A stretch of 64,000 bases of DNA from Tetradesmus obliquus (Eukaryota; Chlorophyta; Chlorophyceae; Sphaeropleales; Scenedesmaceae), in NCBI GenBank assembly GCA_030272155.1, contig CP126193.1, forward strand, positions 5,456,001 to 5,520,000, given 5' to 3'. Under the pieces are notes generated by a model. It ran no database searches and was not told where the DNA came from. It worked only from the letters and a program-made list of their open reading frames with translations. Below are positions 1-64,000 of the stretch, piece by piece. Each line of letters begins with the position of its first letter. Within the stretch, counting starts at the first letter, position 1. Position numbers and translations under genes: made by a program.

Positions 1-3000
1 GATGCCTCCCACTCAACAAGCAGAGTCCACCCAGCTGAACAGCAGCCGCTCCACAAACACCAGCAGAAGGATTGGAGGTGCTGCACTGGCGCTGCTCCTG
101 ACATCCCCACAAAACCCCAGCCATGCTGGTAGCACCGTGTTCCCCAGCAGCAGCATCAAAATCATCTTCCAGATGCCTTTCTGACAGCAATGTAATGTGG
201 TTCAGCAAATACCCAGCAGCTCCACAAACACCAGCAGAACGATTGGAGTTGCCGCACTTGAACTGCTGCTGACCACCCCACAAAACCCCAGCTCAAACAG
301 GCTGTGCCAGCATCACTGTGTTCCCCACCGTCTGCCGTGACACGATCTTACAGATGCCTCCCACTCAACAACCAGAGTCCACTCAGCTGAAAAGCAGCCG
401 CTCCACAAACACCAGGAGAAGGATTGGAGGTGTTGCACTGGCGCTGCTCCTGACATCCTCACAAAAACCCCGCCATGCTGGTAGCACCGTGTTCCCAAGC
501 AGCAGCATCAAAATCATCTTCCAGATGCCTTTCTCACAGCGAAGTAATGTGGTTCAGCAAATACCCAGACGCTCCACAAACACCAGCAGAACGATTGGAG
601 TTGCCGCACTTGAACTGCTGCTGACCACCCCACAAAACCCCAGCTCAAACAGGCTGTGCCAGCATCACTGTGTTCCCCACCGTCTGCCGTGACACGATCT
701 TACAGATGCCTCCCACTCAACAACCAGAGTCCACTCAGCTGAAAAGCAGCCGCTCCACAAACACCAGGAGAAGGATTGGAGGTGTTACACTGGCGCTGCT
801 CCTGACATCCTCACAAAAACCCCGCCATGCTGGTAGCACCGTGTTCCCAAGCAGCAGCATCAAAATCATCTTCCAGATGCCTTTCTCACAGCGAAGTAAT
901 GTGGTTCAGCAAATACCCAGACGCTCCACAAACACCAACAGAACGATTGGAGTTGCCGCACTTGAACTGCTGCTGACCACCCCACAAAACCCCAGCTCAA
1001 ACATGCTGTGCCAGCATCACTGTGATCCCCACCGTCTGCCGTCACACGATCTTATAGATGCCTCCCACACAGTAATTAAGGTCCACCCAGCAGAACAGCA
1101 GCCGCTCCACAAACACCAGCAGAAGGATTGGAGGTGCTGCACTGGCGCTGCTCCTGACATCCCCACAAAACCCCAGCCATGCTGGTAGCACTGTGTTCCC
1201 CAGCAGCAGCATCAAAATCTTCTTTCAGATGCCTTTCTCACAGCAATGTAATGTGGTTCAGCAAATACACAGCCGCTCCACAAACACCAGCAGAACGATT
1301 GGAGTTGCCGCACTTGAACTGCTGCTGACCACCCCACAAAACCCCAGCTCAAACAGGTTGTGCCAGCATCACTGTGTTCCCCACCGTCTGCCGTCACACA
1401 ATCTTACAGATGCCTCCCACTCAACAAGCAGAGTCCACCCAGCTGAACAGCAGCCGCTCCACAAACACCAGCAGAAGGATTGGAGGTGCTGCACTGGCGC
1501 TGCTCCTGACATCCACACAAAACCCCAGCCATGCGGGTAGCACCGTGTTCCCCAGCAGCAGCATCAAAATCATCTTCCAGATGCCTTTCTCACAGCAATG
1601 TAATGTGGTTCAGCAAATACCCAGCCGCTCCACAAACACCAACAGAACGATTGGAGTTGCCGCACTTGAACTGCTGCTGACCACCCCACAAAACCCCAGC
1701 TCAAACAGGCTGTGCCAGCATCACTGTGTTCCCCACCGTCTGCCGTGACACGATCTTACAGATGCCTCCCACTCAACAACCAGAGTCCACTCAGCTGAAA
1801 AGCAGGCGCTCCACAAACACCAGGAGAAGGATTGGAGGTGTTGCACTGGCGCTGCTCCTGACATCCTCACAAAAACCCCGCCATGCTGGTAGCTCCGTGT
1901 TCCCAAGCAGCAGCATCAAAATCATCTTCCAGATGCCTTTCTCACAGCAATGTAATGTGGTTCAGCAAATACCCAGACGCTCCACAAACACCAGCAGAAC
2001 GATTGGAGTTGCCGCACTTGAACTGCTGCTGTCCACCCCACAAAACCCCAGCTCAAACAGGCTGTGCCAGCATCACTGTGTTTTCCACCGTCTGCCGTGA
2101 CACGATCTTACAGATAACTCCCACTCAACAACCAGAGTCCACCCAGCTGAACAACAGCCGCTCCACGAACAACATTAAAACGTTCTTTGCTGACGCACTT
2201 GCGCTGCTGTTGAACTCACGCAAAACCCCAGCTCAAACAGGCTGTGCCAGCATCACTGTGTTCCCCACCGTCTGCCGTCACACGATCTTATAGATGCCTC
2301 CCACTCAACAATTAAGGTCCACCCAGCTGAACAGCAGCCGTTCCACAAACACCAGGGGAAGGATTGGTGGTGCTGCACTGGCGCTGCTCCTGACATCCAC
2401 ACAAAACCCCAGCCATGCTGCTAGCACCGTGATCCCCAGCAGCAGCATCAAAATCATCTTCCAGATGCCTTTCTCACAGCAATGTAATGTGGTTCAGCAA
2501 ATACCCAGCCGCTCCACAAACACCAGCAGAACGATTGGAGTTGCCGCATTTGAACTGCTGCTGACCACCACACAAAACCCCAGCTCAAACAGGCTGTGCC
2601 AGCATCACTGTGTTCCCCACCGTCTGCCGTGACACGATCTCACAGATGCCTCCCACTCAACAACCCGAGTCCACCAAGCTGAACAGCAGCCGCTCCACGA
2701 ACAGCATTACACTGTTCTTTGCTGACGCACTTGCGCTGCTGTTGAACTCACGCAAAACCCCAGCTCAAACATGCTGTGCCAGCATCACTGTGATCCCCAC
2801 CGTCTGCCGTCACACGATCTTATAGATGCCTCCCACACAGTAATTAAGGTCCACCCAGCAGAACAGCAGCCGCTCAACAAACACCAGCAGAAGGATTGGA
2901 GGTGCACTGGCGCTGCTCCTGACATCCCACAAAACCCCAGCCATGCTGGTAGCACTGTGTTCCCCAGCAGCAGCATCAAAATCATCTTTCAGATGCCTTT

Positions 3001-6000
3001 CTCACAGCAATGTAATGTGGTTCAGCAAATACACAGCCGCTCCACAAACACCAGCAGAACGATTGGAGTTGCCGCACTTGAACTGCTGCTGACCACCCCA
3101 CAAAACCCCAGCTCAAACAGGTTGTGCCAGCATCACTGTGTTCCCCACCGTCTGCCGTGACACGATCTTACAGATGCCTCCCACTCAACAAGCAGAGTCC
3201 ACCCAGCTGAACAGCAGCCGCTCCACAAACACCAGCAGAAGGATTGGAGGTGCTGCACTGGCGCTGCTCCTGACATCCACACAAAACCCCAGCCATGCGG
3301 GTAGCACCGTGTTCCCAAGCAGCAGCATCAAAATCATCTTCCAGATGCCTTTCTGACAGCAATGTAATGTGGTTCAGCAAATACCCAGCCGCTCCACAAA
3401 CACCAGCAGAACGATTAGAGTTGCCGCACTCAAACTGCTGCTGACCACCCCACAAAACCCCAGCTCAAACAGGCTGTGCCAGCATCACTGTGTTCCCCAC
3501 CGTCTGCCGTGACACGATCTGATAGATGCCTCCCACACAGCAATTAAGGTCCACTCAGCTGAAAAGCAGCCGCTCCACAAACACCAGGAGAAGGATTGGA
3601 GGTGTTGCACTGGCGCTGCTCCTGACATCCTCACAAAAACCCCGCCATGCTGGTAGCACCGTGTTCCCAAGCAGCAGCATCAAAATCATCTTCCAGATGC
3701 CTTTCTCACAGCAATGTAATGTGGTTCAGCAAATACCCAGCCGCTCCACAAACACCAGCAGAACGATTGATGTTGCCGCACTTGAACTGCTGCTGACCAC
3801 CCCACAAAACCCCAGCTCAAACAGGCTGTGCCAGCATCACTGTGTTCCCCACCGTCTGCCGTGACACGATCTTACAGATGCCTCCCACTCAACAACCAGA
3901 GTCCACCCAGCTGAACAGCAGCCGCTCCACAAACACCAGCAGAAGGATTGGAGGTGCTGCACTGGCGCTGCTCCTGACATCCTCACAAAAACCCCGCCAT
4001 GCTGGTAGCACCGTGTTCCCAAGCAGCAGCATCAAAATCATCTTCCAGATGCCTTTCTGACAGCAATGTAATGTGGTTCAGCAAATACCCAGCCGCTCCA
4101 CAAACACCAGCAGAACGATTAGAGTTGCCGCACTTAAACTGCTGCTGACCACCCCACAAAACCCCAGCTCAAACAGGCTGTGCCAGCATCACTGTGTTCC
4201 CCACCGTCTGCCGTGACACGATCTTATAGATGCCTCCCACACAGCAATTAAGGTCCACCCAGCTGAACAGTAGCCGCTCCACGAACACCAGCAGAAGGAT
4301 TGGAGGTGCTGCACTGGCGCTGCTCCTGACATCCCCACAAAACCCCAGCCATGCTGGTAGCACCGTGTTCCCCAGCAGCAGCATCAAAATCATCTTTCAG
4401 ATGCCTTTCTGACAGCAATGTAATGTGGTTCAGCAAATACCCAGCCGCTCCACAAACACCAGCAGAACGATTGGAGTTGCCGCACTTGAACTGCTGCTGA
4501 CCACCCCACAAAACCCCAGCTCAAACAGGCTGTGCCAGCATCACTGTGTTCCCCACCGTCTGCCGTCACACGATCTTACAGATGCCTCCCACTCAACAAG
4601 CAGAGTCCACCCAGCTGAACAGCAGCCGCTCCACAAACACCAGCAGAAGGATTGGAGGTGCTGCACTGGCGCTGCTCCTGACATCCACACAAAACCCCAG
4701 CCATGCGGGTAGCACCGTGTTCCCCAGCAGCAGCATCAAAATCATCTTCCAGATGCCTTTCTCACAGCAATGTAATGTGGTTCAGCAAATACCCAGCCGC
4801 TCCACAAACACCAACAGAACGATTGGAGTTGCCGCACTTGAACTGCTGCTGACCACCCCACAAAACCCCAGCTCAAACAGGCTGTGCCAGCATCACTGTG
4901 TTCCCCACCGTCTGCCGTGACACGATCTTACAGATGCCTCCCACTCAACAACCAGAGTCCACTCAGCTGAAAAGCAGCCGCTCCACAAACACCAGGAGAA
5001 GGATTGGAGGTGTTGCACTGGCGCTGCTCCTGACATCCTCACAAAAACCCCGCCATGCTGGTAGCACCGTGTTCCCAAGCAGCAGCATCAAAATCATCTT
5101 CCAGATGCCTTTCTCACAGCAATGTAATGTGGTTCAGCAAATACCCAGCCGCTCCACAAACACCAGCAGAACGATTGATGTTGCCGCACTTAAACTGCTG
5201 CTGACCACCCCACAAAACCCCAGCTCAAACAGGCTGTGCCAGCATCACTGTGTTCCCCACCGTCTGCCGTGACACGATCTTACAGATGCCTCCCACTCAA
5301 CAACCAGAGTCCACTCAGCTGAAAAGCAGCCGCTCCACAAACACCAGGAGAAGGATTGGAGGTGTTGCACTGGCGCTGCTCCTGACATCCTCACAAAAAC
5401 CCCGCCATGCTGGTAGCACCGTGTTCCCAAGCAGCAGCATCAAAATCATCTTCCAGATGCCTTTCTCACAGCAATGTAATGTGGTTCAGCAAATACCCAG
5501 CCGCTCCACAAACACCAGCAGAACGATTGATGTTGCCGCACTTAAACTGCTGCTGACCACCCCACAAAACCCCAGCTCAAACAGGCTGTGCCAGCATCAC
5601 TGTGTTCCCCACCGTCTGCCGTGACACGATCTTACAGATGCCTCCCACTCAACAACCAGAGTCCACCCAGCTGAACAGCAGCCGCTCCACAAACACCAGC
5701 AGAAGGATTGGAGGTGCTGCACTGGCGCTGCTCCTGACATCCCCACAAAACCCCAGCCATGCTGGTAGCACTGTGTTCCCCAGCAGCAGCATCAAAATCA
5801 TCTTCCAGATGCCTTTCTCACAGCAATGTAATGTGGTTCAGCAAATACCCAGCCGCTCCACAAACACCAGCAGAACGATTGGAGTTGCCGCACTTGAACT
5901 GCTGCTGACCACCCCACAAAACCCCAGCTCAAACAGGCTGTGCCAGCATCACTGTGTTCCCCACCGTCTGCCGTGACACAATCTTACAGTTGCCTCCCAC

Positions 6001-9000
6001 TCAACAAGCAGAGTCCACCCAGCTGAACATCAGCCGCTCCACAAACCCCAGCAGAAGGATTGGAGGTGCTGCACTGGCGCTGCTCCTGACATCCACACAA
6101 AACCCCAGCCATGCTGGTAGCACCGTGTTCCCCAGCAGCAGCATCAAAATCATCTTTCAGATGCCTTTCTCACAGCAATGTAATGTGGTTCAGCAAATAC
6201 CCAGCCGCTCCACAAACACCAGCAGAACGATTGGAGTTGCCGCACTTGAACTGCTGCTGACCACCCCACAAAACCCCAGCTCAAACAGGCTGTGCCAGCA
6301 TCAGTGTGTTCCCCACCGTCTGCCGTGACACGATCTTACAGTTGCCTTCCACTCAACAACCAGAGTCCACCCAGCTGAACATCAGCCGCTCCACAAACCC
6401 CAGCAGAAGGATTGGAGGTGCTGCACTGGCGCTGCTCCTGACATCCACACGAAACCCCCGCCATGCTGCTAGCACCGTGATCCCCAGCAGCAGCATCAAA
6501 ATCATCTTTCAGATGCCTTTCTCACAGCGAAGTAATGTGGTTCAGCAAATACCCAGCCGCTCCACAAACACCAGCAGAACGATTGGAGTTGCCGCACTTG
6601 TACTGCTGCTGACCACCCCACAAAACCCCAGCTCAAACAGGCTGTGCCAGCATCACTGTGTTCCCCACCGTCTGCCGTGACACGATCTTACAGATGCCTC
6701 CCACTCAACAACCAGAGTCCACCCAGCTGAACAGCAGCCGCTCCACAAACACCAGCAGAAGGATTGGAGGTGCTGCACTGGCGCTGCTCCTGACATCCCC
6801 ACAAAACCCCAGCCATGCTGGTAGCACTGTGTTCCCCAGCAGCAGCATCAAAATCATCTTCCAGATGCCTTTCTCACAGCAATGTAATGTGGTTCAGCAA
6901 ATACCCAGCCGCTCCACAAACACCAGCAGAACGATTGGAGTTGCCGCACTTGAACTGCTGCTGACCACCCCACAAAACCCCCAGCTCAAACAGGCTGTGC
7001 CAGCATCACTGTGTTCCCCACCGTCTGCCGTGACACGATCTTACAGATACCTCCCACTCAACAACCAGAGTCCACCCAGCTGAACAGCAGCCGCTCCATG
7101 AACAGCATTAAAACGTTCTTTGCTGACGCACTTGCGCTGCTGTTGAACTCACGCAAAACCCCAGCTCAAACATGCTGTGCCAGCATCCCTGTTACACCCA
7201 CCGTCTGCCGTCACACGATCTTATAGATGCCTCCCACAGAGTAATTAAGGTCCACCCAGCAGAACAGCAGCCGCTCCACAAACACCAGCAGAAGGATTGG
7301 AGGTTTACTGGCGCTGCTCCTGACATCCACACAAAACCCCAGCCATGCTGGTAGCACCGTGTTCCCCAGCAGCAGCATCAAAATCATCTTCCAGATGCCT
7401 TTCTCACAGCAATGTAATGTGGTTCAGCAAATACCCAGCCGCTCCACAAACACCAACAGAACGATTGGAGTTGCCGCACTTGAACTGCTGCTGACCACCC
7501 CACAAAACCCCCAGCTCAAACAGGCTGTGCCAGCATCACTGTGTTCCCCACCGTCTGCCGTGACACGATCTTACAGATAACTCCCACTCAACAACCAGAG
7601 TCCACCCAGCTGAACAGCAGCCGCTCCATGAACAGCATTAAAACGTTCTTTGCTGACGCACTTGCGCTGCTGTTGAACTCACGCAAAACCCCAGCTCAAA
7701 CATGCTGTGCCAGCATCCCTGTTACACCCACCGTCTGCCGTCACACGATCTTATAGATGCCTCCCACAGAGTAATCAAGGTCCACCCAGCAGAACAGCAG
7801 CCGCTCCACAAACACCAGCAGAAGGATTGGAGGTTTACTGGCGCTGCTCCTGACATCCACACAAAACCCCAGCCATGCTGGTAGCACCGTGTTCCCCAGC
7901 AGCAGCATCAAAATCATCTTCCAGATGCCTTTCTCACAGCAATGTAATGTGGTTCAGCAAATACCCAGCCGCTCCACAAACACCAACAGAACGATTGGAG
8001 TTGCCGCACTTGAACTGCTGCTGACCACCCCACAAAACCCCCAGCTCAAACAGGCTGTGCCAGCATCACTGTGTTCCCCACCGTCTGCCGTGACACGATC
8101 TTACAGATAACTCCCACTCAACAACCAGAGTCCACCCAGCTGAACAACAGCCGCTCAATGAACAGCATTAAAACGTTCTTTGCTGACGCACTTGCGCTGC
8201 TGTTGAACTCACGCAAAACCCCAGCTCAAACATGCTGTGCCAGCATCCCTGTTATCCCCACCGTCTGCCGTCACACGATCTTATAGATGCCTCCCACAGA
8301 GTAACTAAGGTCCACCCAGCAGAACAGCAGCCGCTCCACAAACACCAGCAGAAGGATTGGAGGTGCACTGGCGCTGCTCCTGACATCCACACAAAACCCC
8401 AGCCATGCTGGTAGCACTGTGTTCCCCAGCAGCAGCATCAAAATCATCTTTCAGATGCCTTTCTCACAGCAATGTAATGTGGTTCAGCAAATACCCAGCC
8501 GCTCCACAAACACCAGCAGAACGATTGGAGTTGCCGCACTTGAACTGCTGCTGACCACCCCACAAAACCCCAGCTCAAACAGGCTGTGCCAGCATCACTG
8601 TGTTCCCCACCGTCTGCCGTCACACAATCTTACAGATGCCTCCCACTCAACAAGCAGAGTCCACCCAGCTGAACAGCAGCCGCTCCACAAACACCAGCAG
8701 AAGGATTGGAGGTGCACTGGCGCTGCTCCTGACATCCACACAAAACCCCAGCCATGCTGGTAGCACTGTGTTCCCCAGCAGCAGCATCAAAATCATCTTT
8801 CAGATGCCTTTCTCACAGCAATGTAATGTGGTTCAGCGAATACCCAGCCGCTCCACAAACACCAACAGAACGATTGGAGTTGCCGCACTTGAACTGCTGC
8901 TGACCACCCCACAAAACCCCAGCTCAAACAGGTTGTGCCAGCATCACTGTGTTCCCCACCGTCTGCCGTCACACAATCTTACAGGTGCCTCCCACTCAAC

Positions 9001-12000
9001 AAGCAGAGTCCACCCAGCTGAACAGCAGCCGCTCCACAAACACCAGCAGAAGAATTGGAGGTGCTGCACTGGCGCTGCTCCTGACATCCACACAAAACCC
9101 CAGCCATGCTGCTAGCACCGTGATCCCCAGCAGCAGCATCAAAATCATCTTCCAGATGCCTTTCTCACAGCAATGTAATGTGGTTCAGCAAATACCCAGC
9201 CGCTCCACAAACACCAGCAGAACGATTGGAGTTGCCGCATTTGAACTGCTGCTGACCACCCCACAAAACCCCCAGCTCAAACAGGCTGTGCCAGCATCAC
9301 TGTGTTCCCCACCGTCTGCCGTGACACGATCTCACAGATGCCTCCCACTCAACAACCCGAGTCCACCCAGCTGAACAGCAGCCGCTCCACGAACAGCATT
9401 ACACTGTTCTTTGCTGACGCACTTGCGCTGCTGTTGAACTCACGCAAAACCCCAGCTCAAACATGCTGTGCCAGCATCACTGTGATCCCCACCGTCTGCC
9501 GTCACACGATCTTATAGATGCCTCCCACACAGTAATTAAGGTCCACCCAGCAGAACAGCAGCCGCTCAACAAACACCAGCAGAAGGATTGGAGGTGCACT
9601 GGCGCTGCTCCTGACATCCCCACAAACCCCAGCCATGCTGGTAGCACTGTGTTCCCCAGCAGCAGCATCAAAATCTTCTTTCAGATGCCTTTCTCACAGC
9701 AATGTAATGTGGTTCAGCAAATACCCAGCCGCTCCACAAACACCAGCAGAAAGATTGGAGTTGCCGCACTTGAACTGCTGCTGACCACCCCACAAAACCC
9801 CCAGCTCAAACAGGCTGTGCCAGCATCACTGTGTTCCCCACCGTCTGCCGTGACACGATCTTACAGATAACTCCCACTCAACAACCAGAGTCCACCCAGC
9901 TGAACAGCAGCCGCTCCATGAACAGCATTAAAACGTTCTTTGCTGACGCACTTGCGCTGCTGTTGAACTCACGCAAAACCCCAGCTCAAACATGCTGTGC
10001 CAGCATCCCTGTTACACCCACCGTCTGCCGTCACACGATCTTATAGATGCCTCCCACAGAGTAATTAAGGTCCACCCAGCAGAACAGCAGCCGCTCCACA
10101 AACACCAGCAGAAGGATTGGAGGTTTACTGGCGCTGCTCCTGACATCCACACAAAACCCCAGCCATGCTGGTAGCACCGTGTTCCCCAGCAGCAGCATCA
10201 AAATCATCTTCCAGATGCCTTTCTCACAGCAATGTAATGTGGTTCAGCAAATACCCAGCCGCTCCACAAACACCAACAGAACGATTGGAGTTGCCGCACT
10301 TGAACTGCTGCTGACCACCCCACAAAACCCCCAGCTCAAACAGGCTGTGCCAGCATCACTGTGTTCCCCACCGTCTGCCGTGACACGATCTTACAGATAA
10401 CTCCCACTCAACAACCAGAGTCCACCCAGCTGAACAACAGCCGCTCAATGAACAGCATTAAAACGTTCTTTGCTGACGCACTTGCGCTGCTGTTGAACTC
10501 ACGCAAAACCCCAGCTCAAACATGCTGTGCCAGCATCCCTGTTATCCCCACCGTCTGCCGTCACACGATCTTATAGATGCCTCCCACAGAGTAATTAAGG
10601 TCCACCCAGCAGAACAGCAGCCGCTCCACAAACACCAGCAGAAGGATTGGAGGTGCACTGGCGCTGCTCCTGACATCCACACAAAACCCCAGCCATGCTG
10701 GTAGCACTGTGTTCCCCAGCAGCAGCATCAAAATCATCTTTCAGATGCCTTTCTCACAGCAATGTAATGTGGTTCAGCAAATACCCAGCCGCTCCACAAA
10801 CACCAGCAGAACGATTGGAGTTGCCGCACTTGAACTGCTGCTGACCACCCCACAAAACCCCAGCTCAAACAGGCTGTGCCAGCATCACTGTGTTCCCCAC
10901 CGTCTGCCGTCACACAATCTTACAGATGCCTCCCACTCAACAACCAGAGTCCACCCAGCTGAACAGCAGCCGCTCCACAAACACCAGCAGAAGGATTGGA
11001 GGTGCACTGGCGCTGCTCCTGACATCCACACAAAACCCCAGCCATGCTGGTAGCACTGTGTTCCCCAACAGCAGCATCAAAATCATCTTTCAGATGCCTT
11101 TCTCACAGCAATGTAATGTGGTTCAGCGAATACCCAGCCGCTCCACAAACACCAGCAGAACGATTGGAGTTGCCGCACTTGAACTGCTGCTGACCACCCC
11201 ACAAAACCCCAGCTCAAACAGGTTGTGCCAGCATCACTGTGTTCCCCACCGTCTGCCGTCACACAATCTTACAGGTGCCTCCCACTCAACAAGCAGAGTC
11301 CACCCAGCTGAACAGCAGCCGCTCCACAAACACCAGCAGAAGAATTGGAGGTGCTGCACTGGCGCTGCTCCTGACATCCACACAAAACCCCAGCCATGCT
11401 GCTAGCACCGTGATCCCCAGCAGCAGCATCAAAATCATCTTCCAGATGCCTTTCTCACAGCAATGTAATGTGGTTCAGCAAATACCCAGCCGCTCCACAA
11501 ACACCAGCAGAACGATTGGAGTTGCCGCATTTGAACTGCTGCTGACCACCCCACAAAACCCCAGCTCAAACAGGCTGTGCCAGCATCACTGTGTTCCCCA
11601 CCGTCTGCCGTGACACGATCTCACAGATGCCTCCCACTCAACAACCCGAGTCCACCCAGCTGAACAGCAGCCGCTCCACGAACAACATTAAAACGTTCTT
11701 TGCTGACGCACTTGCGCTGCTGTTGAACTCACGCAAAACCCCAGCTCAAACATGCTGTGCCAGCATCACTGTGATCCCCACCGTCTGCCGTCACACGATC
11801 TTATAGATGCCTCCCACACAGTAATTAAGGTCCACCCAGCAGAACAGCAGCCGCTCAACAAACACCAGCAGAAGGATTGGAGGTGCACTGGCGCTGCTCC
11901 TGACATCCCCACAAAACCCCAGCCATGCTGGTAGCACTGTGTTCCCCAGCAGCAGCATCAAAATCATCTTTCAGATGCCTTTCTCACAGCAATGTAATGT

Positions 12001-15000
12001 GGTTCAGCAAATACCCAGCCGCTCCACAAACACCAGCAGAACGATTGGAGTTGCCGCACTTGAACTGCTGCTGACCACCCCACAAAACCCCAGCTCAAAC
12101 AGGTTGTGCCAGCATCACTGTGTTCCCCACCGTCTGCCGTCACAAAATCTTACAGATGCCTCCCACTCAACAAGCAGAGTCCACCCAGCTGAACAGCAGC
12201 CGCTCCACAAACACCAGCAGAAGGATTGGAGGTGCTGCACTGGCGCTGCTCCTGACATCCACACAAAACCCCAGCCATGCGGGTAGCACCGTTTTCCCCA
12301 GCAGCAGCATCAAAATCATCTTTCAGATGCCTTTCTCACAGCAATGTAATGTGGTTCAGCAAATACCCAGCCGCTCCACAAACACCAACAGAACGATTGG
12401 AGTTGCCGCACTTGAACTGCTGCTGACCACCCCACAAAACCCCAGCTCAAACAGGCTGTGCCAGCATCACTGTGTTCCCCACCGTCTGCCGTGACACGAT
12501 CTTACAGATGCCTCCCACTCAACAACCAGAGTCCACTCAGCTGAAAAGCAGCCGCTCCACAAACACCAGGAGAAGGATTGGAGGTGTTGCACTGGCGCTG
12601 CTCCTGACATCCACACAAAACCCCAGCCATGCTGGTAGCACCGTGTTCCCCAGCAGCAGCATCAAAATCATCTTTCAGATGCCTTTCTCACAGCAATGTA
12701 ATGTGGTTCAGCAAATACCCAGCCGCTCCACAAACACCAGCAGAACGATTGGAGTTGCCGCACTTGAACTGCTGCTGACCACCCCACAAAACCCCAGCTC
12801 AAACAGGCTGTGCCAGCATCAGTGTGTTCCCCACCGTCTGCCGTGACACGATCTTACAGTTGCCTTCCACTCAACAACCAGAGTCCACCCAGCTGAAAAG
12901 CAGCCGCTCCACAAACCCCAGCAGAAGGATTGGAGGTGCTGCACTGGCGCTGCTCCTGACATCCACACAAAACCCCCCCCATGCTGGTAGCACCGTGTTC
13001 CCCAGCAGCAGCATCAAAATCATCTTCCAGATGCCTTTCTCACAGCAATGTAATGTGGTTCAGCAAATACCCAGCCGCTCCACAAACACCAGCAGAACGA
13101 TTGGAGTTGCCGCACTTGAACTGCTGCTGACCACCCCACAAAACCCCAGCTCAAACAGGCTGTGCCAGCATCACTGTGTTCCCCACCGTCTGCCGTGACA
13201 CGATCTTACAGATGCCTCCCACTCAACAACCCGAGTCCACCCAGCTGAACGGCAGCCGCTCCACGAACAGCATTAAAACGTTCTTTGCTGACGCACTTGC
13301 GCTGCTGTTGAACTCACGCAAAACCCCAGCTCAAACATGCTGTGCCAGCATCACTGTGTTCCCCACCGTCTGCCCTGACACGATCTTAGAGATGCCTCCC
13401 ACACAGCAATTAAGGTCCACCCAGCTGAACGGCAGCCGCTCCACGAACAACATTAAAACGTTCTTTGCTGACGCACTTGCGTTGCTGTTGAACTCACGCA
13501 AAACCCCAGCTCAAACAGGCTGTGCCAGCATCACTGTGTTCCCCACCGTCTGCCCTGACACGATCTTAGAGATGCCTCCCACACAGCAATTAAGGTCCAC
13601 CCAGCTGAACAGCAGCCGCTCCACGAACACCAGCAGAAGGATTGGAGGTGCTGCACTGGCGCTGCTCCTGACATGCCCACAAAACCCCAGCCATGCTGGT
13701 AGCACCGTGTTCCCCAGCAGCAGCATCAAAATCATCTTCCAGATGCCTTTCTGACAGCAATGTAATGTGGTTCAGCAAATACCCAGCCGCTCCACAAACA
13801 CCAGCAGAACGATTGGAGTTGCCGCACTTGAACTGCTGCTGACCACCCCACAAAACCCCAGCTCAAACAGGCTGTGCCAGCATCACTGTGTTCCCCACCG
13901 TCTGCCGTGACACGATCTTACAGATGCCTCCCACTCAACAACCAGAGTCCACTCAGCTGAAAAGCAGCCGCTCCACAAACACCAGGAGAAGGATTGGAGG
14001 TGTTGCACTGGCGCTGCTCCTGACATTCTCACAAAAACCCCGCCATGCTGGTAGCACCGTGTTCCCAAGCAGCAGCATCAAAATCATCTTCCAGATGCCT
14101 TTCTCACAGCGAAGTAATGTGGTTCAGCAAATACCCAGACGCTCCACAAACACCAGCAGAACGATTGGAGTTGCCGCACTTGAACTGCTGCTGACCACCC
14201 CACAAAACCCCAGCTCAAACAGGCTGTGCCAGCATCAGTGTGTTCTCCACCGTCTGCCGTGACACGATCTTACAGATGCCTCCCACTCAACAACCAGAGT
14301 CCACTCAGCTGAAAAGCAGCCGCTCCACAAACACCAGGAGAAGGATTGGAGGTGTTGCACTGGCGCTGCTCCTGACATCCTCACAAAAACCCCGCCATGC
14401 TGGTAGCACCGTGTTCCCAAGCAGCAGCATCAAAATCATCTTCCAGATGCCTTTCTGACAGCAATGTAATGTGGTTCAGCAAATACCCAGCCGCTCCACA
14501 AACACCAGCAGAACGATTGGAGTTGCCGCACTTGAACTGCTGCTGACCACCCCACAAAACCCCAGCTCAAACAGGCTGTGCCAGCATCACTGTGTTCCCC
14601 ACCGTCTGCCGTGACACGATCTTACACGTGCCTCCCACTCAACAACCAGAGTCCACCCAGCTGAACAGCAGCCGCTCCACAAACCCCAGCAGAAGGGTTG
14701 GAGGTGCTGCACTGGCGCTGCTCCTGACATCCACACAAAACCCCCGCCATGCTGGTAGCACCGTGTTCCCCAGCAGCAGCATCAAAATCATCTTTCAGAT
14801 GCCTTTCTCACAGCAATGTAATGTGGTTCAGCAAATACTCAGCCGCTCCACAAACACCAGCAGAACGATTGGAGTTGCCGCACTTGTACTGCTGCTGACC
14901 ACCCCACAAAACCCCAGCTCAAACAGGCTGTGCCAGCATCACTGTGTTCCCCACCGTCTGCCGTGACACGATCTTACAGATGCCTCCCACTCAACAACCA

Positions 15001-15110
15001 GAGTCCACCCAGCTGAACAGCAGCCGCTCCACGAACAGCATTGAAACGTTCTTTGCTGACGCACTTGCGCTGCTGTTGAACTCACGCAAAACCCCAGCTG
15101 AAACTTGCTT
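1..15110. repeat. Satellite array of A, B and C monomers
   Basis: Head-to-tail tandem repeat filling the left quarter of the window and running off its edge. Three related monomers can be told apart. A (about 171 bp, e.g. 351-521) starts CAGATGCCTCCCACTCAAC. B (about 181 bp, e.g. 522-702) starts CAGATGCCTTTCTCACAGC. C (about 180 bp, e.g. 2111-2290) carries CATTAAAACGTTCTTTGCTG in its middle. All share an anchor near CCGCTCCACAAACACCAGCA and, in B and C, a tail near CCCACCGTCTGCCGT. Most of the array is AB dimers with a 352-bp period, mixed with CAB trimers of about 530 bp. Copies differ by scattered substitutions and small indels. Because 352 is not a multiple of three, the many 60-190 residue open frames are by-products and shift frame at each unit, so I do not call them genes. 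The monomer size is close to a nucleosome repeat, as in many centromeric or subtelomeric satellites; that role is inference. Confidence 0.95.
7541..12120. repeat. Tandem pair of a 2,290-bp higher-order satellite unit
   Basis: Within the satellite, 7541-9830 and 9831-12120 are two copies of a 13-monomer unit with order CAB-CAB-AB-AB-CAB. Landmarks repeat at a constant 2,289-2,290 bp offset (7702/9992, 7889/10179, 8071/10361, 8419/10709, 8600/10890, 8949/11239, 9302/11591, 9463/11752). The copies share private variants, such as the GTTACACCCACCGTC form of C, and differ at few positions, so this large unit was duplicated more recently than the dimers arose. One further CAB trimer of the same subtype precedes it at 7011-7540. 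Confidence 0.85.
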
Positions 15111-17030
15111 TGCTGCAAATGACTGTAACCACTGATCATCATGATACATGTAACAGCCTGTCTGAGATGCATGAGAAATAGAATCAAGTACATTCTAACA
15201 AAAAGCAGCCACCCCGCCGTGACATGGTCCATCACCATGTTCTATGCTATTTCATCTGCTGCTACTGCCACCGTGACAGGTGACCTGTCAAAGCCCCTGC
15301 CCAAACCAGCCATGCCACGAATAAGGATGTCTCACTTCATCAACTGCAAAACCATCTCACCAATGTCCTTCGAGTAGCAATCTAACCCCATAGAACTGAA
15401 AAGCAGCGCTCCGCTGAAAATGAGCATCAACTCATGTACAGCGCGTGCTACTGTTGTTGACACCCTCGAACTTTGGGGTATTCAACATTCTAACTCACAG
15501 CAGAAAGCTACAAATGACTGCTCTGCACATGTGTGCACATGCGCTGTCAGATGCACAACTATCTTACAGGTGCCCTGCTGACAGCAAGTAAACCTCATCA
15601 GCTGCGTTTTTTCCTGCAAAAAACATCTTCAGGTTCTATGTTGCTGTATTCCTGCTGCTGTTTTCAAAACATGCAAATTTGCAGCGGCTGCATCCAAGCC
15701 CACCTGCAACCATGGCGTGCGCCGCCGACATCCAGAAGCACTGGCGGTGACCTCAACACCACGATATCTGATGGTATGCTATCGGCTGGGCGTTGCCGTG
15801 CTGCACCTGCAGCAAAGCACAGCGCATTGCAAGCACAGCACAGCGTTGTCAGTACTGACCTTAAGGTCAGTACAGCTTGACTCTTGATCAGGAATTCGCG
15901 AAACCTCCGCGAGTACGAAAGTGTGAAAGCCGCGAGCGGACTAAGTACTCATGAATACACTTTACACAACTTTGATATGCACTGGACCGCAGGGCCTACA
16001 TTCTCGCTGAAATTCTTGGAGCAATCGATCGACACGTATCTATGCGCTTGCCGTTTAGAACATTGGCATATACAACATTTCAATACAACATAATATAAGC
16101 GTGTAACAAAGCACTGTTCTGTTTCTATTTGGCCTCCCAAGGACGTCTCTGCTGCAGTGATGCAGCTTGGTTGCAACAGGCCCCTAGAACCGCACCACTC
16201 CCTTGTCCAGTGCGGTGGCCAAGCCCGACTTGGCAAGGCAGCACTGTTTTCCACCAAGACGTCCATAACCAGGTGCAACAGCCAGGCAAACACGTGCTAG
16301 AATCAACACTGTTCACTGCCAGCAGAGAAATCCTGCTGGGCTGATTTCAGGGACAAAGTGTTCCTGACCCAGCTGACAGCTGCTTTGTCGTCCGTCAGCA
16401 ATCATGGTGGCGTGTCAGCCAGGTCAGGTAATAGCCCCTGCAAGCATCCCTATTGCAGAACAGTGCTTCTAACGCAGTAATCGCTGCAGATGGCTTCCGA
16501 TGGGACTGCCCAAATCTGTATACGTTCTACCAGGCCCTGAGGGTGAGCAAGCAGCCATGCCGCCGACATGTACATCAACAGCAAGTCATGCATTGAAGCT
16601 GTTCGTGAGCGTGATTATGTTGTTGTACAGTACAGGCCTGTATCGTATGTGCATGTGTCTCAGACACTCTCAGAGTATGCTTGAAGGCTTGAAGAGTGGA
16701 ATCTACATGTACCCAATGGTATTGACACCTGTAGCTTAGGAGCTGCCCACAGGCACAAGCCTTAAATGCAACTAAGGTGGGCAAAAACTCCTACAAACAC
16801 AGAAACAGCAGCTTTGGTGTTGCTGAGCAGCTGAACTGGTCAGCAGGGGTTCAGTGGAAGGAACAGCTGTCAGGTGTCTGCCTGAACCACGCACAAGGGT
16901 CACGCCACATATGCTGAAGAAGTTAAAGTTTGCCTACTGCGTTAACATTAAGCGGTTCTTGCGTAGTGCGGCGCTGCCAGCGACAGTTGCCTTACTTTGT
17001 GCGGGGTTTCGCGCCGAACGTTCAGCAGCG
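15111..17030. other. No convincing gene; decayed satellite flank and low-GC island
   Basis: The last monomer is C-like and loses similarity near 15110. Short satellite-like phrases recur to about 15.6 kb (for example near 15554-15585), which may be decayed monomers. From about 15880 to 16110 the base composition becomes much more AT-rich than the surroundings, with EcoRI- and ClaI-like palindromes. I found no exon chain with agreeing phase, no tRNA and no rRNA. The part just before 17031 may hold the promoter and 5' leader of the kinase gene. Confidence 0.6.
15852..15873. repeat. Perfect 22-bp palindrome
   Basis: The arms GTACTGACCTT / AAGGTCAGTAC are exactly self-complementary with no spacer. 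It lies at the boundary between the decayed satellite flank and the low-GC island. It could be a protein-binding site, the tip of a cruciform, or a footprint of an excised element; nothing else in the sequence decides between these. Confidence 0.8.
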
Positions 17031-18287
17031 ATGCCGTGTCCCAAGAAAGACAGGAAAAAGCAGCTCGAAGCTAAGGCAGCTCGCATGAGATTGTTCAGAT
17101 GGCCACAACAGCAGCAGACGCATGAAGAGAAGAATGTTTCAGCAGTGTCAGAAGCAGCAGCAGATGCTGCAAGGGGTACAGCTGCCTCACAACAACCAGA
17201 CGCAACAGCTGAGGTGAACTACTGCAATTCAGGCACCTTCGAGGATGTTTGGTGTGCTACTGTAAAGAAGAGATGAAAGGCGCTTGCAATGTCCAGCTGC
17301 TGTGCCTTATCACTAATGGCAGTTGTTGCTGCAGGTGCTTCTAGGGCCAGAGAAGCACATCAGCGCCAAATGGAAAGCGCGCCCTGTGTCTGCACGCAGT
17401 GGTCAGGTGAGACTGGGTGCTGTCACTGCCACTGACACTTGTGTGCTACATGTTTCAATCAAGTGATTGAGAGTACCTGCAGCTGAGACAGGCAATGCTA
17501 ACAGTGTGGCGCTGATTGTGCAAACAGCATGTTTCAGTGCAGTCAAAGTACGGCCAAGGATTCTTGTGCCCTTTCATTAACAGGTGCCTGCTGATGCTGT
17601 CAGCAGCACGACTGGTGCAGGCCTGCTGGCTCTGCAGCGCTTGCTGGATGCCTTTCCTCTTGGTGATGGCTGCAAGGACAGGCCTGGTGGGGATGCCCAG
17701 CGCGGCGCTTTGCAGGACACAGCAAAACACTGCTGCAAGGTCTGCTGTTGCAGCTGCCTGCGCTGAGCAGGAGGATGGTGCACACTTGTCAGCAAGTAGA
17801 AGCAATGACATGCGCACAAGTGGCAGTGGCAGCAGCAGCGGCAGCTGAGACCAACCTGCATGCTTTGCCATGCAAGCTTGCCTGAACAGTTCCTGCAAGC
17901 AGCAAGTTATGTCACAAGCACACTTAGGGCCAACAAACGGCACAACAGCTGAGCCAAAACCAGTGGCAGCCATGCCACGTCAGCCGTTGGCTTCACAAAG
18001 TATGTTGTGCCTGTCCTACAGGGCGCTGCAGCATGCCCCTCGCAGCCTGTGGATGCAGCGGCGGAGCCTGAGCTGCAGCCTTCTTCCAAGCTGCCGCGCA
18101 TTAGCCGCTCCCTGTTGACAGTGCAGGTGGGGTGTTCTCTGCTGGTGACTGAATCTAGTTGCTGGTTGATCACAGTGCAGAAGTGCATGCTCAACCCATT
18201 GCACAGAAACCTTGCAGGATCACTGCGAACCTCGTGACATTGCAGCTTTTGTCACGACGCCTACCCATACGCTTGCTGCCAACTTCA

Positions 18288-18355
<68 letters not shown>

Positions 18356-19960
18356 GCAGGATTCAGCGCGCACTGTTGGCAAGGGCGGCTGCGGCTCTGT
18401 GCTGGAGGGTGAGTATGACGGCAGGCCTGTGGCTGTGAAGATCTGCAAAGAGAGCCCCTACATTGAGCTGCTGCGCTACGAGGGAGAAGCGCTGTACAGC
18501 CTGCAGCACCCCTGCCTGCTGAGGCCTATCGCGCTGGTGGATGAGCCCGGCTTCTGTGCGCTGGTGATGCCGCTGTACAAGCATGGCTCAGTCATGGATG
18601 CGCTGTACGAGCGCAACCGCAACCCTGCCGTAAGTGTTGCATCCTGGTTGCAGATCTTCAGCATTTAGTAAATGTGACTGGCCGGCAGTAGGCAGATATG
18701 TTGCTGCCGCAAGCCACCCATGGAGACCGGGCAGCTGCCCTTGCTGGAATTGGCGGCACATTTGGGGCTCTCGGCTGCAAGAATGTTGTTGCTGTAGCTG
18801 TGCAAGTAGTGCCTGTATCTAGTACTTCCAGTGAAATAATCAAAGACGGCTAGTGCTGCTGTTTTTGCCAGTTGTTTGCTGCATCCCCCAACCGATGCTC
18901 ACTTGCTGTGTTGTCCTGCACCTGCAGTCCAAGCTCACTCAGGCGCAGCGCGTGCGCATGGCGCTGAAGGCTGCGCAGGGCCTGGCGTGCATGCACCGGC
19001 ACAACTGGGTGCACCTGGACATCAAGTCACAAAACCTGCTGTGTGACCTCACCAACCCTGACGACCCTGCTGTGGCAGTAGCTGACCTGGGGCTGGCCCA
19101 GCACACGGCAGGCCCCTTCAGCATAGGGCTGGGCTGCGGCACAGGTCCCTGGTGAGCAGCTGGCTTGCAGGACTGCATGCCAGCCGGGCACAAGCCCTGT
19201 GCGGGTTCTGGACGCTGCTGCTGTTGTTGCTGCTACAGTTTCGTTGACGTGAAGCTTTCTTGGAGTTCATGGTCTGGCAGATTTTGTGATCAGCTAGTGG
19301 CCCAACAAGCATGACGCTGTTCCCTGCAAGTGAGTAGCTCGCAAAGGGACAGTATGCTGACGTTGACGCAGTTGATTGTGGAAAGAGCACATCCTCTGTA
19401 TCTGTGCGTGGGTCTATCATGACAAGAGCTGCCATCTGAGGTGTTGCTTGGTGTTCATGCCTGCAGGATGGGGCCAGAGCACTACAGGCCCAATGTACAG
19501 CTGACCAACAAGGTAGGCATGTGACAAAGCAGCGCTGGCAGCTGCTGCCTTCTGACATTGTGTACAAGCTGAGCTTGCAGCTGATGCGCACTGCATGGCA
19601 TGTTGTTGCTGCAACTCGCCCACTTTGTGCTGGCAGTAGATATGTGCTGAGCCACAATGCATATGAGTGGCATGTGTTTTGCCACTGCAGGTGGACATCT
19701 ACGCCTTTGGTGTGGTGCTGTGGGAGCTGGCCCAGCACTGTGGCAGCCTCCCCAGCAGCAACTACACCAAGTCGCAGTGGAAGCACGGCGTGCACACCGT
19801 GCGGGGCAGGCGGCCCAGCTGCCAGGGCATCCTGCAGTACTGGCCCAACGACTACGTGGCCCTCATGCGGGCGTGCTGGCGAACCAAGCCAGAGGACCGG
19901 CCATGTGCAGAGTGTGTGGTGCGCCAGCTAGCAGCGATCCTAGAAAAGATGGAAAGATGA
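17031..19960 (+). CDS. Protein kinase, TKL/receptor-like-cytoplasmic type
   Basis: Predicted Ser/Thr (TKL-like) kinase. Supported exons: 17031-17213, 17335-17406, a less certain one from 17584 to about 17740, 18022-18126, 18360-18629, 18928-19151, 19467-19512 and 19691-19960; phases agree at every junction except the end of the third. The first exons encode a Lys-rich then Ala/Gln-rich leader starting MPCPKKDRKKQLEAK. The catalytic domain begins with the glycine loop GKGGCGSV, then VAVKI with the ATP lysine, the catalytic loop HLDIKSQNLL with Asp and Asn present, DLG in place of DFG, GPEHY at the P+1/APE position, and VDIYAFGVVLWEL (helix F). The C-lobe ends in MER-stop. All residues needed for phosphotransfer are visible, so it is probably active. 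No membrane segment was seen. Substrate and pathway are unknown. The start ATG is the first in frame with the basic leader; an upstream exon cannot be excluded. Confidence 0.85.
18291..18353 (+). repeat. CTG triplet run at a 3' splice site
   Basis: About 21 uninterrupted CTG/TGC units end a few bases before the acceptor CTTGCAG of the kinase exon that starts at 18360. The run occupies the place of the polypyrimidine tract. Open frames through it (poly-Leu or poly-Cys on one strand, poly-Gln on the other) are not part of the kinase. Confidence 0.9.
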
Positions 19961-19982
19961 AGCTTGCAGGAAAGGCATGAAG
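19949..19982 (+). repeat. Short element shared with 23412-23444
   Basis: Thirty-four bases covering the last codons, the stop and the first 3' bases of the kinase recur almost exactly (one base shorter) about 100 nt past the stop of the LRR gene; 26 bases in a row are identical. It begins ATGGAAAG and ends AAAGGCATGAAG. It may be a small dispersed repeat or a common 3' end. Confidence 0.75.
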
Positions 19983-21391
19983 CAGAGTAACCCGCTTACT
20001 GGCGTCAAAAGCATGTTATGGTTGCGTTGAGGCACCAATTGTAGTGGACAGTTCAGGCATTTGTGTGGTTTACGGACAGTGGTGCTTGTTAATACAATGC
20101 CATGTAGGTATGCGGTTTGAGTGAAGCCAGCACTGGTGCAGGCTTGAATCGCAGTACATACCTTACTCAGTAAACGCAGGCCGCAAGCATGCAAACCAGA
20201 GAGTTGCCACACGTGGTTTATGAAGCAGCTGCTGCGCTCCAGTGAATGCAAATGTGCAACAGGTGCTGGTGATTGATCTCTGTGCAGCGTTTCATGGAGT
20301 TTATACAGCAAACTGTGTACGTAATTTTTCTGTTGGCCAAGGATGAGTCCATTTAATGAGATACATTCATGTGCATGGCACAAGCTTGTCCTATGTGACT
20401 GTACAAGCCCTGTGTCCAGGCTGTTCCTGCACCTGGGCCCCTGAAACTCTCACGCACCATGGCCGGCACAACACTGTTGTTGAACAACTACCCCATGAAC
20501 ACACGGTCTAGCTTGCGGACAGATTTTTTGATGCCCTAGCGGCCTTACCTGCTGAACATGCCAGACATGAACCCCTGCAGGATGCTGCAGACTGTATCCT
20601 TGCAGGGCCTGGCAACGTTGACCCAGCATGGCTGCTGTCTGCTGTGGCGAGCGGCCATCGACAAGGTGCATGCTTAAAACCTGTTTCCTGGCGTGATGCT
20701 GACACGAGGAGTCCTGCTTGCGTGCCATAGATCGCCTCAGCAACACACCTGTCACAGTGTGTGCAGTGATATTTGACCGTGGACGATGGTGCGACCTGCT
20801 GTGTCAGCGACACTGTTCTGCAAGTGCTGTTGTTTCGCCATGACGAATCTTGGATAAACGCTGCTGTTTTCAAGCATTGAAAGCCTGTGTGAGCGGCTCA
20901 GGCCGGGCCTGCTGACCGGTGCTACAAAGGGTTTTTGGGCTGCCAGCTCCGCCAGTCTTTGTTAGTCTTGTTTAAGTCAATCTCACTCCTTCATTTCTTG
21001 TGTTCTGCTGCCCACGCATCTTCGTTTGAAAACGTGACTGAAAACTGCCACAAGTGTTTGGAACGTTGACCTTTTCCGATCGCTGCTGCCTCACCACTCA
21101 CAGCGGCAGCGTCGTGGCAGCCACACCCAAATTGCACGCATCCCATCCACCAACGTATGACATGCAGGACCAGGAGGTGGGCTTCGCGGTCGCAGCAGTT
21201 GCAGCAGACCAGCGTGCACATAGCTCTACTGGTTCCCTACAGCTGCAGCTCCAGCAAGCACTTAAGCCAAACCATTCAATTATTAATCAATCAAGGCAGC
21301 AGAAAATTTGCATGCTGGCTGCGTTCAGGCCAAAGGAACGCAAGGCTGAAGAACTCACCTATCGTGCTGCTGCTCCTGCTGCTGACTGCAG
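19961..21391. other. Kinase 3' flank and LRR gene 5' region
   Basis: No gene with consistent splice phases was found. The left part should contain the kinase 3' UTR. The right part (about 21.05-21.39 kb) probably contains the promoter and first exon of the LRR gene: an ATG at 21162 followed by MQDQE and a GTGGGC donor would join in phase to the exon at 21392, but this is only one possibility. Confidence 0.45.
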
Positions 21392-23316
21392 GAAGTCATC
21401 CCAAGCAGCAGCTTGCTGCCGCTGCCTATCGTCGTACCGCATCCCGCATTCAGCTCTTCGCCCAAGGTCCTGTGTGCTGCTGCGTGTGTCTCCAAGGACT
21501 GGCGACTGGCAGTGCAGCAGTGTGCAGGCTGCAGCACAGATGTGTCCCTTGAGCTGGACAGCAGCAGAAGCAGCAGCAACATGCACACCAATGCCTTTGC
21601 GGCTGCTGCTGCTCCCAGGCAGGTGCTGCGCAAGGTGGCTTCCTTTTCCTGCTGGCTGGCCACACACAGGCCATTGGTCAGGAGCTTGCAGTTGATCCTC
21701 CACCTGTGGATGACCAAATTCGGGCCGAATGTTGATGATGAAGGAGCAGCAGCAGTGGAGTTGTTGCGCGTGGGCATGCAGCAGGCAGCTGCTACGTGCT
21801 GTGTGCACCCAGTGACAGCAACAGAGCCATCAAATGCCATGTCAACAGCAGCAGCAGTGTCACTTGCCAGGTGTGCCGCGCCACAGCAGCAGCAGCAGCT
21901 GGGACTGCGCCTGTCTAGCTTCAGCAGCGACGCAGCTTGGAGTGTGGGGCTGCTGCCTCTGCTGCCAGCACACAGCCTGACTTGCCTAAAATTCACCTTA
22001 GGGTTTGCCTTTACAGGGCATGGTGCTGCAAGTTACGCGGCTGCAGCAGCAGCGGCATTGCCACGCCTGAGCAGCCTGCAGCAACTAGTGCTCAGAGGCA
22101 ACCCAACCTGGGTGACACAGGGCGGGCCTGGAGTGGACAGCTGCCTGGCAGTGTTGGGCCAGCTCAGCAGGCTGACCAGCTTGGAGGTCAGCCTGGATTT
22201 CTTGTGTTCGGGAAGAAGCGAGGATGCAGCTGCAGCAAACAGCGCCCTGCAGCAGCTGCTAGCACAGCCGCCGCCGCAACTGCAGGAGCTACACCTGGGG
22301 CCGCGAGGCCCCCGCGGTGTGAATCGCGTTCCGAAGCCGCCACTGCTTGACATGAGCTGCTTGCGGCAGCTGCAGCAGCTGGTCTGCACAAGCACAGTGC
22401 TGAGGCTGTCTGTGCTGCCCGCGCATCTGCGGCAGTTGGAGCTGCGGTACTGCTGGTCCTCCGAGCTGCTGGCACCAGTCATGCAGCTGCAGCAACTGAC
22501 AGCGCTCAGCCTCAAGCTAGACCATAACGGATGGCGGGAGTACGACCTGCTCAAGTCGTCGGGGTTCAACATGAGGAAGCCGCTGCGGCGCTTGAGGCGG
22601 CTGCCAGCACTGCAGGAGCTGCGGCTGGCAATGGAATGGACCTCTGCAGTTGAAACAGCGTCAGCCTGGGCACAGCTGCCGCAGCTCTGCGATTTGGAGG
22701 TGCGTGACAGTGGTCCGCAAGGCTTTGCTGGGCGTGCGCCACGCCAGCGGCTGGCAGCCGTGGTGGCACAGATTGGTGCCACCACAGCCCTCACTCAGCT
22801 TGTGTTGGACGTGCCTGGGCAAGGTTCTTTTGGCTTGGATGAGCAGCAAGCAGCTGCAGACGTAAGCGCTGGCATAATAGGGCTGACACGGCTCAAGCAC
22901 CTCGAGCTTGGCCTACACCGTCAGCAAGGCACGATGGGCGTGCCCCAGCCGTGGTGGCTGGTGATGTGTGCATGTTGACAGCGCTCACTGGGCTGACGCA
23001 TTTAGCGCTGCCGCATGGTCACGGCAGTGTGGGTGATGATAGAGCAGCAAAACTGGCCTGCTGCCTCAAGCAGCTGTGCCACTTGAACCTGGACGCTTGT
23101 TGCATTGGCAGCATGGTGTGTTTGGGGCCCATTGCAGACCTGCAGCAGCTGACTGCGCTGCACTTGGACTCTAACCCAGGTGTCACGCAGCAGGGACTAA
23201 TGCTGCTGACGCGGCTGTCCCGCCTGCAGCGCTTGGATGTGTGTAGGAACGCTGAGGTGACGGATGCTGCAGTGAAGCATTTTTGGTCAGCATTACATGG
23301 CGGTGGCGGCGTTTGA
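21392..23316 (+). CDS. F-box-like leucine-rich-repeat protein, one frame break
   Basis: A long exon starts after the acceptor GACTGCAG at 21392. Its first 50 residues (PLPIVVPHP, then VLCAAACVSKDWRLAV) resemble the end of an F-box helix bundle, followed by leucine-rich repeats of the algal type, e.g. LSSLQQLVLRGN, LSRLTSLEVS, LQQLTALSLKLD, LTRLKHLELG. The frame stops at 22978, but repeats continue in the frame one base earlier as LTALTGLTHLALP, LQQLTALHLDSNPGVTQQG and LSRLQRLDVCRN up to 23316. The switch lies between about 22930 and 22975 and no intron of credible size fits, so one base seems to be missing (assembly error or mutation). Proteins of this sort usually present substrates to SCF ubiquitin ligases; the F-box call is weaker than the LRR call. 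The N-terminus upstream of 21392 is unresolved. Confidence 0.75.
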
Positions 23317-24451
23317 GCCAGCCATTCTCGGTATGGGATGTGCTGCGACCTGCGTTTCAATCATGTGGTGTCTGTGCTGCGTGCAGAAGGCTAGGCTGCT
23401 GAACTGGTAACATGGAAAATGAAGCTTGCAGGAAAGGCATGAAGTATTGTGAGCTCGTATAACGCATGCGTGTGTGAGCAGCACGCACGGGGTTGGGAAA
23501 TGGCATCATTTGCAGGACAGGGCTTCAACATGTGCTGTGGTGTCTTGGTTGCACTGTTGTTTGGTAGCACACTATGTGGCTCTATCATGTTGGTGTGACA
23601 CACTACTGTTGAGCATAGCGCAGCCAGCCCTGTTTGAGGGCACCAGCCACGACATTGCATGCGTTCCTTGCAGTGCTGAAGCACGCAGTCCAAACAAGTA
23701 CCTGACATGTCCCATTTGAAGTGACCTCAGGCGTGCGAAACTGTTGCTGCCTCTGGGATTACGCCTCACGTAGTATCCAACAACCTCATCCTCATAGCAG
23801 CAAATGGAAAATGCTCCGTTTGCTGCTCTCATTCGGTGTGCCTGGTGCCAAGGTTGAGGCGGGTGGGGTTCAGGCTCCCGAAGCATGTGCATGGGGTCGG
23901 CGCAAGTGCTTGGTGACTAGGTGTGTGTGGCACGGTGGAAGTCACCGCCACGCCCGGCAGTTGTTGAGATTTAGCAGCTTGAGGTGTGTGCAATGTGCGC
24001 TCACAGTCCTGTGTGTGCCATTTGTGTACTATCAAGCAGCTGGTGGCGTTTTGAACCTGTTTTGCAATGCACGTACTACTGTGGGACGTCCTTGAAGGGT
24101 AAGAGGGACCCCAATTGCTGCTGACCGCAATTGCTGTGTGGTGCTGCATGTCCGGGTCGTATGCAACTGTGACCTGCTGAGCCCTATGTGAGCTAAGCAG
24201 CAGTCAGCGTGGTTAGGGCTCAGAGGTGACCATGCGAGCTGCGCCGATCTTGCAAGTTTTTTTGTTGAAATCAAAAGGCTTGGCTAGAAACTAACCAACA
24301 ACACGAGTGCTTGAGAAAGGCCAGCTGGCTACAGAACAGTCCAAGGAAGTCTTTCGTCCGCAGCCTGGCCTGGCGCGACCCCTTCGCGGCTGAAAGCAGT
24401 CCTCTCGTAGTCCTAGAGTACTGTTGTTGCGCGATTAAGCGCAGATCGCCA
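23317..24451. other. Intergenic, no gene seen
   Basis: 3' flank of the LRR gene and 5' region of the MYND-finger gene. It contains the second copy of the short shared element (23412-23444). Short open frames on both strands lack splice support and family similarity. Confidence 0.6.
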
Positions 24452-25307
24452 ATGGCCAGCAGCAGCAGCCCCGGCAACAGGACAGGGCTTATATTATGCG
24501 ACCCTGTGGATGTTGCTGTGGCAGCAGCCAAGCGGCTCAGCACCTTGTGGAAGACAGATGTAAACTTCAAGATTCTGCAACGACCTCCACCGGCTGCTGG
24601 GGAGTCCAAGGCAGACGAAGCTATGAGGCAGACCATTGCCCTGATGGAGACCTCAGCCCGCAGTCTTGTGGTCTTTGTCTCACTGGGCTCTGCAGCCAGC
24701 ATGAAACAGCTGCTGCAAGGCCTGGAGCAACAGCAGGCTGCAAAGCTGATTGCACAGCTACTTGTGTGGCTGCAGCAGCTGCCACAAGTATCTGTTGAGC
24801 AGGCTGCGGCAGGCAGCAGCAGCAGCAGCAGTGGCAGCGGCGGCCTCCTTGCCAACAGTATGTGGGCGGCTTGCATGGTGGCGCTGAACAACCTGTCTAC
24901 CTTTGTCTTCAAATACCAGCGCATGCAGACGACCCAAGCAGTGCCTCATGTGGAGCATTTGGCAACTGCTTTGGACAGCGCAGGTGCGAAAGGAGAGTTC
25001 TGAGTTTGCTGTGCTCCGACATCACTTGCGCGTACAGCATCTCTGCTGCATGGTGGCACCGTCATGTTCAACCTGACCTGCAGCAAGCAATGTAGCATGA
25101 CTTGTGTTGTAGGCCATGACTGGCATCTGCGGCCGGTGCCACTGGGATTCCAACACAGCTTTGAGGCTCTTCTAAGCACCAGAGAAACCCACACGCGTCG
25201 AAGTCGGTCACCACCTGCGTGCGTGCTCTCTTCAACCAAATCATGTGTGTACACACTCTGCAGGTCTGTTTGACAGCTGGCAAAGCTGCCTGCCAGGCCC
25301 AGCAAGC

Positions 25308-25359
<52 letters not shown>

Positions 25360-28300
25360 TCTGCTCGGGCATTTTGTTCCAGGTCAGCAAGCTGTGGAAA
25401 GTACTGGCGGTGTCACGGCAACTTGCTTTGTCAGTGGGAGAGAGCAGAAACGCAGCGTTGGTGCTGCTGCATGCCGCTGCAAAAGCACTGACATTTGCCG
25501 CACATGGCATGCAGCAGCAGGCAGAGCAGACCGCCAGCAGTAGCAGCAGCGCCGACCGCGGCAGCAGCGGCAGTGACTGCCGTGGTCCGCTGAGGAGGCT
25601 GCGAGGCTGCAGCATCAGGTGCTTAGCGGGCTCTATGTGCTGGACAGATGCTGGCGAAGAAGGGGCTGCGTGGGTTTCAACAGCAGGGACTTGCTCATTG
25701 GCTTCGATCAGCACGTGGAAGCAGCAGCTCTGCAGCAGATGATTGCAGTCTGCAGCCTGCTGCAGACACATGTGCAGCAGGCGCCACAGCAGCATGGGCT
25801 GCAGCACAGCAGCGCCGGTGCCGTTGGCAGCAGCAGCAGCAGCAGCTGTAAGGTGTAAGATAGAAAGCAGTAAGTTTTCATAGATGTCGTTGTTTTCGAG
25901 ATTGTTCTAGTCGCTTCGAGTGAGTTGTCGAATGGTGTGGATCGATCTCGAATGTACAAGGTTTCTCCGGATCTCTCCGGAGGTAGTATGATGTAGCTTT
26001 GCAGGATGCTTCTAGTAGTGTTAATTCTGGATGTTTCTTGTGAATATACTATGTGGGAGACGACTATATAAAGGGGTGCCAGTCCACCATTCTTCAGTCG
26101 ATCAAGAAGTGTTCGATCTAGCAGCGATCTCTCAAGCGCCCCACAGTTGTTCGGCTTCTCCTCTGTAACTAACTGGAATACTCTCTGTCTCCGGTCTACA
26201 TCGATTCAGTTAGTATCCAGTCTAGTTCGCAGAAGGGTTCGGATCCTGTGCCTTCGATTGACAGTAGTTGTGAAACGCCGCAGTTGTGGTAGCTGAGACT
26301 GTGCATGCCGGGAGAGTACAATCCGGCAAAGGAGAAGCCTAAGGTCCAGTTGTTGCGTCCTGCAGCTGGTGGTGTGCTGCGAAGCGAGGAGGGAGGGGTC
26401 TACGCGCCTGTGACCCCTGTGCGACACTTCAGCAAGCCGCGTTCCTCACGTCCTTCAGCCCATCGATAAGGCCCGCAAGCGTCGTTGCCTGAAGAAGGTG
26501 CGTCGCGACATCTTCATCAAGCTCAAGCCTGCACCCATCGTGCCCTATCGCCACAAGCTTCCTGCTCCTGGTAACCTTACCTACGAGCAGATCCTCAAGC
26601 GAGCAGAGGAGCTGACTAAGCGTGAGCAGCAGGCTAAGCAGCAGCGCATTCGCCAGGAGTTGATTAGGCGTCTGAGTCTGGCAAAGCAGTCTGTGCAGCC
26701 AGCAGCAGCTTGTGTTGCAGTAGCAGCGAGTGCTGTTCGTGGCTCTCCTGTGTGTGGTGTTGATTGGGTGCCTTGTGATATTAGGTATTCTGAGTATTCT
26801 AGTGAGTCTGATTGTGATACCGTGAGCTCTGTGTGCTCACCTGTGGCAGCAGACGATTGTGAGTCGATTTGTTAGGTTATCGACTCGAGTTGTTCAGTGA
26901 GCTGTATTGTTGTGTATCGTCTTGTGAGCAGTGTTTATTGTTCTAGATTGTTCTAGTTTGATCTAGAGCAATCGATTGGTGTTCGACAGTATTGAGAGTC
27001 TCGAGATTTGTAGTGTGAAAGTCGTGGAGGTTTCTAGACGATTCTTGTGTAACACAAGGATCAATTGACTTGTGTAGTTGTTGTGAGTCCAGATACTTCT
27101 TGACTATTTTGGTGTCTTCTGGTGTGTAGAAGTCTCTAGTATTTTCCAGTGTCTTCTAGTGTGTTCTGGTATCTTCTGTTGTTCCCGTGTTATCTCATCA
27201 CTGCTCAGTGGTGTGTGACCATGACTACTGTGCCCATGCCTACGCCGCTCACTTTGGAGCAGGCACAGCAGGCAATTGGTGAATTGGTTGCTAAGGTGCA
27301 GCAGTTGGAGCAGCAGATAGTTGGTTTTCAGCTTGGTGCAGCGGCTGCGACTGCTAGTACCTCTACTCAGCGGCTGAAGCTTCCAAAGCCGCCTGAGACA
27401 AATGGCACCAACCCCAGTGCCATCAACTGGTGCTACAAGATGGAGACATACCTTCAGGCCCAGGGCACGGACCTGAACCTGGCTAGCACAGTCGCCTATG
27501 CAGCCAGCTTCCTCAAGGACTCTGCGCTGAACTGGTGGCTGCGCTACCAACAGGAGGTGGCAACTGGCAAGCGCCAGCCTTTCGCCAACTGGGCTGCCTT
27601 CAAGCAGGAGTTCATTGACATGTTCACTCCTGTGAAGCCAGACTATGACGCTCGCAATAAGCTGGACCACTTGGTGCAGAACCGCAGCGTGTTTGACTAC
27701 GCTTCACGCTTCAACACGCTGATGCTGGAGCTGCCCAACATGGACGAGGCCGACCGCGTACACTTCTTCATCAAGGGCCTCAAGCCAGAGATCCGCATGC
27801 ACGTGACACTGCACAAACCAGCAACACTGCACGAGGCGGTGGAGCTGGCCATTCAGGCAGATGGCCTGTTGTGGGGCATGCACAAAGGGCGTAAGGCCCA
27901 GAGCTACGCTCCGCGGCCCAATTTTCCTGTGCAGCGGCAACAGGTGGACTCTGGACCGACGCCCATGGAGCTGGGCAACATGGAGCCAGAAGAGGGTGTC
28001 CAGGCAGAACTGCACTATGTGCAGGGAAAGCGCAAGGCTATCAAGTGCTTCTACTGCCAGCGCGCCGGCCACCGCATTGCGGACTGCCGTCAGCGGAAGA
28101 TTGATGAGCATAAGGACCGGCGCGCACAGCAATTCAAGCCGCCGGCACAGCAGCAGCGGCAGCCGCAGTTCCAGAGCAAGGAAGGCAAGCCACCAAGCCG
28201 TCGCTCAGCAAACTGAGTGGCGCGCTTGATATGGGTCAGTCAACGCGCGCCGAGAAGGCATCACCCCGGACGCCTGATGACCCATGTGACCAGGTAGAGG

Positions 28301-30211
28301 GCAGTGAACCCCGAGTTCAACCAGCGGCCCTGGGAAAAGCGGGTACCCGTCGGAGGCGGTTGAGGGACCGTGAGATCTGGTTGCTCGATGCAGCTGTGAT
28401 GACTCAGTTGCTGGACGACTACGGGCCGTTCTCTGTAGACGCCTGCGCTGGCCCTAGCACCGCTCAGGCTAAGAAGTTCTACACTGGCTACCGGACCTTC
28501 CGCGAGGCCAATGTCAGCGGCAAGTCTGTATGGCTGAACGCGCCCTTCCGCCGCGCTGGGTTGTTCTTGCGGCACTACCTGGAGTGCAAGAGCAAGGCCC
28601 CGGAGAGCACTAGTGGGGTCTTCCTTGTGCCAAAGTGGGATCGCGCACCTTGGTGGGGTTTAACCAAGGGCATGACTGTGGTGAAGGAGTTCTCAGTGGG
28701 CACCACAGGCATTCTACGCAGTCCGCCCATGCGTCCTGGTGAGGACTGGGTGGAGATGCCACCGCTGAAGTGGCCATTGGTGGTGCTACGTGATGAGCCT
28801 GTGGTGGCGGAGCAGGCAGCACCTACGGCAGAGTTAGCGGGCTTGCAGCCAACTAGCAACAAGCTGATCAGGTTGCAGGCCAAGTGCCGTGGTGACGTGT
28901 TGAGCGTGCTGCTTGACAGTGGTGCTAGTGAGGATTACATCGATCCTGGTACAGTATCGAAGCTCCACCTTTCAGTGCTAAGCTTGGGAGACCGTCAAGT
29001 GCAGCTCGGCAATGGTGCATTGCAAGACTGCAGCCGTTGTCAGACCCTCTGTCACGCCGTCCTGACCTAGCATCGTTCATCTCAAGCGTCGCAGATGACT
29101 CGTTCCTGAAGATGGTGCGCAAGGGCTATGAGGCAGACCCCATGTACCGTGAGCCGCCATCCGTGCTGGCAGAGCATGGTGGACTCTGGTACATGCCGGG
29201 AGAGCGGCTAGCGATTCCTCGCGATGCTAGCCTGAAGCAGCTGATCTTGAGCAGAGTTTAATTGATGAATACGAGGCGTCACACCATGGTGGGCGAGACA
29301 CAGGCCGCCGCAAGCGTAGGCGCCGTGGTTGAGCAACGAGGACGTTGCTCTCAGAAGAGGGGGCATGATGTAAGGTGTAAGATAGAAAGCAGTAAGTTTT
29401 CATAGATGTCGTTGTTTTCGAGATTGTTCTAGTCGCTTCGAGTGAGTTGTCGAATGGTGTGGATCGATCTCGAATGTACAAGGTTTCTCCGGATCTCTCC
29501 GGAGGTAGTATGATGTAGCTTTGCAGGATGCTTCTAGTAGTGTTAATTCTGGATGTTTCTTGTGAATATACTATGTGGGAGACGACTATATAAAGGGGTG
29601 CCAGTCCACCATTCTTCAGTCGATCAAGAAGTGTTCGATCTAGCAGCGATCTCTCAAGCGCCCCACAGTTGTTCGGCTTCTCCTCTGTAACTAACTGGAA
29701 TACTCTCTGTCTCCGGTCTACATCGATTCAGTTAGTATCCAGTCTAGTTCGCAGAAGGGTTCGGATCCTGTGCCTTCGATTGACAGTAGTTGTGAAACGC
29801 CGCAGCAGCACTGGCGGCAGCAGCGGCGGCATGAGAAGCAGCAGCAGCAGCAGCTTTTCTCAGGGCGGACCATCCGCCAGACAGCAGCAGCAGCAGCAAC
29901 CAGCAACCAGCACCCCTGCATATCATGCAGCCCTGTTGGACCTGCTGCCTGGCGGGCAGGCATGCCTGGATGCCTGGTGGCGGGCCACTGCAGACGGAGC
30001 AGCAGCTGCAAGGGCCGGTGCTGGCGTGCAAGTGTTGCAGCTGCTGAAATGGAGCGACGACAGTGCCTATTTGCTGGAAAGCATCCCCTCTATGCGCAGC
30101 AGCCTGGCCGTGCACAGCACACAGCTGCCTCCTGCACCACCTACGCTTGCGCCTCGAGAGGTGTACCTGCAGCTGTTTGTGGGGCGGCAGCTACTTGCAG
30201 CGACCTTGTTT

Positions 30212-30253
<42 letters not shown>

Positions 30254-31108
30254 TCCCGCGCAGGTGACCAGCAGCTTGACAGTGAGTGGATGCCACGCCT
30301 GCACGGCTGCAACACCGCCTTACGCAGCCGCATCCGCACCAGTGCAGGCCTGCAAGGGGTGTCAGGCAGCCTGGTGCAGCTGCTGGAGGGCCCTGCTGCG
30401 CCGCTGCACGCGCTGGCTGTGCCGTGCTCTGTGGAGGGCTTCTGGGCTGCTGAGCCGCTGCAGCAACAGGCAGCAGGCAGCGGGTCGCCTGGAGAGCAGC
30501 TGTTTGCGCTGAAAGCAGCGCTGGATGGTGTGGGAGGCTGGGAGGCACCAGGTGGGCAGGTGGCAGGCTGTACGCAGCCCTGTAGCTCGACATGGATGAC
30601 TAACTTGCCTGCAGTTGACTGGGTTACTTTGTTGTTTTGTACGACCTTGGCAGTGCTGTTTCAGCTGCCATGTGTACGATCAACAGCATGCGTCATCATG
30701 TTTGCATGGCCCTGTGGTCAATCACACCAGTGACCCATGTGTGCCATGTGCCATTCTCATGTGCTTGCAGGAGCGCCGCTAGACACTGCAGGCTGCACAG
30801 GCCTGATCGACTGCTGCGTGCGCTGTGACAGCTTCCAGGCAGCAGATATAGTGGCAGCAGCTAAGCTGCTGGCACGTGTCTGCGGCCCAGCAGGCAGCTG
30901 GGCTGATCCAGCCACGGCAGGAGCTGTAGCATCTGCACTAATCAGCCTAATCAAGCGGGCAGCTGCAGTTATGCAAGCAGCAGGTCAGGCGCAGGGCCAG
31001 GCCGGCGTGCGGCGTGCGGCAGACAAGGCTGAAACAGCGGCGCGCTGCTTCCCTGCTGCTGTGCCTAGCATCGTGCAGAGCTGCCTGGGCACGCTAGCTG
31101 GCAGCCTG

Positions 31109-31139
<31 letters not shown>

Positions 31140-32022
31140 GTGGTGATGGTGGAAGCATGTTCAGCCAGCAGCAGCACCGGGCAAGTGCAGCACTGCTGGC
31201 TGTGCTGCTGGGCAGGTCACTGTTCACGATGTCGGATGCGCAGGAGGCAGCAGCAGCGGCAGCAGGCAGCACACCTGCTCAGCTGTTTGCCAGGTGAGGC
31301 GTGGTGATGCAGCATTGACTCCTTTTGCCGTCCTTTGTACCCGGTAGGGCCTTTTCTGCGCGCCGCACACTCTCCCCTTTTACGGCCGCTTGAATCCCAT
31401 TCTTCAGACACAGTTCACGCAACTGCGCAGCTCCCAGGACATTGTCTCTTACTATGCCGCCACGCCCTTGCTTTCAACCCGCATGCCTCCGCAGGTGCCT
31501 GATTGTCAAGCCCAGTTTCAAAGAGCAATGGCGCCGCACTGGCAGCACAACAAGCCCTGGCAGCACAGGCAGCCACGCATCAACTGCAGCTGCAGCCGAG
31601 CCAGACAGCACTGATGCAGATCATGAGTGGGCTAGTATCCAGCCGGCAGTCAGCCGCGGTGCCACTGTGCACGGCCTGTGGAGGGGCTGGCAGGCCGCGC
31701 TGCTGCAGGTGTTTGGGCAGCTGCATGTGGCGCTGAGGCAGCTGGGCCTGACGGCTGCTGCTGCTGCTGCATCTGCTGAGCCTGCTGCTGGTGGTCCTGC
31801 CAGCAGCAGCAGCAGGGAGGGACTGGCAGGCGGCGGGAGCGGCGAGGCAGCCGACACCAGCGCCGAACGTAACACTGGCATTAACTCCAACAGGAGCAGC
31901 AGCGGCACAACTGCAGGCAGGCAGCCAAAGTGGAGCTACTTGCTGCAGCTGCATGGCTGTGACAGGTGGGGGGCAGCAGCACGAACTTTTCAGCAGAGGT
32001 GGCCTGACGTGCTAGCGGCCAT

Positions 32023-32067
<45 letters not shown>

Positions 32068-32407
32068 TGCTGCAGGCAGTGATGCCAGAAGCCCAAGTGA
32101 ACCAGGCAGCAGCAGCAGCTCAGATGTTTTCGGGGCTGGCAGTCAGCAGCAGCCAGCAGATGTCGACGAGCTGTATGCAGATGCGCTGCAGCTGTGCAGG
32201 GCGCTGGTGGCTGCTGCGCCGCTTCCTCTAGTGTGCAACAACCCGGGCTGTGCCAACATGTGTGGCTTGAGTGAGGCTGCTGCTGCCAGCAAGCTGTGTG
32301 CTGGTTGCCGCTGCCGCTACTGCAGCGCTGCCTGCCAGTCTGCTGATTGGAAGCGGCACAGGCGCGCCTGCAAGCGCATGGCTGCTGCAGGGCAGACTTG
32401 CAGCTGA
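24452..32407 (+). CDS. MYND-type zinc-finger protein, split by an LTR element
   Basis: Host gene read from ATG 24452 (MASSSSPGNRTGLILCDPVD). Exons: 24452-24983, 25264-25846 resuming at 29810 to 30551, 30771-31293 and 31495-32407; junction phases agree. The protein is helical and rich in Ala, Gln and Ser, with polyQ at about 25310-25360 and 30211-30251 and polySer at about 32027-32066. It ends in a MYND finger: CNNPGCANMCG, then KLCAGCRCRYCSAACQ and DWKRHRRACKRM, giving the CxxC, CxxC, CxxxC, HxxxC ligand set. MYND fingers bind proline-rich partners, often in transcriptional regulators. The retrotransposon at 25847-29804 lies inside an exon; the host frame is the same on both sides. A second oddity is a frame switch at about 25560-25580, and 31510-31660 reads well in two frames. 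The allele shown is therefore probably not functional as it stands, or contains assembly errors. Confidence 0.8.
25308..25360 (+). repeat. CAG run coding polyglutamine
   Basis: About 17 CAG units in the second exon of the MYND gene, read as Gln in the supported frame (after GPASK). Similar coding CAG runs lie at 30211-30251 (Gln), 32027-32066 (Ser), 39622-39668 (Ala or Gln) and 49117-49144 (in an intron). Confidence 0.85.
25847..26282 (+). repeat. 5' LTR
   Basis: 436 bp, TG...CA ends, matching 29369-29804 base for base as far as I could compare. It carries the TATA box at 26064 and short inverted motifs (CTCCGGA twice). A primer-binding site should follow directly; the bases there (TGGTAGCTGAG) only loosely resemble the tRNA-Met 3' end used by many relatives. 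Confidence 0.93.
26064..26071 (+). promoter_or_regulatory. LTR TATA box
   Basis: TATATAAA inside the 5' LTR, followed by GGGG. It is about 218 bp from the LTR start, a usual place for the element's own promoter. The same box lies in the 3' LTR at 29586-29593, where it points into the rest of the host exon. Confidence 0.65.
26498..26875 (+). mobile_element. Leader open frame of the LTR element
   Basis: A 125-residue open frame between the 5' LTR and gag, beginning MRRDIFIKLKPAPIVPYRHK and continuing into a basic, Gln/Lys/Arg-rich helix. I do not recognise a domain. It may be translated, or may simply be leader sequence. Confidence 0.4.
27221..28216 (+). mobile_element. gag of the LTR element
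   Basis: Encodes the capsid/nucleocapsid precursor. A coiled-coil-like start (EQAQQAIGELVAKVQQLEQQ) is followed by a retrotransposon gag domain (FLKDSALNWWLRY, then FKQEFIDMFTPV, then FDYASRFNTLMLELPNMDEA) and a C-terminal CCHC zinc knuckle, CFYCQRAGHRIADC. This domain order is typical of Ty3/Gypsy elements. ATG 27221 was chosen because the family-like coiled coil begins soon after it. Confidence 0.88.
28231..29070 (+). mobile_element. Protease and methyltransferase-like region of the LTR element
   Basis: Second frame of the element, closely following gag. Its middle reads FSVDACAGPSTAQAKKFYT, then SVWLNAPFRRAGLFLRHYL, which resembles the F-x-DxCA ... W-x-NPPF layout of phage-type N6-adenine methyltransferases, with NAPF in place of NPPF. 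Its end has LLDSGASEDYID, the active-site motif of a retropepsin-like aspartic protease. The methyltransferase resemblance is from memory of the family and could be structural only. Confidence 0.6.
29369..29804 (+). repeat. 3' LTR
   Basis: 436 bp, equal in length and apparently in sequence to 25847-26282. It is followed at once by GCAGC and the remainder of the interrupted host exon. Confidence 0.93.
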
Positions 32408-33424
32408 GGGGCGATGAGTGTGGATGTAGGTGTGCGAGCAGCTGCGTGACACGCGGCATGCTGCTTTGGCAAATATACAGAGTGTAGCAAATGATGTGGT
32501 GCAGCTTTTACAGTGATAACGCTGCCATCAGCACAGATGTTTGTGTTTGGAGCTGGACATCGTTGCTGCCGGGTTTGGGGCGGCGATGCAGCAGCAGATG
32601 CTGGACCAGCTGTATGCCGACGGTAGGGGTGCAGGGGTGTTGTCCGTGTGGCGGGTAGGTTGGAAATAGTTACTTCCCAGGTGCAACTGGTAGTACACAG
32701 CATTAAATGCGGTACAGGTTGGGGGTTATGCCTGTCGCACAGGGCTCGCCTGTCATGTGGCTGCTGTCGCCGACGCATCCAGCCACTGGCATGGCATATG
32801 GCTCAGCAGGCATAGGTAGGTACTGGTGCTGATGATTGCTGTTCACAGCGCAGGTGCTGTTTTTGAGCTTGTGCTCTTAGCAAAGCGATGTTGATTCTAC
32901 AGTGCTCGCCAGAGTTGCAGTTGTGAAGCGTTGCAGGTAACACACAGAGTGGAAAGTTCCAGTTTGTAGGAGGTCGGCGTTGTACTACAAAGGGATGGAA
33001 CCAGCCTGGCACAGGCTGTGCCACTTGCAGTTGTACACAGTGCACGGCTAGTCATATGCGTAACGAATGTGTCCGCTTACACTGTATCTCAGGAACCTTG
33101 TTGCACCGCAAAGGGATGAAGGGTTGGCCGAAAAAACAAGAGAACCAGGCGCTAAACCCTGCAAAGCCCTGCTGCAAGCAAGCTACCTGGCGGCCCACCA
33201 GCATCACCAGCTGGACAAGCTGTTGCATTGTGGCTGTACTCGTGCTGGGAAAAGCCGATAGCATGGGTTGGGCGTAAGCACACAGCACTGCCTTCATCAC
33301 AATTTGTGTGTTACACAAACGGGAACACATCACTGTGGGCCAAATACAGACACCACCTACACAACTCTGCAACCCTCAGTCGAGCAACCATCCCTACCAT
33401 CATGATGATCATTCCTCGCCACCG
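32408..33424. other. Convergent intergenic region
   Basis: Lies between the 3' ends of the MYND gene (+) and the transporter (-). No gene was seen; it should contain both 3' UTRs. A TTACA at 33311-33315 is a TGTAA on the - strand. Confidence 0.65.
33311..33315 (-). terminator. Putative TGTAA poly(A) signal, transporter gene
   Basis: TGTAA, the usual chlorophyte polyadenylation signal, lies on the - strand about 110 nt past the transporter stop codon. The motif is short, so chance is possible. Confidence 0.4.
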
Positions 33425-36400
33425 TCACTGCCTTGCATCACTCTTATCTTCATGCGTCTGCAATACCAGCCCCCCCATCTCCATATCCCTTGGCTCCACT
33501 GCCTGCCCTGCCTGGAAGCTGATGTCACAGCTTAGGGCATGAGCTAGCGCCAGCTCCCCACTGCACTGCTCCTGCTGCTGTGCTGCACCCTCTTCCTCTG
33601 TGCTCACTGTCTGCCAGCTGGCGGCGCCCGGCAGCGAGTACTCAGACCTGCCACCAATGCTGCTGCTGCTTTTCAGCCAGTCAGCTGAAATCGCCCAGCT
33701 GCTGCTGCTGCTGCTGCTGTGCCTGCCAAAGCTCCCATTGCTGCTGGACATGCGAGACAGCAGCCGTTGGAGCTTTGAGCCCTGGCGGCTCACACCAGGC
33801 TGGCAGCAGGTACCCTCCTGACCTCCTGCTGCTCCCGCACAACCCTCGCCAGCTGCAAGGTACTTGGCCTTGATCCGCCCCCATATGCCTGCAGGATGTG
33901 CGTCCCCGTCACCGTCAGGTTTGCTGCTGCTGCTGCTGCTTCTGCTGTGCTGCTTGCCGTACAGACGGTCCAGGTCAGCCACTGAGTCAGGCTGCGGCTG
34001 GCCCATCGTCTCAGGCAGCATGCTGAGCAGCGCAGCCGTCAGCAGCGCAACCACGCCCACAGCAGCAAACGGCGTCGTCGCTGGCAACCCCAGCTGCTCA
34101 CTCGCATACAGAATCCCGGGGGCAATCACCCCGCCCAGCCGGCTAGCCTGATTTGTGCCAGCTAGCGCGACAGATCTGATGCCTGTGGGGAAGATCTCGG
34201 CTGCATATACATATGAGATGGTCCAGGTACCACTGCAGCAAGCCTTGCCAGCACTGGCGAGTGCGATGGTCTTCCATCCGGGGGGTAGCAGGCTGCAGGC
34301 GCAGCAGGCCAGCCCTGTGAGCAGCACGCCTGTGCCGACGGTGATGCGGCGGCCCAGGGTGTCCACGGCTGCTCCTGCAAGCAGCGCTGCCGGCACTTCA
34401 CCTGGTGATGTAGGAGGAGCAGCAGCAGCCAAGAAGGTGCTGTTATGGGTGGTGTTGAAGGTGGCACATCCAAGGCTCAGGTACCTGTTGAGCACCAAGC
34501 TGCTGCATTGAAGGGAGAGAAATTGCTGCAGCAAGCAGCATACACCCCGCGAGCCCTGCAAATGAGTGCTGCCGTGCGCAACGGTGATGGCTTCCAGAGC
34601 AAACAACTTGATGTTGCAACAGACCTGCCGTCCCGACTGCCACATGCTGTATGATGCTGTTCAGCTGCTCACCAATTGAGGTGAGGAAGAAGTTGGTGTA
34701 CAGTGAGCCCTGCGTTGGGGTGGGGTGAGCAAAAAGGCAAGCAACATGTTACATTGGGCTGTGGCAGAGCTGCTGTGCACCACATCACTTGTGACAAACG
34801 TGCACAAGATGGAGCCAGCACTGCACATACTGTCATGGCCCCTTGCACACAGCAGAGGCATCGATACAGATCCATCAAGTGCTGTGCAGCGAGCAGAATC
34901 AAGGAGCCGCCGCCAAAAGACCCACCTGCAAAGAGTCCGTGGCCAGGTTGATTGTGTAAAAGCAGATCGCCATGACTGTGCACAGCAGCGCTGTGACGAC
35001 AAAGTACCGCGCAAGCAGGGCATGGCTGAACAGCGCCAGCAACCCACTGTCGGGCTGCGTGTCTGGCTGCTGCTTCTGCCCCTGTTGCTGCTGGTGCTGC
35101 TGTTCATGCTTGTCCTGCACTGCCTGCTTTGCATGTGCGGCTGCGTTGTCATGTCCAGATAGCAATGCTGTACAGTCGCTGTCAAGGAGATTGCCGTCAC
35201 TATCAATGTCATTGCTGGTTGCGCCTGCCGCCAGAGGGGCGGCTGACAGCCCAACCTTGCAAGCCTGTTCAGCTGACACATCAGCTGCTGCTGCCCCCTG
35301 CTGCTGCAAGCTCCTGCTGCTGCTGGTGTCGCCGCTGCCCTTCCCACAACAATCAGCATCACTCATTCCATCTGCTGCACCCTCCCCTTGCCCTTCACAC
35401 TCTGCTGCTCTGTCTGCTGCTGCAGTGAGCTCCACAGTGTGTGTGATGTCCAACCCCTCAGGCAGCTGCCGCCCATTCACAGCAGCTAGCCAGCTCAGTG
35501 CCTGGCGTGCCTCCTGCTGCCGCCCCTTCAGCAACAGCCAGCGGGGCGACTCAGGGAAGGGCAGCAGCAGCAGCCCAGTGATGCAGCAGATGGCTGCAAT
35601 CGCCAGGTTGAGCAGGCGCCAGTCCTGCAGCCAGAAGGCCAGCAGCGGCAACAGCCATTCGCCAAGGTGGTAGATCATCTGGGAGGCGGTGCCAGCCCTG
35701 CAGTGCGGAAAGCAGTGTGAGGAGGGATTGCAGCAGCAGGGGAGAGCAGCGTCAGTGCGGCAAACCACTAGTGAAGCACGCGTGCGTTTGTGTAAAGTCC
35801 CTGTCAATGTGTATTCACAGCAGGCAATGCATGCATCGTCATTTGAGCACGCGTGCAGCACCGCCCTGCACTGCATGTCCCGCGCTGCAGTGCTGTACCA
35901 CACAGCCCATGCTACCAGCATGCGCTGCTGCTGACGCAGCTGCTGCTTGACCCCGTTTGCCTCTCACCTGCCCCTAAAGGCTGGCCCCACTGCCTCTGTT
36001 GACAGCACGTAGCTGGCAATGGGCAGCCCTGCAGAGCAGAAGCCCTGCAGCGCACGCCACAGCACGTACTGGTTGTAGCTGCGGCTGCTGGCGCCCAGCA
36101 GCGCTGCTGCTGCTGAGGCGGCATTGGACAGCAGCAGGCAGCGCTTGCGGCCGTACGTGTCAGACAGCCAGCCAAACATGCAGGAGCCCACCCAGTACCT
36201 GCGCAGCAGCGGACAGAGCATGAAGCCAGTGCGGTTGCAACACTATTCACAAGATGCTGCAGAAGCCTAACCAGCTGGGAAGATTGCGGCATGCGGCACA
36301 TGCCAGCTGCTTGATCTCACAGGCGGCAACCCACTGCAAAAGCAGCACTCCGGCAGAACATGGGCTGATATGGGCACTGCAGTTGAACATGTTGCAGGCA

Positions 36401-37146
36401 TGGCACCTGTACAGCAATATGGCTAACACCGGTGTGTCGCATGCATGAAGAAGGCAGCAGCACACCGTTTGATTAATCATTTACAGCTGCCGCAGCAACA
36501 AATGCTCATTGTGAGGGGCTAACACATAAGCAAGCAGTACTTCGTTGTAGCAGCCGCTTACCCCAGAAAGAACATGGCATTCACCAGCCCTACTTTCCAG
36601 CTGTCACTGCACACCAGCCCAAACGACGATACAAGGCTGCTGTATGGCGCAATCCAGGAGTACTGCTCTGGTGATAGACTGCAGAAGCCTGTTCCGCTGC
36701 TCAGCACCGCTGCACACTGAGCATCTGCAGGGTTGCTGCAAGTCCAGGCTGGCTTCTGTGTGGTGAACACCATGTCCAGCACAACCAGTGCTAGGGTAGC
36801 CCATGAGCAGCTGCTGGCAAGGAGCACCAAGACCTGCAGCAGCGGCAGCAGCAGCGGTGGCAGCAGCAGCACAGGGTGCAATCAGGTGCTACGCGGTGCT
36901 TGAAGAGCACTGCAAGTATGCAGCGCAGCAGCCATGGTGATAAGCAGCCATAGCTAGCAGATGTGAGACATGATGCAGCACATGAAACATGCAAAGGCCA
37001 GCAGTTGCAACAGAGTAAATTGCAAGGCTTGCAGGATGACCATTTCCATGCCTGTGCTGCAGGAGACACCCTTGCCACCGCCACAGACCCACCTGGCCCC
37101 TGCCCATGCCCCCAACATGCTTGCTGATGACATCGTCGAACAGCAT
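33425..37146 (-). CDS. SLC22-like major facilitator transporter
   Basis: Six exons with fully consistent phases: 37146-37093, 36833-36562, 36198-35968, 35697-34926, 34709-34673 and 34401-33425, giving about 780 residues. The start MLFDDVISKHVGGMGRGQ matches the usual SLC22 opening. An extracellular Cys-bearing loop follows (WTCSNPADAQC...), then WVGSCMFGWLSDTYGRKR (MFS motif A after TM2), PESPRWLLLKG after TM6, SLYTNFFLTSIG joining EVPAALLAGAAVDTLGRR, and AEIFPTGIRS near TM10. The family moves organic cations, anions or zwitterions across membranes; the substrate is not readable here. Two features are unusual: the cytoplasmic TM6-TM7 loop carries about 150 Ser/Ala/Gln/Asp-rich residues, and a C-terminal tail of about 170 residues is Ser-rich. 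The short 37-nt exon is supported by a perfect phase-1 junction, so the open frames in the following 271-nt intron are rejected. Head-to-head with the unknown gene at 37.7 kb. Confidence 0.92.
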
Positions 37147-37686
37147 GGTGCAGACTGCACAAAGATTGGCCAGTTATATGCCAGGGTTGCAGGCAGTCTG
37201 TCCTTGCCCGTTCATCATCAGATAAAACCATACATCGACAGATCCGAATCTACATGAACCTTTGCTCCAACTTTTAAGCAGTTGCTGTTGCCAACAGAGG
37301 CATGATTGCGGGTTGTTTTGAATCGGCACTGCCCGGCAGAAAGACCTAATGCTCTGTTATCTGTCAAACGACTACTGATGAAATTTAATGCGTTAAGGCG
37401 TTTTATATTTCCATCGTACAGTGTTTTATTGCCGAGATGAACGGCCAGCCGAAATGTTGACCTCCTGATGTATTGCCACTGCATGCACAGCTGACAGCAG
37501 CGATGACAGCGTGATGCAATGCCACCCAGCAGCGCTACCCTGCAACCTGGACCACATGACCCATATAATTCCAGCAGTGTAAAGCTTGCAGAGGCGACCA
37601 GGGTGCGTCAGCTTTAATGGCGATGCTGTCACATGCAGCAGCTGCACAGCTCGTAGAAACTATCTTGATGCAAGCTGTTCCTGCAG
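37147..37686. other. Divergent intergenic region
   Basis: Between the transporter start (-) and the first supported exon of the next + gene. About 37250-37450 is noticeably AT-rich and probably promoter DNA for one or both. An ATG at 37619 opens MAMLSHAAAAQLVETILM and may be the N-terminus of the + gene, but it does not join in phase to 37687. Confidence 0.5.
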
Positions 37687-39620
37687 ATACGGCTGGTGCT
37701 TCCTGGCCTTGGCACCAGTGAAAAGGATGAAGGAGGCAGCAGCATTGTCAAGCGCTCAAACACTGGAGACCTTAGCGGAAAGCCAGGTGGGCATGCACCA
37801 ACACATGGGCACCAAGCATGGCATGCAGACTACATCATGACGATTCAGTGCATCATGCAGTGCCTGCCAATCAGCGTTGCAGCCGCAGCACAAAGGTTTG
37901 ATGCCATTTGTAGATTGCTGCAAACTGCAGTGGCCTGCTACACGATTGCCTGCACTGTAGCTCACAGCTCTGCTTGCTTTGCTTGTTGTCCCGGATTGGT
38001 GCAGCTGAATCTGCAGCAGCGCTAGCCAAGGCTCGCAAGAAGCTGCTGAAGATCCAAGGCATAGCAAGTCAGGCAGACAAGGCCCACAGCAGCGTCATTG
38101 TAGATGTTGGGGTACTGGCAGGCGATGCAGCAGCATCAGACGAGGAGCAGGCCGCAGCAGACGGCAGGGCGCAGGCCAGCGCCAGCAGCAGTGCTGCTGC
38201 TGGCCGCAGCAGTGAGGCAGCAGCACAGGAGAGACGCGGCAGCAAGCAGGGAGCAACAGCAGGTTCTGCTGCTGCAGGCAAGTCAATTGCTGTTTCAGAG
38301 CGCAAGCATCTTCGCATCTGTGCTCACGCCAGCAAGCAGCACTGTGCATCACCCTGCATGCCACGAGGTTTCATGTGGGCGCCCCAAGCCGGTTGCACAA
38401 TTTTAAAATACTCTCAGAGGCGTTGCATTGACACCTTGGCATGTTCTCGTTGCAGGAGCAGGCTCGAATATTAGCCAGCAGCTGAAGCCAAGGAAAGCAG
38501 CGTTTGGGGACTCCGGCAAGTGAGTGGTGTTGGGCGCAGTATTGGTTGGATGTCGTTTTACATAAGACACTCTATCGCCAGCATACCAGCAAGCGAAGTA
38601 CCTGCAGCCCATGGTGTACTGTCAGATGTATGGTCTAGTTGTTCTGCAGTATTCTGGTGTTCATCCTCTTCACGTCTTTCGTCGCGCCTGTTGACGCACT
38701 GTGTTTGAACACTCCTGCTGGCACCCTGCAGGTTCAGCAGCCGCCTGGCTCTGCCCAGCCCTGGCACATCAGCAGCTGATGCCGCCGGGAGCATTGACAG
38801 CGCAGGCGGCAGCAGCGGCGCACGCTCAGCAGCAGCCAGCAGCCGCAGCGGCAGGGGCCAGCCGCCGGATAAGCCGTACGTGCCCATTTGGGAGCGGCTG
38901 CTGCCGCCGTCAGCGCCTGCAGAGGAGCGCAAGGCTGCTGCTGCCACGCACCGGGTGTTTGCGCCAGTGGCGCTCAAGACGTTCTCGCCGACGCTGGGCA
39001 GCTTGAGCAGCAGCCTGGTGCAGCAAGGTGCGGCGATTGCATGCTGGCTTGTACTGTGGCTAGTTGTGATGACATGTGGCGATAAGATACCAACGCATTT
39101 GGGACACGTGCATTGCCCTGGGCGCTGTGCATGTAGTCGGACGCACGACTGGGCGCCCCCACCCCATAGCGCTCCCTTAACTCACAGCTCTATGGCATTG
39201 TCATGTGCTTCCTGGCGCTTGTTGATTGAGCTGCATCCGATGTCATACATGCAGAGTCTGGGCGCCTGCCAGATGAGGCAGCTGCTATGACTGCAAGAGC
39301 TGCAGCTGGTGGCAGCAGGTCCAGGAGCGCAGCCAAGTCGCAGGGGCAGCCGCCTGGCAACTCGGCACGTGCGAGTCTGTGGGTGTGGGATGAAGGGAGG
39401 CAGGCAGCAGACTCCCATAGAGACAATTCATGTGCAACAGCTCTGCCAAGCGCATCCTGAGTGCTGCATTCGCTTTGCAGCCGCGTGCGAGGGGCACTAC
39501 CATGTGTCAAGTAACCCCCATACGCACTGCTGACGCTGTATTTGCTGCATGATTATTGTGCAGGAGCGTCGTCGCCGCAGTGGTGCCAGGGTGACGGCAG
39601 CCGCATTGCCAGCAAGCCCA

Positions 39621-39669
<49 letters not shown>

Positions 39670-40118
39670 CCTGGGGCTGCGCAGCCAGTCGTTCACCAAT
39701 GGCTACCAGAGCCCAAGCCAGCTCTTTGAGGTGGGCCAGCTGTGATTTTGATGTTTGAGGCGGGCCAGCTTGTGTGTTGATATTCATGCAGAAGAGAATC
39801 GGTGATTGTACTTGACTAAGAAGGAAAACCAGAATGTGCAGGCAGGTTGTTGAGCACTGCCGTAGATTCCACAGCCGTGAACTTGTGGCATGCAGGTACG
39901 TGCAAGCATTTGCTGTTTTTGCAGCAACTATTCATGCAGCACATGGTTTGCTACTGCTGCTGGGGTGGGCTTTGACATGGTGCGTTGCACCTGTTGCCAT
40001 CGCTGAGTTGCGTTTCTCCATGCTGTTTGCAGAAGCTTACGCTAGGAGGGCAGTGAGGGCCTTCAAGCTAAGCAGCTTGGCCAATAGTCAGCCTTCGGCT
40101 GCCGGCAGTTTGCTGTAG
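37687..40118 (+). CDS. Unknown Ser/Ala-rich protein
   Basis: I do not recognise the family. Supported exons: 37687-37786 (IRLVLPGLGTSEKDEGG...), 38005-38277 (AESAAALAKARKKLLKIQGI..., then acidic and Ser/Ala-rich), 38456-38519 (AGSNISQQLKPRKAAFGDSG), 38731-39027 (ending in PDKPYVPIWERLLPPSAP and FAPVALKTFSPTLGSL), 39255 to somewhere before 39458 (ESGRLPDEAAAM...), and 39565 to about 39729 with a CAG run and NGYQSPSQLFE. The exon 38005-38277 ends in AG|GCAAGT, a GC donor in exact consensus, and phases agree across it. In exon 38731 the frame changes at a CCCC run (38758-38761), as if one C were extra. The true start, the last junctions and the end (TGA about 40052 or TAG 40118) are uncertain. 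No domain, membrane segment or signal peptide was seen; a disordered scaffold or nuclear protein is possible. Confidence 0.5.
39622..39668 (+). repeat. CAG triplet run
   Basis: About 15 CAG units in the last recognised exon of the unknown gene. Read as Ala in the frame that joins upstream by phase, or as Gln in the neighbouring frame; repeat slippage may have changed the frame. Confidence 0.85.
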
Positions 40119-41075
40119 TGACAGCCCTTCCTGCAGCGATGTACCTGTGCACCCCGACGATTGAGCGCCAATAGCAGGAGGGTCGCTGCAGCTGCTGGCG
40201 GCGGCACCAACCACCACCGCGACAGTCGTGCTGTCGTTTCAACTGAAACTCATTACTTGTGGCTAGCTGGAAAGCAAAGGGCGCTTGTGGCGCGCATGCG
40301 CCCTGGGCTCAGTGCTTGACAAGCGTGTGAATTGCATACAGCTGGCTGCTGTTTATGCACTGCATACTGGCAGTTGGCAGGTGCAGTTACTCAGTGTGCT
40401 GAGCTGTCTGCTTTGTGTTAGTGAACAGTGTTTGAACCCTCCAGCCCCCACACCAGCACTGGCCAGTGCCCCATGGGGTGTCGTTTTTGTGTGTTACCAG
40501 CAGTGTCTACAGGGGCCTTTGCAAGGTTTTGATGGTTCAAGGCCAGATCAGTTTGGCAAGTTACAGCGCTGTTCGCATGTTCATTTCGCCACGCTTGGCT
40601 GAAGCCCGCAGGCTGCCATTGCGCAGACTGATGGGGGCACTGCTTACTGTTCAGCACAGCAGTCTGAGATAGAGCATGCACGCTGCATCGAAGGTCTTGC
40701 CCTGGCGCACCGTACAGCAAGCGCGTTTGTAAAATGACTGCATGGCTTGCTTACAAGGTCAGGAAAGTGGTGGCAGGCCTAAAGCCATGGGTCGTACGGC
40801 ACCGCGTCATCAGCGGCAGCCGTTGCACGCTGAAACACAGTCCATTGGTCCAATCAGAGCATTGCTGCTTACAATGGAAATGCGCACGGCCTGTTGCCAA
40901 AAGCAAGGCGCAACACAAACGACGGGCAAATTGTGCATACCAAGTAGGCATCTGACAATGAGGTGTGCACAGCAGAGCTGTGCCGTACGGACCAATAGCA
41001 CAGGCAGGTGTCACCATGCCGCGCGCTCTACTAGTTAGTGCCTTATGCATCCAGCACACCGCATGCAGCGCTGCA
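40119..41075. other. Convergent intergenic region
   Basis: 3' flanks of the unknown gene (+) and the ankyrin-RING gene (-). No gene was seen. TTACA at 40869-40873 is a TGTAA on the - strand about 200 nt past the ankyrin-RING stop. Confidence 0.6.
40869..40873 (-). terminator. Putative TGTAA poly(A) signal, ankyrin-RING gene
   Basis: Chlorophyte-type TGTAA on the - strand, 203 nt beyond the stop at 41076. Another TTACA lies at 40749. Short motif, low certainty. Confidence 0.35.
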
Positions 41076-41940
41076 TCACACCACTGCATAGTCCTCCAGC
41101 GGTGCTTTGCACCACGGGCATGCCTGCTCGCCGCGCTGCTTCCACAGCAGCGCGCAGCCCTGGCACATCTGCAGGCAGCCGCACGGCAGGCAGCACGTGT
41201 CTGCGCGGCCCTTGAAGCACAGCCTGCACTCGACCACAGCAGAGCCAACCGGAAGCTGGTCATCATCGTCATCTGACAGCAGCGCATTAGCCATGGCATA
41301 TGCCGGATGCTGGTGGTCATCCAGCACATCAACCTCCGCCTGCCCTGACAGCAGCACGGGTGCTACACCCGCCACAGGCGTGCTGAGGCTGTTGCGGCGC
41401 ACAAAATCGCCGGCAGCAGCTGCTAAGCTGGCACCTGCCAGCCCTGGCGATGGCGCCAGCATGTCTAAAGACAGCCGGCCACCTCCTGCAGGGCTGCGTG
41501 ATAGTGGCTGGCCCACACTGCCAAAGCCGCCAGGGGTCACCAGGCTTGGCCGTGGAGCACCCCAGTAGCTGCCTGCCAGCTGCTGCTGCTGCTGCTGCAT
41601 CTGCTGCGCCTGCTGCATGCGTACTGACGCCTGCGACATGGGTGCCAGCAGCTGGTTTGACAGCATGCCTCCTGGGCCCTGCAGCATGCCAGACATAGGT
41701 GGGGGTGGGGTGCCACCCAGCATGCCTTGCATAGGGCCGCGCTGCACCTGGCTGCCCTGCAGCTGCGACGCAAACAGCTGCTGGTGCTGCATCAGCTGCA
41801 GCTGGCCCAGCGGGTGCTGCTGCTGCTGCTGGCTTTGCAGTAAGCTTGGCATGGACAGAGGAGAGCTGGCGGAAGGAGGGCCCAGCGGGTTCTGCTGCTG
41901 CTGCAGCAGCTGCGGGTGCTGCTGCATCTGCCCTAGCGAG

Positions 41941-41974
<34 letters not shown>

Positions 41975-43495
41975 GCTGCGGCTGCTGCAGCGCCCGCAGC
42001 TGCTGCTGCAGGAAGGGCATTGTGGTGCCTGGCGGCTGATGCTGCACACCCATATGCTGCTGCTGCTGAGGCGGTGGCATCGGCTGCTGCAGCTGCGCCT
42101 GCGGCAGCAGGTGCGGCGGCGGTGGCGGCTGCAGCGGCCGCTGCAGCGGTGGCGCAAGCATCGGCTGCGACATTTGCTGCATGACCTGCTGCACTTGCTG
42201 CTGCACCTGCTGGACCTCGTCTTGCTGCAGCTGCAACTGAGGCACCGCCTGCTGCTGCTGCTGCATTGGCCTCAAGCCAGGGCTGGTCTGCCTGTGCATG
42301 GGGCTCTGTGACTCGCCGGCATCAAGCATGCCCAACACAGGCCCTGCTTTCGACTCCCACAACGAGTGCTGCTGCTGCTGCTGCTGCCTTTGCTGCGCCG
42401 CCTGCTTTGCTGCAAGCTGCGCTTGCTGCTCAGCTAGCTGCTGCTGCTGCGCTTGCTGCTGGGCAAGCTGCTGCGCCTGCTGCTCCTGCTGCAGCCTGAG
42501 CTGCTCTTCCTGCTGCTTGAGCAGGTCAGCCAGCACATCCTCAGCAACCTGGGGACAGCACGCACAACAGACGAGCAACAAGCACGTTTAGCAGATGGCC
42601 CTCGGTGAAGTTGTGGCATTGCTGCTGACATATACACCCTTGCGCGCACGCAGATATCAGGCACTGCACATGCTGCGAACCTGGCCACGCGGTTCAACAG
42701 TCAAGCCCCGCCATCATCTGTGACAAAGCTGGTCAAAGCTGATCAAAGCTAGTCAAAGCCGGTCAAAGCCGGTCAAAGCGGTCAAACCCCTCCCTCACCT
42801 GCAGCAGGTCCTCCTCCAGCAGGCACCTGCAGCTCTTGCAGGCAGACAGCGCGGCCTCAAGCTCATCACACGAGCAGGGCTGCGCAGCGAGTGCCGCCTG
42901 CAGCGCTGTGCGTGCTGGCCCCACTGCCTGCAGGCGCTGCAGCACCTTGCGGCCGTACTTCACGCTGATGCCTGCGTCGCTGCAGCGCGGCAGCATGTCG
43001 GCAACCCTGCGACAGGCGGCAGGACAGCGGACGGCAGGGCACAGAGGCGGTAAGCGCAGGAGCATGAGCAGCGATGCGCAGTTTCTTTACGCTGCACGTG
43101 CAGTGGCCCGAGACAAGCTGCTTGACGAGTCTGCTGTGCACTCACTGCAAAACGGTGAGCTTCACCACCCATGATCAGCACCAGCCCCACTTCAGCGCTG
43201 CCTTCGCAAGCTGTTACAAGCAAGCGCAACGCAAACCGCCCACGCGCTCGCACATGCAACACAGCGCCTCTGCTTCAGCTGCATGTGTATGCTCTGCTGC
43301 TACGCTGAGCCTCACCTCGCCAGCATGGTCGGCTGCTGCCGCTGGTCCTTGCAGCGCGCAGCTGCCTCCAGCAGCACCTCCCACTCACGCCGCATCACAT
43401 CCAGCTCATCATCAACAGCAGCAGCAGCAGCAGCACCGGCAGCTGCCTCGTCCACCGAGCTCGCAGTGTCATCAGTCGCAGCGTGCGCCAAGCTC

Positions 43496-43526
<31 letters not shown>

Positions 43527-46500
43527 GGCTGCTGCTGCTGCTGGGTGCAGCGTCTGCGCCCTGCTTGCTGCTGCCGCCAGGAGACGTTGAGGCAGCCTGT
43601 TTGGCTTGCTTGCGCGGCTGATGCTTGCCGTCTGCTGCTTTGGATGCTGCGCTGTCACCAGGGTCTGCTGGCGTGCTGTCATCCCGCAGCTCCTGAGCAG
43701 GCCAGGCAGCACCTGTAGCAGCGCTGTCATGCGAGCTGCTTGAATGCTGCTGCTGCTGCTGCCGCTGCCGGCCAGGGGTGGCTTGGTGCTGCTGCTGGTG
43801 GTGCACGCCGTTTGCTGGTGGCTCGGGCGGCAGCATGTCTGCTACAGCCTCCTGCTGCGGCGTCTCTGTGGTGTCTGACGCGGTGCAATCTGCTGCTGCA
43901 GCCTTGCCCTTGCCTGCAGCCATGCACGAGCAGCACAGGGTGGTCAGACGTGGTGCATGGACAATGCGCTCCAAACGGCTTGCTATCCGGCCATATCTTG
44001 ATGACAGACAGGCGGGTCTGCAGATCTTCTACAGCTTCGGCAGCAGTGGGTTTTGCTTGCACACTCTGCCACTGCAATCACCAGCAGGTAACCGCCATGT
44101 CCAACTGGTATGTCCTACTATACTGCGGCAGAGCTGCCTCATCACCAGCAAATCACCAAATACCATGCATGCATCATGCGACCACTGCCGCTGCTCACCT
44201 TTTTTCTTCTTCTTGGCTGCCTTGGCGCTCTTGGCTGCCTCCTCCTTGTCCAGCTGTTCCAGCAGCTCGGCAGCAGCACGCGCAGCCTCCTGCTCCTTGG
44301 CCTGCAGCTGCGCGGCATCCAGATCCGAGTAGCCGGAGCGGCACTTGCTCTGCTTCACCTGCGGCGCGACAGCATGAGACAAACTGTAAGCACGCAAAGA
44401 GCCCGACAGCAACTTCTTGTCGTCTGCCCTGCATTTGGTCCGCTTGACTGATGCAGCCGGGAATTGGCCAGCCGCCAGCACTACATGCAACGCCCCCTAT
44501 GCCCTGCGCACAAGCTGCACTGCTGAAATGCCAGCACATACAAGGCTCTTCCTTGCTGGGTGAAACAGACGCGGCCTCGCCAGCTGGCTCGCATACAGCA
44601 GCGCTGACACCACCCGCGCACCTTGCGCTTCTCCTGCATCTTCACGCGCAGCTGCAGCTTCTTGAGCGCGTCCACCGCGCTCTGCCGCCCGCTGCCCTCC
44701 GCCAGCTCCAGCGGCGTGGCGCCATCCGCATCCAAATGAGCCACGTCAGCGCCGCGAGCCGCCAGCAGGTAGATGCAGTCCGTGGAGCCATACATGGCAG
44801 CGTAGCTGAGCGCGGTGCGGCCCGCACGGTCCTGCGCGTCCACGGCCGCGCCGCCGTCCACGAGCGCCTCCGCGGCGCTGGACCTGGAGGCAGGAATTGC
44901 AGCGATGCAATGCAGCGCAGCAGTATGCGGGAGTGCATCAGCAGGAGCCTTCTAAACATCGACACTGAGACAGTGAGTTGCTGAGTGGCTGTAATGTGTT
45001 GGCGGCTCTCCTGGTGCCTGAGCACGAGTCACTGGTGCGGCTGCATGCTGGGGCAGGATGCGTGCCATTGCTACAGCTGACACACGGCAGCAGGCAGTGC
45101 AGGCAAACCTGCAGCATGTCTTTGCGCTGGTATAGCATCAGCTGCCCGCTGCTGTGCATTCGTTGCCCTTTGCGCAGCTCCTTTGCTTGCGTGGCGCGCT
45201 GGCGCCATTGCTTCAGCAGAACAGCCGCCGTTCCTTCACTTGCAGCCGCACCTGTCAGAGAACACTGCCACCATGAGGGCGGTGTATCCATTATCATCAG
45301 TCGCCTCAGGCTCAGCGCCGCAGTCGACCAGCGCCTTGACTGCTGCGGTGTGGCCGTTGTTTGCTGCGTGCATCAGCGGCCTGCCGCGCCGTATGCTGTC
45401 AGTCTCCTCCATGTCTGCATCCCACTCAGCTAGCAGCCGGATCACCTCCGGCTGGCCGACCTGCATGCAGCAGCAGCAGCAGCATACAGCGCGCGGCATT
45501 TGTTAACGGATGATACGGTGTGTTTGCTGCAGACGTCACTGCTGGAAAAAGAGCTTGAAGCAGCGCAGCGCAAGCAATGCTGCGGCAGCTGACGTTGGGC
45601 TGTGCAGTGCATGCGCCTGCCTGGCATGTGCTTTGCACCTTGCTTTCACTGGCAAGCTGGCAGCTGCTGCTGGCGGCAGTGCATACTCATGCCGCTGCTG
45701 CTGCAGCAGCTGCAGAAGGAGCCACGTGCAGCAGATGTGCCTGCCCAGCGCTGCTGTTGCTGCTGCTGCAGCAAATGCTATTGTGCTGGCGCCTTTCACC
45801 TGTGCTGCACTGATGATGAGGTATGTGGCCACCTCGGTGGCTGTGCCACCCTCAAGCAAGCCCTCGCTCTCCTGCTCCTCAATCTGCAGCAGCACACACA
45901 GCAATGCAGCAAATGCCTCTTACATTTGCGTCCGAAGCATGGCAGCATCATAGCCATCAAGGACCATGACGTCTCTCCACGACGGCAACTATGCTGCACA
46001 TGGCCTGTTAGAGCCCTGAACAATCAGCGCCAATGGCGGTGGCTGAGAGACGTACACCGCTGCTGCTGAATGACTTCCAGCTTCAGTCCACTACTCGCCC
46101 CAGTGCTGCATGCAGCGGCTGCAGCTGCCGGGTATGCCTTTGTCAGCTGCCGCCTGCTGCTTGCCTCCACATCACACCCTGCTGCAAAATGTATGCCGGC
46201 ACATTTTCCTCGCACCTCCAGGAAAGCATCCCTTAGGCGGGTCACGTCCCCGCTCTCCACGCACGCCATCATCTCCTCTGCGCGCGCCCTGTGCTCGTCT
46301 GTCACCCGCACTTCCAAGTCTGGGGAGTCGTCGTACACGTTTGCCAGCGCGTACGTGATCTGCACCAGCTTGTTCCTGCAAGCAGCAAACACGAGCATGC
46401 CGGCAGCACCATGAGCAGTTGCAACATGCATGTGTGGACTGCTGTGAATCAGGTGCTGTGCTGCAGCTGGCCCAGGTTGTGCCGCCTAACTTCCACAGTA

Positions 46501-47025
46501 CTGCTATTGTTATGCTGTCACGGGCAGGTTGCCTACAGCGTAGCAGCTATTGCTGTGCCGCAGCTGCCCGTGCAGACCTGCGTGAAGGTGTTGCTGCTGT
46601 GGCGCTGCTCAGCCGGTTTAGGCGTGAAGACCCAACACTGCTCCACCTCAACGGATGATAAATATGCTTACAGCTGCTGACTCCCAACAGCACCTGGACC
46701 AAGCACCGCTGCAATTACTGCGGCTGTTGCTCCTCTGCAGCTGTTGCATCGCTTGTGCTGCCCTGCAAGCTGCTCTATGTTCAGCACCCCGCACCATGCT
46801 GCTGTTGACAAGCACCGCTACTCACTCTACGTCCTCCCTGATAGGGCCTGCTCTGCGCATGCAGCGCGCACAGGTGCACACGCCCTCCCCAAAGCCAGAG
46901 TAGCTCTTCATTCTTGAAGACAAGTTGCTGGGTGTGCTGCTGTTCAGGCCGTTTGCATCGCTGACCGCCTCAGCGCACGCTGCCAGCGTGGCTGACGCCT
47001 TGGCCAGAGGCGATATGCGTGGCAT
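41076..47025 (-). CDS. Ankyrin-repeat RING-finger protein (probable E3 ubiquitin ligase)
   Basis: Nine exons whose phases all agree: 47025-46826, 46375-46216, 45883-45800, 45460-45252, 44883-44622, 44358-44199, 43913-43316, 43006-42799 and 42548-41076, giving 1,117 residues. N-terminus MPRISPLAKASATLAACAEA, a Cys cluster (CTCARCMRR), then helical and ankyrin-like repeats including RPLMHAANNGHTAAVKALVD, GYTALMVAVFSD, RTALSYAAMYGSTDCIYLLA and ATPLELAEGSG. A basic helix (EEAAKSAKAAKKKKK), a Ser/Gln-rich stretch, a helical segment and a roughly 400-residue Gln/Pro-rich region follow. The C-terminus is a RING-like finger, CRLCFKG ... LPCGCLQMCQGC ... CPWC; the position that is usually His (PCGH) is Cys. 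RING proteins of this layout transfer ubiquitin to partners bound by the ankyrin repeats; target unknown. Cytosolic or nuclear location is inferred from the lack of membrane segments. Confidence 0.92.
41940..41971 (-). repeat. CAG run (coding strand) in polyGln linker
   Basis: Longest of several CAG/CAA runs in the last exon of the ankyrin-RING gene, read as Gln on the - strand; similar runs lie near 41581, 42366, 43500 and 43749. Confidence 0.8.
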
Positions 47026-48206
47026 CTGTGCCTGTGCTGTTGCAGGGCCAAGAGCTCCTGCTGCTCGCTGCAGCTGCTGCAGCTGCTGCTGCCGGTCAAG
47101 AGCAGCTGTTGCAGGTCACACACCAGGCTGTGCGTGCAGGTAACCACCTGCATGGCATGTGCAGCACAACCACAGCAAAGATCACAAAACATGACGCTGG
47201 TGAAGTAAGGCAGCTGTATCAGGCACACTTCGTTGAAGACCCAGGCTGTTGCAGCACGATGAGCAAAGCAGCCCTGTGTCCAACCGCCAGCTGCAAACCC
47301 CAGAACCACGTGCAGGCTTTTTCCAATAGATTTTAATGATATTAAATGTTGCAGCCACCCGTGTTGGGCGCCAGCCCACCTTCTCAGTCTGTCAACACAA
47401 ACAAAGCGCCTACGGGTCTCTCGCATATGCAAACGATCAAAACCAGCGTTGAAGGTATGAACAAGAATGGATGTCGGACGCAAGACGCTGTTCTTCTTCG
47501 AAGAAAGTTTGAATCCTGATCAGCGCGTGCATAGGTGAGCTGCTGATGTCAAAGCCAAAGAAGCGAGCAAAGCATGTCTACTCCGGAACTGTGGGCCTTT
47601 CGCGCGTGAGCTTGAGCTGCTGTCACTGTCAAAGACCTGCACCAGCGCTCAAGACATGCAAGGACACGGTTGCTCAGTGTCAATTCATCATTTGCTTTTA
47701 ATGCAACCTTTCGACACCGTTCAGCAACTTGCTGTCACTCGCACTGCTGCCGCTGTTGTCAACTCGTGCCAGTGCTTGTTGCCAGGCCTGGTGTGGGTGC
47801 CACCCAGGATCCACGGTTTGCTTGGGGCCTGACGTGTGCTTGACAAGATAATGCTTGCAAAAAGCACGACCAGGCTCACAATGAGCGTGCAGGCTGTCCT
47901 CAGGACTCAGCAACAGCTCATGACATGCGCAGCAGCCAAGCCATGGCCAGCGCAGCTGCAGAAAAGCAGCCATACACTAGCGGCCACAAGTAAGTGAAAC
48001 CACGTGTCACATTGCTGCACACCTCAATGGCGTGATCACGTACCCTGTTCAGCTGCGGGTAGCCAGCATGCTGCTGCCATGGTCCCTGTGTGAATATCAC
48101 CAGGCCACAGGCTCCCCGCCACTGGCCGGTTGCTTGTGCAGGGTCCTGCCAAGCATCTCTGCGGCCACCATCATGCACTGCCACAGCTGAGGCACAGCCA
48201 TCCAGC
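47026..48206. other. Divergent intergenic region
   Basis: About 1.2 kb between the starts of the ankyrin-RING gene (-) and the methyltransferase gene (+). It should hold both promoters. A locally AT-rich stretch lies near 47325-47350. Open frames here have no splice or family support. Confidence 0.6.
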
Positions 48207-49112
48207 ATGTACGACCGGCCGCAGCTGTATGACGATGCGTTCAGCTACAGGGACTTCACAGCAGAGGTGGGTGCAGTGGTGGCCCGCCGCTGCGCCTGCA
48301 GCCTGCATGCAGTGGCAGCACTTGCGTGGGTCTGTGCTTTGTAAGTAGTTGGGGCTGATGTGTAATTAGGACTATCGTGCTGAATATATTAATATATAAA
48401 TTGCATGGTTGTTTGCAAGCTGCTTTTTCGTGCCAACCATTGGCAGGCTTTGAGCCAACATCTGGCTGGTTGAAGTATGCTGCGTGCTGTGCTGCTGCTG
48501 CAGGCCAAGTTCCTGCTGGGCGCCTACCAGCAGCACGCTGCGGATGCCGGCAAGCTCAACACAGTGCTGGAGCTGGGGTGCGCTGAATGCGTGGCCATGC
48601 TTAGTTTTTTACGCGCGACGCATGTGTTGCCCTGTTTCCCTGCCTGGCACTGATAGCGGCTGTGCACAGTGCGTGAGTGTGGGCTATAATGAAATGTCTG
48701 GGTAGTGCATGAACCTCGCAGTGCCAGGGTCCCAGGTGAGACCGCAGCCACCTGGTCGCGCAGTTGGCTGCAGTTTAGCTGCACGTGGCAAGTTTGATGG
48801 CAATGTACTGCAGAGAACAATTTGGAATCATGTGACAAGTGTCCACTTGCAGTATGTGTGTGTGTTGCTCTGTTGCCAACGTGTCCTTTGGCGGCGTGCT
48901 GCGCTGGGGCATGTGACTGCAGGTGTGGGCCGGCCAACCATGCAGTGCAGCTAGCCAAGCGCAAGGCAAAAGTGTGGGCGCTGGATGCAAACGAGGCCAT
49001 GCTGGCGTATGCACGTGACAAGGCAGCGGCTGCTGGTGTGGAAGTGACTGCCATGGACGGCGACATGTCGGACTTTGAAGTGCAGGCAAGCAACTGTGGC
49101 GATGGATGCAGC

Positions 49113-49146
<34 letters not shown>

Positions 49147-50726
49147 GTGGTCCTGTTTCAAGCATTCGCCGCCCACTTGTTCAGCGGCTGCGAAGCTGTA
49201 GCAGCAAGGGTTACTCAGCAGTCAGCTGGTGGCAGCAGCAACTCATGGTACTGTTACAAGCCAAAACAGCTGCTGTGATCATGCGGCCGCAGCTGCCACG
49301 CCTGCTTTGCTGTGAGCTCTCTCTGCAGACAGGGGAACCGTAATGACATTGTCAATAGTGTTCAGAATCATCAATCTTGACAGCAATCGCTGCTGCTGCT
49401 GCTGCTCAACAGGGCATGTCAGGCAGCTTTGACATGGTGGTGTGCCTGCTGGGCACGCTGTCGCACATGCTGGACAACAAGCAGGCAGCGGCATGCTTCA
49501 AGCGCGTGGCGCAGCACCTGCGGCCAGGGGGCCTGTTCGTGCTGGAGCTGGCTCACCCAGGTGGGTCCTGACGCTGCAACCATGGTTGGCCAGCCACAGT
49601 GTGTGCTTCTGCGTGCTGTTGTTGCTGGAAAGGTTTTGAACTCGTCATGCCAGGATGCTGTGCGCGTGCAGTACTGTCCAACACAGCGAGGCATGCTTCC
49701 AGTGTTCCTAGCTGCATCTATTGAACTGCGGTCGTCCACAGCTTACACCCATGTGTGCACCTTCTTTGCTGCTTTGAGGCTTACTGCCTGGCTGCTGCTG
49801 CCTGCTGCCGCACTCCTGCAGGGGACCTGTTTGACGGCTCGCTGCTGCTGCAGGACACTGGCGCTGAGATGTGGGAGGTGGACAAGCCTGGGCGCAAGAT
49901 GATGGTGGTGTGGGGCACAGACGTGGACCAGTTCGACCCGGAGAGCCAGGTGGGTGACAGCCACCAAGTGTTGTGTGATGTTCGAGCCAGCTGCAGTGGC
50001 AGAACAGCACAGACATGGACCAGCTTGACCCAGAGAGCCAGTTGAGGCAGCAGTGTGGGCAGGCTTGCCTGACAGCAGTGGTGGCGTTTGAGCATGCTGG
50101 CCGGTTGGCAGCACTGGCTTGAGTGGTGCAGCCGTACCGGGCATGATAGATATACAAGCAGCCGAGTGGAGCAGCGCAAGCAAAGCAGCCCATGTGAAGC
50201 CCAAGCAACCCAGCAGCAGGTATTGCAGGTCATCCTTTTGAGCACGCAGCGTTGACAACGTGCGCTGCCATTGCTGCCGCAGGTGCTGGAGCGCACGGTG
50301 AGCATCCACACCATGAAGGACGGCAACATGGACGAGTGCCTGCTGGAGGAGGTGGTGGCATACCGCCAGTTCACGATGCAGGAGATTGACCTGCTGGCCA
50401 CGCTGACAGGCATGGAGGTGCGGCACGCAAAAGAATGATCTGTGCAGTGAATGCAAGGCTGCGCACCTTCAAGCAAAGCATGCAGCTGCGGCTGGTATCT
50501 GCAGCCGTGCATGGTTGGTGTGATGCCAGGCGCTGTCAAGAAAACGGCAAAGGATGCGCCTTGCATTCATTGAATGTCAGGCGCCAGTGTGTGCTACTAG
50601 AATGCTTGTGATGTCAGATACGACAGTGCTAGGGGACGGCCGCATGCATGCTGGCTGCTTGCTTTGCGGGGCAAACGCCTGGCTGCATTGCTGGCTTCAT
50701 GTCAGTTACCTGCATCTGCTGCTGCA

Positions 50727-50770
<44 letters not shown>

Positions 50771-50862
50771 AGGTGGTGGGTGTGTATGGTGACCTGGACC
50801 TGAACGTGTCACTCAACCATGAGGATGCGTTCCGCCTGGTGATGTGCCTGAGGAAGCTGTGA
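48207..50862 (+). CDS. Class I SAM-dependent methyltransferase
   Basis: Seven exons in agreeing phase: 48207-48266, 48504-48577, 48923-49085 (or 49079), 49413-49560, 49822-49949, 50283-50417 and 50773-50862, about 265 residues, usual for a one-domain enzyme. Start MYDRPQLYDDAFSYRDF. Motif I (SAM binding) is LELGCGPANHAVQLAKRKAK across a junction, followed by VWALDANEAMLAYARDKA (acidic residue for ribose), MDGDMSDFE, then SFDMVVCLLGTLSHML and LRPGGLFVLELAHP. The C-terminal part ends VSLNHEDAFRLVMCLRKL. It transfers a methyl group from SAM; the acceptor cannot be told. The third exon ends either at GAA|GTGCAG or, six bases on, at CAG|GCAAGC; both keep phase and the second would be a GC donor. 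A relic copy of the fifth exon's end lies in the next intron (50008-50041). Confidence 0.92.
50008..50041 (+). repeat. Decayed copy of the methyltransferase exon 5 end
   Basis: Thirty-four bases matching 49916-49949 at 30 positions. The copy would encode TDMDQLDPESQ against TDVDQFDPESQ, but the donor GT after it is TT, so it is unlikely to be spliced in. Confidence 0.8.
50728..50770 (+). repeat. CTG run at a 3' splice site
   Basis: About 14 CTG units running straight into the acceptor CTGCAG of the last methyltransferase exon (50773). Confidence 0.9.
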
Positions 50863-51422
50863 TCTGGCAGCAGCTGCTTCGCATCCAGCAGAATGGTGAT
50901 TCAATCACGCTGTGTTTGGGCAGTCCTCTGGCTGCAAGTCGTTGCATGTTGCCGCAGTGCCGCACTGCTGCAGCGGCTCCAGCACTGGCACTGTGGCAGT
51001 ATCCTTGCACGCTTCATGCCTACGGACGGCACAGCATGCCTGGTCGCGACGGCGGAGGAAATCTATGAAGTGATGGAATGGCTCTCTGTCGCTACCACAG
51101 TCGTTACCTTCGCTTGACCTGTAAGCATCTGGGGCATGGGCAGGTTGCATGCCAGGGGCGCCGCTGTGCTGTCGAATGACGCAAGATTCAAACTTCGTGG
51201 AGGATCTCCTAAGCTGCAATGCATCCACATTGTCTATTTCAAACGCAAGCGGTCAACAGGCGCGAGGTTGAGCAGGCGGGAGGTTCGAAAGTGCCGAGTA
51301 ACACTAGGCGCAAATTCATCATAGGGCGTCCGTCAAACGTGCCATCACTCCATCCCGTTGTCAATGGCACTGTGTGTAGCTGCTTTATCTCATTGACTGG
51401 CAGATCAGACACACGCAGCAAG
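50863..51422. other. Intergenic, methyltransferase 3' UTR and next promoter
   Basis: 560 bp between same-strand genes. TGTAA lies at 51120. No gene was seen. Confidence 0.65.
51120..51124 (+). terminator. Putative TGTAA poly(A) signal, methyltransferase gene
   Basis: TGTAA 258 nt after the stop codon, the expected chlorophyte signal and the only one noticed in this gap. Confidence 0.45.
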
Positions 51423-54272
51423 ATGGCAGAACGCAGCCAGTTTGAGCTGGAGCGAGAGGCGCGTGTCAAAGCCAACAAGCTAAAGATGCAGGTAATTGAT
51501 AGCATCAATTCTAGCGGCACTGCATAGCGTGCTGGCGGGAGCAGGCCGACAAATGCCAAACGGCTATGTGCAGGAGCTGGGCCTTGAGGAGGCAGCAGCG
51601 GAGCTGGCGTCCAGCAAGCCAGCCCAAAAGCAGCGCAAGAAGAAGGAGAAGTCAGCCGAGCCGCAGGAGGCCAGCAGGCGCAGCGAGCGACCGCGCAAGG
51701 AGGTGTCTTACTGCGAGATGGACCGACCAGTGGGCCAAGCAAGGGCGCCCGTGGACTACACTGAGCGCATCAAGGTGGGTTGACACGCTTTCGACAATAT
51801 GCATAGCTTCGGCATGCGATCTGGGCCAAGCTAACGCGCAGTTCCTTGCTGCAGGCTGTGTCCCTGGATGCTGAGACAGCAGAGAAGCTGAGGGCAGAGA
51901 TGGAGTCAAAGCGCAGCACATCAGGCAAGGGAGGCAAGGGCCGCGGCCCTGTCGACTCTGGCAAGGGCGTGCGCATCCAGGTGAGCTAGCAGCACGTGCA
52001 GGGCAACAACGCAGCAGGCTGCACACCCTGCCCCCATACACAACTGCAGCAGATGTGGCACTGTTGCAAATGCAGTGGTTTGGGGTTGGCAAGCCAGCAG
52101 GCATGGTGCAACATGATCCTAAAGCGTGCTGCTGTGTTGATGCTTGCAGGGCGGCAAGGTGTACGATTCCAAGCACGGCGTGACGTGCCACTGGTGAGTC
52201 ATGCTGATACAGCAGATCAAACCAGCAGCAGCCTGATCTGAGCCCGCGGCGCTGGTAGCTTTGCCAGCAATTTTAGGGTGATTGCGTCAGCAATGTTAGC
52301 GTGCCAGCTGCTTGTGCATACTACCTTGTCCATGCTGCTGCCTTCCAATACAGTGGTCAACTCTCAATCACTGCGGCATGATTTTGCGGCCAGTGCCCTT
52401 CGCCTGTCACAACAGCTGCCAGAATGACACCCTGCTGCCTGCTGTGCCATCCTGCCTGGCGCCTGCTGCTGCTGCTGCAGGTGCCGCCAGAAGACGCTGG
52501 AGGACCACGTGACCTGCACCAACGCTGCCTGCGGCAACGGCAAGCGCATGCCGCTGTCATTCTGGTGAGCAGGCACAGCAAGGCAGCAGCCCGCAGCACC
52601 CTGCCTGAAACAACCTGTAAGCATATGCAACGCATGGCGCAGCCTATGCCTATGCGCTAGCAGCAGCAACACTGCGCAGCTTGCTTCTGGCACTCTTCAG
52701 CAGGTGCCAGGTCTGTCTGCACTGCCGCATGTCCTATCTACCCAGACCATGTGATGCGACACCTGCTGCTCACAACCAGTGCTGTGTATGGCTGCCGCCC
52801 CTGCTGTTGCCCTACGACTGCAGCGCCAAGTGCCTGCGCAACCGCCACGGGGAGGACTTTGAGGCGGCTGACGCCAGCGGCGGCTGGTGGTGCCCCGCCT
52901 GCCGCGGCTCCTGCGGCCCGGGCTGCGTGACATGCTGCAACTGCGGGCCCTGCCGCAAGCGGGTGAGCGCTGCTGACACCTGATGCTTGCACACAACGCA
53001 GCTGCACTGCACAATGGCTGCAGGCGGCTGCCATCACAGCAGGAGTACCTCTGCTGCTGCGTCATGTTGCCACCATGCAACTTCCTGCAGACTTTGGCCG
53101 CATGCTTACCGTGTTGCATGTTGCTGTCCTGCTGCTGCTGCCCTGCTGCTGCTGCTGCCCTGCTGCTGCCGCTGCAGGCTGGGCTGGACCCCACGCACCA
53201 GGTGGTGAAGCTGGCGCGTGATGCGGGCTTCACCAACGTGCACGACTACCTGGTGCACCTGGTCACAGGTGGGCGGCGTGGATGGATAATTTGATAGAGA
53301 AGGTGTGGTTGCAAACAGGGTGGTTGTTGTAGAGGTTGTGTCCAGGATGAGGTGACACAGCTACCTGGTGCACCTGGTCACGGGTGGGCGGCACCACAAC
53401 ACCCCTCCGTGTGGCACCACAACACCCCTGCAGCGAAACGCATGCCCTGACCTGTGGCTGCCGCCTTATCACTGCCCTGTCACTGCCTGCAGGCGAAGAT
53501 GCAGAGGAGATCGCTGCGCGCAAGGTGCAGCACCGCTGGGGCAGCTGGCTCAAGCAGGACGCCAGCGATGCCAGCGAGCAGACAGGCGGCGGCTGCGAGC
53601 AGCAGCAGGCAGCAGATGAGGAGGCAGACTGCTGCGGCCACAAGCACCACCACGAGCATGAGCAGGAGGGCGCAGCGGATGTGGATGCAGACAGCAGCAA
53701 GCAGGCGAAGGACTCTGGCCGGGTGAACAAGCGCGGCAGCAGGGGCGGCAAGAAGGGCGCTGCTGCAGCTGGCAGCAGCAAGGCAGCAGCAGCAGCAGCA
53801 GGCAAGTCGGCTAAGGCTGCTGGCAGCGGCAGCAGGGCTGCAAGCGCCAAGCGCAAGGCTGCAGAGGCGCTGCAGCAGCAGCCGCAGGACTCGGCTGCAG
53901 GCGATGACGAGGACGACACCATGACTGCTGCTGATGTGGGCATGAGTGCTGAGGACGCGCCGCTGCTGTCAAGCCAGGACACGAGCGGCAAGCTGTCAAG
54001 GTGCGCAAGATATAATGACATAAAGTAATGCAGGCGTGATTGTTTTGTGGATGTGCAGGGTAGTGGCTGCTGCGCTTGCTGGGGGATCAGGCTTGAACAG
54101 CGGTGCATGCAGCTTGCCATTGCTCAAAGTGCAACTCATACATGTGGCCTGCTGCACACTGCTCATTGCTGACACCTTTTGTCCTGGCTGTCCCCCGTCA
54201 CTTGCTGCGTGCCCCTGCAGGAAGCAGCGCATCATGCAGCGCATGGGCCTGGCACCTGTCACCGTCTGCTGA
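51423..54272 (+). CDS. CDCA7-like 4CXXC_R1 zinc-finger protein
   Basis: Nine exons, all phases agree: 51423-51491, 51574-51774, 51855-51980, 52150-52193, 52481-52564, 52824-52962, 53178-53268, 53493-54000 and 54221-54272, giving 437 residues. After MAERSQFELEREARVKANKL and ELGLEEAAAELA comes a basic segment with SRRSERPRKEVSY, then the zinc region: CHWCRQKTLEDHVTC, CGNGKRMPLSFCAKCLRNRHG, WWCPACRGSCGPGC, CCNCGPCRKR and ARDAGFTNVHDYLVHLV. This order matches the 4CXXC_R1 domain of CDCA7, whose vertebrate form reads CHQCRQKT ... FCGPCLRNRYG ... CPPCRGICN. CDCA7 binds DNA and recruits the remodeller HELLS/DDM1 to support DNA methylation. Differences: W for Q in CHxC, AK for GP, and extra residues with added Cys after PACRGSC. 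The tail is Ala/Ser/Lys-rich with a His cluster (CGHKHHHEHE). Nuclear location inferred. Confidence 0.92.
53361..53392 (+). repeat. Copy of CDCA7-like exon 7 end inside the next intron
   Basis: Thirty-two bases match 53246-53277 (end of exon 7 plus donor) with one difference, CACAGG to CACGGG. Right after it a 17-bp phrase beginning GGCACCACAAC occurs twice (53389 and 53412). The donor GTGGGC is kept but no full exon precedes it. Confidence 0.8.
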
Positions 54273-55075
54273 GCTGCTGCACAAGCTGCTGCCAGGCCCG
54301 CCAGTGGACACGCTGCTGCTGCTGCTGCTGGCTCAGAGTGGAGTGCACAGGCGCGCCTTCACAGGCATCCGGCCAATCCAGCAGTTGCTGATTACCTCAG
54401 GTGTATTAACAGACAGTACTAACATGGCACTAAGCCCACAGCATAGTTACCGAGTTGGCGGGTGGGCAGAGGCGGCTGCTTCCGCTGCAAAGGTGCTTGA
54501 GGTCAAGTCTTGAAGGATGGGGTGCCCCTTCAGGTCGACAAACATGTGTTTTGCCTGCGCCTTGCGACTTGGAGGCGTGGCGGCAGTGATTGTGGTGTGA
54601 GATGAACAATTGTTGACAATGTGATCTCAAAGCATAGCAGGGCGATGCTCGGCAAGTGCATTGGTGCTGCTGAAAGCAAAGCAGCTGTTGGATGCAGTAC
54701 ATGTAGTTGGGTGTCGGCGACAGTTTGACTGGACGCGGACCACCTGTGCCAACCTGCCGGCAGGTCGCGCCACCTGCGGCTCATTGCAGCAGACATGCAT
54801 AACTAGCTGGAGCCGCTACTTTCATAGGCGGCATCCACTCTGTGTGCAGTGCCGCACAACTCGCATGACATGTGTGTTGAGCGCATGTACTAGATGTGGC
54901 TGGGCCCCAACAGTGAGGAGTGACCGCGAATGTTATAACATCTTGGTACCAGGAACTGGGTGGAGTTGTGTGACTTTGTTACACCTATACATCAAGACAA
55001 GGGTTGTTCACAAGCAGGAGGATGCTTTGGCAGCCTGACAAGTTGCTCACAAACACCTGTTGTGCCAGCACACTG

Positions 55076-55166
<91 letters not shown>

Positions 55167-56861
55167 GACAAACACATTTACGCCAGCGCACTGCTTTCTG
55201 TGTGTCATGGCTGGTTTTCAGATATTTTGTGTATGCGCCGCTCAGGCCTGGTGTATATACAAGGTTGTCAATACTCAGTTATATTGTGGGATGTGTGCAC
55301 ATGCTGTTGGCGGCATGTGCAGGCAGAGTCCTGCAAAGGGTTGCACTCATCAACCAGCCGCTGATGTGCCGCACACTTCAGGCTGTTGCAGCTGCACATG
55401 TCTAATGCTTGGCAATTAAGCATTGCCTTGTATGCATGTCAAGTCATGCTGCTGTAAGTCAGGCTTGTGTCCAGGCCCAACCGGAGCCTGTTGTGTTCCG
55501 TGCACTGCCAGCTGGGGCTTTGCAGCGATCGTCATGTGTTCTCTTTGTATGTGCACATACCATGTGGTGCAATACGCAGCCGTGCGATACAGTTGGGTTG
55601 TTTAATTCAGCACGGACTGAATGGCGTGTAACTGGCATGTGTCTGACACGGCATACCAGCAAGGAACCAGGGTCTATGTATCATGGCAAGAGTCGCAGCG
55701 TTTGGGAGATGAGTGAATCTGATGCAGTCTGGCACAATGATGGTTTCCTACAGCGCTGTGTGTTCTGACAGCATCACGTCAAGTCAACGTATCCGGTGAT
55801 AGCAACACTGGTGTAAATTTGGAACAGCACCCTGTGCAACATGACCCTTCCCGAAGTACAACCACATGCAGCGTTCAAAGGCAATCTTCACATCACCGTT
55901 TTTGATGTCTGCTGTATGACCACCAATGCAATTAGCAGATGTTAACTCACCAGTAGCAACATGATCAGCAGTGTCACTGCACAACAGCAGCAGTGCTGCA
56001 GTTGGAGCACCCTGTGTGGCTGGCTAGCTTATCCAGATGTTCTAGGTGCACCTTCTTCTGCCTGCGCTTTTGTTTCTTAGTCCTCGGAGCTGGGCCCAGC
56101 CAAGTTCACACCACTGGCTTAAAAAGGTCACTGTCACTCGGCACTGACAAGATCTGTGCGGGTGCCTTCGTAAAGTCTGCAGCAGCAGCTGCAGTTTATT
56201 CTGTCGTGAACTACGCAACTTTCTTTGGAAGTCGCTTGCGCTGTAGGCGTACGCATATCAGGCCTGCCTTCCAGGTTCAGGAGGAAGCTTTTGGGCTCAC
56301 ACTGCTCGCAGCTCTCCCTACGGTCCGTGCTGCACTTGAACCAATGCCATTGTGCATTTCTACATGTTGATAGAGCAAGCTCACCACGGATCAACTGCAC
56401 AGTCTGTCCAGCTCCGTGCTACTGGTGCTGCCGTGCCTGTGATCCGAACAGGGACTTCAGACGTGTACACCATCCACTAACGCTGCGATAATGTTACTAA
56501 CACTTGTTTTGCGCTACAGCGGACTTGCCACCTGTGCCATACGCACCGTCGGACTCCCAGCTACCCTTTCAACCACCATGGGCCTCACTGTCAGGTGCGA
56601 CAGTATAGCCTGCGCGAACTAAACGCAAATTTGCCGTGTGGTGTTTCAGTTGGACCGCAGCGGCACCGCTGAGCGGTTTGTTTGTGCACTTGACCGTAAG
56701 CAGCACTGCTGTGTCACCAAGGACACCTGCCTGCGGCATGACAACAGCCCTACTGGCAGCTGCTCCAGCAACCGCACCTCCCTCTTCAAGTTAACTTCTC
56801 CCACCCATCTCGGTTGACATGACCGTGCTACACACCTGCTACTGCTGCTCGCAGCACCAAC
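54273..56861. other. Long intergenic region, no gene resolved
   Basis: Contains the CDCA7-like 3' flank and a long TG microsatellite. On the - strand, 56.45-55.79 kb has fragments that look translated (TKKQKRRQKKVHLEHLDKLA near 56.07 kb, and GGHTADIKNGDVKIAFERC near 55.9 kb) but no exon chain or family was recognised; a decayed gene or transposon is possible. On the + strand, 56518-56592 (LPPVPYAPSDSQLPFQPPW) follows an acceptor-like CTACAG and may be an upstream exon of the P450 gene. Confidence 0.45.
55077..55165 (+). repeat. TG dinucleotide microsatellite
   Basis: About 44 uninterrupted TG units. The bases on either side are diverged copies of each other (ACAAACAC ... GCCAGC-CACTGCT before it at about 55050-55076 and after it at about 55168-55195), so the tract seems to have grown within a small duplication. 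Confidence 0.95.
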
Positions 56862-58401
56862 ATGGGTGTGCCAGATGTGCATGATGCCAGGGACCTTCCA
56901 AGGGAGGTGCTGGCCCTGCAGGCAACCAGCCCCGCCACCTTTGCAGTTACTGCACTTGATGGTCATCGTTTTGCGTGGGTGAAGCCTGCAGGGCCGGCCG
57001 GGCCTGAGCAGTTGATTGTGGCAGACCCGGCCACGCTGCAGAGCTGGATGAAGGACGAGTGGAAGATTGGCTCTGTGACAGGCTGGCCAGACACAATCGG
57101 TGAGTGCAAGATTGGTGCAGGACATAGCTGCACTAAAGTGTGATTGTTTGTGTTTCACGAGGCAGGGAAGCTGCCACCATCATGTGTGTTGTGTTGCGCA
57201 AAGTGTGGTGCTTTGCTGCTGGCGGTGCGTGCATTGGCAGTGTCAGCCATTGGGAGGCCAGACGGCCTGCTGCAGGAAAGCTTGCAGCAGAAGCAGCAGC
57301 AGCAGCAGCAGCAGCGCTGATCATCACTGTTGCATGCAGCATGGTAGAATAACAACGCTGTTTCTCTTCACTTCTCGCTCGCTGTGCAGGCCAGCTGCTG
57401 GGCCCTGAGGCAATGGCCAACACTCGCAGCGCAGAGCAGCACCAGCGCCTGCGGCAGCTCTTCTCGCCCATGCTGCGCGATGACAGCATGGCGCGCATGC
57501 TGCCCAAAATCCAGGGCAGCGTGCAGCGCTACATGCGCGAGTGGGCTGCCAAGGGAACAGTGCCTGCTTACACTGAGACACTCACGCTGGTTTTTGATGT
57601 GCTGGTGCGTTGCTTTGTTGTCATTTAGTTTGGAGAGCTGCGGCTACTGTGCACGGGCTTGCTGCAGGCCTGAGAGATGCCTGTCGGGTGTTGGTGCAGC
57701 TGCTTCTCACTGTCTGTGTGGGGAGTGCACGGGCTGGCCGTACCTGCCCACATCTGCACAGGCCAGTGCTGTCCCTGAAGCTGTTGGTTGAAGTTGCACA
57801 GCAGCCAGCGCCATGCTACTGCAACCACAGCTGCATTTGTTGAATGGCTGTCACGCCCTCTCACACCTGCTGTCACGCCTGGCCATGCCTGCAGGTGAAC
57901 CAGGCGATGCAGCTGGACTGGCCTGATGCAGACATCAAGAAGTACGCGGTGCTGTTTGAGGTGTGGAACCAGGGCTTCACACCAAGCACTGCAGACCCTC
58001 GCTGGGCCAAGGGCATGGAGGCGCGGTGAGGCCGGCTGGCTGGACACAGACACAGCTGTTTTGGTTGGCTATACACAGCTGATTGAGCAGTGCTTCGCTG
58101 CTGTGAGAGGCTGCAGGCAGGATCAGCCAGTTGATGCCCCTAGGCTCCTGTGCGTGGTTGCTGTACAGCCTCCCAAGCATGAGCAGCGCTGCCTGCAGTG
58201 CAGACGCCGCATCCATGTTGTGCCGTGACGCAAAGTAGCAGGCAAGGCAAACCTATGCAGCACAGGCTATGCTCATGTTTAACACCCTTCAACGGCCGCT
58301 GCGGCATCTGTACACATCCACCTGCAGCGTGCAGCTGGTCGCGCGCTTCAGGCGATGCGGCATGCAAAGCCAGATGACGCATCAATCCCCTCACCTTCCA
58401 C

Positions 58402-58449
<48 letters not shown>

Positions 58450-60320
58450 ACTCGCCTGCCTGCAGGAAGGAGCTGGTCGCGCGCTTCAGGAGCGCCGTCA
58501 GCGACCCGCGCCTGCCGCCCGGCTCCATCCCAGCCACGCTGCGTGACGAGTACGGCGCAGAGAGCGATGTTGTTACTGACAACCTGATCATGGTGCTGTT
58601 TGCCGGCTTTGAGACCAGCACCAGCCTCACCGTGCGGCTGCTGTATGAGCTGGCCAAGCACCCCGACGCGCTGCAGAAGGTGCGGCGATAACTGTGCTTT
58701 GATGACCATCAGCTTCAGTTGTCATGCATGTTTTGCATATTTGTATGCGCAACAGCTTTCTGTGTGTTTCGGTGTGTGCGTCTATCTGCTTGCATATCAA
58801 CACGCACAGCAGGTAGCTGGGGCGGTGCAGCACAAGCAATCAAGAGTCGGAGGCGCAACAGTCCAGTGGAGCATGCTGTGACAACGCCATAGCTCATATA
58901 GCGCTGCGCTTGTTGCAGGGCCGCCCAGCTTACTACTTATCAAACCGTGTGATGGCTGACAGCCGCATCCCCTGCTGCTTGCTGGTGCTAAATCCTCTGC
59001 CCTTTGCTGTATACTCCTGTCCGCGCCTGTGCAGCTGCGTGCGGAGCAGCAGGCAGTGGCTGCCAAGCACGTCCCCACGCTGGGCCTCAAGGCGCTGGGG
59101 GCCATGACCTACACAGAGGCAGCCATCAGCGAGGCGCTGCGCCTGGGGCAGGTGCGGCATACAACAATGCCACGGCTTTGAAGCCTTGCGGCTAGCAGGT
59201 GCATTGCGAGATTTGCTGCGACTGCAGTATTGTAGTGCTTGCAGCACTGAGAAGGTAGGCAGCCATGCATCTGATTGCATTTGTGTGCCCACACACCGTG
59301 TGACACAACCATCTTGCTTTATGGCAGCGCTGGGCGCCATGACCTACACAGAGGCAGCCATTAGCGAGGCGCTGCGCCTGGGGCAGGTGGGCATTGTGAT
59401 GAGCAACTGCAAAAATATATTGCCGCGGCTGTGTATGTGGGGTGCTTGGGGCAGTAGAAGTGAGGCTGCCCAACGCCTACACGCCACCTGACTCTGTCAT
59501 TGATTGTATTGCCGCAGATGGTGGCCAGCGTGCCTCGCATTGCCACCAAGCCACCAAGGCCACCGCGCGCGCAGCCAGTTGTTGCTGCTTAACAAAACCA
59601 ACCTCCTGGCTGTGCTGCCTTCCTGTGTTGTTTAACCCATGCAGATGGTGGCCAACGTGCCGGGCATTGCCACCAAGGCCGTCGAGACGCCCTGCGCCCC
59701 ACCAGTGCCTGCCGGCTGTCGTTGCCCTGCTGCTGAACGCTTTCCTGCGGAATCTCTTGCTGCTCTGCCTCGCTGTGTTGTTTAAACCGCATATGGTGGC
59801 CAACGTGCCGCGCATTGCCACTAAGGCCACCAAGCCACCAAGGCCACCGCGCGCGCCGCCAGTTGTTGCTGCTTGACGAAACCAACCTCCTGGGTGCGCT
59901 GCCTTGCCAATTTTGTCACAGATGGTGGCCAACGTGCCTCGCGTTGCCACCAAGGCCATTGAGACACCCCGCGCGCCACCAGTGCCCGCCGGCTGCCCCT
60001 TCTCAGCCAGCTGGGCCGGCCAAAGTGTGCTGGACCCCGCGGTTCAGGGCTCAACAACCGCCTTCAACCCCGATCGCTGGCTGGACAAGCGCAACAAAGC
60101 CAGCCTCAAGCTGCACCAGACTCCTTTCGGCTACGGCACACACAGCTGCCTGGGCTGGCGCATTGCGCGCGCTGTGGCAGCAGCAGTGGCTCAGGAGCTG
60201 GCGCTGGCGTATGAGCTGTCAGCGGAGACTGACGCGGCCTGGGATGACTTCCCCACAGGCAGCAGGCCTGCGAATGAGCTGCCGCTGAGCCTGAAGCCGC
60301 TGGCAGCTTCTGCGCAGTGA
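56862..60320 (+). CDS. Cytochrome P450, CYP85-clan-like
   Basis: Supported exons: 56862-57099, 57390-57604, 57895-58025, 58466-58679, 59035-59151 and 59922-60320, with agreeing phases, 437 residues. Hallmarks in order: WPDTIGQLLGPEAM then HQRLRQLFSPM (helix C region, CYP26-like), the I-helix oxygen-activation motif AGFETSTS, E-x-x-R in SEALRLG (K helix), FNPDRWLD (PERF region) and the haem loop FGYGTHSCLG with the cysteine ligand. Such enzymes insert oxygen into lipids, sterols or carotenoid-derived molecules; the substrate is unknown. The model lacks the usual N-terminal membrane anchor and first ~60-80 residues, so ATG 56862 is probably inside a longer first exon or preceded by one. Introns contain exon copies (58333, 59328, 59518-59921), and the 3' end is repeated downstream. 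A TGTAA lies at 60609. Confidence 0.9.
58333..58352 (+). repeat. Exon fragment copy before P450 exon 4
   Basis: Twenty bases, AGCTGGTCGCGCGCTTCAGG, identical to 58471-58490 in the real exon. It also follows a CTGCAG-containing stretch, as the real exon does. Confidence 0.75.
58404..58449 (+). repeat. CTG run before a 3' splice site
   Basis: About 15 CTG units ending 16 bases before the acceptor of the P450 exon at 58466. Confidence 0.9.
59328..59386 (+). repeat. Partial second copy of P450 exon 5
   Basis: Matches the last part of exon 5 (59093-59151) with two or so differences and would encode LGAMTYTEAAISEALRLGQ, including the E-x-x-R motif. It has its own CAG acceptor (59325-59327) and a GTGGGC donor. 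At 59 nt it does not keep phase if added between exons 5 and 6. Confidence 0.8.
59518..59921 (+). repeat. Three extra copies of the P450 last-exon start
   Basis: The opening of the last exon (59922, ATGGTGGCCAACGTGCC) also occurs at 59518, 59644 and 59793. Copies 1 and 3 resemble each other (PRIATK then PPRPPRA, PVVAA and a stop), and copies 2 and 4 resemble each other, so a unit of about 275 bp carrying two copies was duplicated. Copies 1 and 2 follow GCAG acceptors (CCGCAG, ATGCAG); copy 3 has CGCAT instead. Using copy 1 would end the protein before the haem loop. Confidence 0.85.
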
Positions 60321-60750
60321 AACTGCTGGCAGCTGCTGCGCAGTGCACATGAGGTGGCTTGCGCAGGTGTACACAAGTGAGCTGGCAGCACAGCCAGCTA
60401 TGCATGCCAAGCAGACGCAGAGACGGAGGCGCAGAAAGAAACGGCGGCAGCAGTGTCTCAGGAGCTAGCGCTGGCGTATGAGCTGTCAGCGCAGACTGAC
60501 GCGGCCTTTGACGACTTCCCTACTGGCAGCAGGCCTGCGAGTGAGCTGCCGCTGATCCTGAAGCCTATGCAAGCTGCTGCGCAGTGACCATGAGGTGGCT
60601 TGCGCAATTGTAAACAAGAGAGGCAGCAGGGCATCCAGCTTTGCAACTGCTTGGTGGGCGCTGAGCCTGAAGCCGCTGCCAGCTGCGCAGTGACCGTGAG
60701 GCGGCTTGCGCAATTGTACACAAAGGAGTCAGCAGCGCGGCCAGCTATGC
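60181..60750 (+). repeat. Tandem copies of the P450 3' end
   Basis: 60181 onward (last about 46 codons plus 3' bases) recurs from 60448, offset 267 bp, still open: QELALAYELSAQTDAAFDDF and GSRPASELPLILKP, ending at TGA 60585-60587. A third, shorter copy covers about 60659-60750. A CAG precedes the second copy, so it could serve as an alternative last exon, but this is not shown. Confidence 0.8.
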
Positions 60751-61803
60751 ACCTGCCTGGCCAGCGGGCACAAAAGACAGAAACACAGCAGAAGCAGGAA
60801 GTGCTGGTTGTGGCCACAAACTTCCGTGTCAGTGATGGTAAGCCCTGATGTTGGCATGGGAGCCCCTTTCGTGTGACCCCCGCGTGACTTTGCAGGAGGT
60901 TGCAGACAATGATGGTGCTTGCTCTGCCAGGAAAACACCTTGGCTGGGCCAGACCCTGGCTAGCTGTTGAGAGAGGCGAGGCGCATGGGGATGCGAACCA
61001 CAACATAGCTGCAGCAAGGCGATGCAGGCTGGTGGGTTGATGCTATGGCTTGATGGGTAACATGATGGTGAACAGAGCTGCAGCTGAGCGATGCAGGCTG
61101 GTGACTGCTGTGACTGCTTGCAGCGCCCGCTTGCACTAAACGGTGCAGGCTGGTGGCTGGCTGTGCAAGCAGCCTTTCAGCACATCAACACAAGATCCTG
61201 GACTGGTGGGCCACAGCTGCTCATGCATGTGCTGTATGGGAAATGGCATGTGGCTGAGCAGTGCAGGGTTGGGCTTTGTTCACAGGCTTCCATGTCATTG
61301 TACGGAGGCATTTGGCAAAATGCTGCAGTTGTCTTGTGGCAACTCACGACAGACGTGTTGTTGATGTGGGCAGCTTTTTGAAGTGTGATCCAGTGTACTT
61401 TGTTTGAAGCATGTACCACAGGACAGTTTTGTACTCGTGATGCTGCCATGAGCACAAGGTGGGCGAAGTATGCTCGCATGAGCTGCCTACTTCATTTGCC
61501 GTTGATTGGCCTCAGACGTAATGGCTAAGCAGCAGTGGATTACCTGCAGCACGTACCATTGATTAGGGCAAGTTCTTTCTGATGACACAGCAGAACCAGG
61601 TGTCAGGCGGCCTTGATCACCAGCCTGAGGAACACTTGTGTGCGCGTCCATTTGGAGCATGCATGTTGTTTGGCTTGATAGCCCAACTTGAGCTACCTTC
61701 AAGGTTTCAAAGTTGCATCAGATAACAGATGTTGGCCAAGAGCTTGCCATGCCTGAGGGCCGATGTGCATTATTTGATGAGTCGACCTGTGCTAATCCTG
61801 CAG

Positions 61804-61996
61804 GTTGTTTCGAGGTCGTAATGTAGTCGCTTTGCCGCACTCTGCCGTTGCTGCTGTGGGGCGACCTGCTTGCAGCCTGCAGCCATTCCAATGCGTCCGC
61901 CGGCGGTTCGTGGTGCTCTCAAAGGTGGTGGGCTGCAGCCCTGAGCTGCTGGGCAGTGGGGCGCTGTTATTACAGAGTTTGCAGTCTGACATGTAA
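61804..61996 (+). CDS. Possible last exon of an unknown gene
   Basis: After an acceptor-like CCTGCAG, one frame reads LFRGRNVVALPHSAVAAVGR and continues through FVVLSKVVGCSPELLGS to a stop at 61996. Composition looks coding, but no upstream exon was found and no family is recognised. Confidence 0.25.
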
Positions 61997-62010
61997 GCGT
62001 ATGGCGTTGA

Positions 62011-62574
62011 TGCTATGGCTTGATGGGTAACATGATGATGATGATGTAAGCGTATTGTGCTGACACATGCTTTGAGCTGTGTTGAGCCTCACTGCAGCTC
62101 TTGCAAAGTAAGCAGGCTCTCCGCGGGTGTCCAGGCTCCGTGCACCCCTGTGACGGCCTTGTGACTAACAGTAACATTGTTGCGCCGTGGGTAGTACCCG
62201 ACTCGGGCGTCGACGTTCACAAAGCCTGGCAGGACCCATTCGTTGCATTACACGCATACAACCCCACGGCGCCAAGCCATCTCGTGATGAGATCCACACA
62301 TAGCGCCAGTACTGCCCACAGACGCTGCCGCGGCATCGCGAACACTTGGGCTCACAACGAGTGACATAGTGCCCGCAGCGCTGCAGGCTAGCATGCACAC
62401 CACAACCCCGCAGGCCGCGACTCAGCGCCGCAGCCGCAGCAGCAGCACGACCTTACAAAGATGTCACGTGGCACAGGTGCAGGCTGCAGGTTGCGCATGC
62501 CCCAGGGGCACCGACAGTCAAACATTCCAACACATCATCATCATCATATCCATGTTACCCATCAAGCCATAGCA
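62011..62574. repeat. Inverted 24-bp motif pair, possible small transposon
   Basis: A motif starting TGCTATGGCTTGATGGG (24 bp) lies at 62011-62034 and inverted at 62551-62574; ATG/CAT triplets follow inward on both sides, extending the match imperfectly to about 45 bp. A third copy lies at 61041-61064 in + orientation. The 564-bp span could be a MITE-like element, though no target duplication was identified. Confidence 0.45.
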
Positions 62575-63119
62575 CTCCAACACACCCCGATATAATCCCA
62601 CACTGCGGCAGCATGGGCCATGCGCGCGTGCGTGCCCAGCAGTAACAGATTTTGAATTCTAGCGTTGAGGTATGTTGAGATATGAGCAACGGCCGCTCAA
62701 GCACACAAATCTGTGCTGCAGGCTGCCAGCCAGTGGCCTGTTGTTCAGGTTTCCTGCTGGTGTCCAATTGGCGCGGAGCATCACCAGGACAAGCGCCAGT
62801 GCATAGTCAAGGATGCCAAAACCGCCTTTAGTTATGACATCAGGCTGGCAATATCTCTAACCTGCTGCCGCAGCTCTGCACGCTGTTGTGGTTGCAGGGT
62901 CACGACAGCCGAAAACCACAAAATCAAATGCAGTGATACTTCAGAAGCACAGTGTGCAGGGGCTGCAATGGATGTGGTCTGCCTTGCAGTGGCTCGCACC
63001 AGACACCACCCCAGGCAGTCCTAGCAGCATCTCATAGTAAGGTGGGGCCACCCAGCTTGCTCAGACCACTCAACACGCACTTGGCACCAGCACATGCGGA
63101 GCCTAGCATGACACCAACT

Positions 63120-63330
63120 CCACTTGCGCAGCAGTGCCATGCTGCCCCTGCATGCTGCCCTTGCGTGTTGTGCCGCAAGCATGTTGTGGACCCTGCTGCT
63201 CATGGTGCACGCTGCAACCATCACCAGCATGTTGAGTCCAGTGCACTGCCTTCACTTGCGCAGCAGCGCCAACCATCACCAGCACGTTGAGTCCAGTGCA
63301 CTGCCTTCACTTGTGCAGCAGCACCAGGCC
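63120..63330. repeat. Copies of the edge gene's 3' end
   Basis: Two tandem 55-bp units (63216-63270, 63271-63325) and a further piece at 63121-63140 contain CACTTGCGCAGCAG, which on the - strand is the final codons and stop of the gene ending at 63402 (LALLRK-stop). Confidence 0.75.
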
Positions 63331-63401
63331 GCAGCAGCTCCTAGCAGCAGCAGCCAAGATGCAGCCTAGCAGCGGCAGCAGCACCAAGTGTTGCACTGCC
63401 G

Positions 63402-64000
63402 TCACTTGCGCAGCAGCGCCAGGCCGCCCGCGCTGCTGCGTGCTGCTGCGATGCCCTGGCCCTCGTAGTAGAAGGTGTAGGTCTTGGGCTTGGTCTTGGG
63501 GGTGACCTGCCAGATCTGCGGCAGCAGCAGCAGCAGCACAAGAGAAAGCAACCAGTTTTGACAACGAGTTCAGGCACCCATTGTTAATCCAACGCGGCGG
63601 TGGTTGGGACGGCACGCGCAGCAGCAGCAGCAGAACAATGTGAGAAGGCAACTAGTAAGTAGGAGTGGCCAGTCCTTTGTCAAAGCACGTGGCGTTCAGC
63701 GGCGCAGTGTCTAAATCTGATGCTGTAAAGCAACTAGTGCTAGGGTATTGTTGCAGCCCAAACAGAAACACAAGCACTTCATAACTGATCAGCAGACAGT
63801 ACACATGCAAGGTTACCTGCTTCCCAAGCAGCAGGATGTCCACTGCAGTGAACTGGAAGTCCATTGCACCCGTGGCACTGGTGAGATCTGTTATCTGTCC
63901 CCTGGGAGCGGCAGCAGCAGCAGGGCAGCCAGCAGCCGTGCAGGACGCAGCTTGCTCGATACAACAGTTTAATGTGGATCAATCTGCAGCGGGTTGCGTC
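63402..64000 (-). CDS. 3' end of an unrecognised gene, runs off the window
   Basis: Two exons in agreeing phase: 63877-63817 (ATGAMDFQFTAVDILLLGKQ) and 63515-63402 (IWQVTPKTKPKTYTFYYEGQ, then GIAAARSSAGGLALLRK and stop). A further exon must lie upstream beyond 63878. The sequence looks like a conserved globular C-terminus rather than low complexity, but I do not recognise the family and give no function. Confidence 0.65.

Follow-up and report, generated by a model that had tools for sequence, protein, structure and literature searches.

The cytochrome P450 gene examined here carries, in the intron behind its K-helix exon, extra copies of the ends of both flanking exons, and this raises the question of whether the copies could serve as a switch to an inactive form of the enzyme or are relics of past duplications. 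The window, i.e., the whole 64,000-nucleotide stretch that was analysed, corresponds to C3:5456001-5520000 of a 104.66-Mb genome in 17 contigs. All six introns in the gene model (Table 1) are bordered by GT and AG and the frame is open. The encoded 445-aa protein matched the Pfam p450 family with an E value of 1.5e-31 (110 bits against a cut-off of 22.8), and its nearest solved relative by sequence was 2ve3, a 'putative cytochrome P450 120' (E 2.4e-17). An ExxR motif and a haem-cysteine motif are marks of cytochrome P450, and both are present, in exon 6 and exon 7, respectively.

Table 1. Features of the P450 gene and of the exon copies in and around it (window positions).
Feature	Position	Strand	Remarks
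P450 gene	56578..60320	+	7 exons (first uncertain), 445 aa
Exons 1-4	56578-56594 (uncertain), 56855-57099, 57390-57604, 57895-58025	+	gene model
Exons 5-7	58466-58679, 59035-59151, 59922-60320	+	gene model
Exon 6	59035..59151	+	K-helix ExxR (EALR), donor CAG/GTGCGG
Functional last exon	59922..60320	+	PRVAT, FNPDRW, haem FGYGTHSCLG; weak acceptor TCACAG
770-nt intron with exon copies	59152..59921	+	between exon 6 (ExxR) and last exon
Exon 6 tail copy (partial, 59 nt)	59328..59386	+	AG before, donor GTGGGC at 59387
Last-exon head copy 1	59518..59594	+	acceptor CCGCAG; in-frame stop after 24 residues
Last-exon head copy 2	59645..59718	+	acceptor ATGCAG; open for 46 residues, then stop
Last-exon head copy 3	59793..59875	+	acceptor lost (CAT)
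Spacer S1 between heads	59581..59641	+	resembles S2 (59719-59789) and S3 (59865-59918)
32-nt partial copy of exon start (58459-58490, exon 58466-58679)	58321..58352	+	88%, weakest; in preceding intron
Copy of the gene's 3' end (60176-60320)	60443..60587	+	89%
Further 3'-end-region copy (of 60550-60654)	60659..60760	+	82%

The preliminary description of this DNA had reported an extra partial exon with both splice signals, numbered there as a copy of exon 5, and this element was confirmed at 59328-59386, with an AG at 59326-59327 and the donor CAG/GTGGGC at 59387, although in the present seven-exon model its parent is exon 6. Alignment of the exon 6 tail with the copy (59092-59160 versus 59327-59394) gave 95.7% identity over 69 columns (E 1e-24), and the 60 exonic bases of the pair are 97% alike with two differences, both synonymous; two synonymous and no other changes are too few for judging constraint. 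The copied segment also spans nine intron bases past the donor (59152-59160). The same description had counted three extra starts of the last exon, and heads of this exon do lie at 59518, 59645 and 59793, the third of them with CAT in place of CAG and so with an unusable acceptor. Its two-copy unit of about 275 bp was borne out by the spacing, which is 275 bp from copy 1 to copy 3 and 277 bp from copy 2 to copy 4 (the real exon), and the step-wise tandem duplication that it proposed holds for the head array, where heads 1 and 2 with the spacer between them match heads 3 and 4 (59512-59718 versus 59787-59995, 82.5% over 217 columns, E 3e-58), which indicates that a pair was duplicated. Heads 1 and 3 are 94% alike across 80 nt, heads 2 and 4 share 68 of 77 bases, and heads 1 and 4 agree in 59 of 78 columns. 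The head array shows decay, with a stop in head 1 and the AG gone from head 3, and head 2 has the PR of the exon altered to PG; the exon 6 tail copy shows no such decay, being 97% intact with both splice signals kept.

Spacer S1 had no match in the flanking intron or in the following exon, and a genome search with 59575-59650, which skips very common words, returned only this segment itself and the S3 copy; the likeness of S2 to S3 is weak, its score being reached by 15 of 300 shuffles. The intron piece after the tail copy aligned to that after exon 6 with a local score of 20.5. Of 2102 control pieces, none reached this score in one direction and two in the other, and the global score was reached by 0 and 7 of them. 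These controls are suggestive of common descent, but plain shuffles discriminate poorly, since all 100 were beaten by four of the 20 other intron pairs in the gene as well. If the two pieces are homologous, they are far more diverged than the 97% exon copy, so simple decay is no explanation, and conversion or constraint would be needed for the exon part to have stayed 97% alike while the intron drifted.

The extra copies that had been placed between the real exons are indeed there, and they belong to a wider set that includes copies elsewhere in the same gene (last three rows of Table 1). Other repeats were seen in and beside the window. The start of the window (1-15098) is taken up by a long tandem array whose period is about 352 bp, a long GT/TG dinucleotide run lies between genes at about 55077-55166, and a scan of 15.2-63.9 kb gave one further pair, a 57-nt repeat (95%, 55 bp apart) at 63215-63326. 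Past the window's end, at C3:5525809-5527090, is a tandem array with a 70-bp period that is mostly more than 99% alike.

Ten isoforms of the gene were written out from its sequence. Among these ten, the 59151-59922 junction alone yields both the ExxR and the haem motif; skipping of exon 6 keeps the haem motif and loses ExxR, and the other eight, of which seven use copy splice sites and one retains the intron, end ahead of the haem motif with 278 to 359 aa; the 359-aa protein arises from use of head copy 2. The earlier proposal that copy 1 would give a protein ending before the haem cysteine agreed with its predicted product of 337 aa, which stops ahead of the haem motif. Use of the tail copy as an exon adds the four residues RWAP and then a stop, so that its inclusion would end the protein prematurely.

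The splice signals were scored with a matrix trained on the P450 genes of the window, contig C10 and contig C2, which supplied 14 acceptors and 14 donors once the acceptor 59922 and the donor 59152 had been set aside; this matrix is crude, its training introns having been read from frames in three related genes. Within the intron, the acceptor at 59518 scored 8.2 (rank 3 of 41 AGs), that at 59645 4.5 (rank 7 of 41) and that at 59328 4.0 (rank 8 of 41), and the functional acceptor at 59922 scored -3.4 (rank 22 of 41), below every one of the 14 training acceptors when these were left out in turn (-2.9 to 13.1). The tail-copy donor at 59387 reached 9.7 (rank 2 of 46), beside 10.2 for the real donor at 59152. 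Given the weakness of the 59922 acceptor relative to that of copy 1, the gene might mainly yield something other than the enzyme. The AGs at 59245 and 59228, which have no exon copy behind them, outrank all the decoys, so a high matrix score is by itself no prediction of use.

The age of the intron bears on how the copies arose. The closest paralogue, at C10:596538-599289 (44% identity over query positions 257-421), reads through the intron position without an intron. In the P450 gene at C2:3507427-3510645, an intron lies 1 nt away from that of the window gene, 8 rather than 9 nt past the ExxR arginine codon and in phase 2 rather than phase 0; its position was read from frame and splice words, and the distances taken from the sequences give the two genes an equal total distance to the next conserved arginine. 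These positions are best read as those of one old intron that would have slid by 1 nt and been lost in the C10 gene, which is the simpler account.

Local direct repeats were then sought by blastn (at least 40 nt, 80% identity, less than 1.5 kb apart, E < 1e-6, dust on) in a non-random sample of 49 regions comprising 27 P450, five aldehyde-dehydrogenase (ALDH) and 16 short-chain-dehydrogenase (SDR) regions and the window gene. The P450 regions came from the best 30 of 94 matches of one search and from two further searches; for ALDH and SDR, every listed match was used (13 and 19, respectively). Local repeats occurred in 17 of 27 P450 regions (12.1% of 99.6 kb), four of five ALDH regions (12.4% of 23.2 kb) and nine of 16 SDR regions (7.7% of 56.4 kb), that is, in 30 of these 48 regions. 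They cover 15.3% of the 5 kb round the window P450 gene, a share which, set against 7.7-12.4%, makes this gene typical of the sample. The window gene thus exemplifies something that happens often in the sampled genes and is no special device. The process is not uniform, as the same recipe found no local repeat between 15.2 and 55.5 kb of the window, a span of 40.3 kb; the 1-15098 array, 55.5-56 kb, 61-64 kb and the 10 kb beyond the window's end with the 70-bp array were left out of this comparison. The ten repeat-free P450 regions include the C10 and C2 genes.

An exon multiplication specific to P450 genes was ruled out by the repeats in ALDH and SDR regions. Simple head-to-tail duplication was likewise rejected as the general mechanism, since the repeat fills at least 90% of the spacing in only four of 88 non-redundant copy pairs; this count excludes 15 of 153 raw matches, in nine regions, whose copies overlap and which are true head-to-tail arrays, so that arrays and spaced copies both occur. 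An architecture like that of the window gene was found in a P450 gene on the minus strand of C8 (3939993-3940999), where an acceptor with a head of about 150 nt begins at 3940999, 3940503 and 3940248 and the full exon at 3939993, and where each head copy runs into a new pyrimidine-rich stretch and acceptor. These I-helix head copies, at least three of them extra, follow in 255-bp steps apart from a first step of 496 bp with a variant copy between, and several of them, including a variant copy, lie within one 511-aa open frame. K-helix exons look duplicated also at C13:2312342 and C8:3936861.

The 88 pairs (54 from P450, 18 from ALDH, 13 from SDR regions and three from the window gene) were then compared at their edges and within. 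In 16 of the 88 pairs both copies had a donor-like word at the right edge, compared with one pair on the opposite strand and three for the middle of the copies; an acceptor-like word stood at the left edge of both in 19, against five and 15; and either splice-like edge was shared in 34, against six and 17. The donor result is clear; for acceptors this holds only in the comparison with the opposite strand. The 733 mismatches, counted in pairs with three or more, fall preferentially into one codon phase (425 compared with 356 +- 7.5, reached in 0 of 2000 shuffles), which indicates that the copied pieces are mostly coding. Omega, estimated with a simple codon model, was 0.31 for all 88 pairs, 0.25 for the 57 frame-confident pairs and again 0.25 (bootstrap 0.18-0.33) for the 54 of these without a stop, a set which mixes in-frame exon copies with decoys and from which 31 pairs were dropped for an uncertain frame and three for a stop, a selection that favours a low omega. 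In 120 simulations with one neutral copy, omega ranged from 0.27 to 0.69 and always exceeded 0.25, although on average only 36-37 of 57 pairs survived in the simulated counts, so that the observed and simulated sets do not match in full. Gaps of a length not divisible by three, which speak against coding use of both copies, were carried by 11 of the 54 pairs (18 of 88 overall), and omega was 0.31 in these 11 and 0.23 (0.17-0.31) in the 43 pairs without such gaps. As far as they go, these alignments hint at constraint on both members of the average sampled pair, and the data suggest that many copies elsewhere in the sample may not be mere relics.

Taking the locus as a whole, we consider it likely that the copies are relics, left by several local duplications that spanned splice junctions, with possible leaky use. 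In each such event, a segment of roughly 60-280 bp holding an exon end and its splice junction would have been copied into the intron next to it; the enzyme would arise from the 59151-59922 junction alone, and the copies would as a rule be spliced out with the rest of the intron. Acceptors survive in copies 1 and 2 and a good donor in the tail copy, so a fraction of the transcripts probably uses the copies and ends as unproductive mRNA, as a tolerated leak rather than a designed switch. Of the two outcomes considered in the preliminary description, relics are thus the better supported, by the incompleteness of the copies, the stop in copy 1, the missing AG of copy 3, the 59-nt length of the tail copy and the loss of the haem cysteine in all seven isoforms that use a copy; the switch gained no positive support. 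Since the decoy splice sites persist, a regulated switch to an inactive form would be possible but is unsupported. Counting against relics are the omega of 0.25 in the 54 sampled pairs, the 97% identity of the tail copy and the weak 59922 acceptor. The last two of these, set beside a decoy donor of 9.7 and a decoy acceptor of 8.2 (59518) against -3.4 and the merely synonymous changes of the tail copy, would also fit regulated unproductive splicing, in which the enzyme level might be tuned by the tail copy as a poison exon, by competition between the tandem acceptors, or by both. We regard such regulation as unlikely, as copy 3 has lost its AG and copies 1 and 2 have decayed, as AGs without any exon copy outrank the decoys in a matrix from 14 introns of three genes, and as similar copies in many other sampled genes mean that no special role is needed.

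Among accounts of origin, a recent gain of the intron by tandem duplication of exonic sequence (the AGGT model), with the copies as birth marks, was favoured once the C10 paralogue proved intronless at the position, and the repetition of exon sequence within the intron fits it too. It was weakened by the C2 intron 1 nt away, for which a slid old intron is simpler, and the nine intron bases past the donor in the tail copy show that the intron predates the copy, which leaves a recent gain improbable. The relics proposed above would also be mimicked by an assembly that had set diverged haplotypes or mis-joined reads side by side, and exon parts more alike than intron parts are indeed what alleles would give; up to four serial copies in nested order with differing divergence and spacers, and similar repeats in many regions on many contigs, make such an artefact very unlikely. 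Hardest of all to credit is a tandem exon duplication on the way to mutually exclusive exons, the copies being or having been alternative versions of the K-helix region. The in-frame head array at C8 and the omega of the 54 frame-confident pairs, below the simulations with one neutral copy, are in its favour, but the window gene has no complete exon copy, its 59-nt tail copy breaks the frame, heads 1 and 2 run into stops and give truncated isoforms, and 11 of 54 pairs carry gaps that are not multiples of three.

On the reading of the copies as relics, the gene shows an intron growing out of its own flanking exon ends, with decoy splice sites kept. If the wider pattern holds in gene models, against a random background and in RNA, copies from 99% identity down to decayed remnants could be compared within one genome, a natural series in which to watch exon duplication, decoy sites and intron growth or sliding and to measure whether copies are ever used. 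A bolder reading, which we hold to be doubtful, is that the genome may be rich in copies of exon ends with their junctions (arrays of acceptor and head, or of tail and donor), a large share of them constrained as coding and with both copies used in some transcripts, and that the window P450 might be a competing-acceptor gene whose stronger decoys set the enzyme level. A literature search, which drew on parts of its sources, found no earlier report of such a redundant or competing layer of half-exons. The genome-wide pattern is a lead worth following.

Several known systems resemble parts of this picture. As with poison exons, inclusion of the tail copy would bring a premature stop, four residues into the predicted exon. 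With intron gain by tandem duplication, as set out in the portions of that literature considered here, the locus has in common duplicated exon sequence in or beside an intron and new splice sites; it differs in that the segments copied already hold intron bases and that another P450 has an intron at a near-identical position. Near intron pairs and intron sliding are discussed in PMC2891723, of which excerpts were used, and the window and C2 introns, 1 nt apart, are of this kind; duplicated acceptors could shift an intron border. Intragenic tandem exon duplication, as treated in the sections of PMC9013439 consulted, is similar in having exon sequence repeated in its own gene and some unannotated copies intronic. 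There, intragenic homologues at 80% identity exist for about 2% of exonic bases in human and 0.06-0.08% in worm and fly, compared with 8-12% of all bases in the gene regions sampled here, a different measure that allows a rough contrast only. Where that work deals with whole exons, many of the copies described here are exon halves with one splice site.
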